From Neisseria mucosa (GTDB lineage Bacteria > Pseudomonadota > Gammaproteobacteria > Burkholderiales > Neisseriaceae), in NCBI RefSeq assembly GCF_013267835.1, contig NZ_CP053939.1, forward strand, positions 992,001 through 1,056,000: DNA of 64,000 bases. Reading direction: 5' to 3'. Positions 1 through 64,000 of this stretch are shown here, piece after piece. A program made the position numbers and the translations under genes. The first letter of the stretch is position 1; every line of letters starts with the position of its first letter. A model generated the notes under the pieces. The model made no database searches. It saw nothing but the letters and a program-made list of their open reading frames with translations, and was not told the DNA's origin.

Positions 1-417
1 CAAACGGTTTATGTCTCGCGCAACCGCGGCATCAAAGGCAACTCCGCCAAAATCGCCGGCGTGACCGAAGCGCTGAAAAACGGCGATACCGTCACCATTT
101 TCCCCGAAGGCACCAGTACCGAAGGCCGTGAAATCCTGCCGTTCAAACCCAGCTTTTTTCAGACGGCCTACGATGCAGGCGTACCGATTATTCCGGCACT
201 CTGCCGCTATCCGAATCCGGACGGCAGCAGCCCCAATCCGCACACTGCCTACTACGGCGACATCAGCCTCTGGCAATCTATCTGCATGGTCATCAGCCAG
301 CCTTCCAGCACGGTCGAGCTGCATTTCCTTGATCCGATTGAAGCGGGAGAAGACCGCTACGCTACCGCACTTCAAGTACACGCCCTGTTGAGCGAAAAGC
401 AAAAACAGTTGGGCTGA
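1..417 (+). CDS. 1-acyl-sn-glycerol-3-phosphate acyltransferase (PlsC family), 5' end cut by window
   Basis: The frame is open from base 1 and ends with TGA at 415-417, so this is the C-terminal 138 residues of a longer protein. PlsC-type enzymes transfer an acyl chain to lysophosphatidic acid at the inner membrane. The FPEGTST motif (bases 100-120) matches family motif III, which binds the glycerol phosphate, and the later IIPALCRY segment fits motif IV. The HX4D catalytic box would lie upstream of the window. An AG-DUS at 158-169 is embedded in the reading frame and encodes FQTA. A DUS hairpin follows the stop. A second PlsC-family gene lies at the other end of the window (62918-63703); the two differ in sequence. 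Confidence 0.85.
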   Translation, partial: QTVYVSRNRGIKGNSAKIAGVTEALKNGDTVTIFPEGTSTEGREILPFKPSFFQTAYDAGVPIIPALCRYPNPDGSSPNPHTAYYGDISLWQSICMVISQPSSTVELHFLDPIEAGEDRYATALQVHALLSEKQKQLG

Positions 418-423
418 TCAAAC

Positions 424-455
424 AAAAGGCCGTCTGAATATTCAGACGGCCTTTT
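424..455. terminator. DUS-paired hairpin terminator
   Basis: Two AG-DUS copies face each other around a short loop, flanked by A4 and T4, giving a 32-bp near-perfect palindrome. It lies between two convergent genes and can act in both directions. Confidence 0.8.
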
Positions 456-470
456 CCATTATCTTATGCC

Positions 471-884
471 TTAAGATGAATATTGCACCGAATCGCTACC
501 GCTTTTCTTTTGAATAAATTCGATTTTGTAGCCGTCCGGATCTTCGACAAACGCAATCACAGTCGTACCGTGTTTCATCGGACCGGCTTCGCGTACCACT
601 TTGCCGCCCATTTCTTTGACACGTTCGCACGCGGCGTAAGCATCATCGACTTCAATCGCGATGTGGCCATAAGCATCGCCCAAGTCGTAAGACTCGGTAT
701 CCCAGTTGTGGGTCAGTTCCAAAACAGTATGGTCCGCCTCATCGCCATAACCGACAAAAGCCAAAGTAAAACGGCCTTCAGGATAATCGCGGCGGCGCAG
801 CAATTGCATGTTCAATACGTTTTGATAAAAATCCAAAGAGCGTTCGAGATTGCCGACACGCAGCATAGTATGAAGCAAGCGCAT
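471..884 (-). CDS. gloA: Lactoylglutathione lyase (glyoxalase I)
   Basis: This enzyme isomerises the hemithioacetal of methylglyoxal and glutathione to S-lactoylglutathione in the cytoplasm. It is a single VOC/glyoxalase fold of 137 residues. The four metal ligands fall at His5, Glu56, His74 and Glu122, the same numbers known for the nickel-dependent E. coli GlxI, which argues for a Ni-type enzyme. The start at 884 ([10 protein letters not shown]) is chosen because AAAGGA lies just upstream; an in-frame start 33 bases earlier would add residues that GlxI lacks. The C-terminus carries a short Ser-rich tail. It faces the PlsC gene and shares its hairpin terminator. Confidence 0.95.
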
Positions 885-1046
885 GATTTTGTTCCTTTCT
901 GAATTATGTTTGGTCATGAATTATAACACATCGGGCACCATCCTCTTCAGCCTCAAAATACCGACACTGAAACTGCATAAAAATGAAGCGTACACCCTGC
1001 CGTCATTTGAATTTCATGTATTAACAAGCACACCGACTGACTAAAT

Positions 1047-1055
1047 TGCTATAAT
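1047..1055 (+). promoter_or_regulatory. Extended -10 promoter for the 366-aa protein gene
   Basis: TGCTATAAT matches an extended -10 element (TGn before a perfect TATAAT), 33 bases before the ATG. No good -35 is seen at 17 bp, as is usual for extended -10 promoters. Confidence 0.5.
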
Positions 1056-1088
1056 CGCCACACTTACAACACAACACTTCAAACCGCC

Positions 1089-2189
1089 ATGAAAACCTTT
1101 GTTCTTCCCGATACCCGCCCTTATCCGCAAAGCCCTATCAAAAACCACCTTCTGCTCAATGCCTATCAGCTGGCGCACAACTCCTCCTCCGCATCACGCA
1201 AGCTTTCGGCCGGCCAACTGCAAACCGAAATCCGCACCATGCTCAGCCAAAACCATTACATCAACCTTTCATTGGCAATGACCATGGCGCCCGATGTCGG
1301 CACTTACACCAGCCTGATTCAAAGCGTGGGCGAAGTCCTGAAGGCAGAAAACGATAACGAAGCCCAATGGTTTGCCCTGCCTGTCGTTTTGGTTGCCGGT
1401 TGCAAAAAAGAACAAACCCTGCCGCTTACGCTGCCTACCGAAGCCCTCTTCGCCTGCCTGCAAAACTACCCCAACCTGCGCGCCCTCACGCAAAACACAC
1501 AATGGCTGCCTTACCTCGTCCAATCTACCGACTTGAGCAGCGTTACCCCGGGCGAATGGTTCCAAGCCAAACAAAACGATGAAGCGGCAGGCGCATTCCT
1601 GCAAAAATTCGAATACAAACCATTGACGCTGCCCGAAGGTCAATCCGTCCATGTTGTTTACGCGCTGGGCTACGGCGATAAAAGCATTCAGACAGCCTTG
1701 GGCCTCAACCTGCAACAGGCAGGCCTGCCGCTGATGCAGGTTTGGCAAGAGCATCTCGCCCTCGACGGCGTTACCCTCTTTACCAACCCGCTCTCGCCCA
1801 ATACGCCGCTTGACGCGCTGACTGAAGGCAGCCATACCCGCCAACGCATGGCCATGGACGTTTTTGCCACCAACGCCATCCGCGCCATCCGTATGCAAAG
1901 CCCGCGCGTCGGCGTTGTTGCCGCAGCCAAGGCGGACGGCAAGCTCCAGTTCAGCTTCAACGCGACCGACAGCGCGTTTGAAATCGTTCCGCAGACCTTC
2001 ACTTGGGAGCTGGCCTCAACCGACAATATCGCCATCGTGCTGCAAAACTTCCTCGACCTGATGGCCGAATGCCGCATCGAGCACCTCTACCTGCTGCACA
2101 ACCCACTGGGCGAAAACGAAAACATCCCTACTTATGCCCAAGCGTTGAAACTGGAAGGCCACAATCCTTTCTTCAGCAATGTAAACTAA
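1089..2189 (+). CDS. Conserved hypothetical protein, 366 aa
   Basis: I do not recognise the family. The protein is soluble in appearance, with no signal peptide or membrane segment. It opens MKTFVLPDTRPYP and is rich in Leu, Ala and Gln. The segment at about residues 187-225 (VVYALGYGDKSIQTALGLNL) and the C-terminal helix pair around LDLMAECRIEHLYLL look structured. One Cys (CKK) is present mid-protein and one near the end. Codon use is like that of its neighbours, and an extended -10 promoter precedes it. The tyrosine phosphatase gene follows on the same strand after 85 bases containing one DUS, so the two may be cotranscribed. Confidence 0.85.
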   Translation: MKTFVLPDTRPYPQSPIKNHLLLNAYQLAHNSSSASRKLSAGQLQTEIRTMLSQNHYINLSLAMTMAPDVGTYTSLIQSVGEVLKAENDNEAQWFALPVVLVAGCKKEQTLPLTLPTEALFACLQNYPNLRALTQNTQWLPYLVQSTDLSSVTPGEWFQAKQNDEAAGAFLQKFEYKPLTLPEGQSVHVVYALGYGDKSIQTALGLNLQQAGLPLMQVWQEHLALDGVTLFTNPLSPNTPLDALTEGSHTRQRMAMDVFATNAIRAIRMQSPRVGVVAAAKADGKLQFSFNATDSAFEIVPQTFTWELASTDNIAIVLQNFLDLMAECRIEHLYLLHNPLGENENIPTYAQALKLEGHNPFFSNVN

Positions 2190-2274
2190 ATTGAAAATGC
2201 AACACGCAAGGCCGTCTGAAAACGGTTCAGCGCGTTGCATTGAATTTCAAACCTTACCGCTCATTTTCACAAAC

Positions 2275-2739
2275 ATGAAAACCCACAAAATCCTTTTCGT
2301 CTGCCTCGGCAACATCTGCCGCTCCCCCATGGCCGAATACGTCCTGCGCCACCGCGCCCGCGAAGCAGGCATGGGCAATGCCGTCATCACAGCCAGCGCA
2401 GGCACATCAGGTTGGCACGACGGCGAAAACATGCACGAAGGTACGCGCCGCGTGCTCAAACAACACGGCATCGACCCGTCAGGCTTTACCAGCAGCAAAA
2501 TCAAACCCAGCGATGCCGAACATTTCGACTACATCATCGTGATGGACGACAACAACCTCAGAGAAACCGAAAAACAGCTCGGCTTCCACCCCGGTAAAAT
2601 CTTCAAACTGACCGACCTTATCCCCGATTCAGGCTACAACCACGTTCCCGATCCGTGGTACACAGGCGACTTTGACGAAACCTACCGTCTGGTCGATGCC
2701 GGCAGTTTGGCCTTGTTGGAAAAATTGAAACAGGCTTAA
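2275..2739 (+). CDS. Low-molecular-weight protein tyrosine phosphatase
   Basis: Cytoplasmic phosphatase of 154 residues that removes phosphate from protein tyrosines or small phosphoesters. The P-loop CX5RS reads CLGNICRS, with the nucleophile Cys10 and Arg16. The general-acid Asp is in the DPWY motif near residue 127. The start at 2275 (MKTHKILFVC) gives the normal family length; the open frame extends 28 codons upstream through a DUS, which I take as untranslated. No tyrosine kinase or capsule genes lie nearby, so its substrate is unknown. It converges on metW and shares a 19-bp hairpin with it. Confidence 0.93.
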   Translation: MKTHKILFVCLGNICRSPMAEYVLRHRAREAGMGNAVITASAGTSGWHDGENMHEGTRRVLKQHGIDPSGFTSSKIKPSDAEHFDYIIVMDDNNLRETEKQLGFHPGKIFKLTDLIPDSGYNHVPDPWYTGDFDETYRLVDAGSLALLEKLKQA

Positions 2740-2755
2740 ACCGGCTGGAACAATA

Positions 2756-2820
2756 AAAGGCCGTCTGAACAGGTATCCGCAAAAGCCATGCTTTCGTGAT
2801 GACCTGTTCAGACGGCCTTT
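2756..2820. terminator. Long-armed DUS hairpin, bidirectional terminator
   Basis: A 19-bp perfect stem (2756-2774 with 2802-2820) is built from two opposed AG-DUS and a shared ACAGGT extension, with a 27-base loop. It separates the convergent phosphatase and metW genes. Confidence 0.8.
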
Positions 2821-2833
2821 ATTAATCACCGCA

Positions 2834-3415
2834 TCAACCCACGCGGTAAAACGCCAGGCTGCCCAATAAGTTCGGCAGATGTTTGACCTGCCGGTTGCCC
2901 GTCATGACCGCACGCTCAAGTACGCGGATTTTGTTTTTGGCACACAGCAAATCAAAGTCTTTGAGGGTACACCAATGGATATTGGGCGTATCGTACCAAT
3001 GATACGGCATCCGCTCGGAAACCGGCATATGGCCGCCGATGGCGATTTGAAAGCGGTTGCGCCAGTAGCCGAAGTTAGGGAAACTGACAATAGCCTGTTT
3101 GGCCACGCGCATCAGGCAGCGCAGGATTTTTTCCGTGTTCTGCATGGCTTGAATGGTTTGGCTCAAGACAATCACATCAAAGCTTTGATCGCCAAACGCC
3201 GCCAAACCCTCTTCCAAGTCGGCCTGAATAACATTTACACCGCGGGTCATGGCGGCAATCACGCTGTCGGTATCGATTTCGATGCCGTAACCGGCGCAGT
3301 TTTTATGCGCCACCAGCGCGGCCAGCAGCTCGCCGTCGCCGCAACCTAAATCGAGTACGCGGCTGCCTTCGGGTATCCAATCGTAAATGAGTTGCAAATC
3401 GTCGCGCAGATTCAT
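2834..3415 (-). CDS. metW: Methionine biosynthesis protein MetW
   Basis: SAM-methyltransferase-fold protein of 193 residues that acts with MetX in homoserine acylation for methionine synthesis. The SAM-binding motif LDLGCGDGE is at about residues 21-29, followed by the acidic YGIEID strand end. The ATG overlaps the metX stop by 4 bp (ATGA), so the pair is translationally coupled with metX first. The metX-metW arrangement is common in beta- and gammaproteobacteria, where MetW is reported to be needed for full MetX activity. The family's own enzymatic reaction is uncertain. Confidence 0.93.
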
Positions 3416-4551
3416 TGTTGGCAGTCCTTGTAAACGTTGTTCATGTAAGCGGTAACCGCGCGGATATAGGCTTCGTCTTCCATCAAGAAGGCATCATGGC
3501 CGTGATTGGATTTAACTTCGATGTACTGCACGGATTTTTGCGCGGCGATTAATGCCTTGACCAATTCATGCGAACGTTGCGGCGAGAAGCGCCAGTCGGT
3601 GCTGAAGCTGGCAACGAAGAATTTGGCCTGCACATTTTCCACGGCGCGCGTGAGGTTGTGGCCGTAATCGGCGGCCGGGTCGAAGTAGTCGAGCGCCTTG
3701 GTCATCAGCAGATAAGTGTTGGCATCAAAACGGCCGACAAACTTGTCGCCTTGATAGCGCAGATAAGATTCCACTTCAAATTCAACGCCGTAGCCGTACT
3801 GATAGCCGTCTGATTTTAAAATGCGGCCGAATTTTTTACCCAAACCGTCTTCGGCAAGATAGGTAATGTGCCCCATCATACGCGCGATACGCAAACCGCG
3901 TGAAGGAACGGTATGATGGCTGCGGTAATTACCTTCGTGGAAATCGGGATCGGTCAAAATGGCCTGACGGGCAACATCGTTAAACGCGATGTTTTGGGTG
4001 GAAAGTTTAGGTGCGGAAGCGATAACGAGCGCGTGGGCAACGCGTTCGGGCAAAGAAATCGTCCATTGCAATGCCTGCATGCCGCCCAAGCTGCCGCCGA
4101 CAACGGCCGCCCATTTTTGGATGCCGAGATAATCGGCAAGCATGGCTTGGGACTTCACCCAGTCTTTGACGGTTACAACCGGGAAATCCGCACCATATTC
4201 GCGGCCGGTTTCAGGATTCTCGGACAAAGGGCCGGTGCTGCCGTCGCAGCCGCCCAAGTTGTTCAAACCGACCACAAAAAAGCGTTCGGTATCGATGGGT
4301 TTGCCGGGGCCGACCATATTGTCCCACCAACCGGCGTATTTATCCTCCGCACTGTGCTTGCCGGCAACATGATGATTGCCTGATAAGGCGTGACAGATAA
4401 GGACGGCATTGCTTTTGTCGGCATTGAGTGTGCCGTAGGTTTCAATCATCAGGTCGAAACGAGGTAAGGTTTTGCCGTTTTCCAGAGCAAGCGGTGTGTC
4501 AAACGGAATTTTCCGGGGCGTTACAATGCCCACTGAGGCATTTGTTGTCAT
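3412..4551 (-). CDS. metX: Homoserine O-acyltransferase MetX
   Basis: Alpha/beta-hydrolase-fold enzyme of 379 residues that acylates homoserine, the first committed step of methionine synthesis by direct sulfhydrylation. The nucleophile elbow GGSLGGMQ places the catalytic Ser at 154. The Asp and His of the triad lie in STDWRF and NHGHDAF near the C-terminus. GNHH and GGCDGSTGP are family signatures. Whether acetyl- or succinyl-CoA is used cannot be told from the sequence alone. It is the first gene of the metX-metW pair, behind a promoter with TATAAT. No SAM riboswitch is visible in the short leader. Confidence 0.95.
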
Positions 4552-4583
4552 TTGTAATTTCCAAGTGATGCGGCAAAAGGGGT

Positions 4584-4612
4584 ATTATAACGTTTCGTTT
4601 TTGTTTTGTGCA
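4584..4612 (-). promoter_or_regulatory. Probable metX promoter
   Basis: On the minus strand, TGCACA (4607-4612), 17 bp, then TATAAT (4584-4589), about 33 bases before the metX ATG. Confidence 0.5.
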
Positions 4613-4667
4613 TGAGGCTTCAGACGGCCTGCCCTAATTAGAGGCAATATTTTTGGGAGGATATGGA

Positions 4668-4868
4668 ATGATAGGCAGGCTTTTGCGATTCTTTTTCTTT
4701 TGCGCCATCGCGGCATTGATTGTGAACCGTCTGTTCAGCCGCCAACAAAAGCGCACCATTCGGGAAATCGCCAAAATCAGCGCGTGGGTATTGCTGGGGG
4801 CGGCCGCGGCTACACTGTTTTGGTATCTAATGATGCTGTTTTTCAAGCATATTCCTAATTCTTATTGA
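4668..4868 (+). CDS. Small membrane protein, 66 aa, unknown function
   Basis: The start at 4668 is fixed by GGGAGG seven bases upstream; a TTG 15 bases earlier overlaps that ribosome site. The protein has two hydrophobic helices, at about residues 6-20 (RFFFFCAIAALIVN) and 38-58 (SAWVLLGAAAATLFWYLMMLFF). The basic stretch RQQKRTIREIAK between them should lie in the cytoplasm, with both termini outside or inside as a hairpin. I do not recognise a family. It stands alone, followed by an 18-bp DUS hairpin. The strong ribosome site supports a real gene despite its size. Confidence 0.75.
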   Translation: MIGRLLRFFFFCAIAALIVNRLFSRQQKRTIREIAKISAWVLLGAAAATLFWYLMMLFFKHIPNSY

Positions 4869-4878
4869 AATAAAATAT

Positions 4879-4925
4879 AAAAGGCCGTCTGAAAACCTTA
4901 ATCCAGCGTTTTCAGACGGCCTTTT
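4879..4925. terminator. DUS-paired hairpin terminator
   Basis: An 18-bp perfect stem (4879-4896 with 4908-4925) of opposed AG-DUS extended by AC/GT, ending in T4. It serves the small membrane protein gene and the convergent nadE. Confidence 0.8.
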
Positions 4926-4936
4926 GATATTCAAAC

Positions 4937-5725
4937 TTAAAACAATTCTTCCGGAATCTTGCAAACCGGAATCGGATTGACTTTGTGCTGCATGGCTTTG
5001 TGCAACCGGGTATAGATTGCTAAAACTTCGCGCTGTCTGCCTTCAAAATCTTCAGGCTTGTGGCTGCCGTACACGCTCATCGCCCATTCGAGTTCGGGAT
5101 AAGATGCACCCATTTGCTCTTCATCGGTACGCTCGGTATCCCAAAGTCCGTCTGTCGGTACGGCTTTTTGAATGTCTTCCGATACGTCCAGCTCGGCAGC
5201 CAACGCGTACACTTGAGTCTTGGTCAAATCGGCAATCGGGCTGATGTCCACGCCGCCGTCGCCGTATTTGGTGAAGAAACCGACGCCGAAATCTTCAATT
5301 TTATTGCCCGTCCCGGCCACCAGCAAACCATGCAGCTGACCGTAATAATAAAGCGTCGTCATGCGCAGGCGGCTGCGTGCATTGGCCAGTGCCAGCTGTT
5401 TGTTGGGAAATTCGGTTTCGCTGACGTCAACGGTATCGGCAAACGTATCGAACGCCGGAGTCAAATCAACGCTTTGCGCTTTTACGTTAGGATAACGCTG
5501 TTTCAGACGGCCCATGTGTTCTTGCGCGCGGTTAACTTGGTCGGATTTCTGACGAATCGGCATTTCCAACAACAAAACCGACAAACCGGTTTGCGCGGCA
5601 AGGGTGGAAACCACGGCAGAATCGATGCCGCCGGATACGCCGACGACAAAACCTTTGGCACGCGCCTGCTCGGCGTAATCTTTGAGCCATTGAACGATAT
5701 GGCGGATGATGGCTTGGGTTTGCAT
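4937..5725 (-). CDS. nadE: NH3-dependent NAD+ synthetase
   Basis: Converts nicotinic acid adenine dinucleotide to NAD+ with ATP and ammonia in the cytoplasm. The ATP-pyrophosphatase P-loop SGGIDSAV is at residues 31-38. The protein has 262 residues and no nitrilase-type glutaminase domain, so it should use free ammonia. GTGNKIED and TKYGDGGVD are substrate-binding signatures. The start at 5725 (MQTQAIIRHI) is chosen by family length; the frame stays open 68 codons upstream but that part is non-homologous and overlaps the divergent gene. A variant DUS lies in the frame near 5505. Confidence 0.93.
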   Translation of the reverse strand: MQTQAIIRHIVQWLKDYAEQARAKGFVVGVSGGIDSAVVSTLAAQTGLSVLLLEMPIRQKSDQVNRAQEHMGRLKQRYPNVKAQSVDLTPAFDTFADTVDVSETEFPNKQLALANARSRLRMTTLYYYGQLHGLLVAGTGNKIEDFGVGFFTKYGDGGVDISPIADLTKTQVYALAAELDVSEDIQKAVPTDGLWDTERTDEEQMGASYPELEWAMSVYGSHKPEDFEGRQREVLAIYTRLHKAMQHKVNPIPVCKIPEELF

Positions 5726-5794
5726 AGGGATAAATGTTCGCTTCAAATAAACCGAATGATAGCCTGATTTGCACTTACCTGAAAGACGACAGGG

Positions 5795-5800
5795 TATAAT
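5795..5800 (+). promoter_or_regulatory. -10 element for the 92-aa membrane protein gene
   Basis: A perfect TATAAT lies 28 bases before the ATG at 5828. No convincing -35 is seen at the usual distance. Confidence 0.4.
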
Positions 5801-5827
5801 GTTTCTTTTATTTCTTGCACACACACC

Positions 5828-6106
5828 ATGTCCAAACCCATTCTTTTGCGCTGGCTCGCCGTCTGCCTGATTCCGCTCGCCACCCTTTTGTGGTTTGCCC
5901 TCAACCCGCCCGAAGACAAAACGCAACACCTCATCAACGGCATTATCCTTGCCTGCGAAGCCACGTTCCTATTTAAATTCGTCCTCTTTGACGTCATCAA
6001 ACACCACCTCAAACAAGAGCCTGAATTGAAACGGCAAAGCATATGGATGTTTATTCCGATTGTTTTGCTGATTGTTTATTTGTTCCACTATTTCGGCGCA
6101 TTCTGA
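5828..6106 (+). CDS. Small multi-pass membrane protein, 92 aa
   Basis: Unknown family. Three hydrophobic segments are visible: about residues 8-24 (RWLAVCLIPLATLLWFA), 36-54 (INGIILACEATFLFKFVLF) and 73-90 (MFIPIVLLIVYLFHYF). The loop between the second and third is charged (KHHLKQEPELKRQ). Start ATG at 5828 follows a TATAAT. It is divergent from nadE and 31 bases upstream of earP, with a DUS in the gap, so it may be cotranscribed with earP. Nothing in the sequence links it functionally to EF-P modification. Confidence 0.75.
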   Translation: MSKPILLRWLAVCLIPLATLLWFALNPPEDKTQHLINGIILACEATFLFKFVLFDVIKHHLKQEPELKRQSIWMFIPIVLLIVYLFHYFGAF

Positions 6107-6137
6107 TGTTTTCAGACGGCCTTGGGCATATTTTTCC

Positions 6138-7295
6138 ATGAACACTCCCCTACCTTATACCTGCTGGATTTTCTGCAACGTCATCGACAACTTCGGTGAC
6201 ATCGGCGTTTCATGGCGGCTGGCGCGTATTTTGCAACGCGAACTCGGCTGGCAAGTGCATTTATGGACAGACGATTTCCCGTCCCTTCAAGCACTTTGCC
6301 CTGATTTGGCCTCGATTCCCAATATCCATCAAAGTATCGGCATTCACGCGTGGCAAGCCGACCATGCCGAAGATACTGATACCGCCCCTACTCCCGACAT
6401 CGTCATCGAAACCTTCGCCTGCGAACTGCCCGACAACGTTCAATCCATCATCCGCCGACACCGACCGCTTTGGCTCAACTGGGAATACCTCAGCGCGGAA
6501 GACAGCAACGAGAGGCTGCACTTAATGCCCTCACTCCAAGCAGGCGGCATACAGAAATATTTTTGGTTTATGGGTTTCAGCGAAAAAAGCGGCGGCCTGC
6601 TGCGCGAACGCGATTACGCCGAATCTGCCCGCTTTGATACGGAAACCTTACGCCGACAACTCAAACTTCCCGCAAAAAACGCGCCCGAATGGCTGCTTTT
6701 CGGCTATCAAAGCGATATTTGGGCAAAATGGCTGACCATGTGGCAACAGTCTGACCAACCCATTACCTTGCTGCTTGCAGGTACGCAAATCATCGCCAGC
6801 CTGAAAAACAGCGGCCTAGTGCCGCAAAACGCCCTGCTTGAAGACGGCGATGTGTATCAGAGCGGACACGTTACCCTAATCAAAATCCCTTTCGTTGCCC
6901 AACAAGATTTCGACAAACTGCTCAACCTTGCCGACGGCGCCGTCATACGCGGCGAAGACAGCTTTATTCGCGCCCAGCTCGCTGGAAAACCTTTCTTTTG
7001 GCACATCTACCCGCAAGAAGAAAATATCCATCTCGACAAGCTGCACGCGTTTTGGGACAAAGCGCATCAGGTTTATCCGGATGTTGTCGCCACGGCACAC
7101 CGCCTCCTTTCCGACGAACTCAACAACGGCGAAGCACTCAGCGACAACCAACGCCTGCAGGCATGGCAAACCTTGACGGCACATCAAAACGAATGGCGCC
7201 AAAGCGCGGCAAAATGGCGGGACGGACTTTTTGCCCAAAAAAGTGCCGTCGAAAAACTTGCCGCCTTTATTTCAAAGCACAAAAAAATACGCTAA
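6138..7295 (+). CDS. earP: EF-P arginine rhamnosyltransferase EarP
   Basis: Transfers rhamnose from dTDP-rhamnose to an arginine of elongation factor P, activating it to rescue ribosomes stalled on polyproline. It has 385 residues (formerly DUF2331), beginning with WIFCNVIDNFGDIGVSWRLA, the family's N-terminal signature. The C-terminal RGEDSFIRAQLAGKPFFW is the nucleotide-sugar-binding region of its GT-B fold. The start at 6138 is chosen because upstream codons translate a DUS. The target gene efp follows 42 bases downstream, the arrangement known in Neisseria and Pseudomonas relatives. No dTDP-rhamnose synthesis genes lie in this window. Confidence 0.95.
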   Translation: MNTPLPYTCWIFCNVIDNFGDIGVSWRLARILQRELGWQVHLWTDDFPSLQALCPDLASIPNIHQSIGIHAWQADHAEDTDTAPTPDIVIETFACELPDNVQSIIRRHRPLWLNWEYLSAEDSNERLHLMPSLQAGGIQKYFWFMGFSEKSGGLLRERDYAESARFDTETLRRQLKLPAKNAPEWLLFGYQSDIWAKWLTMWQQSDQPITLLLAGTQIIASLKNSGLVPQNALLEDGDVYQSGHVTLIKIPFVAQQDFDKLLNLADGAVIRGEDSFIRAQLAGKPFFWHIYPQEENIHLDKLHAFWDKAHQVYPDVVATAHRLLSDELNNGEALSDNQRLQAWQTLTAHQNEWRQSAAKWRDGLFAQKSAVEKLAAFISKHKKIR

Positions 7296-7337
7296 AATAG
7301 CGCGTTTTATTACAACCGATTTGATTGGAAAACCACA

Positions 7338-7898
7338 ATGAAAACAGCACAAGAACTGCGCGCCGGCAACGTATTCATGGTCGGCAACGATCCTATGGTC
7401 GTTCAAAAAACCGAATACATCAAAGGCGGCCGCTCTTCCGCCAAAGTCAGCATGAAACTGAAAAACCTGCTGACCGGTGCCGCTACTGAAACCATTTACA
7501 AAGCCGACGACAAATTCGACGTCGTGATCCTGTCCCGCAAAAACTGTACTTACAGCTACTTTGCCGACCCAATGTACGTCTTCATGGACGAAGAATTCAA
7601 CCAATACGAAATCGAAGCCGACAACATCGGCGATGCGTTGAAATTCATCGTTGACGGCATGGAAGACGTATGCGAAGTCACTTTCTACGAAGGCAACCCA
7701 ATCTCCGTAGAATTGCCTACCATCATCGTTCGCGAAGTCGAATACACCGAGCCTGCCGTTAAAGGCGATACCTCCGGCAAAGTGATGAAAACCGCGCGTC
7801 TGGTCGGCGGCACTGAAATCCAAGTGATGTCTTACATCGAAAACGGCGACAAAGTCGAAATCGATACCCGTACCGGCGAATTCCGCAAACGTGCTTAA
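7338..7898 (+). CDS. efp: Elongation factor P (rhamnosylated Arg32 type)
   Basis: Translation factor of 186 residues that binds between the ribosomal P and E sites and promotes peptide bonds at proline stretches. In the domain I loop, GGRSSAK puts an arginine exactly at residue 32, the site EarP modifies. Lysine-type EF-P, modified by EpmA/B, has Lys there instead. The three beta-barrel domains and C-terminal [10 protein letters not shown] are intact. The gene may be read both from the earP transcript and from a weak promoter near 7293 (TAAAAT). A DUS hairpin follows. Confidence 0.97.
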
Positions 7899-7912
7899 TC
7901 AGCCCGTAACAC

Positions 7913-7946
7913 AAAAAGGCCGTCTGGATATTCAGACGGCCTTTTT
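7913..7946. terminator. DUS hairpin terminator with one mutated arm
   Basis: A 14-bp stem (7913-7926 with 7933-7946) flanked by A5 and T5. The left arm reads GCCGTCTGG, so it is no longer a full DUS, while the right arm is intact. Confidence 0.75.
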
Positions 7947-7957
7947 ATCAATCTGCC

Positions 7958-8557
7958 TTATTGTTTCTTCAATCCCTTGGCAGCGACAGTCGCAATCGTA
8001 CCGTCAATGCCTTTGCTCTTAATCAGCTCGCCAAATTGGTTGCGGTATACCGTTACCAAGCTGGTACCGTCCACGCGGATGTTGTAAATCTTATACACGC
8101 CGCCGCTTTGGTAAAGTTGGTAAGCCACTTCATACTTCGTACCTTTTTTGGTTTGAATTTCTGAGAAAACGTCAAACTTATTGCCGTTTGCCGTCATCTT
8201 TGGCAACAGGCGCACATTTGCATCCGCCGCACCAATTAACGCGGAATGCGAGTACATCGCAATGACCATGTCTTTGAATGCACGGATAAAATCGGTTTTC
8301 TGCTTGGCAGAAAATTCACGCCATGGCGCACCGACCGCCAAAGCCGAAATACGCTCATAATCCAAATAACGGTTGGCATACTGCTCAACCTGTTTCACAC
8401 GTTGCGCCTCTGTCAAAGACGTATTGCGTGCGATTTTCAACACGGCATCAATGTTCTGCTGCATCTGCTTTTGCGCCGGATGCGTTTCCGCCGCCACATA
8501 AGGCGCGGCAATCACCATCGGAGCAGCCACAATCAAAGTTTGGAGAAAACGGTTCAT
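7958..8557 (-). CDS. MlaC / Ttg2D-type periplasmic phospholipid-binding protein
   Basis: Exported protein of 199 residues. The N-terminal MNRFLQTLIVAAPMVIAAPYVAA is a signal peptide ending near AAE. The rest is a tol-tol-Ttg2 (MlaC) domain: NRYLDYERISALAVG, FIRAFKDMVIAMYS and YKIYNIRVDGTSLVTVYRNQF are the typical segments. Such proteins carry phospholipids across the periplasm between MlaA and the MlaFEDB pump. Here it stands alone, with no mla permease or ATPase beside it. It may be a second copy or a split-off subunit. The start at 8557 is chosen from the signal peptide; the frame extends 15 codons further. Confidence 0.85.
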   Translation of the reverse strand: MNRFLQTLIVAAPMVIAAPYVAAETHPAQKQMQQNIDAVLKIARNTSLTEAQRVKQVEQYANRYLDYERISALAVGAPWREFSAKQKTDFIRAFKDMVIAMYSHSALIGAADANVRLLPKMTANGNKFDVFSEIQTKKGTKYEVAYQLYQSGGVYKIYNIRVDGTSLVTVYRNQFGELIKSKGIDGTIATVAAKGLKKQ

Positions 8558-8722
8558 AACGATATCCATACAAAATAAAACTGCATTGTAAAAACAATCC
8601 ATTCCAAAAAACTTAATTCTTTGTAAAAGCAGGCATGATCAATGAAAAATCCTGCAATTAAATTTCAGACGGCCTAATAAAAATAAGATAACATGTGAAC
8701 GCTATTTTAAAAGGAAAAAGCC

Positions 8723-8938
8723 ATGCCCTACGTCAATATCAAAGTAACCGGCGGCAGCGAAGCCCCGAGTGCAGAGCAAAAAGCCGAATTAATCCGCGGC
8801 GTCACCGAATTACTCTCACGCGTTCTCAACAAAAACCCTGAGACAACCGTCGTCGTCATCGACGAAATCGATATGGACAACTGGGGCATAGGCGGCAAAA
8901 GCGTGACGGTTCGCCGTGCCGAAGCGCGCAATAAGTAA
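8723..8938 (+). CDS. 4-oxalocrotonate tautomerase family protein, 71 aa
   Basis: Small enol-keto tautomerase. The sequence starts MPYVNIKVTGG, so removal of Met exposes Pro1, the catalytic base of the family. Arg residues at the C-terminal end (VRRAEAR) fit the family. At 71 residues it is slightly longer than the classic 62-residue enzymes. An AAGGAAAAAG ribosome site precedes the ATG. No aromatic catabolism genes are near, so the substrate is unknown. It stands alone between mlaC-like and alaA, with DUS on both sides. Confidence 0.88.
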   Translation: MPYVNIKVTGGSEAPSAEQKAELIRGVTELLSRVLNKNPETTVVVIDEIDMDNWGIGGKSVTVRRAEARNK

Positions 8939-9022
8939 GCCTTGGCCGTCTGAAGCCCTTTTAATTTACCCGCAAAAAGAGTACATTTATCCCATTGTTA
9001 ACAATTTTACGGAACACACATC

Positions 9023-10237
9023 ATGGAGAAATTCCCCAAATCATCCAAACTGGACCACGTTTGCTACGACATCCGCGGCCCGGTTCACAAAAAAGCCCTG
9101 CAACTGGAAGAAGAAGGCAACAAAATCCTCAAGCTCAATATCGGCAATCCGGCTCCGTTCGGCTTTGAAGCGCCTGACGAAATCTTGGTTGACGTCATCC
9201 GCAACCTGCCGACTTCACAAGGCTATTGCGACTCCAAAGGCCTTTATTCCGCACGCAAAGCCATCGTCCACTACTACCAAACCAAAGGACTGCTCGACGT
9301 TACCGTCAACGACGTTTACATCGGCAACGGCGTCTCCGAATTGATTACCATGTCCATGCAGGCGCTGCTCAACGACGGCGACGAAATCCTGATTCCCGCA
9401 CCGGACTATCCTTTGTGGACCGCCGCCGCAACACTGGCAGGCGGCACCGTCCGCCATTATCTATGCGACGAAGAAAATAACTGGTTCCCCAACCTGGCCG
9501 ACATGGAAGCCAAAATTACGCCTAAAACCAAAGCCATCGTCGTCATCAACCCCAACAACCCGACAGGCGCGGTGTACAGCAAAGAAATCCTGCTCGAAAT
9601 CGCCGAATTGGCACGCAAACACGGCCTGATTATTTTTGCCGACGAAATTTACGACAAAATCCTCTACGACGACGCAGTACACCACCATATCGCCGCGCTT
9701 GCCCCCGACCTCCTGACCGTGACATTCAACGGCCTCTCGAAAGCCTACCGCGTTGCCGGATTCCGTCAAGGCTGGATGATACTCAACGGCCCGAAACATC
9801 ATGCAAAAGGCTATATCGAAGGCTTGGACATGCTCTCGTCTATGCGCCTTTGTGCCACCACACCCATGCAACACGCCATTCAGACGGCCTTAGGCGGATA
9901 CCAAAGCATCAACGAATTCCTCCTCCCAGGCGGCCGCCTGCTCGAGCAACGCAACAAAGCATGGGAACTGGTCAACCAGATTCCGGGCATATCCTGCGTC
10001 AAACCCATGGGTGCATTGTATATGTTCCCCAAAATCGATACCGAAATGTACAGCATCCACGACGACATGAAATTCATCTACGACTTACTCGTACGTGAAA
10101 AAGTCCTGTTCGTCCAAGGCACAGGCTTCAACTGGATACGCCCCGACCACTTCCGTATCGTTACCCTGCCGCCCGTTCATCAAATTGAAGAGGCCATGGG
10201 CAAACTCGAACGCTTCCTGCAAAACTACCGTCAATAA
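9023..10237 (+). CDS. alaA: Glutamate-pyruvate aminotransferase AlaA
   Basis: PLP-dependent class I aminotransferase of 404 residues that makes alanine from pyruvate and glutamate. The PLP lysine is Lys240 in FNGLSKAYRV, the same position as in E. coli AlaA (YfbQ), which the whole sequence closely resembles. NPNNPTGAVY and FADEIYDKI are the other cofactor-binding motifs, and the C-terminal FRIVTLPP carries the carboxylate-binding Arg. An AG-DUS lies inside the frame near 9877. The gene is followed by a DUS hairpin and then ssrA. Confidence 0.93.
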   Translation: MEKFPKSSKLDHVCYDIRGPVHKKALQLEEEGNKILKLNIGNPAPFGFEAPDEILVDVIRNLPTSQGYCDSKGLYSARKAIVHYYQTKGLLDVTVNDVYIGNGVSELITMSMQALLNDGDEILIPAPDYPLWTAAATLAGGTVRHYLCDEENNWFPNLADMEAKITPKTKAIVVINPNNPTGAVYSKEILLEIAELARKHGLIIFADEIYDKILYDDAVHHHIAALAPDLLTVTFNGLSKAYRVAGFRQGWMILNGPKHHAKGYIEGLDMLSSMRLCATTPMQHAIQTALGGYQSINEFLLPGGRLLEQRNKAWELVNQIPGISCVKPMGALYMFPKIDTEMYSIHDDMKFIYDLLVREKVLFVQGTGFNWIRPDHFRIVTLPPVHQIEEAMGKLERFLQNYRQ

Positions 10238-10249
10238 ACCTAAACAAAG

Positions 10250-10290
10250 AGGCCGTCTGAAAAAGCAAACCGCTGTTCAGACGGCCTTTT
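10250..10290. terminator. DUS-paired hairpin terminator of alaA
   Basis: Opposed AG-DUS (10250-10261 and 10276-10287) around a 14-base loop, ending in T5. Confidence 0.75.
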
Positions 10291-10305
10291 TAATCGAACA
10301 GCAAC

Positions 10306-10334
10306 TTGGCAAAGCCCGCCGACATGCGTATAAT
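10306..10334 (+). promoter_or_regulatory. Strong sigma-70 promoter of ssrA
   Basis: TTGGCA (10306-10311), exactly 17 bp, then a perfect TATAAT (10329-10334). The tmRNA 5' end at 10350 is 16 bases beyond, so a short leader is removed. Confidence 0.85.
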
Positions 10335-10349
10335 CAACCCTTCCTATCT

Positions 10350-10712
10350 GGGGGCGATCTTGGTTTCGACGGGGGTTGCAAAGCAGATGCGGGCATACCG
10401 GGGTCTCAGATTTCCCGTTAAACACTGAATCAAAATAGTCGCAAACGACGAAACTTACGCACTGGCCGCTTAAGGCCTGCCGTTGCAGCAGTTGGTCAAT
10501 GGGCTGTGTAGCGCAAGCTACCGCAACGTCATTCTACATTGACTGGTTTTCTGTCGGGTTACTTGGCAGGAAACGAGATTTAAGGTAACTGGTTCCCTGA
10601 AGGCCTGTTGGTCGGCATGATGGGGACGAGATTCTAAATAGACACAACTAAGTATGTAGAACGCTCTGTAGAGGACTTTCGGACGGGGGTTCGATTCCCC
10701 CCGCCTCCACCA
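10350..10712 (+). ncRNA. ssrA: tmRNA
   Basis: Transfer-messenger RNA that releases stalled ribosomes with SmpB. The 5' end GGGGGCG pairs with CGCCTCC before the encoded CCA at the 3' end, giving the alanine acceptor stem. The conserved tRNA-like segments TTGGTTTCGACGGGG and GGGTTCGATTCCCC are present. The tag frame begins with the resume codon GCA at 10441 and reads ANDETYALAA followed by TAA at 10471-10473, the Neisseria-type degradation tag. Total length is 363 bases, the usual one-piece form. Confidence 0.97.
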
Positions 10713-10717
10713 GATTT

Positions 10718-10756
10718 AAAGCGCAAACTTTTGATTTAAAAAGGTTTGCGCTTTTT
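10718..10756 (+). terminator. Rho-independent terminator of ssrA
   Basis: Stem AAAGCGCAAAC with GTTTGCGCTTT and a six-T run follow the tmRNA 3' end by 5 bases. It is not DUS-based. Confidence 0.9.
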
Positions 10757-10770
10757 TATAAACTTAAAAC

Positions 10771-10798
10771 AGGCCGTCTGAAACGTTTCAGACGGCCT
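10771..10798. terminator. Loop-less 28-bp perfect DUS palindrome
   Basis: Two AG-DUS joined head to head through AACGTT form a perfect 28-bp palindrome, followed by TTATTTT. It probably terminates the convergent EEP-family gene. Confidence 0.65.
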
Positions 10799-10878
10799 TA
10801 TTTTCTTCTCAAATATCTGAGTGAAAAACACTTTTTCTTTCAATACATTGCCAATGGTGCTTAAGAAAGATTTCAACC

Positions 10879-11664
10879 TTATATTTTTCTATCGGACTTC
10901 ATATCCATTTTACGATGCGGTCTAACTGTTACACTCAACGGCAGATGATCTGACAAATGCTGCCAGTCTTTACTGTTGTGAATTTCAGAATCGATGACAT
11001 CAAGGTTGCGCGTGTAAATGCGGTCAAGGCTGAGGATGGGCAGGCGCGAGGGGAAGGTTTTGGGGCGTTTGCCTGTATTATCGACGAATACTTCGTTCAA
11101 ATCTAATGCCCTGCCCAGCTCACGTGCTGATTTTTGCCGCCAGTCATTGAAATCGCCGGCAATAATCAAGGGGCTGTCAGGGTTGATGTGGCGGTCGACA
11201 TAGTCGCTGATGGCGCGGTATTGTTTGAGGCGGTCTGGCTCGCGCAGATTGAGGTGGACACACAGACACACCAGCGGATCTTCCCAACCTTCGGGTACGA
11301 CCTCGCAATGCAACAGGCCGCGTTGTTCAAGTTTGTTGACACTGATGTTGAGGTTGTTTTCCGTTTTCAGCGGCAGGCGGCTGAGAATGGCGTTGCCGTG
11401 GTGTCGTTTGGGATAGACGGCATTTTTGCCGTAGCTGCGATGATAATCGAGGCTGTCGCCGATGATGTCGTAATGCGGCGCATCGGGAAAGTCGGTACGG
11501 CGGCTTCTGTTGAGATGTTGTCCTTGGACTTCTTGTAAAAACAAAACGTCCGAACCCAATGCACCCAGCGCGTCAGCCATGCGGTTGACCTGCACTTTGC
11601 GGTTGAGCGCAGACATGCCTTTGTGCATATTGTAAGAAGTAATGGTAACTGGACGGGGAGACAT
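10879..11664 (-). CDS. Endonuclease/exonuclease/phosphatase (EEP) family protein, YbhP-like
   Basis: Metal-dependent phosphohydrolase of 261 residues with the DNase I-like fold. Family motifs are in order: TSYNMHKG, the metal ligand Glu in LQEVQ, the catalytic GDFNDW, and the final SDHLPL Asp-His pair. It lacks a signal peptide and most resembles E. coli YbhP. In enterobacteria that gene sits beside the cardiolipin synthase clsB; here no such partner is present. The substrate (nucleic acid, phospholipid or inositol-like) cannot be read from sequence. The last residues are highly basic. Confidence 0.85.
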   Translation of the reverse strand: MSPRPVTITSYNMHKGMSALNRKVQVNRMADALGALGSDVLFLQEVQGQHLNRSRRTDFPDAPHYDIIGDSLDYHRSYGKNAVYPKRHHGNAILSRLPLKTENNLNISVNKLEQRGLLHCEVVPEGWEDPLVCLCVHLNLREPDRLKQYRAISDYVDRHINPDSPLIIAGDFNDWRQKSARELGRALDLNEVFVDNTGKRPKTFPSRLPILSLDRIYTRNLDVIDSEIHNSKDWQHLSDHLPLSVTVRPHRKMDMKSDRKI

Positions 11665-11821
11665 GATGTGTGATGAAGCGGTTTATTTGTTTTAGTATAG
11701 CACCGGAGCGTGTGGTTTTACGGCAATTTTGGTTATACTTGTTTAACGAATAAAACGGCGTTTTGAGAGGGGGTTTCCCAATCAAAACGCCTTCTGTTTT
11801 TCAGACGGCCTTGCGTCCGAA

Positions 11822-12136
11822 TCAGTTGTTGATTACTTCAACATTGGTTTCAAAAGTAACGGTGTGTTGGTATTTAGATGCGGTTTTGCGTTTCGGATAA
11901 GGATATTTGGAAACGCTTTTCACTGCGCGTTCGTCCATTTCAGGATTGCCGCTGGATTGAATGATATTCACGCGGTCAACGTTGCCGGCAGGAGTCGTGA
12001 AAACATCCATCAAAACGGTTTTAACGCTGCCGTTTTGCGCTTTCATGGCTTCCAGAGTTTCGGTATCGGCTGCTTGTGCAGTACCGAATACAGCGGCAAA
12101 CAACAGGGCTGAGGCGAGGAGTTTAGTCGTTTTCAT
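11822..12136 (-). CDS. Exported TonB C-terminal-like protein, 104 aa
   Basis: The first 22 residues (MKTTKLLASALLFAAVFGTAQA) form a signal peptide. The remaining 82 residues resemble the C-terminal domain of TonB-type energy transducers: GNVDRVNIIQSSGNPEMDERAVKSV followed by a YPYPKR strand. TonB itself has an N-terminal membrane anchor and a Pro-rich spacer, both absent, so this is a free periplasmic domain. It cannot transduce energy from ExbBD by itself and may bind receptor TonB boxes or act in another way. A clear AAGGAC ribosome site precedes the start. It is monocistronic, between two divergent-strand DUS. Confidence 0.75.
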   Translation of the reverse strand: MKTTKLLASALLFAAVFGTAQAADTETLEAMKAQNGSVKTVLMDVFTTPAGNVDRVNIIQSSGNPEMDERAVKSVSKYPYPKRKTASKYQHTVTFETNVEVINN

Positions 12137-12196
12137 GTTTTAGTCCTTATTAGGGTTGTGGTTAGGTTTAAATATTTCAGACGGCCTGATTGATCG

Positions 12197-12865
12197 TTAT
12201 TTGAAATTCAAAATCGGCCAACCTTTTGCTTTGGCTTCTTTTTCCAGCTCGGCATCCGGATTGACGGCGACAGGTTCGTCCACAATACGCAGCAACGGCA
12301 AATCGTTTTTGGAGTCGCTGTAAAAATAAACCTTGCCGTAGCTTTCAAAGGTCTCGCCGCGCTCGGCAAGCCATTGGTTCAATCGGGTAATTTTGCCTTC
12401 TTTCAGGCTGGGCGTACCGACATAGTTGCCGGTATATCGGCCGTCTTCGCCGGTTTCAAGCTGCGTGCCGATAACGTTGTGAATACCGAAAAGATGGCAG
12501 ATCGGGGTAATGATGAATTCGTTGGTCGAAGAAATAACCAACATTTCGTCGCCCGCCATTTGATGGCTTTGCACCAGCATACGCTGCATCGGGGAAATAT
12601 ACGGAACAATATACTCGGCCATAAACTCGCGATGAAACTCAGCCAATTCTTCCTTGCTGAAACGAGCCAAAGGCGCGAGATGGAATTTAAGGAAGGCATC
12701 AATATCAAGACAACCGTTTTGATAGTCTTGGTAAAACTTTTCATTTTGCGCCTCGGTTTCAGCCGCATCGACTATGCCTTTTTTAATCAGGTATTGCGGC
12801 CAGGAGTGATCCGAATCGGTATTGATCAAGGTATTGTCGAGGTCGAAAATGGCAAGGTTTTTCAT
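12197..12865 (-). CDS. HAD-IB family phosphatase (SerB/CicA-like)
   Basis: Haloacid dehalogenase-fold phosphatase of 222 residues. Motif I is DLDNTL at residues 8-13, motif II the Ser-Ser-Thr of VISSTNEF, and motif III the Asp pair in YSDSKNDLP. The cap helices between motifs I and II are those of the HAD-IB (phosphoserine-phosphatase-like) group. The start at 12865 overlaps the hda stop by 4 bp (ATGA), so the two are translationally coupled. The physiological substrate is not evident; phosphoserine or a phosphorylated sugar are possible. Confidence 0.88.
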   Translation of the reverse strand: MKNLAIFDLDNTLINTDSDHSWPQYLIKKGIVDAAETEAQNEKFYQDYQNGCLDIDAFLKFHLAPLARFSKEELAEFHREFMAEYIVPYISPMQRMLVQSHQMAGDEMLVISSTNEFIITPICHLFGIHNVIGTQLETGEDGRYTGNYVGTPSLKEGKITRLNQWLAERGETFESYGKVYFYSDSKNDLPLLRIVDEPVAVNPDAELEKEAKAKGWPILNFK

Positions 12866-13530
12866 TGGGTTTCCTGTTGTTTTAAAAGCTGGCGCAAAAG
12901 CGGCAAAGTAATGCGCTTGCCCATCATAACGGCATAGTTGTCGAGGGTATCGAGCATTTGCATCAGACTGTCCATATCGCGCCGCCAATGGTTCAGCAGG
13001 TATTCGAAGATTTCCGGATCGATGGTTACCTGACGGGCAGCCGCCATGCTGACGAGCGCATCGATTTTTTCCCGGTCGGTCAGCGGTTTGACTTCGTAAA
13101 CCAGGCAATACGCCATGCGTGTGCGCAAGTCTTCACGGATAACGAGCTGCTGCGGCGTATATTCGGAACTCAAAAGCAAAAAACCTTTGCCGCTGTTGCG
13201 GAAGCGGTTGAAGATGGCAAATAGTAAAGCCTGTTCTTCATTATTAAGCTTTTCGATTTGGTCAATGGCAAGATATTCTGCATCCAACGCGGCTTCTGTC
13301 AGCGGCGTGGCGGCGGCGTCAATATAGAGGGCATTTCGTCCGGCATCGAGCGCCTGGGCGACCCATGCCTGCAAGAGATGGCTTTTGCCTGCGCCCTCTT
13401 CTCCCCAAACATAGATAAATTGCCCATGTTTGTGCTGCAACACATACACCAGCTCGGCATTTTCTGTTCCCAGAAATTTGTCGAAGCCGGGATAATCATG
13501 GCTGGCAAAATCGAAGATGAGCTGGTTCAC
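12862..13530 (-). CDS. hda: Hda, regulator of DnaA inactivation
   Basis: DnaA-related AAA+ protein of 222 residues that, bound to the sliding clamp, triggers ATP hydrolysis on DnaA and limits reinitiation. The N-terminus reads QLIFDF at residues 3-8, which fits a clamp-binding QLxxF motif. The Walker A loop GEEGAGKS is at 43-50, and the Walker B region is YLAIDQIEKL. DnaA's DNA-binding domain IV is missing, as expected for Hda. It is the first gene of the hda-HAD pair. Confidence 0.9.
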   Translation of the reverse strand: MNQLIFDFASHDYPGFDKFLGTENAELVYVLQHKHGQFIYVWGEEGAGKSHLLQAWVAQALDAGRNALYIDAAATPLTEAALDAEYLAIDQIEKLNNEEQALLFAIFNRFRNSGKGFLLLSSEYTPQQLVIREDLRTRMAYCLVYEVKPLTDREKIDALVSMAAARQVTIDPEIFEYLLNHWRRDMDSLMQMLDTLDNYAVMMGKRITLPLLRQLLKQQETQ

Positions 13531-13748
13531 AAAGGCGCACCGGTTAGGTTGAAATCGGCTTTATTTTACGTTGTTTTGCCGTCCACCATCAAGGATAAAG
13601 GCCGTCTGAAGCCTATACCTGCAACATATCTGCACTTCTAAACAGCTTACGGCATTGGTTTTATTCCGCTTTGGTTTTACAATGTCGAACTTCTCGCCGA
13701 AACATTTGTCTGTTCTTTTTCAGACGGCCTTTTTATTTGGGAACCCTA

Positions 13749-14387
13749 GTGATTTCTACCATTATCGATTTCATCCTCCATATCGACCAACACCTTGTCC
13801 ACCTCTCCGCCCAATACGGCCCGTGGATTTACGCGATTTTGTTTGTTGTGATTTTCTGCGAAACCGGTTTGGTCGTAACGCCGTTTTTACCCGGCGACTC
13901 GCTGCTGTTTGCTGCCGGCGGTATCGCGGCCATCGGCGGCATGAACATCCACGTCATGGTATTGCTGCTGTTAGCGGCTGCCATTTTAGGCGATGCGGCC
14001 AACTTTATGATTGGCAAGTATTTTGGACAAAAACTGTTTGCCAATCCTGATTCCAAAATTTTCCGCCGTTCGTATTTGGAAAAAACCCATGCGTTCTATG
14101 AAAAACACGGCGGCAAAACCATCATCATTGCGCGCTTTGTACCGATTGTGCGGACGTTTGCGCCATTTGTCGCCGGTATGGGCGATATGCACTACGCAAC
14201 GTTTATCCGTTACAACATTATCGGCGCAGTGTTGTGGGTATTGTTGTTTTCCTATGCAGGCTACTTCTTCGCCAATATCCCCGTCGTCAAAAACAATCTG
14301 GGCTTAGTCATGGCGGCAATCATCGTGATTTCGATTTTACCTGCGGTAGTCGAAATTATCCGAGCCAAACTTAATGCCAAAAAATAA
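13749..14387 (+). CDS. DedA family membrane protein
   Basis: Integral membrane protein of 213 residues from the DedA/SNARE-associated family, members of which act in lipid (undecaprenyl phosphate or phospholipid) flipping and envelope stability. The motif [19 protein letters not shown] and the downstream [17 protein letters not shown], with the conserved Arg, are present. About five membrane segments are visible. The start is uncertain: I prefer GTG at 13749 ([10 protein letters not shown]), because earlier in-frame codons translate a DUS (SDG/FFRRPF type residues). It lies 46 bases upstream of patA on the same strand. Confidence 0.87.
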
Positions 14388-14433
14388 CAATCAATCGAAA
14401 AGTTTGAAAGTTTAAACACATCAAGGAATTGTC

Positions 14434-15870
14434 ATGCCGTTGCTGTCTATTGAATTTGCGGTATTCTTTATCGTATTTTTGCCCTTGTACTGGGCATTTG
14501 CACGTTTGCCGCAAGTTCAAAACGTTTTACTTTTGGTTGCCGGGCTGGGCTGGCTTTACCGTATCGACCCCATTTTTGCCGCGCTGATTTTGGTTTACTC
14601 GTCTGTGGTTTACCTGATCAGCGTGCTGATGTTTTCTGAAAACGAGAATATCCGCAAATTTTGGCTGGGTTGCGGTATTTCAGCGGCATTGACTGTTTTG
14701 TGTTTCTTCAAATATTTCGACTTTTTCCGCCCGATTATTCAGCAATATACAGGACAAAGCGCCGTCATCGACATTATTTTGCCTCTGGGCTTGTCTTATT
14801 ACACCTTCCAATCGCTGGCTTACTTGGTGTATTGCTACCGCGAGCCTAAAGGAGACCATTTTGAATGGCACGAGCTCCTACTGCATCTGAGCTTCTTCCC
14901 CACCATCACATCCGGCCCGATTATCCGTGCGGCCGCTTTTAAAAGCATAGACGGCGAACAAGCGGGCGCATTGGCGCAAATCCGCACCAAACAAGCACGC
15001 CAACTGATTTATCCGGCGTTGGCGGTCGGCCTGATTGTGTTGGGCATTGCCAAAAAATGGTGGCTTGCCGGCGTATTGGCGGAAGGCTGGGTATCGCCTG
15101 TTTTTGAAAATCCGGCTCAGTTCGACGGCTGGGGCGTGTTGTCTGCAATTTATGGCTACACCTTCCAACTCTTTTTCGACTTTTCCGGCTATTCGGATTT
15201 GGTCATCGGCTTGGCCATGCTGCTCGGCTTCCAGCTGCCGAAAAACTTCGCCGCGCCGCTTCGTGCCATCAACATCCGCGACTTCTGGGACAGATGGCAC
15301 ATCAGCCTGTCCACTTGGATTCGCGACTATATCTATATCCCTTTGGGCGGCAGCAAAAAAGGCTTCGGACGCACCCAGCTCAATCTGATGATTGCCATGT
15401 TGCTTTCCGGCATTTGGCATGGCTACGGCTGGAGCTTTTTGATTTGGGGCGCGCTGCACGGTGCGGCCTTGGTATTGCTTAACTGCGGCGACAAAATCGT
15501 CGGCCGCAATGCCTTAGGCCGTCTGAAAATCGGCAAACCGCTCGCCTGGCTGTTTACCTTCCATTTCGTTTGTTTCGCGTTTGTCGTGTTCAACAGCGCA
15601 ACGCTTGCCGATACGGAAATGCTGTTCAGCGCCTTATTTGCCAATGATAAAGGTTGGAACGCGCCTCTGCCGACCGACCTCATGTTGCTGGGTGCCTTTG
15701 CACTGATGCTTTTGCTGTACCCGTATTTGCTTCGCTTATTTGAAGCATCGGTAAAAGGCTTGGACAAACTGCCTGCATGGCTGTGGTTTATCCCTATCAC
15801 GCTTATCCTCGCCCTGATTATCGTCCTCGCCCCGTCCGGCATTCCCGGCTTTATTTACGCCAACTTCTAA
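14434..15870 (+). CDS. patA: Peptidoglycan O-acetyltransferase membrane subunit PatA
   Basis: Membrane-bound O-acyltransferase (MBOAT) of 478 residues that moves acetyl groups across the inner membrane for peptidoglycan O-acetylation. Family hallmarks: GYTFQLFFDFSGYSDLVIG, NIRDFWDRWHISLSTWIRDYIYIPLGGS, and the catalytic-region His in LSGIWHG. About eleven membrane segments are visible. AAGGAA precedes the ATG. The next gene (patB) starts 10 bases after the stop, and ape1 overlaps patB, so all three form one operon. An alginate acetylase AlgI would look similar, but the neighbours settle the assignment. An AG-DUS lies in frame near 15523. Confidence 0.93.
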   Translation: MPLLSIEFAVFFIVFLPLYWAFARLPQVQNVLLLVAGLGWLYRIDPIFAALILVYSSVVYLISVLMFSENENIRKFWLGCGISAALTVLCFFKYFDFFRPIIQQYTGQSAVIDIILPLGLSYYTFQSLAYLVYCYREPKGDHFEWHELLLHLSFFPTITSGPIIRAAAFKSIDGEQAGALAQIRTKQARQLIYPALAVGLIVLGIAKKWWLAGVLAEGWVSPVFENPAQFDGWGVLSAIYGYTFQLFFDFSGYSDLVIGLAMLLGFQLPKNFAAPLRAINIRDFWDRWHISLSTWIRDYIYIPLGGSKKGFGRTQLNLMIAMLLSGIWHGYGWSFLIWGALHGAALVLLNCGDKIVGRNALGRLKIGKPLAWLFTFHFVCFAFVVFNSATLADTEMLFSALFANDKGWNAPLPTDLMLLGAFALMLLLYPYLLRLFEASVKGLDKLPAWLWFIPITLILALIIVLAPSGIPGFIYANF

Positions 15871-15880
15871 GGAGCAGAAC

Positions 15881-16909
15881 ATGAAACGCTTTATCTCCCT
15901 GTTTGTTTCGATTCTGCTCAGTGCGGTTGCGTTGACGTGGTTTGCCCAAAACTCCATCAATGCCTATTGGCAGCAGACCTATCATGAAAACAGTCCGCTT
16001 GAGCCTTTATCCGAATACGCTTGGTGGCGTATCGGTGCGGATTGGCAACAAAAAGCCTACGAATTTTCAGACGGCCTGAAAGCTTCACTGGAAGCAGAAG
16101 ACGCTTTGGTTTCGGAAGACTCTGGCATTGAAACAACAAGGCCGTCTGAAAATATGGAAAACATTGAGACATCGGACAATCAAAAAGAGACTGCTGCTTC
16201 TGATGCGGCTAACAATACGGATACCGCCGCCAGCGAGCCAAGCAATCAGGCTGATCAGTCGGCAATGCAGGTTGTATTGAAAAAAGGCAACAAAGTTTTC
16301 TTTGCCGGCGACTCGCTGATGCAGGGCGTTGCACCTTTCGTACAAAAACACCTCAAGCAAGAATATGGCGTACAATCGGTCAACCTCAGCAAACAAAGCA
16401 CCGGCTTGTCCTACCCCAACTTCTTCGACTGGCCGAAAACCATCGAACAAACTTTGCAAAAAGAACCCGACATCCGCGTTTTGGTTGTATTCTTAGGCCC
16501 TAACGACCCTTGGGATTTCCCGATGGGTAAAAAATACCTGAAGTTCGCCTCCCCTGAATGGGAAGCGGAATACCTCAGCCGCGTCCGCCGTATTCTTGAT
16601 GCAGCCTCCACACATGATGTCCAAGTCATTTGGCTGGGCATTCCTTACATGAAAAAAGCCAAGCTCAACGAACAGATGCGCTACCTCGACAAAATCCTGT
16701 CGGGTACGGTGTCGCCTCAAGCCATCTGGCTGCCAACTGACAAACTGTTGAGCAATGGCGCAGAAGAATATGCCGACTCTGTCAAAGTCAACGGAAAAAT
16801 CATCCGTTACCGCAGCAAGGACGGCATCCACTTTTCCGCAGAAGGCCAAAAACTATTGGCCGAAAAAATTATGGAAAAAATTAATTTTACACACGATACA
16901 CAACCATGA
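15881..16909 (+). CDS. patB: Peptidoglycan O-acetyltransferase PatB
   Basis: Periplasmic SGNH-fold enzyme that transfers acetyl from PatA to the C6 hydroxyl of MurNAc. The N-terminal helix at residues 4-23 anchors it to the membrane. The triad is Ser145 (GDSLMQ), Asp314 and His317 (DGIHFS). These are each 12 higher than Ser133/Asp302/His305 that I recall for gonococcal PatB, so the enzyme domain is collinear and the linker is longer. The linker (about 60-130) is Ser/Ala/Asn/Glu-rich and contains two AG-DUS in opposite orientation (16066-16077 and 16139-16150). AAGGAG lies before the start; the stop overlaps ape1. Confidence 0.93.
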   Translation: MKRFISLFVSILLSAVALTWFAQNSINAYWQQTYHENSPLEPLSEYAWWRIGADWQQKAYEFSDGLKASLEAEDALVSEDSGIETTRPSENMENIETSDNQKETAASDAANNTDTAASEPSNQADQSAMQVVLKKGNKVFFAGDSLMQGVAPFVQKHLKQEYGVQSVNLSKQSTGLSYPNFFDWPKTIEQTLQKEPDIRVLVVFLGPNDPWDFPMGKKYLKFASPEWEAEYLSRVRRILDAASTHDVQVIWLGIPYMKKAKLNEQMRYLDKILSGTVSPQAIWLPTDKLLSNGAEEYADSVKVNGKIIRYRSKDGIHFSAEGQKLLAEKIMEKINFTHDTQP

Positions 16910-18018
16910 AATTAAATAAAACCTTACTCCTCACGCTTCTTGCACTCCCTATGGCCGCCTGTGCCGCCGATGACGGCCTGTTAAGCAACTACGGCTCAAA
17001 CCGCCCTGCCTGGCTGAACAAACTGCAACAGCTCAACAATACTTCAGACGGCAAATTCCGCATTATTCAAGTCGGCGACTCACACACCGCCGGCGACTAT
17101 TTCACCGACCGCCTGCGCCGCCGTTTGCAACAAAAATGGGGCAACGGCGGCATCGGTTGGGTTTACCCCAACACCGTCAAAGGCCAGCGCATGGCAACCG
17201 TCCGTTACAGCGGCAGCGGTTGGAACACCATCAGCAGCCGCAAATCACACAGCGATTTCTCTTTCGGCGGCATTGAAGCACGCGCCGACGGCGGCAGCGT
17301 TACCTTAAGCGCAGCCGACGGCAGCATGGACATGCAACAAATCTCCATCTTCGGCAAACCGGTTTGGTCCGAGCAAACCCTGATTGTCAACGGCCGCGAA
17401 ATCCCGGCCAAACAAAACGGCTGGCAACTGTTGCATACCAACGCCTCCCTGCCGATGACCCTCAGCAGCAGCATGCCTTGGCAAATCGGCTTCATTAATA
17501 TCGAACGCCCCGGACGCGGCGTAACCGTTTCCGCCATGGGCATCAACGGCGCGCAATTGTCCCAATGGTCAAAATGGCGGCCGGGCATGTGGGAAGATTT
17601 GGCACAAACCAAAGCCGATTTAATCATCCTTGCCTACGGTACCAACGAAGCCTTTTCCGGCAACCTCGATATTTCCTCTACCGAGCGGACATGGCGCAAC
17701 TATATCCGTCAAATCAAAAACACCCTGCCCAACGCAGGCATCCTGATCCTCGGCGCGCCGGAATCTTTGAAAACCGCCTACGGCAGCTGCGGCAACCGCC
17801 CTGTCTTGCTCAGCGAAGTACAACAAATGCAGCAACGTGTTGCCCGTGACGAAAAAATCATGTTCTGGTCTTGGCAAGATGCAATGGGCGGAGCATGCAG
17901 CATGAAAAACTGGATGGCGCAAGGCTTGGCAGCCAAAGACGGCGTTCACTTCTCCGCACAAGGCTATGAAACTGCAGCCGATAAGCTTGCCGACAGCCTG
18001 ATCCGCTTTGCCCAATAA
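16906..18018 (+). CDS. ape1: O-acetylpeptidoglycan esterase Ape1
   Basis: Periplasmic SGNH esterase of 370 residues that removes O-acetyl from MurNAc so lytic transglycosylases can act. The N-terminal LALPMAACAA looks like a signal peptide with a lipobox-like Cys, so it may be a lipoprotein. The triad is Ser59 (GDSHTAGD), Asp345 and His348 (DGVHFS). Relative to Ser80/Asp366/His369 that I recall for gonococcal Ape1a, all three are offset by exactly 21. A carbohydrate-binding-like insert occupies about residues 85-200. ATG overlaps the patB stop by 4 bp. A DUS core sits in frame near 17043. Confidence 0.93.
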   Translation: MKLNKTLLLTLLALPMAACAADDGLLSNYGSNRPAWLNKLQQLNNTSDGKFRIIQVGDSHTAGDYFTDRLRRRLQQKWGNGGIGWVYPNTVKGQRMATVRYSGSGWNTISSRKSHSDFSFGGIEARADGGSVTLSAADGSMDMQQISIFGKPVWSEQTLIVNGREIPAKQNGWQLLHTNASLPMTLSSSMPWQIGFINIERPGRGVTVSAMGINGAQLSQWSKWRPGMWEDLAQTKADLIILAYGTNEAFSGNLDISSTERTWRNYIRQIKNTLPNAGILILGAPESLKTAYGSCGNRPVLLSEVQQMQQRVARDEKIMFWSWQDAMGGACSMKNWMAQGLAAKDGVHFSAQGYETAADKLADSLIRFAQ

Positions 18019-18057
18019 ATTGGCCAACGCCTAAGTATTTTTCATTAACAATACAAA

Positions 18058-18093
18058 AAAGGCCGTCTGAAATTCATATCTCAGACGGCCTTT
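18058..18093. terminator. DUS-paired hairpin terminator of the pat-ape operon
   Basis: A 13-bp stem (18058-18070 with 18081-18093) of opposed DUS with A and T runs. It also serves the convergent lemA-like gene. Confidence 0.75.
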
Positions 18094-18125
18094 GTTTATG
18101 GCTTATTCAATAAACTGCTTAATTT

Positions 18126-18716
18126 TTAAACCAACATATTGCTGCTCATTCGTTGCGTTTGGTTTTCCGTAAAACGAACCAAACTTGCCTGCTTGTCAAA
18201 ACCCAATGGCTTGGCGACAAGACGGTTGGGCAATTTGTTCAAATGATGATTGTAGCTTCCGGCTCTACGGTTGTAAGCACGGCGTGCCGATGCGACTTCT
18301 GCTTCTGCGGCACCCAGCATTTCCATCAAACCGGCCAATTTCTCATCAGGATGTTGTTTCAAAAGGCTGTTGACGGCGGTTTGTAATTTTTTCAGCGCAT
18401 GATTCAATGCTGTTTCGGTTTCGCACAGATGTTTGATTTTGGATTCGGAAAATGTTTTGGCAGTTTGCGCCAATGCGGTTTCAACTTCGACGCACATCTG
18501 CTGAACGTTTTGATCCGATGCAATGCCCTGCTCTTGCAGGTGTTTGCTGTATGCATCCAATACATGACGGACGGCCTGATGTCGGCAGTCGAGCGCAATG
18601 CGCAAAGAGACAAAGGATTCGCGACAGTCTTTTTTGCGGTCTTTCAACTGTTGTTTGAAATACAATAAGACGGCGGCGATTGATACAAAGATAAGTGCAA
18701 GACTGATAATGCCCAT
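18126..18716 (-). CDS. LemA family membrane-anchored protein
   Basis: A 196-residue protein with one N-terminal membrane helix (residues 3-19, IISLALIFVSIAAVLLYF) followed by a long helical region. The C-terminal SARRAYNRRAGSYNHHLNKLPN and AKPLGF are the LemA family signature, but the middle is divergent and Cys/His-rich compared with typical LemA. The function of LemA proteins is unknown; they are often near metalloproteases or TPM-domain proteins, none of which are here. Start at 18716 has AGGGAA upstream; an in-frame start ten codons earlier is less likely. Confidence 0.78.
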   Translation of the reverse strand: MGIISLALIFVSIAAVLLYFKQQLKDRKKDCRESFVSLRIALDCRHQAVRHVLDAYSKHLQEQGIASDQNVQQMCVEVETALAQTAKTFSESKIKHLCETETALNHALKKLQTAVNSLLKQHPDEKLAGLMEMLGAAEAEVASARRAYNRRAGSYNHHLNKLPNRLVAKPLGFDKQASLVRFTENQTQRMSSNMLV

Positions 18717-18814
18717 AGTGAGTTCCCTAGTTATGATGCCACTCATATCGGTGGCTGATTTTATTTACATCGATTATAATCCAATTTCAATATTTTTCCC
18801 AATTTTCATAAAAA

Positions 18815-18839
18815 AGGCCGTCTGAAATTCAGACGGCCT
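18815..18839. terminator. DUS-paired hairpin
   Basis: Opposed AG-DUS (18815-18826, 18828-18839) separated by one base, preceded by A6. It lies just past the metallophosphoesterase stop on the minus strand. Confidence 0.65.
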
Positions 18840-18857
18840 GAAGTTTATATTTCTATT

Positions 18858-19946
18858 TCAATGCTTTGACTTGATGTCAATCACCCACACTTCTGATTGA
18901 GAACCCAAACGAAGGGGAATGCCCCAGAAGCCGTAGCCCGAAGTGGTGAAGAAATGGCCGTTACCGATTGCCTCATAGCCGTAAGCAAGACGATAAAGCG
19001 TACGGACGATAAGGTTGGCGGGTGCGACTTGGCCGTTGTGGACATGGCCGGAAACCTGCACATCAATCGGCAGCCGGGCATGGGTTTCGATTGAAGTAGG
19101 ACGGTGGTCCATCAGTAAAACCGGTAATTGGGTATTTTGACCTTCTAAAAGCTGCTCCGCACTGGGGCGTTTGTGATCCAAATCATCGCTCCGCCCCACC
19201 AGCAACACACCATTCACTTCCAAAACCTGATTGGCCAAAACCGTCAAACCTGCCGCTTCCAATTCATGTTTGATGCGTTTCTGATCACGGAACCAATCAT
19301 GATTGCCCAAAGTGGCATAAACGCCCATCGGCGCAGTCAGTTTCTGCAAATGCGGTTTCATGTTTTCTTTCAGGTACGCATCGACGGTATCGTCCATCAA
19401 ATCGCCCGGCAGCAACACCATGTCGACTTGTTCCTGCTTCATAATGTCGGTCAGCTTGTCCAATTGACGCGTGCCGAACAAAATCCCCAAGTGCAAATCG
19501 CTGGCCACGCCGATACGCAGCGGCTTATCCATCTTCTTATTGATGAATACAGTCTGATGGCGGATCACGGGCGTATAGGCGTTATACATCCCCAAACCGA
19601 GCAAACCGATCACAAACAAAGGCGCAAACAGCCTCAGGCTTCGAGAAAGCGGTTGGCGCGCCATAAAACGGCGCAGCAAAAGATACAGGATAAATGTCGC
19701 CAACGCGGCATACATCACAAACAGCAAGATCACCATCCAAAACGCCACCACGCGGAACATCATATGTCCCAATTCCAGCAGCAAGCCGACCAACAAGCCG
19801 TTTGTAATGAAATAGGAAATACCCATCAACCAACGTCTGCCGACTTTGCCGATCCAAGGCGCAAACAGCCATTGCAGCGAACGCCCAAGCCCGAATGTAA
19901 ACACTTGCAACAGAATGACGCTCACAAAAAACATCTTGCCAAACAT
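18858..19946 (-). CDS. Membrane-anchored metallophosphoesterase (YaeI-like)
   Basis: Calcineurin-like phosphoesterase of 362 residues. Four hydrophobic helices occupy about residues 1-130, then the catalytic domain follows with the full metal-ligand series: SDLHLG, GDLMDD, GNHDW, MDHRP and GHVHNGQ. E. coli YaeI of this family hydrolyses UDP-2,3-diacylglucosamine in vitro, but the multi-helix N-terminus here is longer. A role in envelope lipid or lipid A metabolism is therefore inference. The final GFWGIPLRLG is conserved in the group. It is monocistronic. Confidence 0.85.
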   Translation of the reverse strand: MFGKMFFVSVILLQVFTFGLGRSLQWLFAPWIGKVGRRWLMGISYFITNGLLVGLLLELGHMMFRVVAFWMVILLFVMYAALATFILYLLLRRFMARQPLSRSLRLFAPLFVIGLLGLGMYNAYTPVIRHQTVFINKKMDKPLRIGVASDLHLGILFGTRQLDKLTDIMKQEQVDMVLLPGDLMDDTVDAYLKENMKPHLQKLTAPMGVYATLGNHDWFRDQKRIKHELEAAGLTVLANQVLEVNGVLLVGRSDDLDHKRPSAEQLLEGQNTQLPVLLMDHRPTSIETHARLPIDVQVSGHVHNGQVAPANLIVRTLYRLAYGYEAIGNGHFFTTSGYGFWGIPLRLGSQSEVWVIDIKSKH

Positions 19947-20003
19947 GCCTTTCCGCCCTAAAAAATCAAAAGGCAGATTTTAGGCCGTCTGAAACTTTCA
20001 GTG

Positions 20004-20009
20004 TATAAT
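20004..20009 (+). promoter_or_regulatory. -10 element for the DyP peroxidase gene
   Basis: A perfect TATAAT 41 bases before the ATG at 20050; TTAGGC lies 18 bp further upstream as a weak -35 inside a DUS-like stretch. Confidence 0.4.
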
Positions 20010-20049
20010 CCCCCACGTAAAAACCCATAATATTTTGAAAGGAATCATC

Positions 20050-20958
20050 ATGAGCCACCCTCAATCAGCTATTATTCCTGATCACGCACAAGCCGGTATT
20101 TTTATCGAAGCAGATATTTCAGACGGCCGCAACGAAGACATCAAATCTGCCTGCCGCCTTTCTTTGGAATCCTTGGCCAAACTGAAAACCCGTTTTCCAA
20201 ATGATATTTTGGGTTTGGCCATTGCCTTCGGCAGCCGCGCATGGCAATCGTTCGGCCATACTGACGAAGGCAGCGAAATCAAACCTTTCCCTGAATTGGG
20301 CAACGGCCTCGCCCCTTCCACCCAACACGACCTCTATATCCACATCCAAGCCACCGAGCAAAAAGCCGCCTATGCCTTGGCACAATCCGTATTAAGTGCA
20401 TTCGGCGACAGCATCCGCGTAGCCACTGAAGAACACGGCCTGCGCCTGTATGAAGACCGCGGCTTGGACGGTTTTGTCGATGGCACGGAAAATCCGCAGG
20501 GCGATGACAATGTACGCAATGTTGCCATTATTCCCGAAGGCAAGCCTGATGCCGGCGGCAGCTATGTTTTGCTGCAAAAATACCTGCACGATTTGAAAAA
20601 ATGGGATGCTGTTCCTACTGCCGAACAAGAAGCCAGCGTTGGCCGCAGCAAAGAAGCCAATGACGAATTCAGCAAAGACGTGCGCCTGCCCGACTCACAT
20701 CTCGGCCGCGTCAATGTCAAAGAAAACGGCGTTGGTTTGAAAATCGTCCGCCGCAGCTTGCCCTTCGGCAAAATCAGCGGCGAACATGGTTTGATGTTCA
20801 CTTCCTATTGCAACACGCTGCACAATATTGAAATCCAACTGCTCAATATGTTCGGCGATGCAGATGGTAAAACCGACTTACTGCTGAAATATTTGTCTAA
20901 AGCCGTATCAGGCGCCTACTATTACGCGCCTTCTGTCGAGCGTTTGCAAAATCTTTAA
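20050..20958 (+). CDS. DyP-type heme peroxidase (YfeX-like)
   Basis: Dye-decolourising peroxidase of 302 residues, cytoplasmic, with no signal peptide. The catalytic GFVDGTENP puts the distal Asp at 144; His217 (DSHLGR) is the heme ligand and Arg234 the distal Arg. These match Asp143/His215/Arg232 that I recall for E. coli YfeX within one or two residues. The physiological reductant is unknown; porphyrinogen oxidation has been suggested for YfeX. Start at 20050 (MSHPQSAIIP) follows AAAGGA. A DUS core lies in frame near 20118. A strong hairpin terminator follows. Confidence 0.92.
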   Translation: MSHPQSAIIPDHAQAGIFIEADISDGRNEDIKSACRLSLESLAKLKTRFPNDILGLAIAFGSRAWQSFGHTDEGSEIKPFPELGNGLAPSTQHDLYIHIQATEQKAAYALAQSVLSAFGDSIRVATEEHGLRLYEDRGLDGFVDGTENPQGDDNVRNVAIIPEGKPDAGGSYVLLQKYLHDLKKWDAVPTAEQEASVGRSKEANDEFSKDVRLPDSHLGRVNVKENGVGLKIVRRSLPFGKISGEHGLMFTSYCNTLHNIEIQLLNMFGDADGKTDLLLKYLSKAVSGAYYYAPSVERLQNL

Positions 20959-20980
20959 CGGCTCAAAGGCCGTCTGAAAA

Positions 20981-21007
20981 AACCTGCCTTTTCAAAGGCA
21001 GGTTTTT
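20981..21007 (+). terminator. Rho-independent terminator of the DyP gene
   Basis: Stem AACCTGCC with GGCAGGTT, then T5, right after a single DUS. It is not itself built from DUS. Confidence 0.85.
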
Positions 21008-21169
21008 GTTATTTAAATCCCATTAATATTTTTATGGTATCATCATAGAAATTGATTCCATTATTGCTTCATAAACCCTGATTGCAGACAACGATAAAAA
21101 CCGATACGCCCCAGACAGCTATTTTCGATAAAATAAACCCGATCATTATCCCTATAAAATTACGACACC

Positions 21170-22837
21170 ATGTATAAACCCCGCCTCCTTCCCCTGCCCG
21201 TATTGATTCTCTCCGCTCTGAACGCCTATGCGGCCAATACGCCAAATCCGCCTGATCAAATCGATAAAAACGTATCCAACCAATTCGACAAAGACTTCCG
21301 CGATAACCTCGACCAGATTCATTCGGTCGAAATCCAAAAACGCGAGCAGTCGGCATGGGATTTACAGAAAAAACAAGATAACGACGCGGTTGCACAAGAA
21401 GGGCCGTCTGAAAACAATACCGAATGCTTGGATTACACCGGTATCGAACTTTCCGGCATTACGCTCATCGATTCCAAAAAGATTGAAGCCAAGCTCCCCA
21501 AATGCATCAATCAAAACAACATCAACCAACTGAACCGAGACATCGTTGCCGAGTATATCGCTCAAGGCTATCCGCACACGCAAATCAAATTTGAAACCAC
21601 GCCCGCGCGTGTTTTGAAATTGGCCGTCATCGAAGGCAAAATCCGTGAGATTACCGGCGGCTCCCGTACAGTCAACGTCGACACCCTCTTCCCCAATCAT
21701 CAAGGCAAACCGCTGAACATCCAATACCTCGACCAAGGTATCGAACAGGCAAACCATGTTGCCGGCAACAACGTCAGCATCGATGTTTATCCGCATGATG
21801 ACGGCACCGCCTCCATCCAACTCAACAACGATGCCGAAAAACATTGGGGCGGCAGCATCACCTTCGACAATAAAGGCAGCAAACCCAATACCACGACACT
21901 GCGCGGCAGCCTGAATATCGGCAGCCCGTTGGGATTGAGCGACTCCCTTTATCTAAACGGCTACACCAATCTAAACAACCACGACAGCCATTACAGTCGC
22001 GGCGGCAGCCTGTTCTACCAAGTTCCTTATGGCGCATGGACATTCAGCACTTACGCTGCCGCGTCGCAATCGCAAAGCATCCTAACGCCCAGCGTAACGC
22101 GCTATGCTTACCGCTCCAAATCCAAAGCGGCAGGAATCAAAGCAGACCGCGTATTCTCACGCAGTCAAAAACACATTACCTCCGCCTATGCCGGTATCGA
22201 TTATGTGAAACAGACTGCAAAATTTGCCGACAGCAAACTGGAATTGCAAAGTCCGGAAATCTATTCGGCACAAGTCGGCCTGTCGCACACGGCCATCCTG
22301 CCAAACGGCATTTGGCTCAACAATATCGGCGTGGAACAAGGGTTTGCGAAAAATACCGAACACACACCGTTCGACAAACACTATACCTCTGTATCCTTGC
22401 AAAGCAATTTGATTCAAAACCGCCCATTGGGCAAATGGATCGTGCGCAACCATCACCAAATCGATGCCCAATATAGCCCGCATGATTTGTTTGCCGCCAA
22501 AGAAATGGACATCGTCGGTTATCAAAATGTACGCGGTTTCCGTTCGACTTCTTTGAGCGCAAGCAGCGCAGTCCTGTTGAGCAATACCGTTTATTTCCGC
22601 CGTAATACGCCTCACGGCATCTATATCGAACCTTATCTGGGCGCAGACATCGGCGTTGCCAAAAATCATCACGAAGGTTCGCAACGCGCCATGGGCTTAG
22701 TGGCAGGTTTGAATTTGGGCAAGGCGGACAAATGGCAGCTTTCTGCCGACTACGGCAAAGGTTTTGCGCGCATGCCCAACCAATCAAACAGCGAAAAACA
22801 GGATCATGTAACCGTTTCTTTACGCATTCCATTTTAA
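21170..22837 (+). CDS. TpsB outer membrane transporter of a two-partner secretion system
   Basis: ShlB/FhaC-type barrel of 555 residues that exports TpsA across the outer membrane. Signal peptide about residues 1-21 (ILSALNAYAA). The following Asn/Asp/Gln-rich helix to about residue 75 would be the pore plug. POTRA domains span roughly 85-240, the first with a Cys pair (ECLDY and PKCIN), as in other family members. The barrel's loop-6 VRGF motif is near residue 452, and the chain ends in Phe (RIPF), typical for BAM substrates. A GGGCCGTCTGAA DUS variant lies in frame near 21403. The partner TpsA gene follows 255 bases downstream. Confidence 0.92.
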   Translation: MYKPRLLPLPVLILSALNAYAANTPNPPDQIDKNVSNQFDKDFRDNLDQIHSVEIQKREQSAWDLQKKQDNDAVAQEGPSENNTECLDYTGIELSGITLIDSKKIEAKLPKCINQNNINQLNRDIVAEYIAQGYPHTQIKFETTPARVLKLAVIEGKIREITGGSRTVNVDTLFPNHQGKPLNIQYLDQGIEQANHVAGNNVSIDVYPHDDGTASIQLNNDAEKHWGGSITFDNKGSKPNTTTLRGSLNIGSPLGLSDSLYLNGYTNLNNHDSHYSRGGSLFYQVPYGAWTFSTYAAASQSQSILTPSVTRYAYRSKSKAAGIKADRVFSRSQKHITSAYAGIDYVKQTAKFADSKLELQSPEIYSAQVGLSHTAILPNGIWLNNIGVEQGFAKNTEHTPFDKHYTSVSLQSNLIQNRPLGKWIVRNHHQIDAQYSPHDLFAAKEMDIVGYQNVRGFRSTSLSASSAVLLSNTVYFRRNTPHGIYIEPYLGADIGVAKNHHEGSQRAMGLVAGLNLGKADKWQLSADYGKGFARMPNQSNSEKQDHVTVSLRIPF

Positions 22838-22875
22838 AATTATGTAAATATATATCCTTTTATCCAATATATAAA

Positions 22876-22930
22876 CCGCTCATCTTAGCGTTATTAATTT
22901 CCCATTAATATCAATAGGATGAGCGGATTT
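22876..22930 (+). terminator. Hairpin between tpsB and tpsA
   Basis: CCGCTCATC (22876-22884) pairs with GATGAGCGG (22918-22926), followed by ATTTTATTT. The 33-base loop is long, so it may attenuate rather than stop tpsB transcription. Confidence 0.45.
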
Positions 22931-22948
22931 TATTTGCATTTGAAATAG

Positions 22949-22977
22949 TGCACACAAGGTCATACTGGTGGTATGAT
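22949..22977 (+). promoter_or_regulatory. Possible tpsA promoter with overlapping dyad
   Basis: TGCACA (22949-22954), 17 bp, TATGAT (22972-22977). The dyad TCATAC-N5-GTATGA (22960-22976) overlaps the spacer and -10, like an operator. A third related half-site (CATACC) follows at about 22990. Confidence 0.35.
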
Positions 22978-23092
22978 TGTAAAAATTTCCATACCAATGT
23001 TAATACATTCAAAAGTTTTCTCAACAGAAATCCGATACCCGATATGGGATTTCTGATTCACTCTCCATCACGATAAATAAGGATTAAAATCC

Positions 23093-26000
23093 ATGAAAAT
23101 CGACACTTTATATCAGCCTAAGCTCTCAGCTTCCGGCAAAGTGACTGTCGCCGTGTGCTTTGCATTCCTGGGAAATGCAGCGGTAGCCGCCAATATCGAA
23201 GCCATCGGCCAAACTTCGGTACAGCAGCAAAACAATGTCGACATCGTCAACATTGCCGCACCGACGGCCCAAGGTCTTTCTCACAACCAATACAACAAGT
23301 ACAACGTTTCCCAACACGGTGCCGTTTTGAATAACGCCCTGTCTGCCGGTAAATCCCAACTGGCCGGAAACCTGTCTGCCAACAAAAACTTCCAAGGTCA
23401 GGCCGCATCTGTGATCTTGAACGAAGTAGTCAGCAAAAACCCTTCCCTGATCTTGGGTCAGCAAGAGATCTTCGGTATTGCCGCAGACTATGTTTTGGCA
23501 AACCCTAACGGCATTACCCACAACGGCGGCAGCATCCTGAATGCCAACCGCGCATCCTTGGTTGTCGGTACGCCAACCGTTTCAGACGGCACGTTGAAAT
23601 CTTTCAATATCAGCGACAATGGCAAACAACTGCAAGTAAACGGTAATTTGAGCGGCAACCGCGTAGTTGACCTGCTCGCGCCACAAGTTGTGGTCGGCAA
23701 ATCAGCCAACGTCAATGCCGCCGACGCCATCAACGTTTCTTCAGGCAAAAGCAACTTCGACTACAAAACCGCACAAATCGAAGCCTTGGACGCAGCTTCA
23801 AATGCGCCGGTTCTTGACGGCCATATCTTCGGCAGTATGCGCGCCGGTACCATCCGCATCCACGCGACCGACAAACGCGCCAAACAAAACATTCAAAACG
23901 CCGCCATTACCGGCACCCGCTACCTGAATATCGACAGCAAAGGCAACCTGAGCATCCAGTCCGCCAATCTGACCAGCGCACAAATGGAATTATTTGCCCG
24001 CGATACCGACATCAAAGGCACGGTTACCAGCCATTCCGCTAATAAATCTTCCAGCGGCAAAGAAGCGCAAAATGTTCAGCACTTCCGTTCAAACCGCAAC
24101 AAAACGGAAAACTTTACCGCCAGCAATATCAATGCATCCGAGTCATTGACTCTGAACAACAGCGGCAGCCTCAACCTTAGCGCAGCCAACATCAATGCCG
24201 GTGCGCTGACCGCATCTGCCACAGGCAACATCAATTCTAACGCGGTAAAAACAACCAACCGCATAGAATCCGACCATACTCAAAGCAAAGGCCTTTGGTA
24301 CAACAACAACCTGAGCTCTTCTGCTGACGAAAGCCTGCATCAAACCAAAATCAATGCCGGTTCTGTCAATATTGCCACCACCGGCAAAGTTCAATTGGAT
24401 GCTACCGAACTGAACTCGGCTGCTGATGCTCGCATTGCCGCCCAACAAGGAATCGTATTGAGCAGCAACAGCGAAACCGACAGCAGCTCGACTTATGTCA
24501 GCTTCAAAAACGAAACTGCCGCGCTGAAAACCGGTATCGCTACCAAATCTTCCAAAAACTCTACCGCCCATCAAACCAAAATTTCCGCAGCCGGTGATAT
24601 CGGTTTGATTTCCGAAGGCGATTTGAGCACTTACGGCGCAAGCATCGCGGCAAACGGCAATGTCGTTACCGATGTCAACAACATCAACTTGGGTACGCAA
24701 ACCACCATCAACACCAACAGCCTTGACGACCAGAAAAAATACTGGGGCGGCCTGTTCGGCGGTGAAAGCCAAGTTCAAAACAACCGTACCGAAAACCTGC
24801 ACGGCAGCAGCATTACTGCCAACTCAAACGTAGTCTTGGGTGCAAAAAACGGCGTCAACGTTTACGGCAGTACCGTTGAAGGCCAAGCCGGTACATTCGT
24901 CAGCTCCAAAGCAGGCAATGTTGATATTAAAAACGCCACCAGCACCGATACTTCCGCACAAAGCGCGCGTAAAGGTACGATTTTCAATATCACGACCTCC
25001 AAAACCAGCAGCAACAGCAGCATTGAAAAAGTAACCGGTTCTACCCTGGTTTCCAATGCCGACCTGACCGTTGTTTCCAACAAAGACATCAATGTGATCG
25101 GCTCTGCATTGTTTGCGGCACAAAAACTGCAACTGGCTTCCGCAGGCGATTTGACCATCGATGCCGCCAAAGCGGTAGAAAACAAACAGGTCAACGAGTA
25201 TTCCATCAAAGGCTACTCGGGTACCGAAACCAATAAAGAAAACGGCAGCGTGACTGCCAAAGCCGGTATCAAATTCACCGATACCCACACCGACACCCAT
25301 TCTGTCGGCCTGAGCGGCAGCATTTTGACCGGTAAAAACACCCAGTTGTCTTCCAACTCAAACGTTACCGTCAGCGGCAGCCAAGTCAACGGCGAAGAAT
25401 CCGTTAACATTTCCGCAGCCAATGACGTCAATGTTGTTGCCTCCAAAGGCAGCAGCACAGTGACCGAATCCGGCCGCGTAACCGATTTGGGCGTATCTGC
25501 CACCGCATACGGAAAAAATAACGCCGCAGGCGTCGGCGTATCTGTCGGCATTACCAGCACCAAAACGGATGCAACAACCGTAACGGACACATCTCATGTA
25601 TCCAACATCAACACCGGCGGCAACACCACCATCACTGCCAACGGCAATATTAATCAAGAAGGTACCGTGATTAATGCGACCGGCAATGTGATTGAGTCTG
25701 CCAAAAACGTTACCCATGCAGCGGCACACAGCGGTGCGAAATCCGATGTGAAACAAAACGGCGGCGGTTTGGTCGTTTCTGCCGGCATCAGCACCAACAA
25801 AGGCATCGGCGGTGAAATCACTGCACAAGGTCAAGGCAATTCTTCGACCCACAATGAATCCACTGCAACCGTCACCACCATCAACGCAGGCAATGCCATC
25901 GTTTTGGCAAATGACAAAGTGTCTGATGAAGGTACAAAATACGATGTGACCGGTGCGATCAACATTGACGCAGGTTCATACCACAACACTGCCGCCCACA

Positions 26001-26851
26001 ACACCAGCAACAGCAGCAGCAAACAAGGCGGCGCGTCTTTGACTGTCGGCGCATACACCAAAGACGGTTCAAACGTTGATGTGAATGCCAACCTGAACGT
26101 CAACTACGCTGATGAAAACAAAAAAGAATCTACCGCCGTCAAAGGCGATATGAATGCGACCAATGTTGTCATCAACGCCAAAGACTCTGCTGAAATCGCA
26201 TCCAACATTACTGCCAACAACAACGTCAACATTACCGCAGGCAACGGCGTAACCTTCACCGAGTCAGCCAATACTGCCTCCAACCAAGGTACAGCCGTTA
26301 ATGTCGGTATCGGCGCTGGTGCGACAATCAATGTTGAAACCGGTGTTGCCGTTCCTCACGTCAACGGCTCTGTCGGCGTCAACAAAACCGATAACGCTTC
26401 TTCTACCGCCACAGGCGCGAATGTAGCGGCCGGCAACGATATTAAAATCAATGCCAACAACGGCGACGTCAACCTGCACGGTACCAACTTGGTATCCAAC
26501 AACTCCGTTGAAGTAGAAGGCAACAAAGTCAATACTTCCGGCGCGATCAGCAGCGTTAACGAAAAAAATCTGACCGTCAATGTCAACGGCAGCTACGCTT
26601 CAGGCAAACCAAACGGCGGCATCAACGCCAAAGGTAAAAACGACGCCAACGTAACCAATACGGCAAATGTCATCCAAAGCGACAATGTCGTTATTACTAC
26701 CGGCTCTCCAACCGGTTTGAGCGTCAACAATACGGCCATCAACGGTAATAATGTTGTGCACTACTATGACAACACTAAAGCTTCTGCGGCGAACCGTTAT
26801 ACCTATCGTCCTCGCCAACCAAGCTACGCCAAACGCCGTTTGCGTTACTAA
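23093..26851 (+). CDS. TpsA: secreted filamentous-hemagglutinin-like exoprotein, 1252 aa
   Basis: Secreted or surface beta-helical adhesin. Signal peptide residues 1-33 (ending AAVAA). The TPS secretion domain spans about 34-270 and holds the motif NPNGI near residue 138. The rest is hemagglutinin-repeat beta-helix, rich in Asn, Ser, Thr, Ala and Gly, with no Cys seen after the signal peptide. Family members with contact-dependent inhibition end in a pretoxin motif and variable toxin; here no VENN-type motif or toxin domain is seen. The chain closes with a short basic tail (RQPSYAKRRLRY). No immunity gene follows. A DUS variant lies in frame near 23579. Close relatives could be hemolysin- or HrpA-like TpsA. 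Confidence 0.9.
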   Translation: MKIDTLYQPKLSASGKVTVAVCFAFLGNAAVAANIEAIGQTSVQQQNNVDIVNIAAPTAQGLSHNQYNKYNVSQHGAVLNNALSAGKSQLAGNLSANKNFQGQAASVILNEVVSKNPSLILGQQEIFGIAADYVLANPNGITHNGGSILNANRASLVVGTPTVSDGTLKSFNISDNGKQLQVNGNLSGNRVVDLLAPQVVVGKSANVNAADAINVSSGKSNFDYKTAQIEALDAASNAPVLDGHIFGSMRAGTIRIHATDKRAKQNIQNAAITGTRYLNIDSKGNLSIQSANLTSAQMELFARDTDIKGTVTSHSANKSSSGKEAQNVQHFRSNRNKTENFTASNINASESLTLNNSGSLNLSAANINAGALTASATGNINSNAVKTTNRIESDHTQSKGLWYNNNLSSSADESLHQTKINAGSVNIATTGKVQLDATELNSAADARIAAQQGIVLSSNSETDSSSTYVSFKNETAALKTGIATKSSKNSTAHQTKISAAGDIGLISEGDLSTYGASIAANGNVVTDVNNINLGTQTTINTNSLDDQKKYWGGLFGGESQVQNNRTENLHGSSITANSNVVLGAKNGVNVYGSTVEGQAGTFVSSKAGNVDIKNATSTDTSAQSARKGTIFNITTSKTSSNSSIEKVTGSTLVSNADLTVVSNKDINVIGSALFAAQKLQLASAGDLTIDAAKAVENKQVNEYSIKGYSGTETNKENGSVTAKAGIKFTDTHTDTHSVGLSGSILTGKNTQLSSNSNVTVSGSQVNGEESVNISAANDVNVVASKGSSTVTESGRVTDLGVSATAYGKNNAAGVGVSVGITSTKTDATTVTDTSHVSNINTGGNTTITANGNINQEGTVINATGNVIESAKNVTHAAAHSGAKSDVKQNGGGLVVSAGISTNKGIGGEITAQGQGNSSTHNESTATVTTINAGNAIVLANDKVSDEGTKYDVTGAINIDAGSYHNTAAHNTSNSSSKQGGASLTVGAYTKDGSNVDVNANLNVNYADENKKESTAVKGDMNATNVVINAKDSAEIASNITANNNVNITAGNGVTFTESANTASNQGTAVNVGIGAGATINVETGVAVPHVNGSVGVNKTDNASSTATGANVAAGNDIKINANNGDVNLHGTNLVSNNSVEVEGNKVNTSGAISSVNEKNLTVNVNGSYASGKPNGGINAKGKNDANVTNTANVIQSDNVVITTGSPTGLSVNNTAINGNNVVHYYDNTKASAANRYTYRPRQPSYAKRRLRY

Positions 26852-26888
26852 GATGCGCTATTGAAGTCATTTGAATAGCCATTAAGAC

Positions 26889-26923
26889 ATGCCGTCTGAA
26901 AACAGAAAGTTTTCAGACGGCAT
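26889..26923 (+). terminator. AT-dialect DUS hairpin terminator behind tpsA
   Basis: A 15-bp perfect stem (26889-26903 with 26909-26923) in which both arms are ATGCCGTCTGAA, followed by T5. Almost every other DUS hairpin in the window uses AGGCCGTCTGAA. Confidence 0.85.
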
Positions 26924-26996
26924 TTTTATCATTGATGCAAAACCACACACTATCTCTGTTATGATAATGCCTCGCTAATATTATTCCGTTCCAACC

Positions 26997-29900
26997 ATGT
27001 CTTCCGCCCTTCCTTTTGACGCGCTCACCCTTTCCATCGACGGCACCAACCTCATCGAAGCCTCCGCCGGTACGGGTAAAACCTACGGCATTGCCGCGCT
27101 CTTTACCCGACTGATTGTTTTAGAAAAAAAAGACATCGAGAAAATTCTGGTCGTTACCTTTACCAAAGCGGCAACGGCAGAACTGAAAACCCGTTTGCGC
27201 GCGCGTTTGGACGAAGTGTTGCAGGTTTTGAACGAAATCCAAACCTTGGACGGCAAGCCGGAACATATTTCAGACGGCCTGAACAAATATTACGAAAAAG
27301 AGAAAAAATCCCCCGATGACTTTCTCAATCGCTTGATTCCTTTGGCTTTAGGCGAGCAAGACGGACAGGAAAGCTGCCATCGCCTGATTCTCCGCCTCAA
27401 AGCAGCACTGAGCCAGTTTGACAACGCCTCGATTTACACCATCCACGGCTTCTGTCAGCGCGTCTTGCGCGATTACGCGTTTTTGTGCGGCGCGCCTTTG
27501 GATGTCGAGCTGTCGGACGACTCGCGCGAGAGGCTGCTGATTCCTGCGCAAGACTTTTGGCGGCAGAAAGTGGCAACCGATGCCACATTGGCACAATTGG
27601 TTTTTGACCGGAAATGCACGCCCGAAGAAATGCTTGCCGAAATTAAAAGCTACACCGGCCGCCCCTATCTGAAATTCAGACGGCCTGAAGGCGATTTGCA
27701 AGAAGCTCAAGCCAAGCTTCAAGAAACATGGCAAAAAATTTGCGTCCAGTTGGAAGACTTGGAAAAAGCGTTTTGGGCAATTTTTCCCAAACTGAACGGC
27801 CAGACCTACAAAAGAAATACCTTTGAAAATGTTTTTGCCGATTTAAAAACAAACGCCGAATCCAACCGTCTGCCCCGCCTGAACAAAAAAACGCTGGAAA
27901 AATTAAACCATTTCAGTGTCGACACACTCAACAGCAAACTGAAAAAAGAATATAAAGCCGATGCCGATGCTCCGGAAATTATTCAGCTGCAAGCCTTGGC
28001 CAATCTCGGTCGTGATTTGCAGGCAATGGAAAGCGCGGAAGAAGCGGTCTTTATCTGCCTGCAACTCGACCTCCTTTCCTACATCAACCAATCTATTGCC
28101 GAACAAAAAAAATCACGCCGCGAGCGCGTGTTTGACGATTTGCTGCTGGACGTCCATCAGGCATTGACCACCAATGAACACGGCAACGCATTGGCAAAAG
28201 CGGCGGCGGCAAACTGGGAAATCGCGCTGATTGACGAATTCCAAGATACCGACCCATTGCAGTACGAAATTTTCCGCCAAATTTTTATCGAACAAGGCTG
28301 CCCGCTGTTTCTCGTTGGCGACCCCAAACAGGCGATTTACAGCTTTCGCGGTGCGGACATTTACGCCTATCTGCAAGCCGCGCAAGATGCGGACAGGCAT
28401 TACACCCTCGCCGTCAACTACCGCAGCCATGCCAAGCTGATCAACGGCATCAGCGCCTTGTTCAAACAAAAAAAACACCCCTTCGTGTTGGAAAACATCG
28501 ATTACAGCGAGGTCTCCGCCAGCCGCGCCGAAAGCCGGCTGTCGCCACACCGCCCCGCCATCCAAGTGCGCTGGCTCAATACGGACGATCAAACCGGCAA
28601 AGAGATTTTGCGCAGCCGAGCCGCCGAATATTGCGCCGATGAAATTGCCTTTGCGCTCAATGAAGCAGCCGAAGGCCGTCTGAATTTCAAAGGCCGCGCG
28701 TTGGAATCCGGCGACATTGCCGTCTTGGTGCGTACCAACAACGAAGCGGCGATGATTGCCGGTAAACTGAAACAGCGCCGTATCCAAAGCGTGTTGCTGT
28801 CGCGCCAGTCCGTTTTCGATTCCGCCGAGGCAGACTCGCTGTCCGCGCTGATCGGCTTTTGGCTCAACCCAAGGCAGACCGACTGGCTGCGCTTTGTCTT
28901 GACCGGCGTTTTGTTCGGCTATACCGCCAAAGAGATTTACGAACTCAACCACAACGAACATCAGCTGCTGAAATGGCTGGAGTCGTCAGCCGAGGCCATG
29001 GAAAAATGGCGGAAAGGCGGCATTTTTGCCGCCGTGCAGCAGTTTGCCGCCCGACATGACATCGAAACACGCCTGCTCAAGGGCGGCAACGAACGCAGCC
29101 TGACCAACTACTACCAAATTTTGGAGCTTTTGGCCGAAGAAGACAGCCAAAGCCGCAACCCTGCCGCCCTGCATAAATGGTTAAACGAACAAATCAGCCG
29201 CGCGCGCAGCGGCCATTTCCCGTCAGACGCGCAAACCATCCGTCTTGAAAGCGACGAAAAATTGGTCAAAATCGTTACCATGCACGCGTCGAAAGGTTTG
29301 CAATACCCTTTGGTTTACTGCCCCTTCGCGTGGGATACCAAAGACAATTCCAAAGAAAACTGGAAAATCCTACATACGGACAACCACGAAACCGAGCTGC
29401 TGGCCAAATCGCAAACCTCGGAAGCGGAACTAAGCCATCTGGCCGACGAAAAGACGGCGGAAGATTTACGCCTGCTTTATGTCGCCCTTACCCGCGCCGA
29501 AGAACAGCTCAACATCTACGCTGCCGCCAACAAAAACTGTACGCCGAACAATCCTTTTGCCTATCTGCTCGAAGGTTTGCCAGAGGCCGGCCGCGAAAGC
29601 GTCAGCCAAAGCTATCAAAGCGCGACAGATGTTGTAGAAATGCTCAAAACCAACTGGCAACGCTTTATCAAAAATGCACCCGAAAATACGGAATTCACCT
29701 TTACGGAAGAAGCCCCGCCAGAAACCATCTATCAATACAGCCGCCAACAAGACCAAGCTTTGAATGCACAGAGCATTAAACGCCGCAATTTTGACTTTAT
29801 CCGCCACACCAGCTTTACCGGTTTGAGCCGGCACACCAAGTCAAGCGACGAGCAACACGAGCCTTTGCAACCTGCCATCGACCCGGCAGAAAGTGCAGAC

Positions 29901-30653
29901 CGTGCCATGCCGTCTGAAAACCTGCCGTCCCCGCTTTCAGACGGCCTCGATATCCATCATTTCCCCCGCGGCACCAATGCCGGCGTATGTTTGCATGAAA
30001 TGCTGGAAAAACTCGACTTCGCCGCCTCTGCCGAGAGCCAATCCGAAATGATTGCCGAAGTTTTACAACGCCACAGCTTTGAAGACAAATGGCTGCCGAC
30101 GGTAAGTACCATGCTCGACACCTGCCGCCTGACGCCTTTAATCGGCGAGAGCCTGTCGCAGATTCCGCCGAGCCGACGCCTGCCCGAAATGGGGTTCACC
30201 CTGTACATGGACGATTTCAAACTGGACGACTTACGCCGTTGGTTTGCCTCAAGCGAAGCAAACCTGCCACCCGAATGCGTCCAAGCCGCGCAACTGCTTG
30301 ATTTCCATGATTTACAAGGCTATTTGAACGGCTTTATCGATATGGTTTGCCAAGATTCAGACGGCCATGTCGTTTTAATCGACTACAAATCCAACCATTT
30401 GGGCAACGATGCAAGCGCGTACACGCAACAGGCGATGAACGAAGCCGTGGCACATCATCACTACTACCTGCAAGCCCTGATCTACGCCGTTGCCATCGCG
30501 CGCTACTATGCCCTGCGCGGCAAGCCCTTGCCCAAAATCACCATCCGCTACCTCTTCCTGCGCGGCATGGACGGCTCGGATCGAGGCATTTGGAAATGGG
30601 ACATCGATACCGCCCTGCTTTCCACTTTTGTCGAGCGAAAAACAAATGCTTGA
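26997..30653 (+). CDS. recB: Exodeoxyribonuclease V beta subunit RecB
   Basis: Helicase-nuclease subunit of RecBCD, which resects double-strand breaks and loads RecA; important for transformation and pilin recombination in Neisseria. Walker A ASAGTGKTY is at residues 22-30, Walker B IDEFQDTD near 413, then helicase motifs GDPKQAIYSFRG, VNYRSH and MHASKGLQYP. The nuclease domain at the C-terminus has GFIDMVCQ and VLIDYKSNH. Length 1218 is normal. recC and recD are not in the window. Five AG- or near-AG-DUS and one AT-DUS lie in the frame, including an inverted pair at 29907-29947 in the linker before the nuclease domain. Confidence 0.96.
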   Translation: MSSALPFDALTLSIDGTNLIEASAGTGKTYGIAALFTRLIVLEKKDIEKILVVTFTKAATAELKTRLRARLDEVLQVLNEIQTLDGKPEHISDGLNKYYEKEKKSPDDFLNRLIPLALGEQDGQESCHRLILRLKAALSQFDNASIYTIHGFCQRVLRDYAFLCGAPLDVELSDDSRERLLIPAQDFWRQKVATDATLAQLVFDRKCTPEEMLAEIKSYTGRPYLKFRRPEGDLQEAQAKLQETWQKICVQLEDLEKAFWAIFPKLNGQTYKRNTFENVFADLKTNAESNRLPRLNKKTLEKLNHFSVDTLNSKLKKEYKADADAPEIIQLQALANLGRDLQAMESAEEAVFICLQLDLLSYINQSIAEQKKSRRERVFDDLLLDVHQALTTNEHGNALAKAAAANWEIALIDEFQDTDPLQYEIFRQIFIEQGCPLFLVGDPKQAIYSFRGADIYAYLQAAQDADRHYTLAVNYRSHAKLINGISALFKQKKHPFVLENIDYSEVSASRAESRLSPHRPAIQVRWLNTDDQTGKEILRSRAAEYCADEIAFALNEAAEGRLNFKGRALESGDIAVLVRTNNEAAMIAGKLKQRRIQSVLLSRQSVFDSAEADSLSALIGFWLNPRQTDWLRFVLTGVLFGYTAKEIYELNHNEHQLLKWLESSAEAMEKWRKGGIFAAVQQFAARHDIETRLLKGGNERSLTNYYQILELLAEEDSQSRNPAALHKWLNEQISRARSGHFPSDAQTIRLESDEKLVKIVTMHASKGLQYPLVYCPFAWDTKDNSKENWKILHTDNHETELLAKSQTSEAELSHLADEKTAEDLRLLYVALTRAEEQLNIYAAANKNCTPNNPFAYLLEGLPEAGRESVSQSYQSATDVVEMLKTNWQRFIKNAPENTEFTFTEEAPPETIYQYSRQQDQALNAQSIKRRNFDFIRHTSFTGLSRHTKSSDEQHEPLQPAIDPAESADRAMPSENLPSPLSDGLDIHHFPRGTNAGVCLHEMLEKLDFAASAESQSEMIAEVLQRHSFEDKWLPTVSTMLDTCRLTPLIGESLSQIPPSRRLPEMGFTLYMDDFKLDDLRRWFASSEANLPPECVQAAQLLDFHDLQGYLNGFIDMVCQDSDGHVVLIDYKSNHLGNDASAYTQQAMNEAVAHHHYYLQALIYAVAIARYYALRGKPLPKITIRYLFLRGMDGSDRGIWKWDIDTALLSTFVERKTNA

Positions 30654-30677
30654 TAAATCAGCTTGTTAAGCCGTCAA

Positions 30678-30710
30678 AAAGGCCGTCTGAAACGTTTTCA
30701 GACGGCCTTT
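30678..30710. terminator. DUS-paired hairpin between recB and cysH
   Basis: Opposed AG-DUS with A5 and T3 flanks between convergent genes. Confidence 0.75.
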
Positions 30711-30712
30711 GA

Positions 30713-31444
30713 TTATTTGTGCAAACCGCATTCCTTACTGTCTTTGCTTTCCCACCACCATCGTCCGGCGCGGATATTTTCGCCCAGCTTGACCGGACGC
30801 GTGCAGGGTTCGCACCCGATGCTGGGATAGCCCTGATGATACAGCGCATTGAGCGGAACTTGGTGCTCGTGCGCATATGCCCAAACATCCTGCTCTTCCC
30901 AATCGAAAATAGGATTGAATTTGGCGATGTTGCGGCCTGTATCCTGCTCTTCAAAATTCAATTCGCTGCGCGTTTCGGACTGGCTGCGGCGTTGTCCGGT
31001 CAGCCATGCGGGGGCGTTGTGCAAAGCGCGGTTGAGCGGTTCGATTTTGCGGATATGGCAGCAACGGCGGCGCAACTCGACGCTGTCGTACATGGCGGTC
31101 GTGCCGAATTCAGCTTCAAATTCATCGGCGGTTTGCCGGTTGGGATAAAACACTTCCAATTCGGTTTGATAACGCGCATTGGTTTCGGCAATCAGCGCGG
31201 CGGTTTCGGGATTGAGTTTGCCCGTATTGAGCGTAATGATGCGGATGGGCAGTTTAAGACGGCAAACGGCATCGGTAATAACCATATCTTCAACCGCAAG
31301 GCTGGATGCGAACACGGCTTGCGGATAGCGCGCGGCAATGTCTTGCAAACGGCGCTCCAAAGCAGCCACCAACTCAGGCAGGCGGCGGCGTTCGGCATCA
31401 TTGGTTTCGGGAATTTTCCAAAATTGAGGACGGAATAAAGACAT
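30713..31444 (-). CDS. cysH: Assimilatory adenylylsulfate (APS) reductase CysH
   Basis: Reduces activated sulfate to sulfite with thioredoxin. The 243-residue protein has the 4Fe-4S cysteine set Cys128-Cys129 (RRCCH) and Cys211-Cys214 (GCEPC), which marks the APS-using type rather than the cluster-less PAPS reductase. The catalytic Cys239 is in KECGLH. SSLAVEDMV is the substrate P-loop. In other Neisseria it sits in a cys cluster; here only a sulfate-binding lipoprotein gene is nearby (32696-33751), separated by dinB. The 115 bases upstream hold one DUS. Confidence 0.92.
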   Translation of the reverse strand: MSLFRPQFWKIPETNDAERRRLPELVAALERRLQDIAARYPQAVFASSLAVEDMVITDAVCRLKLPIRIITLNTGKLNPETAALIAETNARYQTELEVFYPNRQTADEFEAEFGTTAMYDSVELRRRCCHIRKIEPLNRALHNAPAWLTGQRRSQSETRSELNFEEQDTGRNIAKFNPIFDWEEQDVWAYAHEHQVPLNALYHQGYPSIGCEPCTRPVKLGENIRAGRWWWESKDSKECGLHK

Positions 31445-31559
31445 GGCTGGTTGTTCCTAATAATTTTCAGACGGCCTGTTGAAACGGCTGTCGATATGGT
31501 TATGGAACGATATTGTCCTGCGCCCTATCTTCAAACGGAAAGAATGCTTTTCTATTTCT

Positions 31560-32618
31560 TTATAACCAAAGCGTCTGCTGCTGGTTTTTCGGCAGCAAAT
31601 GACTCACGCCGATGCCGATCAGGCGGAAGGCGTCTTCGCGTTGCGGCGGTATGCGTTGCAGCAAAGTATGCGCCGCCTGAAGCAGCGAGGCACTGTCGGG
31701 AAGGACGGAAGAATACGTCAGCGAACGCGTGATAATGCGGAAATCGTGGGTTTTGAGTTTGAGGGTAACGCCTTTGGCTTCGACGTTTTTGCGTTCGATT
31801 TGTCGCCAGAGATCTTCGGCAAGGTGCGGCAAATGGCTTGAAGCCTGCGCCAGAGACAAATCTTCGGGCAAAGTGATTTCGGTTGAGATTTGCAGGCGTT
31901 CGCGTTCGGCTTTGACCGGCCGCTCGTCGATACCGCGTGCCAAATCATAAAGGCGGTAGCCGTAGCGGCCGAAATGGTTTAAAAGTTCGCCGCGCTCAAA
32001 ACGGCGCAAATCGCCGGCAGTCTGCATACCGAGGGCGTTCATCTTTTTCAGCGTAACTTTGCCGACACCGGGAATCTTACCCAACGGCAGGCTCTCCAAA
32101 AACGCCATGATTTTGGGCGGCGGCAGCACAAACTGTCCGTTTGGCTTGCGCCAGTCGGACGCGATTTTAGCCAAAAACTTATTGGGCGCGATGCCTGCGG
32201 AAGCAGTCAAACCGGTTTCTTCAAAAATTTCGGCGCGAATGCGTTTGGCCACCTCGCTGGCGTACGGGATATTTTTAAAATTTTGAGTAACATCCAAATA
32301 AGCTTCGTCCAAAGACAAAGGCTCGATCAAATCGGTATAACGCCGAAACACGGCATGAATCTGCGCCGACACTTGGCGGTACAAATCGAAATGCGGCGGT
32401 ACAAACACCGCCTGCGGACACAGCCTTTTCGCCGTCGCTACCGACATGGCCGAGTGCAAACCGAATTTGCGCGCTTCATAAGAAGCGGCACAAATGACCG
32501 ACCGCGTACCGTCCCACGCCACAACGACGGGCAGCCCTTTCAAGTGCGGCTGCTCGCGCAGTTCTACCGAGGCGTAGAATGCGTCCATATCGATATGGAT
32601 GATTTTGCGTTGGGACAT
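31560..32618 (-). CDS. dinB: DNA polymerase IV
   Basis: Y-family translesion polymerase of 352 residues. The catalytic carboxylates lie in DMDAFYASVE (near residue 9) and SLDEAYLDV (near residue 102). The palm-thumb motif GKIPGVGKVTLKKMNALG is a helix-hairpin-helix. The little-finger domain follows; the C-terminal LPKNQQQTLWL holds a QxxLWL sequence that fits a beta-clamp-binding motif. It is monocistronic. No LexA box is visible upstream, in line with the absence of a classic SOS response in Neisseria. Confidence 0.94.
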   Translation of the reverse strand: MSQRKIIHIDMDAFYASVELREQPHLKGLPVVVAWDGTRSVICAASYEARKFGLHSAMSVATAKRLCPQAVFVPPHFDLYRQVSAQIHAVFRRYTDLIEPLSLDEAYLDVTQNFKNIPYASEVAKRIRAEIFEETGLTASAGIAPNKFLAKIASDWRKPNGQFVLPPPKIMAFLESLPLGKIPGVGKVTLKKMNALGMQTAGDLRRFERGELLNHFGRYGYRLYDLARGIDERPVKAERERLQISTEITLPEDLSLAQASSHLPHLAEDLWRQIERKNVEAKGVTLKLKTHDFRIITRSLTYSSVLPDSASLLQAAHTLLQRIPPQREDAFRLIGIGVSHLLPKNQQQTLWL

Positions 32619-32656
32619 GGGAAAAGGTGGATAAGGAAAAGGCTTATTGTAACAAA

Positions 32657-32682
32657 AGGCCGTCTGAAATTTCAGACGGCCT
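32657..32682. terminator. Loop-less 26-bp perfect DUS palindrome
   Basis: Two AG-DUS fused through AATT form a perfect palindrome between dinB and the sulfate-binding protein gene. Confidence 0.65.
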
Positions 32683-32695
32683 CTATGTTCAAACC

Positions 32696-33751
32696 TTATT
32701 TTTTACCGGAAAGCTGATCAAACAATCCGCCGTCGGCAAAGAATTTTTTCATGATGTCCGACCAAGCGCCGAACTTCTCATTCGGATTAAAGGTTTCAAT
32801 ATCGGGGAAATCGGCTTTGTGTTTCGCCAATACTTCGGCATTGCGCGGACGCAGGTAAAGATTGGCGGCCAACTCTTGAGCCGGTTCACTCCAGAGGTTT
32901 TGCAGATAGGCTTCGGCAGCGGCTCGTGTGCCTTTTTTGTCGACCACACTGTCCACGACGGCAACCGGCGCTTCGGAAAGAATGGTGTAGCTTGGATAGA
33001 CGATTTCAAATTGGTCTTGGGTCAGCTTTTTGCTGACGTAGTTGGCCTCATTTTCAAAGGTAACCAAGACATCTCCGATATGGCGTTGGCTGAAGGTCGT
33101 CGTTGCCGCGCGGCCGCCGTTTTCAAACACAGGCGTGTTTTTCAACAATGCGGCCACAAAGTCTTTGGTTTTGCCTTCATCGCCGTTGTTGACTTTCAAG
33201 CCGTAGCCGTACGCACCTAAAAAGGCGTAGCGGCCGTTACCAGTGGTTTTCGGATTGGCCAAAACGATTTGCACGCCGTCTTTAGCCAAATCGCCCCAGT
33301 CTTGGATGTGTTTCGGATTACCTTTGCGTACCAAGAAAACGACGTTGCTGGTATAAGGCACGGCATTGTCCGGCAGGCGCGTGTTCCAATCGTCTTTAAT
33401 CAGGCCTTTTTTCACCAAAAGCTCGATATCGGAAGTCTGGTTCATGGTCACTACATCAGCAGCCAAACCGTTGGCGACAGCCAAAGCCTGCTTGCTGGAG
33501 CCGCCGTGCGACTGTTGGACTTCAACCGTCTGTCCGCCGTTTTTTGCGGCAAACTCTTTGACAAATAACGGATTGTATTCTTTATAAAAATCGCGGGCGA
33601 CATCGTAGGAAACATTCAGCAATTTGACTTCGCCCCCCTTACCTCCGGCAGCTTGAGAAGCATTGTCGGCGGATTGTTCGGCTTTTGGCGAGCACGCGCT
33701 CAAAGCCAGCGCGGCGGTCAATGCGGCAAAAGAAAGCGTACGGATATTCAT
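32696..33751 (-). CDS. Sulfate/thiosulfate ABC transporter substrate-binding lipoprotein
   Basis: Sbp/CysP-type binding protein of 351 residues. The lipobox LSAC places the lipidated Cys at residue 20, so it is anchored to a membrane rather than free as in E. coli. Family motifs: LLNVSYDVARDFYKEYN, QQSHGGSSKQA, and AADVVTMNQTSDI for the oxyanion. The permease (CysT/CysW) and ATPase (CysA) genes are not in the window, so the binding protein gene is split from its transporter. It probably supplies sulfate for CysH. Confidence 0.92.
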   Translation of the reverse strand: MNIRTLSFAALTAALALSACSPKAEQSADNASQAAGGKGGEVKLLNVSYDVARDFYKEYNPLFVKEFAAKNGGQTVEVQQSHGGSSKQALAVANGLAADVVTMNQTSDIELLVKKGLIKDDWNTRLPDNAVPYTSNVVFLVRKGNPKHIQDWGDLAKDGVQIVLANPKTTGNGRYAFLGAYGYGLKVNNGDEGKTKDFVAALLKNTPVFENGGRAATTTFSQRHIGDVLVTFENEANYVSKKLTQDQFEIVYPSYTILSEAPVAVVDSVVDKKGTRAAAEAYLQNLWSEPAQELAANLYLRPRNAEVLAKHKADFPDIETFNPNEKFGAWSDIMKKFFADGGLFDQLSGKK

Positions 33752-34132
33752 GGTCGGCTCCTGTTAAAAATATGGGAGCACTTTATCGGGATTGGATGCA
33801 AACTGGAAATAATGTTTGCTTTCACGTTTATCAGTTTTGGTTATATACAATCCGGGCGGAAATCGGGAAAAAATGCCCACCCAGATAAACATCACAATAA
33901 ACTATATATAAATTAATTAGATAAAGATTAAAGTTGCTATTTATACAGGATAAACATACGTTGCAAACAGCATTACCCAATACGTCAGGCCGTCTGAAAA
34001 CCCAATATAAATAATTATTTATAATTAAAAAATATAGTTCTTATTATTTACAAAAAATGCAAATAAGAGTAATGTTTCTACTCGCCAAAATACAAGGCCT
34101 TTCATTCAACAACAAAATGGAGTGTAGAAACT
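33752..34132. other. AT-rich intergenic region upstream of the DUF4198 gene
   Basis: These 381 bases hold no convincing gene. There is one AG-DUS near 33988 and an 18-bp perfect AT palindrome at 34006-34023. Start signals for two divergent genes must lie here, and A/T runs give many weak -10 matches, so I assign none. Confidence 0.6.
34006..34023. promoter_or_regulatory. 18-bp AT palindrome, possible operator
   Basis: TATAAATAATTATTTATA is a perfect inverted repeat 110 bases before the DUF4198 start. Its A/T character resembles Fur- or Zur-like sites only loosely, so the regulator is unknown. Confidence 0.35.
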
Positions 34133-34969
34133 ATGAAACAGTGGATGCTTTTAGGATTGCTGGGATTGGGCGCAGCGGCGCAGGCGCACGATGTTTGGGT
34201 GGCCGCACCGGCACATCAGCCTGCCGGTAAAATCCTGCATGCGGATTTGGGTTACAGCCACGACTTCCCCAATGTCGAAAAAATCGCCGACGACCGCGTG
34301 CATATTTTCAAACCGCTGCAATTGACCGACAGCTCAAAGAAAACCGTTGATTTGGTGAATAAGGGCGAAAACTATCAATACGTTTCCAAAGCCGCCCTGC
34401 CCGCAGGCTCCTACTGGGTCAGCGCAACCTACAAACCGACTTTCTGGTCGAAAAACCAAGACGGCTGGAAACAGCAAACCTTGAAACAGCTGGCCGGTGC
34501 CACCTATTGCGAACAATCGCAAATGTTCGGCAAGAGTTTCGTCCACGTGGGCAACGGCGCAGTCGATGAAGCGGTATTGACCCGCCCTATCGGCCAAGAG
34601 CTGGAACTGGTTCCGCTGAAAAATCCGAACGCAGTCAAAGCCGGCGGTATTTTGCCGGTCAAAGTCCTGTACAAAGGCGAGCCTTTGGTTAAAGCCACTG
34701 TTACCGCCAGCTCCGACACTTTGGCCGAAATGGACTTGGAATCAACCCATGACCACCGCGAGCCTCAAGGCTTCTCCGGCAAAACCGATAAAAACGGCGT
34801 GGTCAATGTGATTACGCTGATTGACGGTTTGTGGAAAATCAAAGTGGTGAACGAGACCGATTACAGCGATAAAAGCGTATGTCAGAAAGACAATACTTAC
34901 GCAACGCTGATTGTGCCTGTCGGTACCAAACGCGCGGCTGCACGCCATGCCCACCATCATCAACATTAA
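34133..34969 (+). CDS. Exported DUF4198 protein with His-rich end, likely metal-related
   Basis: A 278-residue periplasmic protein. The signal peptide ends AQA at residue 18, so the predicted mature chain begins HDVWVAAP, with an exposed N-terminal His. The DUF4198 fold follows: a first beta domain, then KAGGILPVKVLYKGEPLVKATV, and GKTDKNGVVNVITLIDGLWKIK. The tail is RHAHHHQH and an HDHRE stretch precedes it. DUF4198 members are known beside nickel and cobalt transporters, but no transporter gene is adjacent here. A metal-binding or metal-uptake role is inferred. Two Cys (YCEQ and VCQK) could form a disulfide. Confidence 0.82.
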   Translation: MKQWMLLGLLGLGAAAQAHDVWVAAPAHQPAGKILHADLGYSHDFPNVEKIADDRVHIFKPLQLTDSSKKTVDLVNKGENYQYVSKAALPAGSYWVSATYKPTFWSKNQDGWKQQTLKQLAGATYCEQSQMFGKSFVHVGNGAVDEAVLTRPIGQELELVPLKNPNAVKAGGILPVKVLYKGEPLVKATVTASSDTLAEMDLESTHDHREPQGFSGKTDKNGVVNVITLIDGLWKIKVVNETDYSDKSVCQKDNTYATLIVPVGTKRAAARHAHHHQH

Positions 34970-34979
34970 CAACCATTAA

Positions 34980-35012
34980 AAAAAGGCCGTCTGAACTTTC
35001 AGACGGCCTTTA
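34980..35012. terminator. DUS-paired hairpin terminator
   Basis: Opposed AG-DUS with a 2-base loop and A/T flanks, between the convergent DUF4198 and DUF5672 genes. Confidence 0.75.
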
Positions 35013-35013
35013 T

Positions 35014-35865
35014 TTATTCTAATTCATAACCCAAATTTCTAAAAAAACGGGATAATGTTTCCAACTCATCACCATTTAATTGGGCAAAACGGACACGGTT
35101 GCAGCCGGTCAAAGCCACACTGCCCGTCCAGTGCGCCCCAAAGACGCGCTCTAAAGGGACATTCCTCATTCGATTGATAAACGGTACTTCTGAAGAAAAT
35201 TGTGTCGCAATATTCGGAGGCGCGAATTTCAGACCCAAGTCCTGCAATCTATAACGGTGTTGCGCCGTCAAAAACATATCCTCGTGGTGCAGCCGCACCA
35301 GCCATTCCATACCGGCCATTTTCCCGTCTTTCGGCGGCAAAGGCGGCCGGATTTCTACATTTAGGCCCAGTTGCCGAGGCATGGTTAAAAGCCGCTTGCT
35401 GCGCAGGCTGAAACCGCCGTTCTGCGGCTCGTCCAAATTCGGGGAAGTCTGAATCAGATGCTGTTTGGCCAAATATTGGTCGGTCCCCTTCAGGAAAAAC
35501 TGCCCGTCGGCTTCGGTTTCCAACAAAATCGGCAAAGGTGCGCCGATGTAGTCATATTCCCGATAGGCATCCTGCCAGTTTTGACCGTTCAACACCCAGC
35601 CGTCATTTTGAACAATCAAACAATAATCGGTTTCGATGTAATACATCAGTTGGTACAAAACAAACAGATTGTATTCCAGATAACCGAATGGCCGGCAAGG
35701 CTGATGCAGGATATTTTCCGGCAAACCTTGCGGACGGCTCGGGCTGATCAGCAATCCGCTGCTTCCGGGCAATTCGGCGCAACTGCGGGCAACGGCGTAC
35801 ATCGTGCCCTCGGTATAAGAATCTGCGCCGGTAATACCCACCACGGTAATGTCAGCAAAACTCAT
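35014..35865 (-). CDS. DUF5672 family protein, glycosyltransferase-like
   Basis: A 283-residue soluble protein. The stretch YNLFVLYQLMYYIETDYCLIVQNDGW contains a DxD-like QNDG after hydrophobic strands, as in GT-A nucleotide-sugar enzymes. EYDYIGAP, NGGFSLRSKRLL and HHEDMF are DUF5672 signatures. Relatives occur in polysaccharide or glycan loci, but here it stands alone beside mutS. Acceptor and donor are unknown. Start ATG at 35865; a DUS separates it from the mutS stop. Confidence 0.75.
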   Translation of the reverse strand: MSFADITVVGITGADSYTEGTMYAVARSCAELPGSSGLLISPSRPQGLPENILHQPCRPFGYLEYNLFVLYQLMYYIETDYCLIVQNDGWVLNGQNWQDAYREYDYIGAPLPILLETEADGQFFLKGTDQYLAKQHLIQTSPNLDEPQNGGFSLRSKRLLTMPRQLGLNVEIRPPLPPKDGKMAGMEWLVRLHHEDMFLTAQHRYRLQDLGLKFAPPNIATQFSSEVPFINRMRNVPLERVFGAHWTGSVALTGCNRVRFAQLNGDELETLSRFFRNLGYELE

Positions 35866-35902
35866 TATATGTTTCCCCTGTTTCAGACGGCCTTTGCCTT
35901 GT

Positions 35903-38503
35903 TTACGACACCTTGTTGCAGATTTCTTTCAAACGGTACAAGGCATCCAAGGCTTCGCGCGGCGTGAGGTTGTCGGGCTGGATTTGCGCCAACGCTTCGG
36001 CCAATTCATTGGTCTGCAAATTATCAATAGGCTCAACTTCTTGTGCTTTCCCTTCCTCATCTTCCCTATTTTCAGACGGCATGGCGCTGAAAATATCCAA
36101 CTGCGGACGGTTGGCGGCGGCTTGGTTTTCCAAATCGTTTAAATGCTTTTGAGCCGCTTTCAAAGCACGGTTGGGCAGGCCGGCGAGTTTGGCGACGGCG
36201 ATACCGTAGCTTTTGCTGGCGGGGCCGGGTTCGATGTGGTGGAGGAAGACGATGTCTTGTCCTTGTTCGAGCGCGGAGAGGTGCATATTGACTGCCGTTG
36301 CGTGGGCTTCAGGCAGGCGGGTCAGCTCGAAATAGTGGGTGGCAAAGAGGCTGAAGGATTTGTTTTTTTGCAGCAGGTGTTCGGCGATGGCGTGCGCAAG
36401 GGCGAGGCCGTCAAAGGTGGAGGTGCCGCGACCGACTTCGTCCATGAGGACGAGGGATTGGTCGGTGGCGTGGTGGAGGATGTAGGCGGTTTCGCTCATT
36501 TCGACCATGAAGGTAGAGCGGTTGGAGGCGAGGTCGTCGGAGGCGCCGATACGGGTGAAGATTTGGTCGATGGGGCCGATTTGAGCTGAATCGGCAGGGA
36601 CGAAGCTGCCGGTGTGCGCCATGAGGACGATGTGGGCGACTTGGCGCATGTAGGTGGATTTGCCGCCCATGTTGGGGCCGGTCAGGAGCATGAGGCGGTG
36701 TTTGTGGTCGAGGCGGGTGTGGTTGGCGGTGAAGTGGCGCACTTGTTGCTCGACGACGGGATGGCGGCCGTTTTCGATATGGATAATGGGGTAGTCGGCG
36801 AACTCAGGACAAACGAAGCCGCGTTCGGCGGCGGTGGCGGCGAAGGTGGAGAGTACGTCCAGCGCAGCGGCGGCTTTTGCTGCTTTTTGAAGCTGTGGAA
36901 GGGTCGTCTGAATGTCTTTGAGCAGGGCTTCAAACAGGCGTTTCTCCAATGCCAATGCCTGCTCTTGCGCGGTCAGGACTTTGTCTTCGAAGGTTTTGAG
37001 TTCGGGGGTGATGAAGCGTTCGGCGTTTTTGAGGGTCTGGCGGCGTTGGTAGTCGGCGGGGGCTTGTTCGGCCTGGACTTTGGATAGCTCGATGTAGAAG
37101 CCGTGGACGCGGTTGAACTCGACTTTGAGGGTGGAAAGGCCGGTGAGTTCGCGTTCGCGCGCTTCGAGGTCGAGCAGGAATTCGTCGCCGTGGTTTTGGA
37201 TGTGGCGTAACTCGTCGAGTTCTGCGCAATAGCCTTGGTTGATGACGCCGCCGTCTTTGAGCCAGACGGCGGGTTCGGGCATCACGGCGGCTTTGAGGGT
37301 TTCGGCGACGGGCAGGGTTTCGGGGAAAACGGCTTTGAGGGTTTCTAAGAGACTGTTGCCCTCGGCGGACAGTTCGATTTCGGACAGGGCAAACAGGCTG
37401 TCGCGCAGGGCGGCGAGGTCGCGCGGGCGGGCGTTGCCGACGGCGATGCGGGCGGCGATGCGTTCGATGTCCGCGATGTTTTTCAGACGGCCTTGCAGGG
37501 TTTCGTATTGCGAACCCAGCGCGGCAACGGCTTCTTGGCGGGCGCGGATGTGGGCGCGGCTGCGTAAGGGGTGGTGCAGCCAGAGTGCCAAGAGGCGGCT
37601 GCCCATGTGGGTGGCGCAGCCGTCGAGTATGGAAAACAGGGTCGGCGATTTTTTGCCGGAGAGGGTTTGCGTGATTTCGAGATTGCGGCGCGTGGCGGCG
37701 TCCATGCCGATATATTGGCTGTCGGTTTCGAGCGAAATGCCGTCGAGGTGTTGCGGCATCAGGTTTTGCGTCAGGCGGATGTAGTTCAACAACGCGCCCG
37801 CCGCGCCGACGGCGGCTTCGTGTTCTTTGCCGTCCAAACCGAAGCCGTGCAGGTCTTGGCAGCCGAAGTATTCGGTCAACAATTTCGCGCCGGCGTCGGC
37901 GGCAAACTGCCATGAGTTCAGGCGCGTGATGTTGGCAGAGGTTGCCTGAAAACCGTCAGGCAGGCTTTTGCCTTCGGGCAACAGGATTTCCGCCGCCTGC
38001 AAACGCGCCAGCTCGTCGGCGAGTTTGTCCGCCGTCGTCAGCTTGGTTTTGAATTCGCCGCTTTGCAAAGAAGCCCATGCAATGGCAACGTTTTTCTTGT
38101 CTGCATTTACCGCCACAATGCGGTTGGTTTCCTTGTCTTCCAAAAACGCCGCGTCGGTCAGCGTGCCGGGCGTTACGATGCGCACGACTTTGCGCTCCAC
38201 CGGCCCTTTGCCCGCACCGACTTCGCCCACCTGCTCGCACACCGCCACGCTTTTGCCCATCTTTACCAGTCGCGCCAGATACTGCTCCGCCGCGTGAAAC
38301 GGCACGCCCGCCATCTTAATCGGCACGCCGTCCATCTGCCCGCGCGTGGTCAGGGTGATGTCCAGCAGCTTCGCCGCTTCCACCGCATCATCCAAAAACA
38401 ACTCGTAGAAGTCGCCCATACGGTAAAACACCAGCTTGTCGGCGTGTTGCGATTTGATGGCGAGATACTGCTGCATCATCGGGGAAACGGTGGGTTTGGA
38501 CAT
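35903..38503 (-). CDS. mutS: DNA mismatch repair protein MutS
   Basis: Recognises mismatches and starts methyl-independent repair in Neisseria; strains lacking it phase-vary more. The protein has 866 residues. The mismatch-wedge motif [11 protein letters not shown] is at residues 26-36 (Phe followed by Glu). Walker [10 protein letters not shown] is near 621 and Walker [17 protein letters not shown] near 695. The helix-turn-helix dimer region is at the end. An AT-DUS (36071-36082) sits in the variable C-terminal linker and an AG-DUS near 37487. The middle of the gene is visibly richer in G and C than its ends, which opens long shadow frames. Confidence 0.96.
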
Positions 38504-38540
38504 GGAAAAGCCTTAGAAATGCAAAAGCGTTATTGTAACA

Positions 38541-38576
38541 AAAGGCCGTCTGAAAAACAGGTTTCAGACGGCCTTT
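38541..38576. terminator. DUS-paired hairpin between mutS and panC
   Basis: Opposed AG-DUS with flanking A3 and T3, in the 88-base gap after panC on the minus strand. Confidence 0.7.
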
Positions 38577-38591
38577 AACAGCAGCTTGGTT

Positions 38592-39428
38592 TTAAGCCAA
38601 AGCCACTTCCAAATTATCAATCAGGCGCGTGGTACCCAAACGGGCGGCGGCAAGCACCACCAATTCTTTATCGCCGACATGAGCTACTGCCAAGCTGTGT
38701 GCATGGCGGATTTCAACGTAATCAACCACCCAGCCGGCGTCGGTCAAACGGCGGATACATTCGGCCTCGAGTTGGGCGTAATCCAGATTGCCGTTTTTCA
38801 AGGCGGTGGCAATGTTTTGCAACTCTTGATAGAGGCGGGGCGCTTCTGCACGCTCTGCTTCGCTCAAATATTGGTTGCGGCTGGAAAGTGCCAGGCCGTC
38901 TGAAGCGCGGCCGGTATCGACCGGGACGATTTCGATATTGAAATTCAAGTCTTCGACAAAGCCTTTGATAATCGCCAGCTGCTGATAGTCTTTTTTGCCG
39001 AAACAGGCGGTATCGGGTTGAACAATGTTGAACAACTTGGTCACAACGGTCGCAACGCCGCGGAAATGGCCCGGACGGAATTTGCCGCACAATTCATTTT
39101 GCAGGTGCGGAGGCTCGACATTGAAACGCTGTTCCACATTCGGATACAGCTCTTTTTCATCAGGCGCAAACACGACGGCAACGCCCTCGCCTGCCAATTT
39201 GTCGGCATCTTGCTGCAAAGTACGCGGATATTTGTCGAAATCCTCGCCTTGTCCGAATTGCAGGCGGTTGACAAAAATACTGACCACAACGTTATCGGCA
39301 CGTTTTTTCGCTTCGCGCACCAGCGCAAGATGGCCTTCGTGCAGATTGCCCATGGTCGGTACAAATGCCACTTTTCCGGCAGTTTTGCGCCACTCGCGCA
39401 ATTCTTTAATCGTATGAATAATTTGCAT
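38592..39428 (-). CDS. panC: Pantothenate synthetase
   Basis: Joins pantoate and beta-alanine with ATP to give pantothenate. The 278-residue protein has the HIGH-type nucleotide motif [14 protein letters not shown] at about residues 25-38, and [12 protein letters not shown] as the KMSKS-like loop. [11 protein letters not shown] is a pantoate-binding segment. panB follows upstream on the same strand, 119 bases away with a DUS hairpin between, so they may be separate transcripts of one pathway. One AG-DUS lies in frame near 38892. Confidence 0.95.
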
Positions 39429-39507
39429 GGTTTGAAAAATCCTTTATCTTTTCCGCCGTTTCATCAACGGAAATCACGCGCCGATTATACGCTTTTATTC
39501 ATCAAAA

Positions 39508-39537
39508 AGGCCGTCTGAAATAAGTTTCAGACGGCCT
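39508..39537. terminator. DUS-paired hairpin between panB and panC
   Basis: Opposed AG-DUS (39508-39520 with 39525-39537) just after the panB stop. Confidence 0.7.
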
Positions 39538-39547
39538 GGAGTTTATT

Positions 39548-40339
39548 TTATCCGGCAAACGTATGTTCGACAGATGGGAACGTTTTTGCTTTGACTTCAT
39601 TCACATAGGCTTTGACCGCAGCTTGAACGCTGTCTTTGCCCTGCATAAAGTTTTTCACGAATTTTGCGGTTTTACCGGGGAAAATGCCGAGCATATCGTG
39701 CATCACCAAAACCTGACCGTCGCAATCCACGCCTGCGCCAATACCGATGGTCGGGCAAGAAACTGTCTCGGTTACTTTTTTCGCCAACTCTGCAGGAACG
39801 CATTCCATCAATACGATTGCCGCACCTGCCGCATCATGCGCTTTAGCGTCGTTGAGCAACGCTTCCGCCTTGTCGCCTCGGCCTTGAACTTTATAGCCGC
39901 CGAATGCAAACACGGATTGCGGGGTCAGGCCGATGTGGGCGCAAACAGGAATACCGCGCATTTGCAGAAATTCAGTGGTCTCCGCCATCCAGACACCGCC
40001 TTCGAGCTTGACCATATGCGCACCGGCCGCCATCAACTCTGCCGCTGCTGCAAATGCCTGCTCTTTGCTCTGCTGATACGCGCCAAACGGCAAGTCGCTG
40101 ACAATCATGGCATTTTTAGTGCCGCGAGCCACACATTCAGTGTGGTAGCACATATCCTGCAAGCTCACCGGCAAAGTGGACTGACGACCTTGCACCGCCA
40201 TACCCAAAGAATCGCCGACCAGCAATACATCCACGCCGGCATTGTCCATCAGCGCGGCAAAGCTGGATTCATAAGCGGTCAGCATAGCGATTTTCTCGCC
40301 CTCTGCTTTCATTTTTTGCAAAGTGTTTACGGTAATCAT
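39548..40339 (-). CDS. panB: 3-methyl-2-oxobutanoate hydroxymethyltransferase
   Basis: First step of pantoate synthesis: adds a hydroxymethyl group from methylene-THF to ketoisovalerate. The TIM-barrel protein has 263 residues. Motifs [28 protein letters not shown] and VKLEGG carry metal- and substrate-binding residues; PTIGIGAG and DMLG follow in the normal order. A promoter with TATAAT precedes it. Confidence 0.95.
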
Positions 40340-40394
40340 GGTGTTTTGTGTGTTCCGCCCGACGGGCAGCCCTTTGTTGTAATGGAAACGCGGT

Positions 40395-40422
40395 ATTATA
40401 AGGTCTGCTTTTAAAATATCAA
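40395..40422 (-). promoter_or_regulatory. panB promoter
   Basis: On the minus strand TTGATA (40417-40422), 16 bp, then TATAAT (40395-40400), about 55 bases before the ATG. Confidence 0.55.
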
Positions 40423-40432
40423 AGCATAAGCA

Positions 40433-40464
40433 AAAAGCCCGACTGCTTTCACAATCGGGCTTTT
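40433..40464 (-). terminator. Rho-independent terminator of the tRNA-Thr pair
   Basis: AAAAGCCCGA and TCGGGCTTTT form a stem, followed on the minus strand by a T run. It begins four bases past the second tRNA and is not DUS-based. Confidence 0.85.
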
Positions 40465-40467
40465 AAT

Positions 40468-40543
40468 TGGTGCCGGCACCAAGAGTCGAACTCGGGACCC
40501 CCTGATTACAAGTCAGGTGCTCTACCAACTGAGCTATACCGGC
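40468..40543 (-). tRNA. tRNA-Thr (anticodon TGT), copy 2
   Basis: Full cloverleaf with acceptor GCCGGTA / TGCCGGC (one wobble pair), the D-arm GCTCAGTTGGTAGAGC, anticodon stem CCTGA / TCAGG with loop CTTGTAA (anticodon TGT, reads ACA), TTCGA T-loop and an encoded CCA. 76 bases. Confidence 0.95.
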
Positions 40544-40579
40544 TTACTGAAATGCCTTGCAGCACCATCAGTCTTTAAC

Positions 40580-40655
40580 TGGTGCCGGCACCAAGAGTCG
40601 AACTCGGGACCCCCTGATTACAAGTCAGGTGCTCTACCAACTGAGCTATACCGGC
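40580..40655 (-). tRNA. tRNA-Thr (anticodon TGT), copy 1
   Basis: Identical to the copy at 40468-40543 over all 76 bases including CCA. The 36-base spacer between them has no promoter or terminator, so both are cut from one transcript. Confidence 0.95.
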
Positions 40656-40667
40656 AAGGAAGTCGGC

Positions 40668-40696
40668 ATTATGCCGATAAGTTCCCATCTTGGCAA
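40668..40696 (-). promoter_or_regulatory. Promoter of the tRNA-Thr pair
   Basis: On the minus strand TTGCCA (40691-40696), 17 bp, CATAAT (40668-40673), with the tRNA 5' end 12 bases beyond the -10. Confidence 0.75.
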
Positions 40697-40871
40697 GCAT
40701 TTTCAAACAAAGTTACTCACGAAATTATAAAAACCAATGATTTTAAAGAAAATTAAATACACACCTTATCTTTCCATCCAACACGCAAAAAGGCCGTCTG
40801 AAAACCGCCCCAGCGCAAAACATCATGGTTTCTGTTAAAATAACGCCTTCTACATCTTTCCATCTTTGCCC

Positions 40872-41666
40872 ATGCCGCCCCGCCATCCTTACCGCCGCCT
40901 GCGCCCTGCCAAATCCCATCTGCCCGAAGTCGGCATTTCCGAAGAAGGCAATATCCGTTCCCTGCACTTGGGCAGCGACACCATCCAAAGCTCCATGAAT
41001 GTCGATCATCCGTCCGAGCTGGTGTTGTCGTACAGCCGCGCCATGATGGGTTGGCTGCTGTTTGCAGAAACCCCGCCCAAACACATCACCCAAATCGGCT
41101 TGGGCGGCGGCTCGTTTGCCCGTTGGATAGACAGCTACCTGCCCGATACCAAGCAAACCGCCATTGACATCAATCCGCAAGTCATCGCCGTGGCGCGCAG
41201 CCTGTTTGAATTGCCGCACGAAGGTGAAAATTTTGAAATTATCGAGGCAGATGGCGCAGAATATATTAAAGTGTTCCGCCACAATACCGATGTAATTTTG
41301 GTAGATGGTTTTGACGGCGAACAGATTATCGATGCTTTGGTGGAAGAGCCCTTCTTCCAAGACTGCCGCAATGCCCTCTCCCCCGACGGCGTATTTGTCA
41401 CCAACTGGTGGAGCGGTGACCAGCGTTATCAACGCTTTGTCGAACGCCTGCTCAACTCCTTTGACGGCCGCGTGCTCGAGCTGCCTGCCGAAAGCCACGG
41501 CAACGTTGCAGTCATGGCGTTCCAAAGTAACCCTAAAGAACAAAATCTCGACAACCTGAAAAAACGCGCCGAAAAATTAAGCGAAAAATACGGCTTGGAC
41601 TTCAAACGGATGCTTGCCAATTTGAAAGCCAACAATCAAAACAACGGCAAGAATTTTTATCTATAA
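40872..41666 (+). CDS. Spermidine synthase-like protein
   Basis: Rossmann-fold protein of 264 residues related to polyamine aminopropyltransferases (SpeE). ITQIGLGGGSFARW matches the GGGDG-type cofactor loop (here GGGS), AIDINPQVI the acidic strand end, and ADGAEYI plus VILVDGFDG the catalytic region where SpeE has D-x-x-D. The departures from SpeE's GGGDGG and YxDSTDP motifs make true spermidine synthase activity doubtful; a methyltransferase-like role is possible. ATG at 40872 is preferred to TTG at 40866. No SpeD gene is close. Confidence 0.8.
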   Translation: MPPRHPYRRLRPAKSHLPEVGISEEGNIRSLHLGSDTIQSSMNVDHPSELVLSYSRAMMGWLLFAETPPKHITQIGLGGGSFARWIDSYLPDTKQTAIDINPQVIAVARSLFELPHEGENFEIIEADGAEYIKVFRHNTDVILVDGFDGEQIIDALVEEPFFQDCRNALSPDGVFVTNWWSGDQRYQRFVERLLNSFDGRVLELPAESHGNVAVMAFQSNPKEQNLDNLKKRAEKLSEKYGLDFKRMLANLKANNQNNGKNFYL

Positions 41667-41707
41667 ACCGTTTCAGGCCGTCTAAAAAAACAAACAAGGA
41701 CACACTC

Positions 41708-42346
41708 ATGCTCAAACCCGACATCATTCAAATCCCCGGTCCGGCCGGTTTGCTGGAAACCATCTACCTGCCAAGCACACAAGAATCCGCCCGCGGCGTT
41801 GCCGTCATCAACCACCCCAATCCCCTGCAAGGCGGCACCAACACCAACAAAGTCATCCAAACCGCCGCCAAAGCCCTCAGCCAACTCGGCTTCCATTGCT
41901 ACCTGCCCAATTTGCGCGGCGTAGGCAATAGCGAAGGCGAGCACGACTACGGCCGCGGCGAAACGCAAGACTGCATTGCCGTTATAGACTACGCCCGTGC
42001 GCAACATCCTGACGCGCCGCAATTCGTCCTAGCCGGTTTCTCATTCGGCGGCTACGTTTCCACCTTTGCCGCACAAGCGCGCACGCCTGATTTACTGTTG
42101 CTGATGGGCGCCGCCGTCCATCACTACACCGACCGCCCGGAACCATCCAACGTTCCCGATGTCGCCAAAACATTGATGATTCATGGCGCAGAAGACGAAG
42201 TCGTCGAAATCAACAAAGCCCTGACATGGGCAGAACCACAAGGCCTGCCTGTTGTAACCATTGCCGGTTCGTCCCACTTCTTCCACGGCAAACTCATCGT
42301 TTTGCGCGATACGATTACACGGTTTGCACCGGCTTTATTAGGTTAA
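41708..42346 (+). CDS. Alpha/beta hydrolase
   Basis: Cytoplasmic hydrolase of 212 residues. The nucleophile elbow GFSFGG carries the Ser (about residue 102), the acid is Asp in HGAEDEVV, and the His in GSSHFFHGK. It resembles the short YheT/YpfH-like 'dienelactone hydrolase-type' group (INHPNPLQGGTNTNKV is a clear signature). The substrate is unknown. It follows the SpeE-like gene by 41 bases that hold a DUS variant, and the two may be cotranscribed. Confidence 0.87.
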   Translation: MLKPDIIQIPGPAGLLETIYLPSTQESARGVAVINHPNPLQGGTNTNKVIQTAAKALSQLGFHCYLPNLRGVGNSEGEHDYGRGETQDCIAVIDYARAQHPDAPQFVLAGFSFGGYVSTFAAQARTPDLLLLMGAAVHHYTDRPEPSNVPDVAKTLMIHGAEDEVVEINKALTWAEPQGLPVVTIAGSSHFFHGKLIVLRDTITRFAPALLG

Positions 42347-42366
42347 AATCCGGCTGCAAAATAAAA

Positions 42367-42400
42367 CAAGGCCGTCTGAAAGCTTTTTCAGACGGCCTTG
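42367..42400. terminator. DUS-paired hairpin terminator
   Basis: Opposed AG-DUS with CAAG/CTTG ends, behind the hydrolase gene. Confidence 0.7.
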
Positions 42401-42475
42401 TTTGTATGAAACCTTATTATCTAAATATCAGGCTCAAGTATTCAGAAATCCATCAAGGATTTTCTGCTTAACATA

Positions 42476-43012
42476 TCAATTCTGAGTCAACCAATACTGC
42501 AAACCAATCAAAGTCTTACCATCTTTGATTTCATCGTTTGCCAATGCATTGCGCACCTCTTCCTTGCTCATCAGGACGGTTTCTGTAATTTCATCCTCAT
42601 CGTTGCTTAACTCGCTGCCCAAACGCACGCCTTGCGCTTGGTAGAGATACATTTTTTCATCGCAAAAACCGACTGCGGTGTAAAAGGTGTACAACAGTTT
42701 GACACTGTCGGCGACATATGGCGTTTCTTCCGCCAACTCACGCAAAGCGCATTCGGCAGGATCTTCATCCGCCACATCCAATTTACCCGCCGGCAATTCC
42801 AACGTCGCCTGATCGGCGGCATAACGCCATTGGCGCACCAAAACAACTTTACCGTCTTCCGTTTCCGCCAATACACACGCAGCACCCGGATGACGGATCA
42901 CAACCCGTTGGCTTTCGTTGCCGTTAGGCAGGCGCACCCGATCGCGGCTGATGGTAACAAAAGAACCTTCGTAGATTGGCTCGCTGCTTAATTTAGTTTC
43001 TTTCAAATCCAT
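42476..43012 (-). CDS. Nudix hydrolase (ADP-ribose pyrophosphatase type)
   Basis: Hydrolyses nucleotide-sugar diphosphates such as ADP-ribose. The 178-residue protein has the Nudix box GKLDVADEDPAECALRELAEE near residues 76-96. Compared with the canonical G-x5-E-x7-RE box there is one extra residue before the first Glu, and the usual Gly after EET is Pro (EETPYV). The N-terminal beta sheet (YEGSFVTISRDRVRLPNG) is that of the ADP-ribose pyrophosphatase subgroup. Monocistronic. Confidence 0.88.
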   Translation of the reverse strand: MDLKETKLSSEPIYEGSFVTISRDRVRLPNGNESQRVVIRHPGAACVLAETEDGKVVLVRQWRYAADQATLELPAGKLDVADEDPAECALRELAEETPYVADSVKLLYTFYTAVGFCDEKMYLYQAQGVRLGSELSNDEDEITETVLMSKEEVRNALANDEIKDGKTLIGLQYWLTQN

Positions 43013-43097
43013 TTTTTACCTCATTTCCAAATTATTAAATATCAAAGGCCGTCTGAAATTTTACAGAAATAAACTCAGAGGATGCCTTTTCTAATAG

Positions 43098-43745
43098 TTA
43101 CCGCTGATGTCGTTGTTGCAAACGCTCCGTATGTGTTCGCAGCTTTTCACTATTTGCTTGGTAGTCACTTGAAGACAATACAGCAACTATTGCCTCTACC
43201 TCATGAGGAAGCAATAAGGCCGTCTGAAAATTCTTAATATAAGCCGCCGCCTGCCTAATACGGCAAACATTTGGTGGCATTTTCGATTTCAACTCACAAT
43301 CACCTAAGAAAACTACCATTGAATGAAACTTCTCATCAGGAAATTGCAATAGTTCTGACAATGCTTTGATATGAGCATAATTCTGACGCAACGGGTTTTG
43401 GAAATAATGTTTCTGTTTATAGATGATTTGCGTCCATTTAGATTGCTTTTCACTACCAAAAATCCAACCTGTGTAATTTTTAGTTTCTATCACAAATATC
43501 CCAAAAATTGAGACATAAATATGATCAATTTGTGTCGTACCATCTCGAGATGGAATAATTAAATCGTGAAACTCAAAATAAGTTTTCTCATCTAAATTTT
43601 TTCCAATTACAGAACGAACTGCTATTTCCCCCATGCTTCCCTTTATTTTAGGATTTCTCAACAGTGCTTTGAATAAAAGCAAAGGAATAATGATTAGAAA
43701 AATCCAAAATAAACCTGACATACTTCCCAATATTTGTTCAATCAT
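43098..43745 (-). CDS. NERD-domain membrane protein
   Basis: A 215-residue protein with one N-terminal membrane helix (FWIFLIIIPLLLFKALL) followed by a nuclease-related (NERD) domain. The restriction-like catalytic series is present: GSMGEIAVR, the Asp in TQIDHIYVS and the Glu and Lys in FVIETKNYTGW. NERD proteins are thought to act on DNA, but their role is not established. The gene is visibly richer in A+T than its neighbours, and could be a more recent arrival; one AG-DUS in frame (about 43217) encodes FQTALL, so it is adapted to a DUS genome. Confidence 0.85.
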   Translation of the reverse strand: MIEQILGSMSGLFWIFLIIIPLLLFKALLRNPKIKGSMGEIAVRSVIGKNLDEKTYFEFHDLIIPSRDGTTQIDHIYVSIFGIFVIETKNYTGWIFGSEKQSKWTQIIYKQKHYFQNPLRQNYAHIKALSELLQFPDEKFHSMVVFLGDCELKSKMPPNVCRIRQAAAYIKNFQTALLLPHEVEAIVAVLSSSDYQANSEKLRTHTERLQQRHQR

Positions 43746-43791
43746 GACGTTTTCTTTTTTATTTAAAACTAAAAATTTATATATTTATGGT

Positions 43792-44142
43792 TTATTCCCG
43801 AGTGCGTTCAATTTCAATACCGACCTGCGCTACATCGGGCAAGATACCCGGTTTCACAATACGGACGCGCACTTTGGCCGCACCAAAATCATTTAAAATC
43901 AATTGGGCGATATGTTCCACCAAAGTTTCCAGCAGTAAAAAATCCTGTTCGGCAAGGCTGCGGCGTACAACTTCGCATACTTCGCCATAATGAATGGTGT
44001 CTCCGATATCGTCGCTCGTGCCGGTACGCTCGGGAACGCTGATTTCCAAATCCAAAATCAAAGTCTGTTTACGCTCGCGCTCCCAATCATATACGCCGAT
44101 TAAAGTATCGGCCTTCATGCCGTACAAAAAGATTTTATCCAT
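43792..44142 (-). CDS. folB: Dihydroneopterin aldolase
   Basis: Cleaves dihydroneopterin to 6-hydroxymethyl-dihydropterin in folate synthesis. The 116-residue protein starts DKIFLYGMKADTLIGVYDWER, with the family's catalytic region, and has YGEVCEVV and LLLETLVEHIA, the latter with the substrate-binding Glu. The catalytic Lys near IVKPGILPDV is in place. It is divergent from plsY with a 57-base gap. Confidence 0.93.
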   Translation of the reverse strand: MDKIFLYGMKADTLIGVYDWERERKQTLILDLEISVPERTGTSDDIGDTIHYGEVCEVVRRSLAEQDFLLLETLVEHIAQLILNDFGAAKVRVRIVKPGILPDVAQVGIEIERTRE

Positions 44143-44199
44143 TTACCTGTCCGTTTTTTTGATAGAATAACCGTTCCCATTTTAAGTAAAGCACCCAAA

Positions 44200-44811
44200 A
44201 TGTTCAATGTACTCGCCATTATTGCCGCCTATCTTATCGGCTCCCTGTCTTTTGCCGTCATCGTATCAAAATATTACGGCATGGACGATCCGCGCACTTA
44301 CGGCTCCGGCAATCCCGGTGCCACCAACGTCTTGCGCAGCGGTAAGAAAAAAGCGGCCGCACTGACCCTGCTCGGCGATGCAGTAAAAGGCTTGGTTGCC
44401 GTCATCTTGGCGCGCTGCCTGCAAAATGCTTTAGAATTGTCTGATGCAACAATAGCCCTGGTCGCCATTGCAGCATTGGTCGGTCATATGTGGCCAATAT
44501 TTTTCAATTTTAAAGGCGGCAAAGGCGTAGCCACCGCATTGGGCGTCTTGCTCGCCCTCTCCCCCGCAACCGCCCTGCTCTGCGCCTTGATTTGGCTGGT
44601 CATGGCGTTCGGTTTCAAAGTTTCCTCCCTCGCCGCACTGGTTGCCACCGTCTGCGCACCCATCTTCGCCTTCTTCATGATGCCGCACGCCTCTTGGGCA
44701 TGGGCAACCGTATTCATTGCCGCATTGGTGTTGTACCGCCATAAAAGCAATATTCAAAACCTGATTCAAGGCAAAGAAAGCAAAATCGGGGATAAAGCCG
44801 GTAAATCTTAA
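44200..44811 (+). CDS. plsY: Acyl-phosphate:glycerol-3-phosphate acyltransferase PlsY
   Basis: Inner-membrane enzyme of 203 residues that makes lysophosphatidic acid from acyl phosphate and glycerol 3-phosphate. Motifs in the cytoplasmic loops: GSGNPGATNVLRSG (residues about 37-50) and FKGGKGVATA (about 105-114). Five membrane helices are visible. It feeds the PlsC-type acyltransferases, two of which are in the window. It stands alone, followed by a DUS hairpin. Confidence 0.95.
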   Translation: MFNVLAIIAAYLIGSLSFAVIVSKYYGMDDPRTYGSGNPGATNVLRSGKKKAAALTLLGDAVKGLVAVILARCLQNALELSDATIALVAIAALVGHMWPIFFNFKGGKGVATALGVLLALSPATALLCALIWLVMAFGFKVSSLAALVATVCAPIFAFFMMPHASWAWATVFIAALVLYRHKSNIQNLIQGKESKIGDKAGKS

Positions 44812-44830
44812 AAGCGTAGCTACCATGCAT

Positions 44831-44868
44831 AAAAGGCCGTCTGAAGTCTATTTTTCAGACGGCCTTTT
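44831..44868. terminator. DUS-paired hairpin terminator
   Basis: AAAAGG-type arms (44831-44845 with 44854-44868) of opposed AG-DUS between convergent plsY and greB. Confidence 0.75.
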
Positions 44869-44897
44869 GTAGTTTCATTCGCATTATTCACGCGTAA

Positions 44898-45389
44898 TCA
44901 GTCAATCTTAATATACTCCACCGACAAAATCTCTATAACCTCCTGTCCTTCCGGCGTATTCAAGACAACTTCGTCGCCTTCGCGCGCTTTAATCAGGCTG
45001 CGTGCCAAAGGGGAAATCCATGAGATTTTGTTTTTAGCGGTATCGATTTCATCTACGCCGACGATTTTGACGGTTTGTTCTCGACCGTCTCCGCGCAGTA
45101 AGCCAACGGTTGCACCGAAGAAAATCTGGTCCGTGGCTTCGCGCGCTTCTGGATCGACGACGACGGCGGCTTCCAAGCGTTTGGTTAGGAAGCGGATACG
45201 GCGGTCGATTTCGCGCATGCGGCGTTTGCCGTAAAGATAGTCGCCGTTTTCGCTACGGTCGCCATTGCTTGCCGCCCAGTTAACGATTTGGACGATTTCC
45301 GGGCGTTCTTTGTTGACCAGGTGATAAAGTTCGTCTTTCAATGCCTGCCAGCCGGTAGGCGTGATGTAATTTTTGGTTTCGGTACTCAT
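44898..45389 (-). CDS. greB: Transcription elongation factor GreB
   Basis: Restarts backtracked RNA polymerase by inducing RNA cleavage. The 163-residue protein has the N-terminal coiled-coil hairpin with the tip acidic region (SENGDYLYGKRRMREIDRRI) and the C-terminal FKBP-like domain, including VDEIDTAKNKISWISPLARSL, which marks the GreB subgroup. Flanked on both sides by DUS hairpins. Confidence 0.92.
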   Translation of the reverse strand: MSTETKNYITPTGWQALKDELYHLVNKERPEIVQIVNWAASNGDRSENGDYLYGKRRMREIDRRIRFLTKRLEAAVVVDPEAREATDQIFFGATVGLLRGDGREQTVKIVGVDEIDTAKNKISWISPLARSLIKAREGDEVVLNTPEGQEVIEILSVEYIKID

Positions 45390-45409
45390 GATGTGTTTAA
45401 AACATAATT

Positions 45410-45444
45410 AAAGGCCGTCTGAACGTTAATTTTCAGACGGCCTT
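45410..45444. terminator. DUS-paired hairpin between purF and greB
   Basis: Opposed AG-DUS with A3/T3 flanks behind the purF stop on the minus strand. Confidence 0.75.
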
Positions 45445-45463
45445 TATTGTAAGTCAATTTACT

Positions 45464-47008
45464 TTATTCTTCATCATCGCTATCGCTGATACTGATGCTG
45501 TGTTCCATTTTGCTTGGATGTACTTTTAAGCCGCCGCAACCTGATTTTTCGGCGGAGAGGCGGTTTAGATATGCTTCATCGATATCGCCGGTTTGATAAA
45601 CACCGTTGAAGCATGAAGAATCAAAGGATTCGATTTTGGGATTGAGCGCTTTGACTACTGCTTCCAAGTCTTCTAAATTTTGGAAGACGATACCGTCCGC
45701 GCCAATTTCGGCTGCGATTTCTGCCGCGCTGCGGCCGTTTGCAATCAGTTCTTCACGGGTCGGCATATCGATGCCGTACACATTCGGATAGCGTACTTCG
45801 GGAGCGGCAGAAGCGATATAGACTTTGCGTGCGCCTGCCGCGCGTACCATTTCAACGATTTCACGGCTGGTCGTACCGCGTACGATGGAATCATCCACCA
45901 ATAAAACGCTCTTGCCGTTAAACTCGGTTTCCATCGGGCTGAGTTTTTGGCGTACTGATTTTTTGCGTGTTGCCTGGCCGGGCATAATAAAGGTGCGGCC
46001 GATGTAGCGGTTTTTAATCAGACCTTCGCGGTAAGGTTTTTCGAGATGGACGGCAAGCTCCATCGCGCTGGGTCGGCTGGTATCGGGAATAGGCATAACA
46101 ACATCTATATCGTCGACAGGCAGCTCGCGTTTGATTTTTTCTGCCAAAGATACGCCCATATCCATACGGGACTGATAAACGGAAACGCCATCGATGACGG
46201 AGTCCGGGCGGGCAAAATAAACATATTCGAAAAGACAAGGGCTTAATTTGGCTTTATCGCTGCATTGACGGGAAATAATCGTGCCGTCAAAACCAATAAA
46301 TACGGCTTCGCCCGGCTGGATATCGCGTTCCAAATCATAGGCAAGCGCATTGAAGGCAACGGATTCGGAGGCAACGGCATAAGATTTTTTACCGGATTCG
46401 TCAATTTGCGAACCCAAAACCAACGGACGGATGCCGAAAGGATCTCGGAAAGCCAGCATACCGTATCCTGCAATCATGGCTACTACGCCGTATGCGCCGC
46501 GCACCAAACGGTGCACCTCGGAAACGGCGTTGAAAATATTGTCGATGGTGAGTTGGTAAGGAACTGTATTTTTAGAGACTTCGCGGCGCAATTCATGCGC
46601 GAATACATTGAGTAATACTTCGGAATCGGAGCTGGTATTAACATGGCGCAGGTGTTTGTTGCACACATTCTCATACAGCTCTTCGGTATTGGTCAGATTA
46701 CCATTATGTGCCAAAACAATGCCAAACGGAGAGCTGACATAGAAAGGCTGGGCCTCTGCACTGCTGCCTGCATTGCCGGCAGTCGGGTAGCGGACATGTG
46801 CGATGCCGGCATTACCTACCAAGTCGCGCATGTTTCGGGTACGGAACACTTCACGTACCATGCCTTTGCCTTTGTGCATATGAAACGTGCTGCCCTCTGC
46901 AGTCACAATGCCTGCCGCATCCTGACCACGATGCTGCAGCATCTGCAGACCGTCATACAGCAGCTGATTGACCGGCTCATGACTGACCAAACCTAATACA
47001 CCACACAT
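45464..47008 (-). CDS. purF: Amidophosphoribosyltransferase
   Basis: First committed step of purine synthesis: PRPP plus glutamine to phosphoribosylamine. Starts MCGVLGLVSH, so Met removal exposes the catalytic Cys of the Ntn-type glutaminase domain. The PRPP-binding loop VLLVDDSIVRGTTS is at about residues 370-383. The 514-residue length is normal; the tail (MEHSISISDSDDEE) is acidic and Neisseria-like. The cvpA gene lies just upstream, a common pairing in proteobacteria, with a hairpin between. Confidence 0.96.
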   Translation of the reverse strand: MCGVLGLVSHEPVNQLLYDGLQMLQHRGQDAAGIVTAEGSTFHMHKGKGMVREVFRTRNMRDLVGNAGIAHVRYPTAGNAGSSAEAQPFYVSSPFGIVLAHNGNLTNTEELYENVCNKHLRHVNTSSDSEVLLNVFAHELRREVSKNTVPYQLTIDNIFNAVSEVHRLVRGAYGVVAMIAGYGMLAFRDPFGIRPLVLGSQIDESGKKSYAVASESVAFNALAYDLERDIQPGEAVFIGFDGTIISRQCSDKAKLSPCLFEYVYFARPDSVIDGVSVYQSRMDMGVSLAEKIKRELPVDDIDVVMPIPDTSRPSAMELAVHLEKPYREGLIKNRYIGRTFIMPGQATRKKSVRQKLSPMETEFNGKSVLLVDDSIVRGTTSREIVEMVRAAGARKVYIASAAPEVRYPNVYGIDMPTREELIANGRSAAEIAAEIGADGIVFQNLEDLEAVVKALNPKIESFDSSCFNGVYQTGDIDEAYLNRLSAEKSGCGGLKVHPSKMEHSISISDSDDEE

Positions 47009-47119
47009 ATCGACACTCTCCGAGTTTTAGGGTTAAATGGGTAAGGCGTCATTATAAAATAATTTAGAGGAGTTTGCCCAAATTGTTGACAATATAATGC
47101 TACCTTCAGACAAATAAAA

Positions 47120-47157
47120 AACGGTTTCAAACGACCTTCAGGCCGTCTGAAACCGTT
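47120..47157 (-). terminator. Hairpin between cvpA and purF with a decayed DUS arm
   Basis: AACGGTTTCA (47120-47129) pairs with TGAAACCGTT (47148-47157); the pairing continues inward with G-U wobbles between an intact AG-DUS and the degenerate copy AAGGTCGTTTGAAA. Confidence 0.6.
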
Positions 47158-47161
47158 AACA

Positions 47162-47665
47162 TTAATCATCCGCTTCCTCATGCATATCTTCTTTTCTCGG
47201 CAGATACGGCATTGCGGCATCGGCAAGCGATTCAAAATACGGAATCGTATGGGAACTTTGCCACTCTTCCGTCTTCGGCAAATCGGTATGCGAAAAAACC
47301 ATCACAGCCAGTGTTACCAAAATCACACCTTTCACTGCACCGAATACGCCGCCAAGCAAACGGTTGATGCTTCCCAGACCAACGGCAGACACCAAACTGC
47401 TTAACAGCGACCGTGCCAGTTTTTGCAACAGCCACGCCAGAAAAAACACAGCGGCAAAACCCATGGCAACCGCCAAAGCATGCGGCTCAACCGATTTAAA
47501 AACCACATCGGCAAACGGCACGGCAAGCATTCTGGCTGCAATAAACGATCCCACCCATGCCACCATCGCCCCTGCTTCGGCAATAATCCCCCGTGTCAGC
47601 GAGATAATGATGCAGATGACGATGACGGCGGCAGCCAACAAATCGGCAACAGGCAAATTACTCAC
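47162..47665 (-). CDS. cvpA: CvpA family membrane protein
   Basis: Inner-membrane protein of 167 residues with four hydrophobic segments, named from colicin V production. Signatures ISLTRGIIAEAGAMVAWVGSF and INRLLGGVFGAVKGVILVTLAVMVFS are present. Its molecular role is not settled; links to envelope stress have been reported. The start overlaps the end of the SPOR-domain gene by 8 bp, so the two are cotranscribed. It precedes purF, as in many proteobacteria. Confidence 0.9.
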   Translation of the reverse strand: MSNLPVADLLAAAVIVICIIISLTRGIIAEAGAMVAWVGSFIAARMLAVPFADVVFKSVEPHALAVAMGFAAVFFLAWLLQKLARSLLSSLVSAVGLGSINRLLGGVFGAVKGVILVTLAVMVFSHTDLPKTEEWQSSHTIPYFESLADAAMPYLPRKEDMHEEADD

Positions 47666-48803
47666 TGGTTACCTGACCGGCAATGCCATGTACTCGCAAT
47701 TTGTTCAAATCACGCTCGGCATCGCGTGCATTTTTATAACTGGCTGATTTCACGCGATACACCTTACCTTTATCGGTCATGACTTCAGTAATGGTCGAAT
47801 CGATGCCTGCCGCTTTCATTTTACGTTGCAGACTTTGTGCGCGTTCTTTTTCAGCATAACCAGCCTGAATAGCGGCTTTTTTCGCAGGCTTGGCTTCTGC
47901 TGTTTCTTTTTCAGCTTTAGGCTTAGCTTTTTCAGACGGCTTCTCGGCAGTTTTTACCTTATCTGCTTTTTCAGCTTTGGCAGTTTCCGGTTTAGCCTTT
48001 TCATTTTTTGGTTTTTCAACTTTGGCTTCTGCTTTCTTAGCAGGTTCGGCCTTGTCTTTTACGCTGTCTTTGCTGTTTTTGGAAGATTTACGCTCGGCAA
48101 TGGCTTTCTCTGCCTTTTCCAATTGAGCTAATTTATTACGCTCAGCAGCGGCTTCACGCTCTGCTTTTTCAGCACGCGCTTGAAGTGCGCGTTTTTTAGC
48201 GGCCAATGCGTTTTCTTTTTCATCCGCTTCCTGTTGGGCTTGTGCCTTGCGTGCCGCAGCACGTTGTTCTGCCTGGCGTTGGCGGCGTTCTTCGGCTCGG
48301 CGTTCAGCAGCTTCGCGTTTGGCAGCCTCGGCGCGTTGAATACGCTCGGACTCTTCCAAACCTTTAATATTGCCGTCATCCAAAGTATCGTTGATCAAAA
48401 CCAACGGCTCGCCGACATCTTCGGGAGCGGATTCACGGCTCGGCTTCAGCACTTCGACCGGCGCATTATCTTCTTCATCGCCGGCATTTTGAGGTTTGCT
48501 TTGCGCTTCGGCATCCGCATGGCGGGCTGCTTCTTCAGCCATCGCAACATCCTCTTTATTCGGCTCTAGGACAACAGCCTTGCTGGGCTCATCAGCCGTT
48601 TTGACTTGAGTCTGACCGACAGGGGCTTCTTTAAACGGTGAATTTTTATCGTCGCCGGAAGTCAGTGCCAGACCGAACAGCATACCCGATGCCACCACCA
48701 AGCCGGAAGCCAAGACCAAGCGACGGCGGTTACGACGTTTGAGTTGTTCGTAACCGTCTAAATCGTATCCGTTTGGAGTTTCTTTTTGTTTATTGTCGGA
48801 CAT
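47658..48803 (-). CDS. SPOR-domain membrane protein (FtsN/DedD-like)
   Basis: A 381-residue bitopic protein. The basic cytoplasmic start RRNRRRLVL leads to one membrane helix (about 29-48), then a long charged region rich in Ala, Glu, Lys and Arg (about 150-310), which should be a helical rod in the periplasm. The C-terminal SPOR domain (about 310-381; AGYAEKERAQSLQRKMKAAG and YRVKSASYKNARDAERDLNKL) binds denuded glycan at the septum. A DUS core at 47932 lies in the rod and encodes KPSEK. Placed between folC and cvpA, as DedD is in E. coli (folC-dedD-cvpA-purF), which supports DedD. Confidence 0.88.
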   Translation of the reverse strand: MSDNKQKETPNGYDLDGYEQLKRRNRRRLVLASGLVVASGMLFGLALTSGDDKNSPFKEAPVGQTQVKTADEPSKAVVLEPNKEDVAMAEEAARHADAEAQSKPQNAGDEEDNAPVEVLKPSRESAPEDVGEPLVLINDTLDDGNIKGLEESERIQRAEAAKREAAERRAEERRQRQAEQRAAARKAQAQQEADEKENALAAKKRALQARAEKAEREAAAERNKLAQLEKAEKAIAERKSSKNSKDSVKDKAEPAKKAEAKVEKPKNEKAKPETAKAEKADKVKTAEKPSEKAKPKAEKETAEAKPAKKAAIQAGYAEKERAQSLQRKMKAAGIDSTITEVMTDKGKVYRVKSASYKNARDAERDLNKLRVHGIAGQVTSE

Positions 48804-48816
48804 GATAATTTCCTCG

Positions 48817-50100
48817 TTAGTGTTCTTTCAAAACAGCCATTACATCGGCAACAGTATGGAATGAGCCGAAAACAACGATTCTATCATTTTCGGTTGCTTT
48901 CGCCAAAGCAGCGCGGTAGGCTGCAGCGACGGTTTCAAAAACATTTACATTGTCGATGCCGTGTTCTGCCAATTTGGCCTGCAAAGCCTCCACCGTCATG
49001 CCGCGCGGTACATCTAAAGGCGCGATATTCCACTCGTCAAACTGGTCTTTAACGATTTCCAGCACGCCGTCAATATCTTTGTCAGACAACATACTGAATA
49101 CGGCGGTCCGTTTTTGGGCAAAGGCAAGGTTAATCAGGCTGCGGCGCAAAGCACGGGCTGCGTGCGGATTGTGGCCGACATCCAAAACCACCAGCGGACG
49201 GCCGGGCAAGACTTGGAAACGTCCAGGATTCTCAACCAACAGCAAACCGCGTTTAATCGCGCCGATGTCAACGGGCAGCTGATTGTTCAGACACTCTAAA
49301 ACAGTCAGTGCACACGCGGCATTGGACAACTGATAGGCACCACGCAAAGCAGGAAACGGCAAGGAATTGCGGTTACGGCTTTGGCCGTCTGAAAATTGCG
49401 GATGAAAGCGGTAGTTCCACTGTACACTTTCCATTGACGCAAAATCAAAATCTCGCTGAACCATCAACAGTTTTGCGCCAATTTCTTCTGCGTGTTTGAC
49501 CAATGATTCAGGCGCAGGGTTTTGACCGCACACGGCCGGTTTTCCGCTACGGAACACCCCGGCTTTTTCAAAACCGACCTGCTCGACGGTATCGCCCAAA
49601 AATGCCTGATGATCCAAATCCACGCTGGTAACGACCGAACAGTCTCCATCGAATACATTCACAGCATCCAACCGTCCGCCCAAACCGACTTCCAAAATCA
49701 TGACATCCACATTTTCACGCATGAAAATATCGACGGCAGCCAAAGCATTAAACTCAAAATACGTCAGCGAAATTTCACCGCGTGCCGCTTCGATACGCTC
49801 AAATGAGGAAACAATCAGGTCGTCTGAAACCGGCTGAGTGTTGATGGCGATTCGTTCGTTGTAACGCAGAAGGTGCGGACTGGTCAGCGTGCCGACTTTG
49901 AAACCGGCTTCTTTATAAATATGCGACAAATAAGCGCATACGGAACCTTTGCCATTGGTACCCGCCACCACGACAACAGGACACTGCGGCACCAAATTCA
50001 TGCGTTTTTTCACTTCTCCCACACGCTCCAAACCCATATCAATCAGGCCGGAACTATGGGCAGTCTCCAAATGAGAAAGCCAGTCTTGTAATGTTTTCAT
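48817..50100 (-). CDS. folC: Dihydrofolate synthase / folylpolyglutamate synthase
   Basis: Adds glutamates to folates. Mur-ligase-like protein of 427 residues. ATP loop VVAGTNGKGSVCAYL is at about residues 43-57, and DVGHNPHAARAL is the C-terminal domain signature. Start at 50100 (MKTLQDWLSH) is chosen by family alignment; the open frame upstream overlaps the previous gene. Two DUS are in frame: an AG type (about 49384) and an AGGTCGTCTGAA (49817-49828), the N. mucosa dialect. The SPOR gene follows after 13 bases. Confidence 0.93.
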   Translation of the reverse strand: MKTLQDWLSHLETAHSSGLIDMGLERVGEVKKRMNLVPQCPVVVVAGTNGKGSVCAYLSHIYKEAGFKVGTLTSPHLLRYNERIAINTQPVSDDLIVSSFERIEAARGEISLTYFEFNALAAVDIFMRENVDVMILEVGLGGRLDAVNVFDGDCSVVTSVDLDHQAFLGDTVEQVGFEKAGVFRSGKPAVCGQNPAPESLVKHAEEIGAKLLMVQRDFDFASMESVQWNYRFHPQFSDGQSRNRNSLPFPALRGAYQLSNAACALTVLECLNNQLPVDIGAIKRGLLLVENPGRFQVLPGRPLVVLDVGHNPHAARALRRSLINLAFAQKRTAVFSMLSDKDIDGVLEIVKDQFDEWNIAPLDVPRGMTVEALQAKLAEHGIDNVNVFETVAAAYRAALAKATENDRIVVFGSFHTVADVMAVLKEH

Positions 50101-50138
50101 TGTATTGATCGCTTCAAAAGGCCGTCTGAAACGGCCGT

Positions 50139-50591
50139 TTAATCCATATCTGCCGCAAGTTCTGCTTTGTCTTCTTTTTCCCGACACCAGCGCGCCCATA
50201 CTTTCAGACGGCGGTAGGCATCACGGTCGGCCATATCGGGCAAGATGCAGTGTTTGACCATTTTTTCGTCAACATTCCATTGCAAAAACAAAGCATAAAC
50301 CGTCAACATACTGCTGTCTTGCAAAACCGCGCTTCTTCCCTCTTCCTCGCCATTCAAGTAAACCGTCGCACGGTATTGGCGGTCTATAATGATTTTTCTG
50401 ACCGCATTTCGAGTCTGAAAATTAACGCTGCGCCAAGCATAGGCAAAACTGCCGGCCAACGCCGCCAAACCCAGCCACATCATCCAGCCGTAAAACTCGG
50501 CAAGGCATAAGGCCAACGCCGAAAGGTGTAAGAAGACAATCAGAATTTTCAAAGAACGCGAGGGCTTTAAGGCCGTCTGAAAACTTCGCAC
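50139..50591 (-). CDS. YgfX/CptA-like membrane protein, 150 aa
   Basis: Two hydrophobic helices (about residues 15-32 and 36-51, IVFLHLSALALCLAEF and MMWLGLAALAGSFAYAW) are followed by a small beta-rich cytoplasmic domain ending in DRDAYRRLKVWARW. This layout resembles YgfX (CptA), whose role has been debated. The usual partner SdhE is absent. Start GTG at 50591 is four bases past the upstream stop; the first codons translate a DUS (FQTALK), so a later start is possible. A second DUS core lies near 50205. Confidence 0.65.
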   Translation of the reverse strand: MRSFQTALKPSRSLKILIVFLHLSALALCLAEFYGWMMWLGLAALAGSFAYAWRSVNFQTRNAVRKIIIDRQYRATVYLNGEEEGRSAVLQDSSMLTVYALFLQWNVDEKMVKHCILPDMADRDAYRRLKVWARWCREKEDKAELAADMD

Positions 50592-50595
50592 GGCT

Positions 50596-50955
50596 TTACA
50601 TCATATTGTCGAAAACAGGCGTAATGTTCAATTCCGCCTCTTCCATATCCAAAACCATATCGTGGATTTCGGTATCGAAAAATTCCCAAAAAGCCTTCAG
50701 GCTCATGTCTTGCGGCCATTTGCTTTTATCGATGTCCCAGCCGGCCAATTCGGCTTCAAAAATCTGCTGGTAGCGTTCGTCAAAATAAGAAATGACGGAT
50801 TCGGGTTCGTCAAATTGCGGCACCAGGAATACGGAGCAGTTGGTGCGCAATTGCTCGACGGTCAGGTCAGGCATATTTTCATCGGCGGATTTCAGCCATT
50901 CCAAAAAACGGGCGGTCGGCTTCAGCACAACAGCAGTACGGTCAACAAAATACAT
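50596..50955 (-). CDS. Conserved hypothetical protein, 119 aa
   Basis: Acidic soluble protein opening MYFVDRTAVVLKP, with LTVEQLRTNCSVFLVPQFDEPESVISYFDERYQ region and a conserved WPQD/FWEFFD end. I recognise it as a protein conserved in beta- and gammaproteobacteria but know no function. ATG at 50955 is preferred over TTG at 50964 because GAAAG lies at good distance. It is first of a tight run (this gene, YgfX-like, folC, SPOR, cvpA). Confidence 0.75.
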   Translation of the reverse strand: MYFVDRTAVVLKPTARFLEWLKSADENMPDLTVEQLRTNCSVFLVPQFDEPESVISYFDERYQQIFEAELAGWDIDKSKWPQDMSLKAFWEFFDTEIHDMVLDMEEAELNITPVFDNMM

Positions 50956-50988
50956 TATTTTCAACTTTCAAAATCATTCAAACCGATC

Positions 50989-51014
50989 ATGCCGTCTGAA
51001 ATTTCAGACGGCCT
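50989..51014. terminator. Mixed-dialect DUS palindrome
   Basis: The left arm is ATGCCGTCTGAA and the right arm the AG type; together they make a 20-plus-bp palindrome with a one-to-two-base centre behind the ABC ATPase gene. Confidence 0.65.
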
Positions 51015-51018
51015 AAGT

Positions 51019-51747
51019 TTAATGTGTCATCACCTGTTGCAGGAACTGTTTGGCACGCTCGTGTTTCGGATTGGTAAAAAACTCTTCCGGCGTTTCGTCT
51101 TCCAGAATCTGGCCTTTATCGACAAAAATCACACGATCGGCGACTTCGCGTGCAAAACCCATTTCATGGGTTACACACATCATCGTCATGCCGCTTTCCG
51201 CCAAGTCTTTCATCACTTTTAATACTTCGCCGACCATTTCAGGGTCAAGCGCGGAAGTCGGCTCGTCAAACAACATCACGCGCGGCTCCATCGCCAAACC
51301 GCGTGCAATCGCCACACGCTGCTGCTGACCGCCGGAAAGCTGGCCGGGCAGCGCGTCTTTTTTATGCGCCAAGCCGACGCGTTCCAAAAGCTCCATTGCT
51401 TTCTTTTCCGCCTCTTCACGGCTTTGGTTTTTTACTTTCATCGGAGAAAGAATAATGTTCTCCAAGACAGTCAAATGCGGATACAGATTGAACCCTTGGA
51501 ACACAAAACCTACTTCTTCACGCACTTTGTTCAAATCGGTTTTCGGATCAGCAACATTGATGCCGTCCACCCAAATCTCGCCGCTTTCAATGCGCTCAAG
51601 TTGGTTTACCGTACGAATCAGCGTCGATTTGCCACTGCCTGAAGGGCCGCATACAACGACCACTTCGCCTTGTTTGACTTCCAGATTCACGCCGTTGATA
51701 ACGTGCAAATCTTTAAAATGTTTGTGTACATTTTTGAATTTAATCAT
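51019..51747 (-). CDS. Polar amino acid ABC transporter ATPase (GlnQ-like)
   Basis: ATPase subunit of an amino acid importer, 242 residues. Walker [10 protein letters not shown] (about 36-44), signature LSGGQQQR, Walker [14 protein letters not shown] and the switch His in CVTHEMGFA are complete. It is close to GlnQ/AatP types. No permease or binding protein gene is adjacent, so the partner genes are elsewhere. The ATG overlaps the stop of the preceding small gene by one base (TAATG), which suggests translational coupling. Confidence 0.92.
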
Positions 51748-52071
51748 TATTTCTTTCCAAACTGCCAAAATTTTCGGGGCCTGAGTTGCGCTTGTCGCTG
51801 CCAAAGTAAAGGAATGGCCGTTTCCAGCCAAAAGCGGCAACTGACTATGCCGCCTGAGATTTCGCCTTGATTGTACCGATTGACTTTAAATTGCTCTTCT
51901 CTATCGAGACGATGCCCGGTCAATACCCAAACTGCGCCGATAATTGCCGCTTCAAAACGGTGCCGCTCAGGCGGCATATTCTTACCTGAAAAATACTGCG
52001 CCAACTCGCACCACAAATATGAATCACCCAGAACCCCCCCATTGAATAGGAGGTTGCTTAAAAATTGCCAT
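51747..52071 (-). pseudogene. Small gene broken, or switched off, at a seven-G tract
   Basis: From ATG at 52071 the frame reads MAIFKQPPIQWGG and then stops at TGA after a run of seven G (52034-52040 on the plus strand). Removing one G (or adding two) joins it to the frame below, which runs on for about 90 more codons: GDSYLWCELAQYFSGK, MPPERHRFEAAIIGAVWVLTG and [14 protein letters not shown], to TAA at 51747. The joined product would have 107 residues, soluble, Trp-rich. I do not recognise it. It is coupled to the ABC ATPase through TAATG. Either a phase-variable gene in the off state or a decayed gene. Confidence 0.55.
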
Positions 52072-52078
52072 CACTGTT

Positions 52079-52858
52079 TCAGACGGCCTTTTGAACCAGA
52101 TAATTGCTCAATTCCACATATTTCTCAGCGGCAATGTGTTCTGCCCTGTCCTGCGGATTGATACCGACTGCCTGCAAATCATCATCGTCGGCAAGTTCCT
52201 TCAAATTATTGCGTATGGTTTTGCGGCGCTGATGGAAAGCCAGTTTCACCAGTTTGGCGAAGTGTTCAAAATCTTCCGCTTTACCGATGCGGTGTTTCAC
52301 CGGAATCATGCGCACAACGGCCGAATCTACTTTCGGCGCAGGATCAAAGGACTCGGGCGGTACTTCAATCAACATTTCCATATCGAAGAAATATTGCAGC
52401 ATCACGCCCAGACGACCATAGTCGTTGGTTTTCGGCTGCGCCACCATGCGTTCGACCACTTCTTTTTGCAGCATAAAGTGCATATCGATCACATCGTCCG
52501 CCACTTCGCTTAATCGGAACAAAAGCGGCGTGGAAATATTGTACGGCAGGTTGCCGACAATTTTTTTCTTGCCTTCAATGCTGTTGAAATCAAACTGCAA
52601 TACATCGCCTTCGTGTATCACCAATTTATCTGCAAACGGCAAGGTTTTCAGACGGCGTACGATGTCGCGGTCGATTTCGCAGACATGCAGGCAGTTGAGT
52701 TTTTTCGCCAAAGGCTCGGTAATGGCTGCCAAGCCCGGGCCGATTTCAATCACGATATCATCGGGCTGCGGTCTGACCGCGTTGACAATATCGCTAATAA
52801 TCCGCGTATCCTGCAAAAAATTCTGCCCGAAGCGTTTCCGGGCCTTATGTTCTTTCAT
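52079..52858 (-). CDS. rsmA: 16S rRNA (adenine1518-N6/adenine1519-N6)-dimethyltransferase
   Basis: KsgA, which dimethylates two adenines in the helix 45 loop during 30S maturation. The 259-residue protein has FGQNFLQD, the SAM motif [24 protein letters not shown] (the catalytic N-L-P-Y) and the [12 protein letters not shown] end. The start at 52858 follows GAAGAAAG. The last codons and stop are written by a DUS: QKAV then TGA inside AAGGCCGTCTGAA. An in-frame DUS core lies near 52646. Confidence 0.95.
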
Positions 52859-52946
52859 ATCTTTCTTCAAGCAAGCTGTTTAAGGCAGTATTGTAACTGA
52901 AACAAGCGTTTTTGTCGGCACGCTTTCAGACGGCATTTGCCTAATT

Positions 52947-53546
52947 TTAAGCAAACGGCGGCGCTTCCAAACCCAAAGATTTCAGTAGTTGCGCGGTCTC
53001 ATAAACCGGCAACCCCATCACGCCGGTGAAACTGCCCTGCAAATGCTCGACAAATACGCCGCCCAAGCCCTGAATCCCATACGCACCGGCTTTGTCCATC
53101 GGCTCGCCGCTGGCAACATAGGCTGCGACTTCCTCAGCCGTCAACGTTTTAAATCGCACTTCGCTCGTCTGCACCACATCATGACACACGCCTTGCCAGT
53201 AAACGCATACAGCCGTCAGCACCTGATGCGTCCGTCCGGACAAGCGTTCCAGCATATCGACCGCATCCGCCTCGGATTCCGGCTTACCCAAAATAGCCGC
53301 ACCATCCGCCACCGTCGTATCCGCCGTCAATACAGCAAACTCAGGCTCTTCGTCATGAGCTGCAAACCATTGCGCCACCGCCGCCTGATTTTTCTCGCAG
53401 GCCATACGGCGCACATACTCTACCGCGGCTTCGCCTTCTTTAGGGGTTTCATCAATATCCGCAGGAAGGCGGTGTACCGTGAAACCCAAATTCTCCAAAA
53501 TCTCACGACGGCGCGGGCTGCCCGAAGCCAGATAAATTGCGTTCAT
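52947..53546 (-). CDS. maf: Maf family nucleoside triphosphate pyrophosphatase
   Basis: Cleaves non-canonical or excess NTPs and may affect septation. The 199-residue protein starts YLASGSPRRREIL, the substrate loop. LTADTTVADG, YWQG and GAYGIQGLGGVFVE complete the family motifs. The pattern matches the YhdE (dTTP/UTP) group rather than YceF. The gamma-carbonic-anhydrase-like gene precedes it by 14 bases, so they form a pair. An AT-DUS lies just downstream (52925-52936). Confidence 0.9.
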   Translation of the reverse strand: MNAIYLASGSPRRREILENLGFTVHRLPADIDETPKEGEAAVEYVRRMACEKNQAAVAQWFAAHDEEPEFAVLTADTTVADGAAILGKPESEADAVDMLERLSGRTHQVLTAVCVYWQGVCHDVVQTSEVRFKTLTAEEVAAYVASGEPMDKAGAYGIQGLGGVFVEHLQGSFTGVMGLPVYETAQLLKSLGLEAPPFA

Positions 53547-53560
53547 TGGATTGGTTTTCC

Positions 53561-54100
53561 TTATTTTGAAATTTTATGCTGACCAGACAGGCGGACATAA
53601 TGTGCAGCCGAATACGTCAAAAATGCCTTTTCCTCATCCGTCAGCGGACGCACTTGTCTCACAGGCGAGCCGACGTATAAAAAACCGCTTTCCAATCGCT
53701 TGCGCGGCGGCACCAAACTGCCCGCGCCTATCATCACATCATCTTCGACAACCGTATCGTCCAAAATAATCGACCCCATGCCCACCAACACACGATTCCC
53801 AATTCGGCAGCCATGCAGCATGACCTTATGCCCAATCGTCACATCATCGCCGATAATCAAAGGCGAACCGTCAGGCTTCGCCGCATTCTTATGCGACACG
53901 TGCAAAACACTGCCGTCCTGCACATTGCTGCGCTTGCCGATAGAAATGCTGTTCACATCGCCACGCAATACGGCATAAGGCCAAACGGATACATCTTCCG
54001 CCAGCGACACTTCGCCAATCACAACCGAAGTCTCATCTATAAAACAAGACTTATCAACCGACGGCACATAATCCAGAAACGCACGAATAGGGTTTGCCAT
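53561..54100 (-). CDS. Gamma-carbonic anhydrase family protein (YrdA-like)
   Basis: Left-handed beta-helix hexapeptide-repeat protein of 179 residues. The three zinc-ligand His positions fit HVSH, IGHKVMLHGC. The repeat runs through GEVSLAEDVSVWPYAVLRGD to GMGSIILDDTVV. Whether it hydrates CO2 or binds another acyl/phospho ligand is uncertain, as many YrdA-type proteins show little activity. ATG at 54100 follows AAGGATA; a TTG two codons earlier is rejected. Confidence 0.87.
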   Translation of the reverse strand: MANPIRAFLDYVPSVDKSCFIDETSVVIGEVSLAEDVSVWPYAVLRGDVNSISIGKRSNVQDGSVLHVSHKNAAKPDGSPLIIGDDVTIGHKVMLHGCRIGNRVLVGMGSIILDDTVVEDDVMIGAGSLVPPRKRLESGFLYVGSPVRQVRPLTDEEKAFLTYSAAHYVRLSGQHKISK

Positions 54101-54203
54101 TTCCAATATCCTTTTCTCAAAACCAAAACTGATCAGGCCGTCTGAAACACGGCGTAAAACGATTTTATACTACAACCATACTAAATCAAGCCAAAAAATC
54201 ATC

Positions 54204-54239
54204 AAAAGGCCGTCTGAAACAGCTTTCAGACGGCCTTTC
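54204..54239. terminator. DUS-paired hairpin
   Basis: Opposed AG-DUS with A4/T3 flanks, three-base loop, between divergent genes. It does not follow a coding end directly, so it may be only an uptake element or insulating structure. Confidence 0.5.
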
Positions 54240-54336
54240 ATCATAAACCCTTTATCTTGGCCCACCACTATTTATCATTAGCGCCTCATCCATCTTTTAT
54301 GGAATAATCGTCTTCATTTGATTGATGGAGAAGCCG

Positions 54337-55215
54337 ATGGAGACACGTTCGGGAAATTATGCAGCGCCCCTATTGGTCGTCGGCTGCGTCGTCTTCGGCT
54401 TGGGCAGTTTGATCGTCAAATTTGTCGATGTCGGCTCTTACGCCATCGCATTCTGGCGTTTGCTGATTGCCGCCCCCATATTCTTCCTGCTCGGGCGTTT
54501 TTTCAGACAAAAAATACCCACGAAAAGAAAAACGGTTGGCTACGCAATCTTATCCGGCGTTTTCCTCGCATTCGACCTCGCCCTTTGGCACGAAAGCATT
54601 CACGCCGTAGGCCCCGGCATTTCCACCTTGCTCAACAGCCTGCAGATTTTCTTTTTAGCCGCCATCGGCTTCTTCTTTTATTCAGAACGTCTAAGCACCT
54701 TACAAATTTTAAGTTTGATATTAGCCACCATAGGCGTAGCCTTAATCGGCAGCCCAGAGTTCGGTCATAACGACAACGCCGCATGGGGATTTGTCAGCGG
54801 CGTAGTATCCGGCGCCATGCTGGCCCTGTCTATGGTCTTCGTACGCAAAACCCATGAGCAGGAAAAAGTAGGTTTGTTTCCGCTGATGATGATTTTAAGC
54901 TTCGGTGGCGCAATGGCGCTGGTCATCCCATCGCTGCTATTCGATGCCACCCATCTTTACCCCAAAACTTTAAACGATGCGATTCTAGTCTCCATCTACG
55001 GCATCGTTATGCAATGCTTCGCTTGGGCATTGATTGCTTACGCCATCCCGCTTTTATCCTTGTCACTGACCGGCCTACTACTGCTCTCCGAACCAGTCGC
55101 CGCCATGTTGATCGATTATTTCTGGTTGGATAAACCGATTAATATCGTCCAATGGGGTGGCACCACTTTGACTTTATTGGCAATTTATTTAGGTTCGTTA
55201 AAAGACAAAAAATAG
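54337..55215 (+). CDS. EamA-type drug/metabolite transporter
   Basis: Inner-membrane protein of 292 residues with ten predicted helices in two EamA repeats. The first repeat covers about 10-138 and the second about 150-287; PGISTLLNSLQIFF and LTGLLLLSEPVAAMLIDYFWL are the ends of each repeat. The substrate is unknown (amino acids or metabolites are typical). ATG at 54337 has GGAG upstream; two starts lie 12-15 bases earlier. Confidence 0.88.
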   Translation: METRSGNYAAPLLVVGCVVFGLGSLIVKFVDVGSYAIAFWRLLIAAPIFFLLGRFFRQKIPTKRKTVGYAILSGVFLAFDLALWHESIHAVGPGISTLLNSLQIFFLAAIGFFFYSERLSTLQILSLILATIGVALIGSPEFGHNDNAAWGFVSGVVSGAMLALSMVFVRKTHEQEKVGLFPLMMILSFGGAMALVIPSLLFDATHLYPKTLNDAILVSIYGIVMQCFAWALIAYAIPLLSLSLTGLLLLSEPVAAMLIDYFWLDKPINIVQWGGTTLTLLAIYLGSLKDKK

Positions 55216-55221
55216 ATACAA

Positions 55222-55255
55222 AAAAGGCCGTCTGAAAAATTTCAGACGGCCTTTT
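55222..55255. terminator. DUS-paired hairpin terminator
   Basis: A 16-bp stem of opposed AG-DUS with A and T runs, between the convergent transporter and lepB. Confidence 0.8.
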
Positions 55256-55269
55256 AGTCTGTTTATTGC

Positions 55270-56289
55270 TTATTGGATACTGGTACCGATACGGCTGAGT
55301 TCGCCCAAATTCATCCAAACAAAGAAGGCTTTACCGACAATCAACTTGTCATCGACAAATCCCCAGTAACGAGAATCGGCACTGTTGTCGCGGTTGTCAC
55401 CCATCGCGAAATAACGGCCTTCTGGGACTTTACAGATAAAGCCATTGCCGTCTTCTGCGTATTCGCAATTTTCCAAACCACTTTTTTCAAGCGAGTAATT
55501 GCTTTCAGGCATCACTTCGGAGGTGTATTTGTTCAATACGGCAATAGATACGGAAGGCTGACCGGCCTCCTTGACCACGTCAAAATTTTTGCCGTTCAAG
55601 GCCGTCTGAAAACGCTCAAGCGTATGAATCATAGACGGATCGGTATCATCTGCGTATTGATAATTACCATTTGGTTTTTCGGAAATAATTTCACCGTTAA
55701 CAGTCAAAACCTTATCACGGTATTCCACAACGTCGCCCGGAATACCGACGATACGTTTGATGTAATTCATCTCAGGCTGGAGCGGGTAATTGAACACCAC
55801 GACATCGCCTCGGGCAATGTTGCCGACTGGAATAACGACCTTATTCAAAATCGGCAGGCGGATACCGTAAGAAAATTTGTTCACCAAGATAAAATCGCCT
55901 TTGACCAAGCCAGGACGCATGGAACTGGACGGAATTTGGAATGGCTCGGCAATAAAGCTGCGCAACACAAAGATAACCAAGATGATGGGGAAAAAGCCGC
56001 CCATGTAGTCGGTAAAATGCGCATTGTCTTCGCCGGTCTCGCTTTTTTTCAGACGGCCTTTATGGATTGCCCAAACAATACCGGTAAACACGACAAACAC
56101 CAGCAATACGGCGGTAAAGCTCATAAATTCGGACAAAATACCAAATACGCCGACCATGCACAGGAGATAACTCCATTGCAGGCCGGAGCTCCATTCGCCG
56201 TTTTCCTGACGCTCTTTGCTGCTTTTGAAGTTAAGGAACAAGCCGGCCAACAGCACAACGATTGCGCCTAAAGTCAGATTTATACTCAT
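55270..56289 (-). CDS. lepB: Signal peptidase I
   Basis: Inner-membrane serine protease that removes signal peptides from exported proteins. The 339 residues contain two N-terminal membrane helices, then the Ser-Lys dyad: Ser123 in IPSSSMRPG and Lys178 in YIKRIVGIPGD. GDNRDNSADSRYWG is box E. Two AG-DUS are in frame: one encodes GRLKK before the second helix region (near 56047), the other FQTALN in a surface insertion (near 55599). ATG overlaps the lepA stop by one base (TAATG); the lepA-lepB order is common. Confidence 0.96.
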   Translation of the reverse strand: MSINLTLGAIVVLLAGLFLNFKSSKERQENGEWSSGLQWSYLLCMVGVFGILSEFMSFTAVLLVFVVFTGIVWAIHKGRLKKSETGEDNAHFTDYMGGFFPIILVIFVLRSFIAEPFQIPSSSMRPGLVKGDFILVNKFSYGIRLPILNKVVIPVGNIARGDVVVFNYPLQPEMNYIKRIVGIPGDVVEYRDKVLTVNGEIISEKPNGNYQYADDTDPSMIHTLERFQTALNGKNFDVVKEAGQPSVSIAVLNKYTSEVMPESNYSLEKSGLENCEYAEDGNGFICKVPEGRYFAMGDNRDNSADSRYWGFVDDKLIVGKAFFVWMNLGELSRIGTSIQ

Positions 56290-58082
56290 TATTTATCACT
56301 CACTTGCAGAATCGCCAAGAATGCGCTTTGCGGAATTTCCACGTTGCCCACTTGTTTCATGCGGCGCTTACCTGCTTTTTGTTTTTCGAGAAGTTTTTTC
56401 TTACGCGTAATATCGCCGCCGTAACATTTCGCCAAAACGTTTTTACGCAGGGCTTTGACGTTTTCGCGGGCGATAATCTGGCTGCCAATGGCGGCTTGGA
56501 CGGCGATATCGAACATTTGGCGCGGAATCAGTTCGCGCATTTTTGATGCCAGTTCGCGGCCTCGGTGAACCGCGCTTTGACGGTGCACAATCAGGCTCAA
56601 GGCATCGACTTTTTCGCCGTTGACCATGATGTCGAGCTTAATCAAATCAGACGGCTGGAACTCTTTGAAATGGTAGTCCAACGAGGCATAGCCGCGCGAA
56701 GTGGATTTGAGTTTGTCGAAAAAGTCCATCACGACTTCGTTCATCGGCAAATCATAAGTCAGCATGACTTGACGGCCCATGTACTGCATATTGACCTGCA
56801 CGCCGCGCTTTTGGTTACACAAAGTCATGACGTTGCCGACATACTCCTGCGGCACAAGAATGGTCGCGGTAATAATCGGCTCGAGAATGGTTTCGATGCT
56901 GCCGATGTCGGGCAGTTTGGAAGGGTTTTCAACTTCGATTTTTTCGCCGCTTTTCAACACGACTTCGTAAACCACCGTCGGCGCGGTGGTAATCAAATCC
57001 ATGTCAAACTCGCGCTCCAAGCGTTCCTGCACGATTTCCAAGTGCAGCAGGCCCAAGAAACCGCAGCGGAAGCCGAAACCCAATGCCTGAGAAACTTCAG
57101 GCTCGAATTTCAATGAAGCATCGTTCAGCTGCAATTTTTCCAAAGCATCGCGCAAGGCTTCGTAGTCGTGACTTTCCACAGGATAGAGACCCGCGAATAC
57201 TTGGCTTTGTACTTCTTGGAAACCGGGCAGCGGCTCAGAGGCAGGGTTGGCAACCAAAGTAACCGTATCGCCGACTTTCGCCTGTCCCAATTCTTTCACG
57301 CCGGTAATCAAAAAGCCCACTTCGCCGGCTTTGAGTTCTTGTTTTTGAACCGATTTCGGTGTGAATACGCCCAACTGCTCGACCTGAGTTTCCGCCTTGG
57401 TGCTCATAAAGCGTACTTTGTCTTTCAGCTTGATGGTGCCGTTTTTCACACGGATCAGCATGACCACGCCGACGTAGTTGTCAAACCATGAATCGACAAT
57501 AACCGCTTGCAACGGCGCATTTTCATCACCGGTCGGCGCAGGGATTTTGGCAACGATTTCTTCCAAAACGTCTTCCACGCCGATGCCGCTTTTGGCAGAA
57601 CATTGCACCGCGCCGACGGCATCGATGCCGATGATGTCTTCGATTTCCTGTTCCACGCGTTCGGGGTCGGCGGCGGGCAGGTCGATTTTGTTCAAAACGG
57701 GCACGACTTCCACGCCCAAATCAATCGCGGTATAGCAGTTCGCCACGGTTTGCGCTTCTACGCCTTGAGACGCGTCAACGACCAAAAGCGCACCTTCGCA
57801 GGCAGACAGCGAACGGGAGACTTCGTAAGAGAAGTCGACGTGTCCCGGAGTATCAATCAGATTGAGCTGATACACCTGCCCGTCGCGTGCTTTATAGTTG
57901 AGCGCGGCGGTTTGCGCTTTAATGGTAATGCCGCGCTCTTTTTCGATGTCCATGGAGTCGAGCACCTGCGTACTCATTTCGCGCAAATCCAAACCGCCGC
58001 AGTATTGGATAAAACGGTCAGCAAGCGTCGATTTGCCGTGGTCGATGTGGGCAATGATGGAGAAATTCCGTATGTTTTTCAT
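56289..58082 (-). CDS. lepA: Translation elongation factor 4
   Basis: Ribosome-associated GTPase that back-translocates or aids initiation. The 597-residue protein has [14 protein letters not shown] (G1), the G2 threonine loop, [31 protein letters not shown] (G3; pieces), [10 protein letters not shown] (G4) and the LepA-specific C-terminal domain ending [18 protein letters not shown]. It is first of the lepA-lepB pair. Confidence 0.97.
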
Positions 58083-58115
58083 ATTGTTATTAAGATAAAT
58101 GCAATTAAAGGCTGA

Positions 58116-58158
58116 AAGGCCGTCTGAAAAAACAGGGATTCGGTTTTCAGACGGCCTT
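58116..58158. terminator. DUS-paired hairpin terminator of mtnN
   Basis: A 15-bp stem (58116-58130 with 58144-58158) of opposed AG-DUS between mtnN and lepA. Confidence 0.7.
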
Positions 58159-58214
58159 AGAATAAGGTTGAATCGTTCCGTATTCTAACGGAAATTCAAC
58201 GCTTCTGCATGATT

Positions 58215-58916
58215 TTATAGCGATTTGACAATCTCGGTCACCATCTTCGCCGAGCTGACGGCCGCCGTTTTCAAAAACTCTTCAAAGCTGATGTCCGCTT
58301 TCTCATCTGCCGAATCGGATACCGCGCGAATAATCACAAAAGGCACTTCCAACTGGTGACAGGTCTGCGCAATTGCCGCAGCTTCCATTTCCACTGCTTT
58401 GACTTCTGGGAAATGACTGCGGATTTCCGCAACACCTTCGCTGCTGTGTACAAAACGGTCGCCACTGACAATTAAACCTTGCGTTACGGCCGCACCTTCA
58501 AACACTTGCGCCGCCTTTTCTGCTTGGCGAATCAAGTTTGCATCCGATGCGAACACGGCAGGAAGTTGCGGCACTTGCCCCCGAACATAACCAAAAGCCG
58601 TTACGTCAACATCATGATGCGCCACAGTTTCGCCAATAACCACATCGCCAACCTTCAGGCCCTTACCCAAACCGCCTGCGCTGCCGGTATTGATGACGCA
58701 ATCCGGGGTAAACTGATGAATGACCCAAGACGTCGAAACCGCCGCATTGACCTTACCGATACCGCTCAAAACCAAAACCGTGCGTTTTCCGGCCAATTCG
58801 CCTTCATAAGCCGAAAATTTACCGAAGGACACATGCTTGACATTGTTCATGCTTTCACGCAAAAGCTCGATTTCCTGTTCCATTGCGCCGACCACGGCAA
58901 TTGTTTGTACTGACAT
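58215..58916 (-). CDS. mtnN: 5'-methylthioadenosine/S-adenosylhomocysteine nucleosidase
   Basis: Pfs enzyme that cleaves MTA and SAH to adenine plus the thio-sugar, in methyl recycling and AI-2 precursor formation. The 233-residue protein has the catalytic Glu in GAMEQEIELL and Asp in AVSDSADE, and EMEAAAIAQTC for ribose binding. It is divergent from the PilU-type gene, the arrangement I recall beside meningococcal pilT2. Confidence 0.95.
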   Translation of the reverse strand: MSVQTIAVVGAMEQEIELLRESMNNVKHVSFGKFSAYEGELAGKRTVLVLSGIGKVNAAVSTSWVIHQFTPDCVINTGSAGGLGKGLKVGDVVIGETVAHHDVDVTAFGYVRGQVPQLPAVFASDANLIRQAEKAAQVFEGAAVTQGLIVSGDRFVHSSEGVAEIRSHFPEVKAVEMEAAAIAQTCHQLEVPFVIIRAVSDSADEKADISFEEFLKTAAVSSAKMVTEIVKSL

Positions 58917-59030
58917 CTCATTACCTTTCCGTTCACTAATCGGGCAACATTATAACAGCAGAATTTAAAATCACAGGGATGCCGAAAAATCTGCTATATT
59001 CCCAGCACGACACTCAATTTAAAACAGATA

Positions 59031-59044
59031 GCCGCTCTAGCGGC
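59031..59044. repeat. Short perfect hairpin in the mtnN-pilus ATPase gap
   Basis: GCCGCT-CT-AGCGGC, in an otherwise AT-rich 203-base divergent region, 76 bases before the ATPase ATG. It could be an operator or a leader hairpin. Confidence 0.4.
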
Positions 59045-59119
59045 AAAACAGCAAATAATGATTGCTTCTGTTATAATTATTTTCAATAAAATAACTTAAC
59101 ATTAACTATCTAAATTCTT

Positions 59120-60250
59120 ATGTTTGACGAAAATACTCCGGGCGCAAAAGAAGAATTGTTCACTTGGCTACGCCACATGAACAAATACAAAGGCTCCGAC
59201 CTTTTCATTACCACCAATTTCCCGCCGGCCATGAAAGTGGACGGCAAAATCATGCGGCTGACCGATGAGCCGTTAAGCGCTGAAAAATGTATGGAAATCG
59301 CTTTTTCGATTATGTCTTCCAAACAAATCGAAGAATTTTCCTCTACCAACGAATGCAACTTTGCCATCAGCCTGCCCGATACCAGCCGCTTCCGTGTCAA
59401 TGCCATGGTTCAACGCGGCGCAACTGCTTTGGTATTCCGCTCCATTACCAGCAATATCCCTAAATTTGAAACGCTCAATCTGCCGCCGATTCTGAAAGAC
59501 ATCGCCCTCAGAAAACGCGGTCTGGTTATTTTTGTCGGCGGTACAGGTTCGGGCAAGTCCACTTCCCTCGCCTCCCTTATCGACTATCGAAACGAAAACA
59601 GCTTTGACCACATTATCACCATCGAAGATCCGATTGAATTTATCCACCAACATAAAAACTGCATTATCACCCAACGCGAAATCGGCGTGGATACCGAAAA
59701 TTGGCCGATTGCGCTGAAAAATACCCTGCGCCAAGCACCGGATGTCATTCTGATTGGCGAAATCCGCGACCGCGAGACCATGGACTACGCCATTTCCTTC
59801 GCGGAAACCGGCCATTTGTGTATGGCGACACTGCATGCCAACAGCACCAACCAAGCGCTCGACCGCATCATCAACTTCTTCCCCGAAGAGCGCCGTAACC
59901 AATTGCTAACCGATTTATCGCTCAACCTGCAAGCCTTTATTTCACAACGCCTGATTCCCCGCGAAGGCGGACGGGGACGCGTAGCGGCTGTCGAGGTTTT
60001 GCTCAATTCGCCCATTATTGCCGACTTGATTCGAAAAGGCGAAGTCCACAACATCAAAGAAATGATGAAAAAATCAACCGGCATGGGCATGATTACTTTT
60101 GACCAGGCCTTGTATGATTTGTATGAAAACGGCGATATCAGCTATCAAGACGCTATTAAAAATGCCGACTCCGCACACGATTTGCGCCTAGACATTCAAT
60201 TACGAAGTCGCCGTGCACAAAATGCCGGCCCGGATTTGGAATTGATTTAA
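59120..60250 (+). CDS. pilT2: PilT/PilU family type IV pilus retraction ATPase
   Basis: Hexameric ATPase that helps pilus retraction and twitching or uptake. The 376-residue protein has Walker A GGTGSGKSTS (about 138-147), the Asp box EDPIEFIHQH, Walker B VILIGEIRDRETM and the His box LHANSTNQAL. Its sequence is PilU-like across the length, such as GSDLFITTNFPPAMKVDGKI. It is alone, beside mtnN, whereas pilT and pilU are usually adjacent. From context I take it to match meningococcal PilT2; the numbering is from memory. A DUS hairpin follows. Confidence 0.85.
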   Translation: MFDENTPGAKEELFTWLRHMNKYKGSDLFITTNFPPAMKVDGKIMRLTDEPLSAEKCMEIAFSIMSSKQIEEFSSTNECNFAISLPDTSRFRVNAMVQRGATALVFRSITSNIPKFETLNLPPILKDIALRKRGLVIFVGGTGSGKSTSLASLIDYRNENSFDHIITIEDPIEFIHQHKNCIITQREIGVDTENWPIALKNTLRQAPDVILIGEIRDRETMDYAISFAETGHLCMATLHANSTNQALDRIINFFPEERRNQLLTDLSLNLQAFISQRLIPREGGRGRVAAVEVLLNSPIIADLIRKGEVHNIKEMMKKSTGMGMITFDQALYDLYENGDISYQDAIKNADSAHDLRLDIQLRSRRAQNAGPDLELI

Positions 60251-60274
60251 AAGTAAAAGCTTCAAAGCATAAAA

Positions 60275-60316
60275 AAAGGCCGTCTGAAACCTCATTGCGG
60301 GTTTCAGACGGCCTTT
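60275..60316. terminator. DUS-paired hairpin terminator
   Basis: A 17-bp perfect stem (60275-60291 with 60300-60316) between convergent genes. Confidence 0.8.
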
Positions 60317-60330
60317 ATTTCATCAAATAA

Positions 60331-61737
60331 TCAAGCCTGTTTCAGTTTTGCATCGGCATCACGCAATGCAGTACGCAAACCTTCCTCGATAACTGGATGG
60401 TAGAACGGCATATCCAACATTTGCGGAATCGTCATTTTCATTTGATGCGCCCAAGCCATCAAGTGTGCCAAATGTTCGGCAGCAGGGCCGACAACTTCCG
60501 CACCAATGAAACGGCCGGTTGCTTTTTCGGCATACAAACGCATATGGCCTTTGTTTACCAACATAACGCGACTGCGGCCTTGGTTTCGGAAGGAAACTTC
60601 GCCGATTACAAACTCGTCAGGTTGATATTTCGCCGCAACTTGCGCGTATTTCAAGCCGACAGAGGCAATTTGCGGATTGGTGAACACCACGCCGATTACA
60701 CTGCGGCGTAAACCACCGCCGATATTCGGATAGCGGCCCGCATTATTGCCGGCAATTTTGCCTTGGTCGGCGGCTTCATGCAGCAGAGGCAATTGATTGG
60801 ACGCATCACCTGCGATAAAAATATGCGGAATGCTGGTTTGCATGGTCAGCGGATCGGCAACAGGTACGCCGCGCGCATCTTTCTCGATAGTCAGGTTTTC
60901 CAAACCGATATTATCCACATTCGGACGACGGCCTACGGCTGCCAGCATATATTCGGCAACGAACACACCTTTTTCGCCGTCTTGTTCCCAATGAACTTCA
61001 ACATTGCCTTCCGCATCCAGTTTGACTTCGGTTTTAGCGTCCAAATGCAAAGCCAACTCTTTGCCAAACACAGCTTTGGCTTCTTCAGCGACAACAGGGT
61101 CGGAAATGCCGCCGATGGCTCCGCCTACGCCGAAAATCTCAACTTTCACGCCCAAACGGTGCAAAGCCTGACCCAGCTCTAAGCCGATAACACCGGGGCC
61201 GAACACGGCCACGCTTTTAGGCAAAGTATCCCAAGAGAAAACATCATCGTTTACAACCAAGCGATCGCCCAAAGCTTCCCACTGAGGGAAAATCACAGGA
61301 CGCGAACCGGTGGCAATCACAAAACTTTTTGCCGTGATTTGGGTATGGTCGTCGATTTGGACAGTATGTTCGTCAACAAATTTTGCCGTACCCATAATAC
61401 GCTTATCGGCAGGCCACTCTTCTACATCGCTAACTACAAAACCGACAAAACGGTCACGTTCGGATTTGACGCGTTGCATGACTTCTTCGCCGTTGACGAC
61501 GATGCTGTCTTTGTCCAAATGCACGCCAAACGGATCGGTATGCAAAGCATGATGGCGCGCTTCTGCGGCGGCAATCAAGAGTTTGGAAGGCATGCAACCG
61601 ACACGCGCACAGGTCGTGCCGAACACGTTATTTTCAATCAGGTAAACATTGTCTGTATGAAGGCGAGCATTGCGAAATGCGCCCATACCGGCTGTACCGC
61701 CGCCCAGTACCACCACATCTGCTTGAATCTTTTTCAT
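60331..61737 (-). CDS. Dihydrolipoamide dehydrogenase-like flavoprotein disulfide reductase
   Basis: FAD/NAD-linked reductase of 468 residues. GGGTAGMGA near the start binds FAD. The redox disulfide is Cys43-Cys48 (CARVGC), and the NAD loop is GPGVIGLELG. The C-terminal His447-Glu452 pair (HPVIEE) completes the active site. It lacks an N-terminal lipoyl domain and no 2-oxoacid dehydrogenase genes are near, so it is not the ordinary Lpd. Its neighbour is the Prx-Grx hybrid, with which it is likewise paired in other Neisseria, so a role in peroxide defence is plausible. Confidence 0.85.
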   Translation of the reverse strand: MKKIQADVVVLGGGTAGMGAFRNARLHTDNVYLIENNVFGTTCARVGCMPSKLLIAAAEARHHALHTDPFGVHLDKDSIVVNGEEVMQRVKSERDRFVGFVVSDVEEWPADKRIMGTAKFVDEHTVQIDDHTQITAKSFVIATGSRPVIFPQWEALGDRLVVNDDVFSWDTLPKSVAVFGPGVIGLELGQALHRLGVKVEIFGVGGAIGGISDPVVAEEAKAVFGKELALHLDAKTEVKLDAEGNVEVHWEQDGEKGVFVAEYMLAAVGRRPNVDNIGLENLTIEKDARGVPVADPLTMQTSIPHIFIAGDASNQLPLLHEAADQGKIAGNNAGRYPNIGGGLRRSVIGVVFTNPQIASVGLKYAQVAAKYQPDEFVIGEVSFRNQGRSRVMLVNKGHMRLYAEKATGRFIGAEVVGPAAEHLAHLMAWAHQMKMTIPQMLDMPFYHPVIEEGLRTALRDADAKLKQA

Positions 61738-61887
61738 ATTTTATCCTTACTGTCTATATCCAAACCGATATTACCATCAGGTTATCTGTTTTCAGACGGC
61801 AGAATTTTTATAAACTATCAAAGAATGAATATTAATAGTAAATTCTTAAATATCGATTTAAAACAATAATCTCAAATTCTACTTGCG

Positions 61888-61961
61888 AATATAGAGTTAT
61901 TCAGAACGCCGAATTGTAAACGCCGTCTGAATAACTCTATATTTTATTTTTCAGACGGCCT
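61888..61961 (-). terminator. Two mutually exclusive hairpins behind the Prx-Grx gene
   Basis: Arm 61888-61905 pairs perfectly over 18 bp with 61926-61943. The DUS core at 61922-61931 also pairs with 61950-61959. The two stems share bases, so only one can form at a time. The promoter-proximal one on the minus strand is the DUS stem. Confidence 0.55.
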
Positions 61962-61989
61962 ATTCAAACCGTCTCAAGCATACAGGTAA

Positions 61990-62727
61990 TTAGTTTTTAG
62001 CCAAGTAAGCTTCCAAGTCTTCGCTGCCGCCGATGTATTTGCCGCCGATGAATACTTGAGGAGCAGTCATCTTGCCGGTAATAGCGCGAACGGAAGTAAC
62101 AGTTGCATCTTTGCCCAATACGATTTCTTCGTAAGACAAGCCTTTGTCTTGCAAAGCTTTTTTAGCTTTAGCACAGAATTGGCAACCAGGTTTGGTGAAG
62201 ATGGCAACAGACTCTTGAGCTTTCCAGTCAGGAGCAATGTATTTCAACATAGTGTCAGCGTCAGACACTTTGAAAGGATCGCCTGGTTCTTCAGGTTCGA
62301 TAAACATTTTTTCAACCACGCCGTCGTTAACCAGCATGGAGTAACGCCAAGAGCGTTTGCCGAAGCCCAAGTCTTCTTTGCCAACCAACATGCCCATGCC
62401 TTCAGTGAATTCACCGTTGCCATCAGGGATCATGTAAATGTTGTCAGCTTCTTCTTCAGCAGCCCAAGCGTTCATTACGAAAGTGTCGTTTACAGATACG
62501 CAGTAGATAGCGTCAACACCGTTTTCTTTGAACGCGCCAAACAATTCGTTGTAGCGTGGCAGGTGTGAAGAAGAACAAGTCGGAGTAAATGCGCCAGGCA
62601 GAGAGAACACGACTACTTTTTTGCCTTTGAACAAATCATCAGTAGAAACATCTTTCCAAGTGTCGCCGACACGAGTGCGGAATACTACGGAAGGTACTTT
62701 TTGACCGGTACGATCTTGCAAAGCCAT
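61990..62727 (-). CDS. Hybrid peroxiredoxin-glutaredoxin (Prx5/Grx)
   Basis: Thiol peroxidase that carries its own reductant. The 245-residue chain has an N-terminal Prx5 domain with the peroxidatic Cys51 in [14 protein letters not shown], a linker around residues 150-170, and a C-terminal glutaredoxin domain with the Cys182-Cys185 pair (GCQFC). Glutathione regenerates such fusions, known from Haemophilus and Neisseria. AAAGGAG precedes the start. The 190-base upstream gap has an ATAGTT/AACTAT dyad that may be an operator. Confidence 0.95.
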
Positions 62728-62810
62728 TTTTAAGCTCCTTTTAAAAATTCGGGTTAGAGAAATGAATCAATGCTTGTATTGTAATGCAGGCCTATCGATT
62801 TGTATAATTT

Positions 62811-62843
62811 ATAGTTCAAATAATATTAATTATATTAAACTAT
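62811..62843 (-). promoter_or_regulatory. Dyad upstream of the Prx-Grx gene
   Basis: ATAGTT (62811-62816) and AACTAT (62838-62843) flank a 21-bp AT-rich centre. ATAG/CTAT blocks resemble OxyR half-sites but their spacing does not fit the ATAG-N7-CTAT pattern fully. Confidence 0.3.
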
Positions 62844-62917
62844 CAATTTAATCCAACCGAAAACAGCTAAATCATTAAATAAAGGCTATCTGAAAGAAAA
62901 CAAGTACCTGACCGAAA

Positions 62918-63703
62918 TTATTTTTTAGGTAAAGGTTGAACGGGGGAATCCGAAGCCACAATCTCGCCGATGGATTTTTCCGCAATATCTTTCAAAGCAT
63001 AGCGGTCTTTATCCGGCATATCTGTCGGTTTGTACTGAGGCGAGAAATCCAAACGGATACGGATTTTCTTCATAGAAACAATACGCCACAAAGACTGAAA
63101 CAGGTTTACCTCTGCATAAGACGGCAAGTCCGTCCGTTGTCCGTCATCATCATAATAGCGCAAAGTTACTGCCTGAATCGGCGCTTTCGCATCAATTGCC
63201 GATTGAAACAGGGCTGCTTTAAACGGCAAAATACCCAAGCCGGAAGAAGTGCGCGCCTCAGGGAAAAAGCTGACATTCTGTCCTGCTTTCAATGCCGCGC
63301 AAATCGCCTGATTAATCGGCTCAATATCTCGGCGGGAATTGCGGTTGATAAACACCGTGCCGGCATTTTTACCCATTTTTCCCAAAACCGGCCAACCGCT
63401 GATTTCCTGTTTGGCAATAAAACTGCTCGGATAAACGGCGCTCATGGCAAAAATATCCAACCAAGATACATGATTGGCCACCACCAAAGTACCGCTCACA
63501 TTTCCTTGAGGCGGTACGCCGATTTCCAATTCGATATCCAAAGCATCCAATGCGCCTTTTCCCAAAACAACCACAGCGTGATTGCGTTCCTCTGCATTGT
63601 TGCCATCAATGGCACGCAAATCCCGGCCGGTTCTGAATAACCAAGCCGCCAAACGGCAAAGCCTGCCCAGTCGTTTAAAAAAAGGAGCTTTTTGTTTAGA
63701 CAT
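62918..63703 (-). CDS. Lysophospholipid acyltransferase (PlsC/Nla family)
   Basis: Inner-membrane acyltransferase of 261 residues. The catalytic NHVSWLD (HX4D) is near residue 78 and motif III reads FFPEARTSS near 146, where Ala-Arg replaces the common Gly-Thr. An N-terminal hydrophobic-basic segment would anchor it. In other Neisseria an Nla-type acyltransferase gene lies directly after mutM, as here. Whether it uses lysophosphatidic acid or another lysolipid is unresolved. A DUS pair lies between it and mutM. Confidence 0.88.
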
Positions 63704-63731
63704 AAAATTTCTTCTGTATGGTATTTATTAT

Positions 63732-63766
63732 TTTCAGACGGCCTCTAGCATTAAGGCCGTCTGAAA
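63732..63766 (-). terminator. DUS hairpin between mutM and the acyltransferase
   Basis: TTTCAGACGGCCT (63732-63744) pairs with AGGCCGTCTGAAA (63754-63766) around a nine-base loop; this is the inverse polarity of the other pairs, without a clear T run on the minus strand. Confidence 0.55.
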
Positions 63767-64000
63767 CTATTTCTGGCAATTTGGACAATAAAATGTTCCA
63801 CGCTGCCCCAAAGTTTCTTTAAAAATCAACCCGCCACATTGGACACAAGGCTCATTGTGGCGACCATAGACCGTATATTCCTGCTGGAAATAGCCGCTTT
63901 TGCCATCGCTATTGACAAAGTCCCGCAGCGTACTGCCGCCCGTTTCAATCGCCCTCAGCAGAATCGCTTTAATGGTTTCCACCAATAATGCACATTCTTT
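63767..64000 (-). CDS. mutM: Formamidopyrimidine-DNA glycosylase, C-terminal part
   Basis: Repairs 8-oxoguanine by excision. Only the last 77 residues are in the window and the frame is open to the right edge. They include the helix [38 protein letters not shown] and the zinc finger with Cys pairs PCVQCG and FYCPNCQK, the DNA-binding end of the Fpg family. The next gene is the lysophospholipid acyltransferase. Confidence 0.93.

Follow-up and report, generated by a model that had tools for sequence, protein, structure and literature searches.

The interval between ksgA and the gene of a GlnQ-like ABC transporter ATPase in Neisseria mucosa is probably the site of an optional single-gene cassette, whose 107-aa gene looks recently frameshifted at a short G run rather than equipped with a dedicated switch. 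This gene, found within a window of 64,000 nucleotides (the whole stretch of contig NZ_CP053939.1 that was analysed), is, judging from its reading frames, very probably off in this strain. In the course of events that we propose, the cassette would be exchanged among strains via recombination in the conserved flanks, the break would have arisen through ordinary slippage and a point change in a run that is not specially mutable, and it would be tolerated because the cell can dispense with the gene. Translation of the ATPase presumably starts from its own ribosome-binding site, whether or not the small gene is intact. A frame break that coincides with a short G run does not suffice for calling a switch, and the candidate for phase variation put forward in an earlier note is weakened. 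The probable cassette site beside ksgA and the unnamed protein family encoded there are the parts that deserve a second look.

Layout of the interrupted gene

The coordinates of the features are given in Table 1. On the minus strand, an ATG-started frame encodes the residues MAIFKQPPIQWGGSG and is closed by a TGA that closely follows a run of seven G. The frame described in the earlier note is real, with 15 residues, the 16 given there including the stop codon. The frame one base off, for which about 90 open codons ending in TAATG on the ATPase start had been described, is confirmed: it is open for 107 codons from stop to stop, contains an 89-aa TTG-started ORF (51747-52016, minus strand), and its TAA (51749-51747) overlaps the ATG of the ATPase (51747-51745). 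On this sequence evidence the two pieces belong to one small gene. The earlier proposal that they do so was right in that intact 107-aa homologues exist; of the tract lengths of six or nine G that were expected to join them, neither was seen, both intact relatives carrying five G followed by TTT.

Table 1. Positions of the features in the window; the names ksgA and DUS are presumed from the sequence.
Feature	Position	Strand	Remarks
GlnQ-like ABC transporter ATPase	51019..51747	-	GlnQ model NF007027, 351.4 bits, under the cut-off of 379
3' piece of the small gene, 107-codon open frame and TAA	51747..52070	-	codons stop to stop 52070-51750
Cassette interval, ksgA stop to ATPase ATG	51748..52078	.	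331 bp here
GGAAAG, putative Shine-Dalgarno-like site of the ATPase	51753..51758	-	from the sequence, assigned by eye
5' piece of the small gene	52024..52071	-	ATG at 52071, 15 codons, then TGA
G7 run, site of the frame break	52034..52040	-	C7 on the plus strand; G037 and G035 have G5-TTT
AG-DUS AGGCCGTCTGAA	52078..52089	-	spans the ksgA stop codon; cassette edge
ksgA (16S rRNA dimethyladenosine transferase)	52079..52870	-	cassette-site flank; matched in 45 of 46 genus genomes

Intact homologues and the tract in relatives

The search for an intact 107-aa homologue that the earlier note had called for was successful. Among the 45 other genus genomes, two (G037 and G035) have such a homologue at the same position, in each case within a 119-codon open frame enclosing the whole gene. 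The 89-aa ORF of the window is 92% and 89% identical to the two copies, so that its frame is not open merely by accident. With our own genome included, the small gene is present in 3 of 46 genomes of the genus and in 3 of 83 of the family. In the protein database, nine matches to the 89-aa piece were obtained, the best being P0001, an intact protein of 107 aa whose first 12 residues are identical to those of the 15-codon piece of the window and whose 90% cluster has 763 members (taken as a count). The DNA comparison involves three copies of the small gene, one per species.

Other alleles of the database, some of which derive from metagenome assemblies, are also broken. By eye and from the protein letters alone, P0005 and P0072 lose their frame at codons other than that of the window, and P0004 and P0009 both begin with MGGLGDS and carry further frame breaks elsewhere. 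This MGGLGDS start suggests that in these two proteins the tract region is shifted by one base in the direction opposite to that of the window. If P0004 and P0009 are read correctly, all three frames at the tract spot may be present in nature, which could mean that the spot is mutable.

Length of the G runs and the hypothesis of a switch

In the genome of 2.22 Mb, eleven runs of at least seven G were counted on both strands after merging of overlapping matches: eight G7, two G8 and one G9. Apart from the run at the break, eight of the ten sit in open frames of 309 to 940 codons, and the two others, a G8 and the G9, are not in long open frames. The in-frame G8 is located in the gene of the GTPase Era, which is essential, and runs of this length therefore occur where switching would hardly be tolerated. 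In the window, 4.3 runs of G or C of seven or more are expected under a dinucleotide Markov model and one is seen; since long runs are depleted, it is notable that the single one coincides with the frame break. The sole G9 of the genome (G000:C1:1635772-1635780, locus L060), around which the open frame does not exceed 90 codons, is by its length a better candidate for phase variation than the G7 next to ksgA.

The earlier note had proposed that the small gene may be phase-variable, the slipping of the G run switching the small protein and possibly, through translational coupling, the ATPase. As in the poly-G phase-variable genes of Neisseria, the frameshift affects a small gene and falls on a G run close to its 5' end; it coincides exactly with the longest G run of the window, the frame being otherwise preserved, and the strongest hint of a mutable spot is the other length of the tract region implied by P0004 and P0009. 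A meningococcal survey counts homopolymers from 6 upwards (PMC5084427). In that survey, however, it is the tracts of at least 8 that mostly proved variable on resequencing (PMC5084427), and in the phasome table of the genus the ranges for G start at 9 (PMC5953494). By these figures, the G7 of the window is borderline and the G5 of the relatives is under both published thresholds. Unlike the poly-G phase-variable genes, the locus has a short tract, intact alleles with G5 and, among the three species' copies, no visible series of lengths. The runs of seven and eight G in open frames elsewhere in the genome, that of Era included, also speak against a switch, as do the further frame breaks of P0004 and P0009 and the breaks of P0005 and P0072 at other places. 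The 40-residue out-of-frame product of the window allele had no database match in a low-sensitivity search, a weak argument because small out-of-frame products are rarely predicted. Taken together, these data make a phase-variable gene quite unlikely; we hold the hypothesis at this level because the tract region of P0004 and P0009 is off in the opposite sense.

Age of the break and constraint on the gene

A sequencing or assembly error at the homopolymer would also account for the break, and a one-base difference of homopolymer length in a single-contig genome is a typical error. Against such an error, the site differs from the relatives (other species) by one letter as well as in length, since both intact genomes read G5-TTT. 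Within the stretches aligned (approximately 30 kb for G037 and 19 kb for G035), the gap at 52034 is the only unpaired frame-changing one inside a well-conserved gene. Where other gaps in conserved stop-to-stop frames are not multiples of three, they either do not reach past the likely start codon or have a compensating gap close by; the frame 46996-47301, poorly conserved and with several gaps, was excluded from this count of genes. This comparison, together with the eight other G7-8 runs found in open frames, speaks against a generally error-prone assembly, and we regard a single error at the tract as rather unlikely.

The frame downstream of the break has accumulated no stops. For its 89-codon part, dN/dS is 0.25 relative to G037 and 0.22 relative to G035, against 0.35 between G037 and G035, and the differences among the copies fall mostly at third positions. 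The changes private to the lineage of the window are 4 nonsynonymous and 6 synonymous, compared with 3 and 2 in one of the intact relatives and 5 and 4 in the other; with these small numbers, the codon changes give no sign of relaxation on the lineage of the window. Because the downstream frame still looks conserved, the break looks recent. Among the five nearest genomes the dN of ksgA is 0.003-0.010, far lower than that of the small gene (0.037-0.044), which is therefore under only moderate constraint.

The absence of downstream stops, with changes that resemble those of the intact copies, would equally be expected if the 107-codon frame were still used, either from an internal start, be it the TTG at 52016 or an ATG further downstream, or through slippage during transcription of the G7, and a 49-aa database protein (P0007) does start, by eye, at the internal ATG. 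However, the most conserved stretch of the protein family spans the break, and a product begun internally would therefore lack the greater part of this stretch. Continued use of the 3' frame is highly improbable.

Expression of the ATPase

The GGAAAG motif lies 5 bases upstream of the ATG of the ATPase, within the last codons of the small gene. Moreover, in 28 of 46 loci of the genus (45 genomes) this ATG lies at most 44 bp past the ksgA stop; the interval values as computed fall 3 bases short of the ATG, and one of the 28 loci (L053) gives an uninterpretable overlap. Because a GGAAAG of its own precedes the ATPase, and because it comes straight after ksgA in these 28 loci, the earlier suggestion that it could be switched through coupling to the small gene appears unlikely. 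The broken allele may have a polar effect on the ATPase. A promoter scan gave 3 sites for 1.5 expected and a terminator scan 4 for 1.6 expected, and no Rfam family reached its gathering score between 51600 and 53000. Near the ATPase, a 150-aa protein (window 50139-50591, minus strand) matches the Pfam family Cpta_toxin (PF07254, E 1.3e-10).

The interval between ksgA and the ATPase as a probable cassette site

The flanks of the small gene belong to the conserved core, each of the 46 loci having an ATPase match near ksgA in the same orientation (with an overlap in L053 that is uninterpretable). Eighteen of the 46 loci have an interval of at least 107 bp, and the contents vary: (i) the 107-aa gene in G000, G035 and G037; (ii) in G014 and G036, a 221-aa protein, for which a scan of the G014 copy gave no Pfam match; (iii) a RelA_SpoT-type gene in six genomes (G005, G023, G039, G015, G008 and G016), five of which also hold a second, lipoprotein-like gene; (iv) nothing but lipoprotein-like genes or remnants, identified by eye, in G020, G009, G017 and G021, two of which were scanned and gave no Pfam match; (v) an IS1595-type transposase in G043; and (vi) short intervals with no recognised gene in G033 and G032. 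The RelA_SpoT-type assignment rests on Pfam for two copies, L020 being just under the cut-off of 27 with 26.9 bits and L025 over it with 29.5, and was made by eye for the others. Cassettes of this type are located at 2299-2868 of L020, 914-1483 of L025 and 2304-2810 of L030, and by eye the gene is shortened by a stop or a frame break in L017 and L030. A Sel1-like label given by eye to the 221-aa cassette was dropped, as Pfam finds nothing.

In the five closest genomes, DNA divergence in the flanks is 1.9-4.9%, and the contents switch sharply right past the ksgA stop and the DUS, and again right before the ATG of the ATPase. The ksgA stop is inside the uptake sequence in four of these five genomes, the sequence being altered in G036. 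Such an arrangement recalls the minimal mobile element (MME) of Neisseria, reportedly described by Saunders and Snyder in 2002 and by Snyder et al. in 2007. As in an MME, conserved core genes flank the ksgA site, and alternative cassettes or none stand between the same flanks. An exchange by transformation would be a further likeness, which the sharp junctions and the DUS at the edge only suggest; the IS1595-type transposase carried in the interval by one genome is a difference. On this sequence evidence, the interval is probably laid out like a neisserial minimal mobile element. Among the literature matches listed, none had ksgA and the MME term together.

An unnamed protein family

The 107-aa protein belongs to a sparse family of proteins of about 105 aa, of which at least 112 were found by profile search (the best 8000 candidates being scored). 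The family follows the pattern LFxxxPxxWGLRGDPYLW...HGGMSSGxVSxxFWxETAIPLLxxR, and both P0001 and the 3' frame of the window are members. In 89 aligned members, the majority consensus reads W-G-L-R-G-D-P-Y-L-W, H-G-G-M-S-S-G and F-W-x-x-T-A-I-P-L-L, and P8, W11, G12, R14, G15, D16, P17, L19 and W20 are invariant or nearly so. The close Neisseria copies differ from the rest of the family at the RGDP motif, where they have FLGDS or FLGNS. Our own genome matches the profile A2 with E 3.4e-30 over positions 18-109 of 114, partly by construction because A2 includes the close Neisseria proteins P0001-P0003.

The family has no name in any of the libraries searched, and the assignment of the 107-aa protein to it is new from the present analysis. 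On the 89 members, Pfam gave no shared match, each match concerning a single member with E 0.0026 or worse. For seven members, PADLOC and PHROGs gave no match and NCBIfam none to the family domain better than E 0.043. A sequence search of solved structures (PDB) gave one match only, at E 0.45. Apart from our own genome, members occur in 2 of 368 genomes in the class sample and in 6 of 397 in the phylum sample. Two different queries found them on 8 and 7 plasmid records, respectively, and the family extends from Neisseria to plasmids of Actinomycetota and Bacteroidota. No member was found in the phage collection and two viral contigs have one; a 21-base segment taken from the Neisseria gene has no exact match in the viral contigs.

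In four of the 16 fetched non-Neisseria loci, a biased selection since they were chosen as defence-like, the ORFs of the members and their neighbours were scanned: L086 has a retron-type reverse transcriptase together with subunits of type I restriction, L084 a KAP NTPase, and L085 and L072 have GmrSD-type enzymes. At these few loci the family lies near defence genes, and any function read from so biased a choice is a weak inference. A broader hypothesis, which we consider doubtful, is that the small protein belongs to an undescribed domain family travelling with anti-phage or stress-response genes, the ksgA-ATPase interval of Neisseria being a cassette site for them. If this were true, the broken allele described here would represent a strain that shed one such gene. 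The idea of an immunity protein, based on SuFu and ankyrin neighbours on the P. luteola plasmid, was not adopted, the loci being too few.

Several members have a particular architecture or context. P0107 joins the family domain to a macro-domain end, and according to annotation or Pfam the domain is fused to ankyrin repeats in L086 (3679-4641) and L074 (3392-4330). A 403-aa member on a viral contig (L072, 4986-6197) is located two genes downstream of a GmrSD-type enzyme. In a distant genome of the class, another interrupted member (L064/L065, G083:C17:31534-31811) gives two matches in different frames. Of the 12 other fetched loci outside Neisseria, those drawn on were read by annotation or by eye: an HNH endonuclease and a helicase lie near the member of the P. 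luteola locus, and the family gene stands beside ABC-F-like genes on a P. aeruginosa plasmid, in G579 and in G497; the locus of G631 resembles that of G804.
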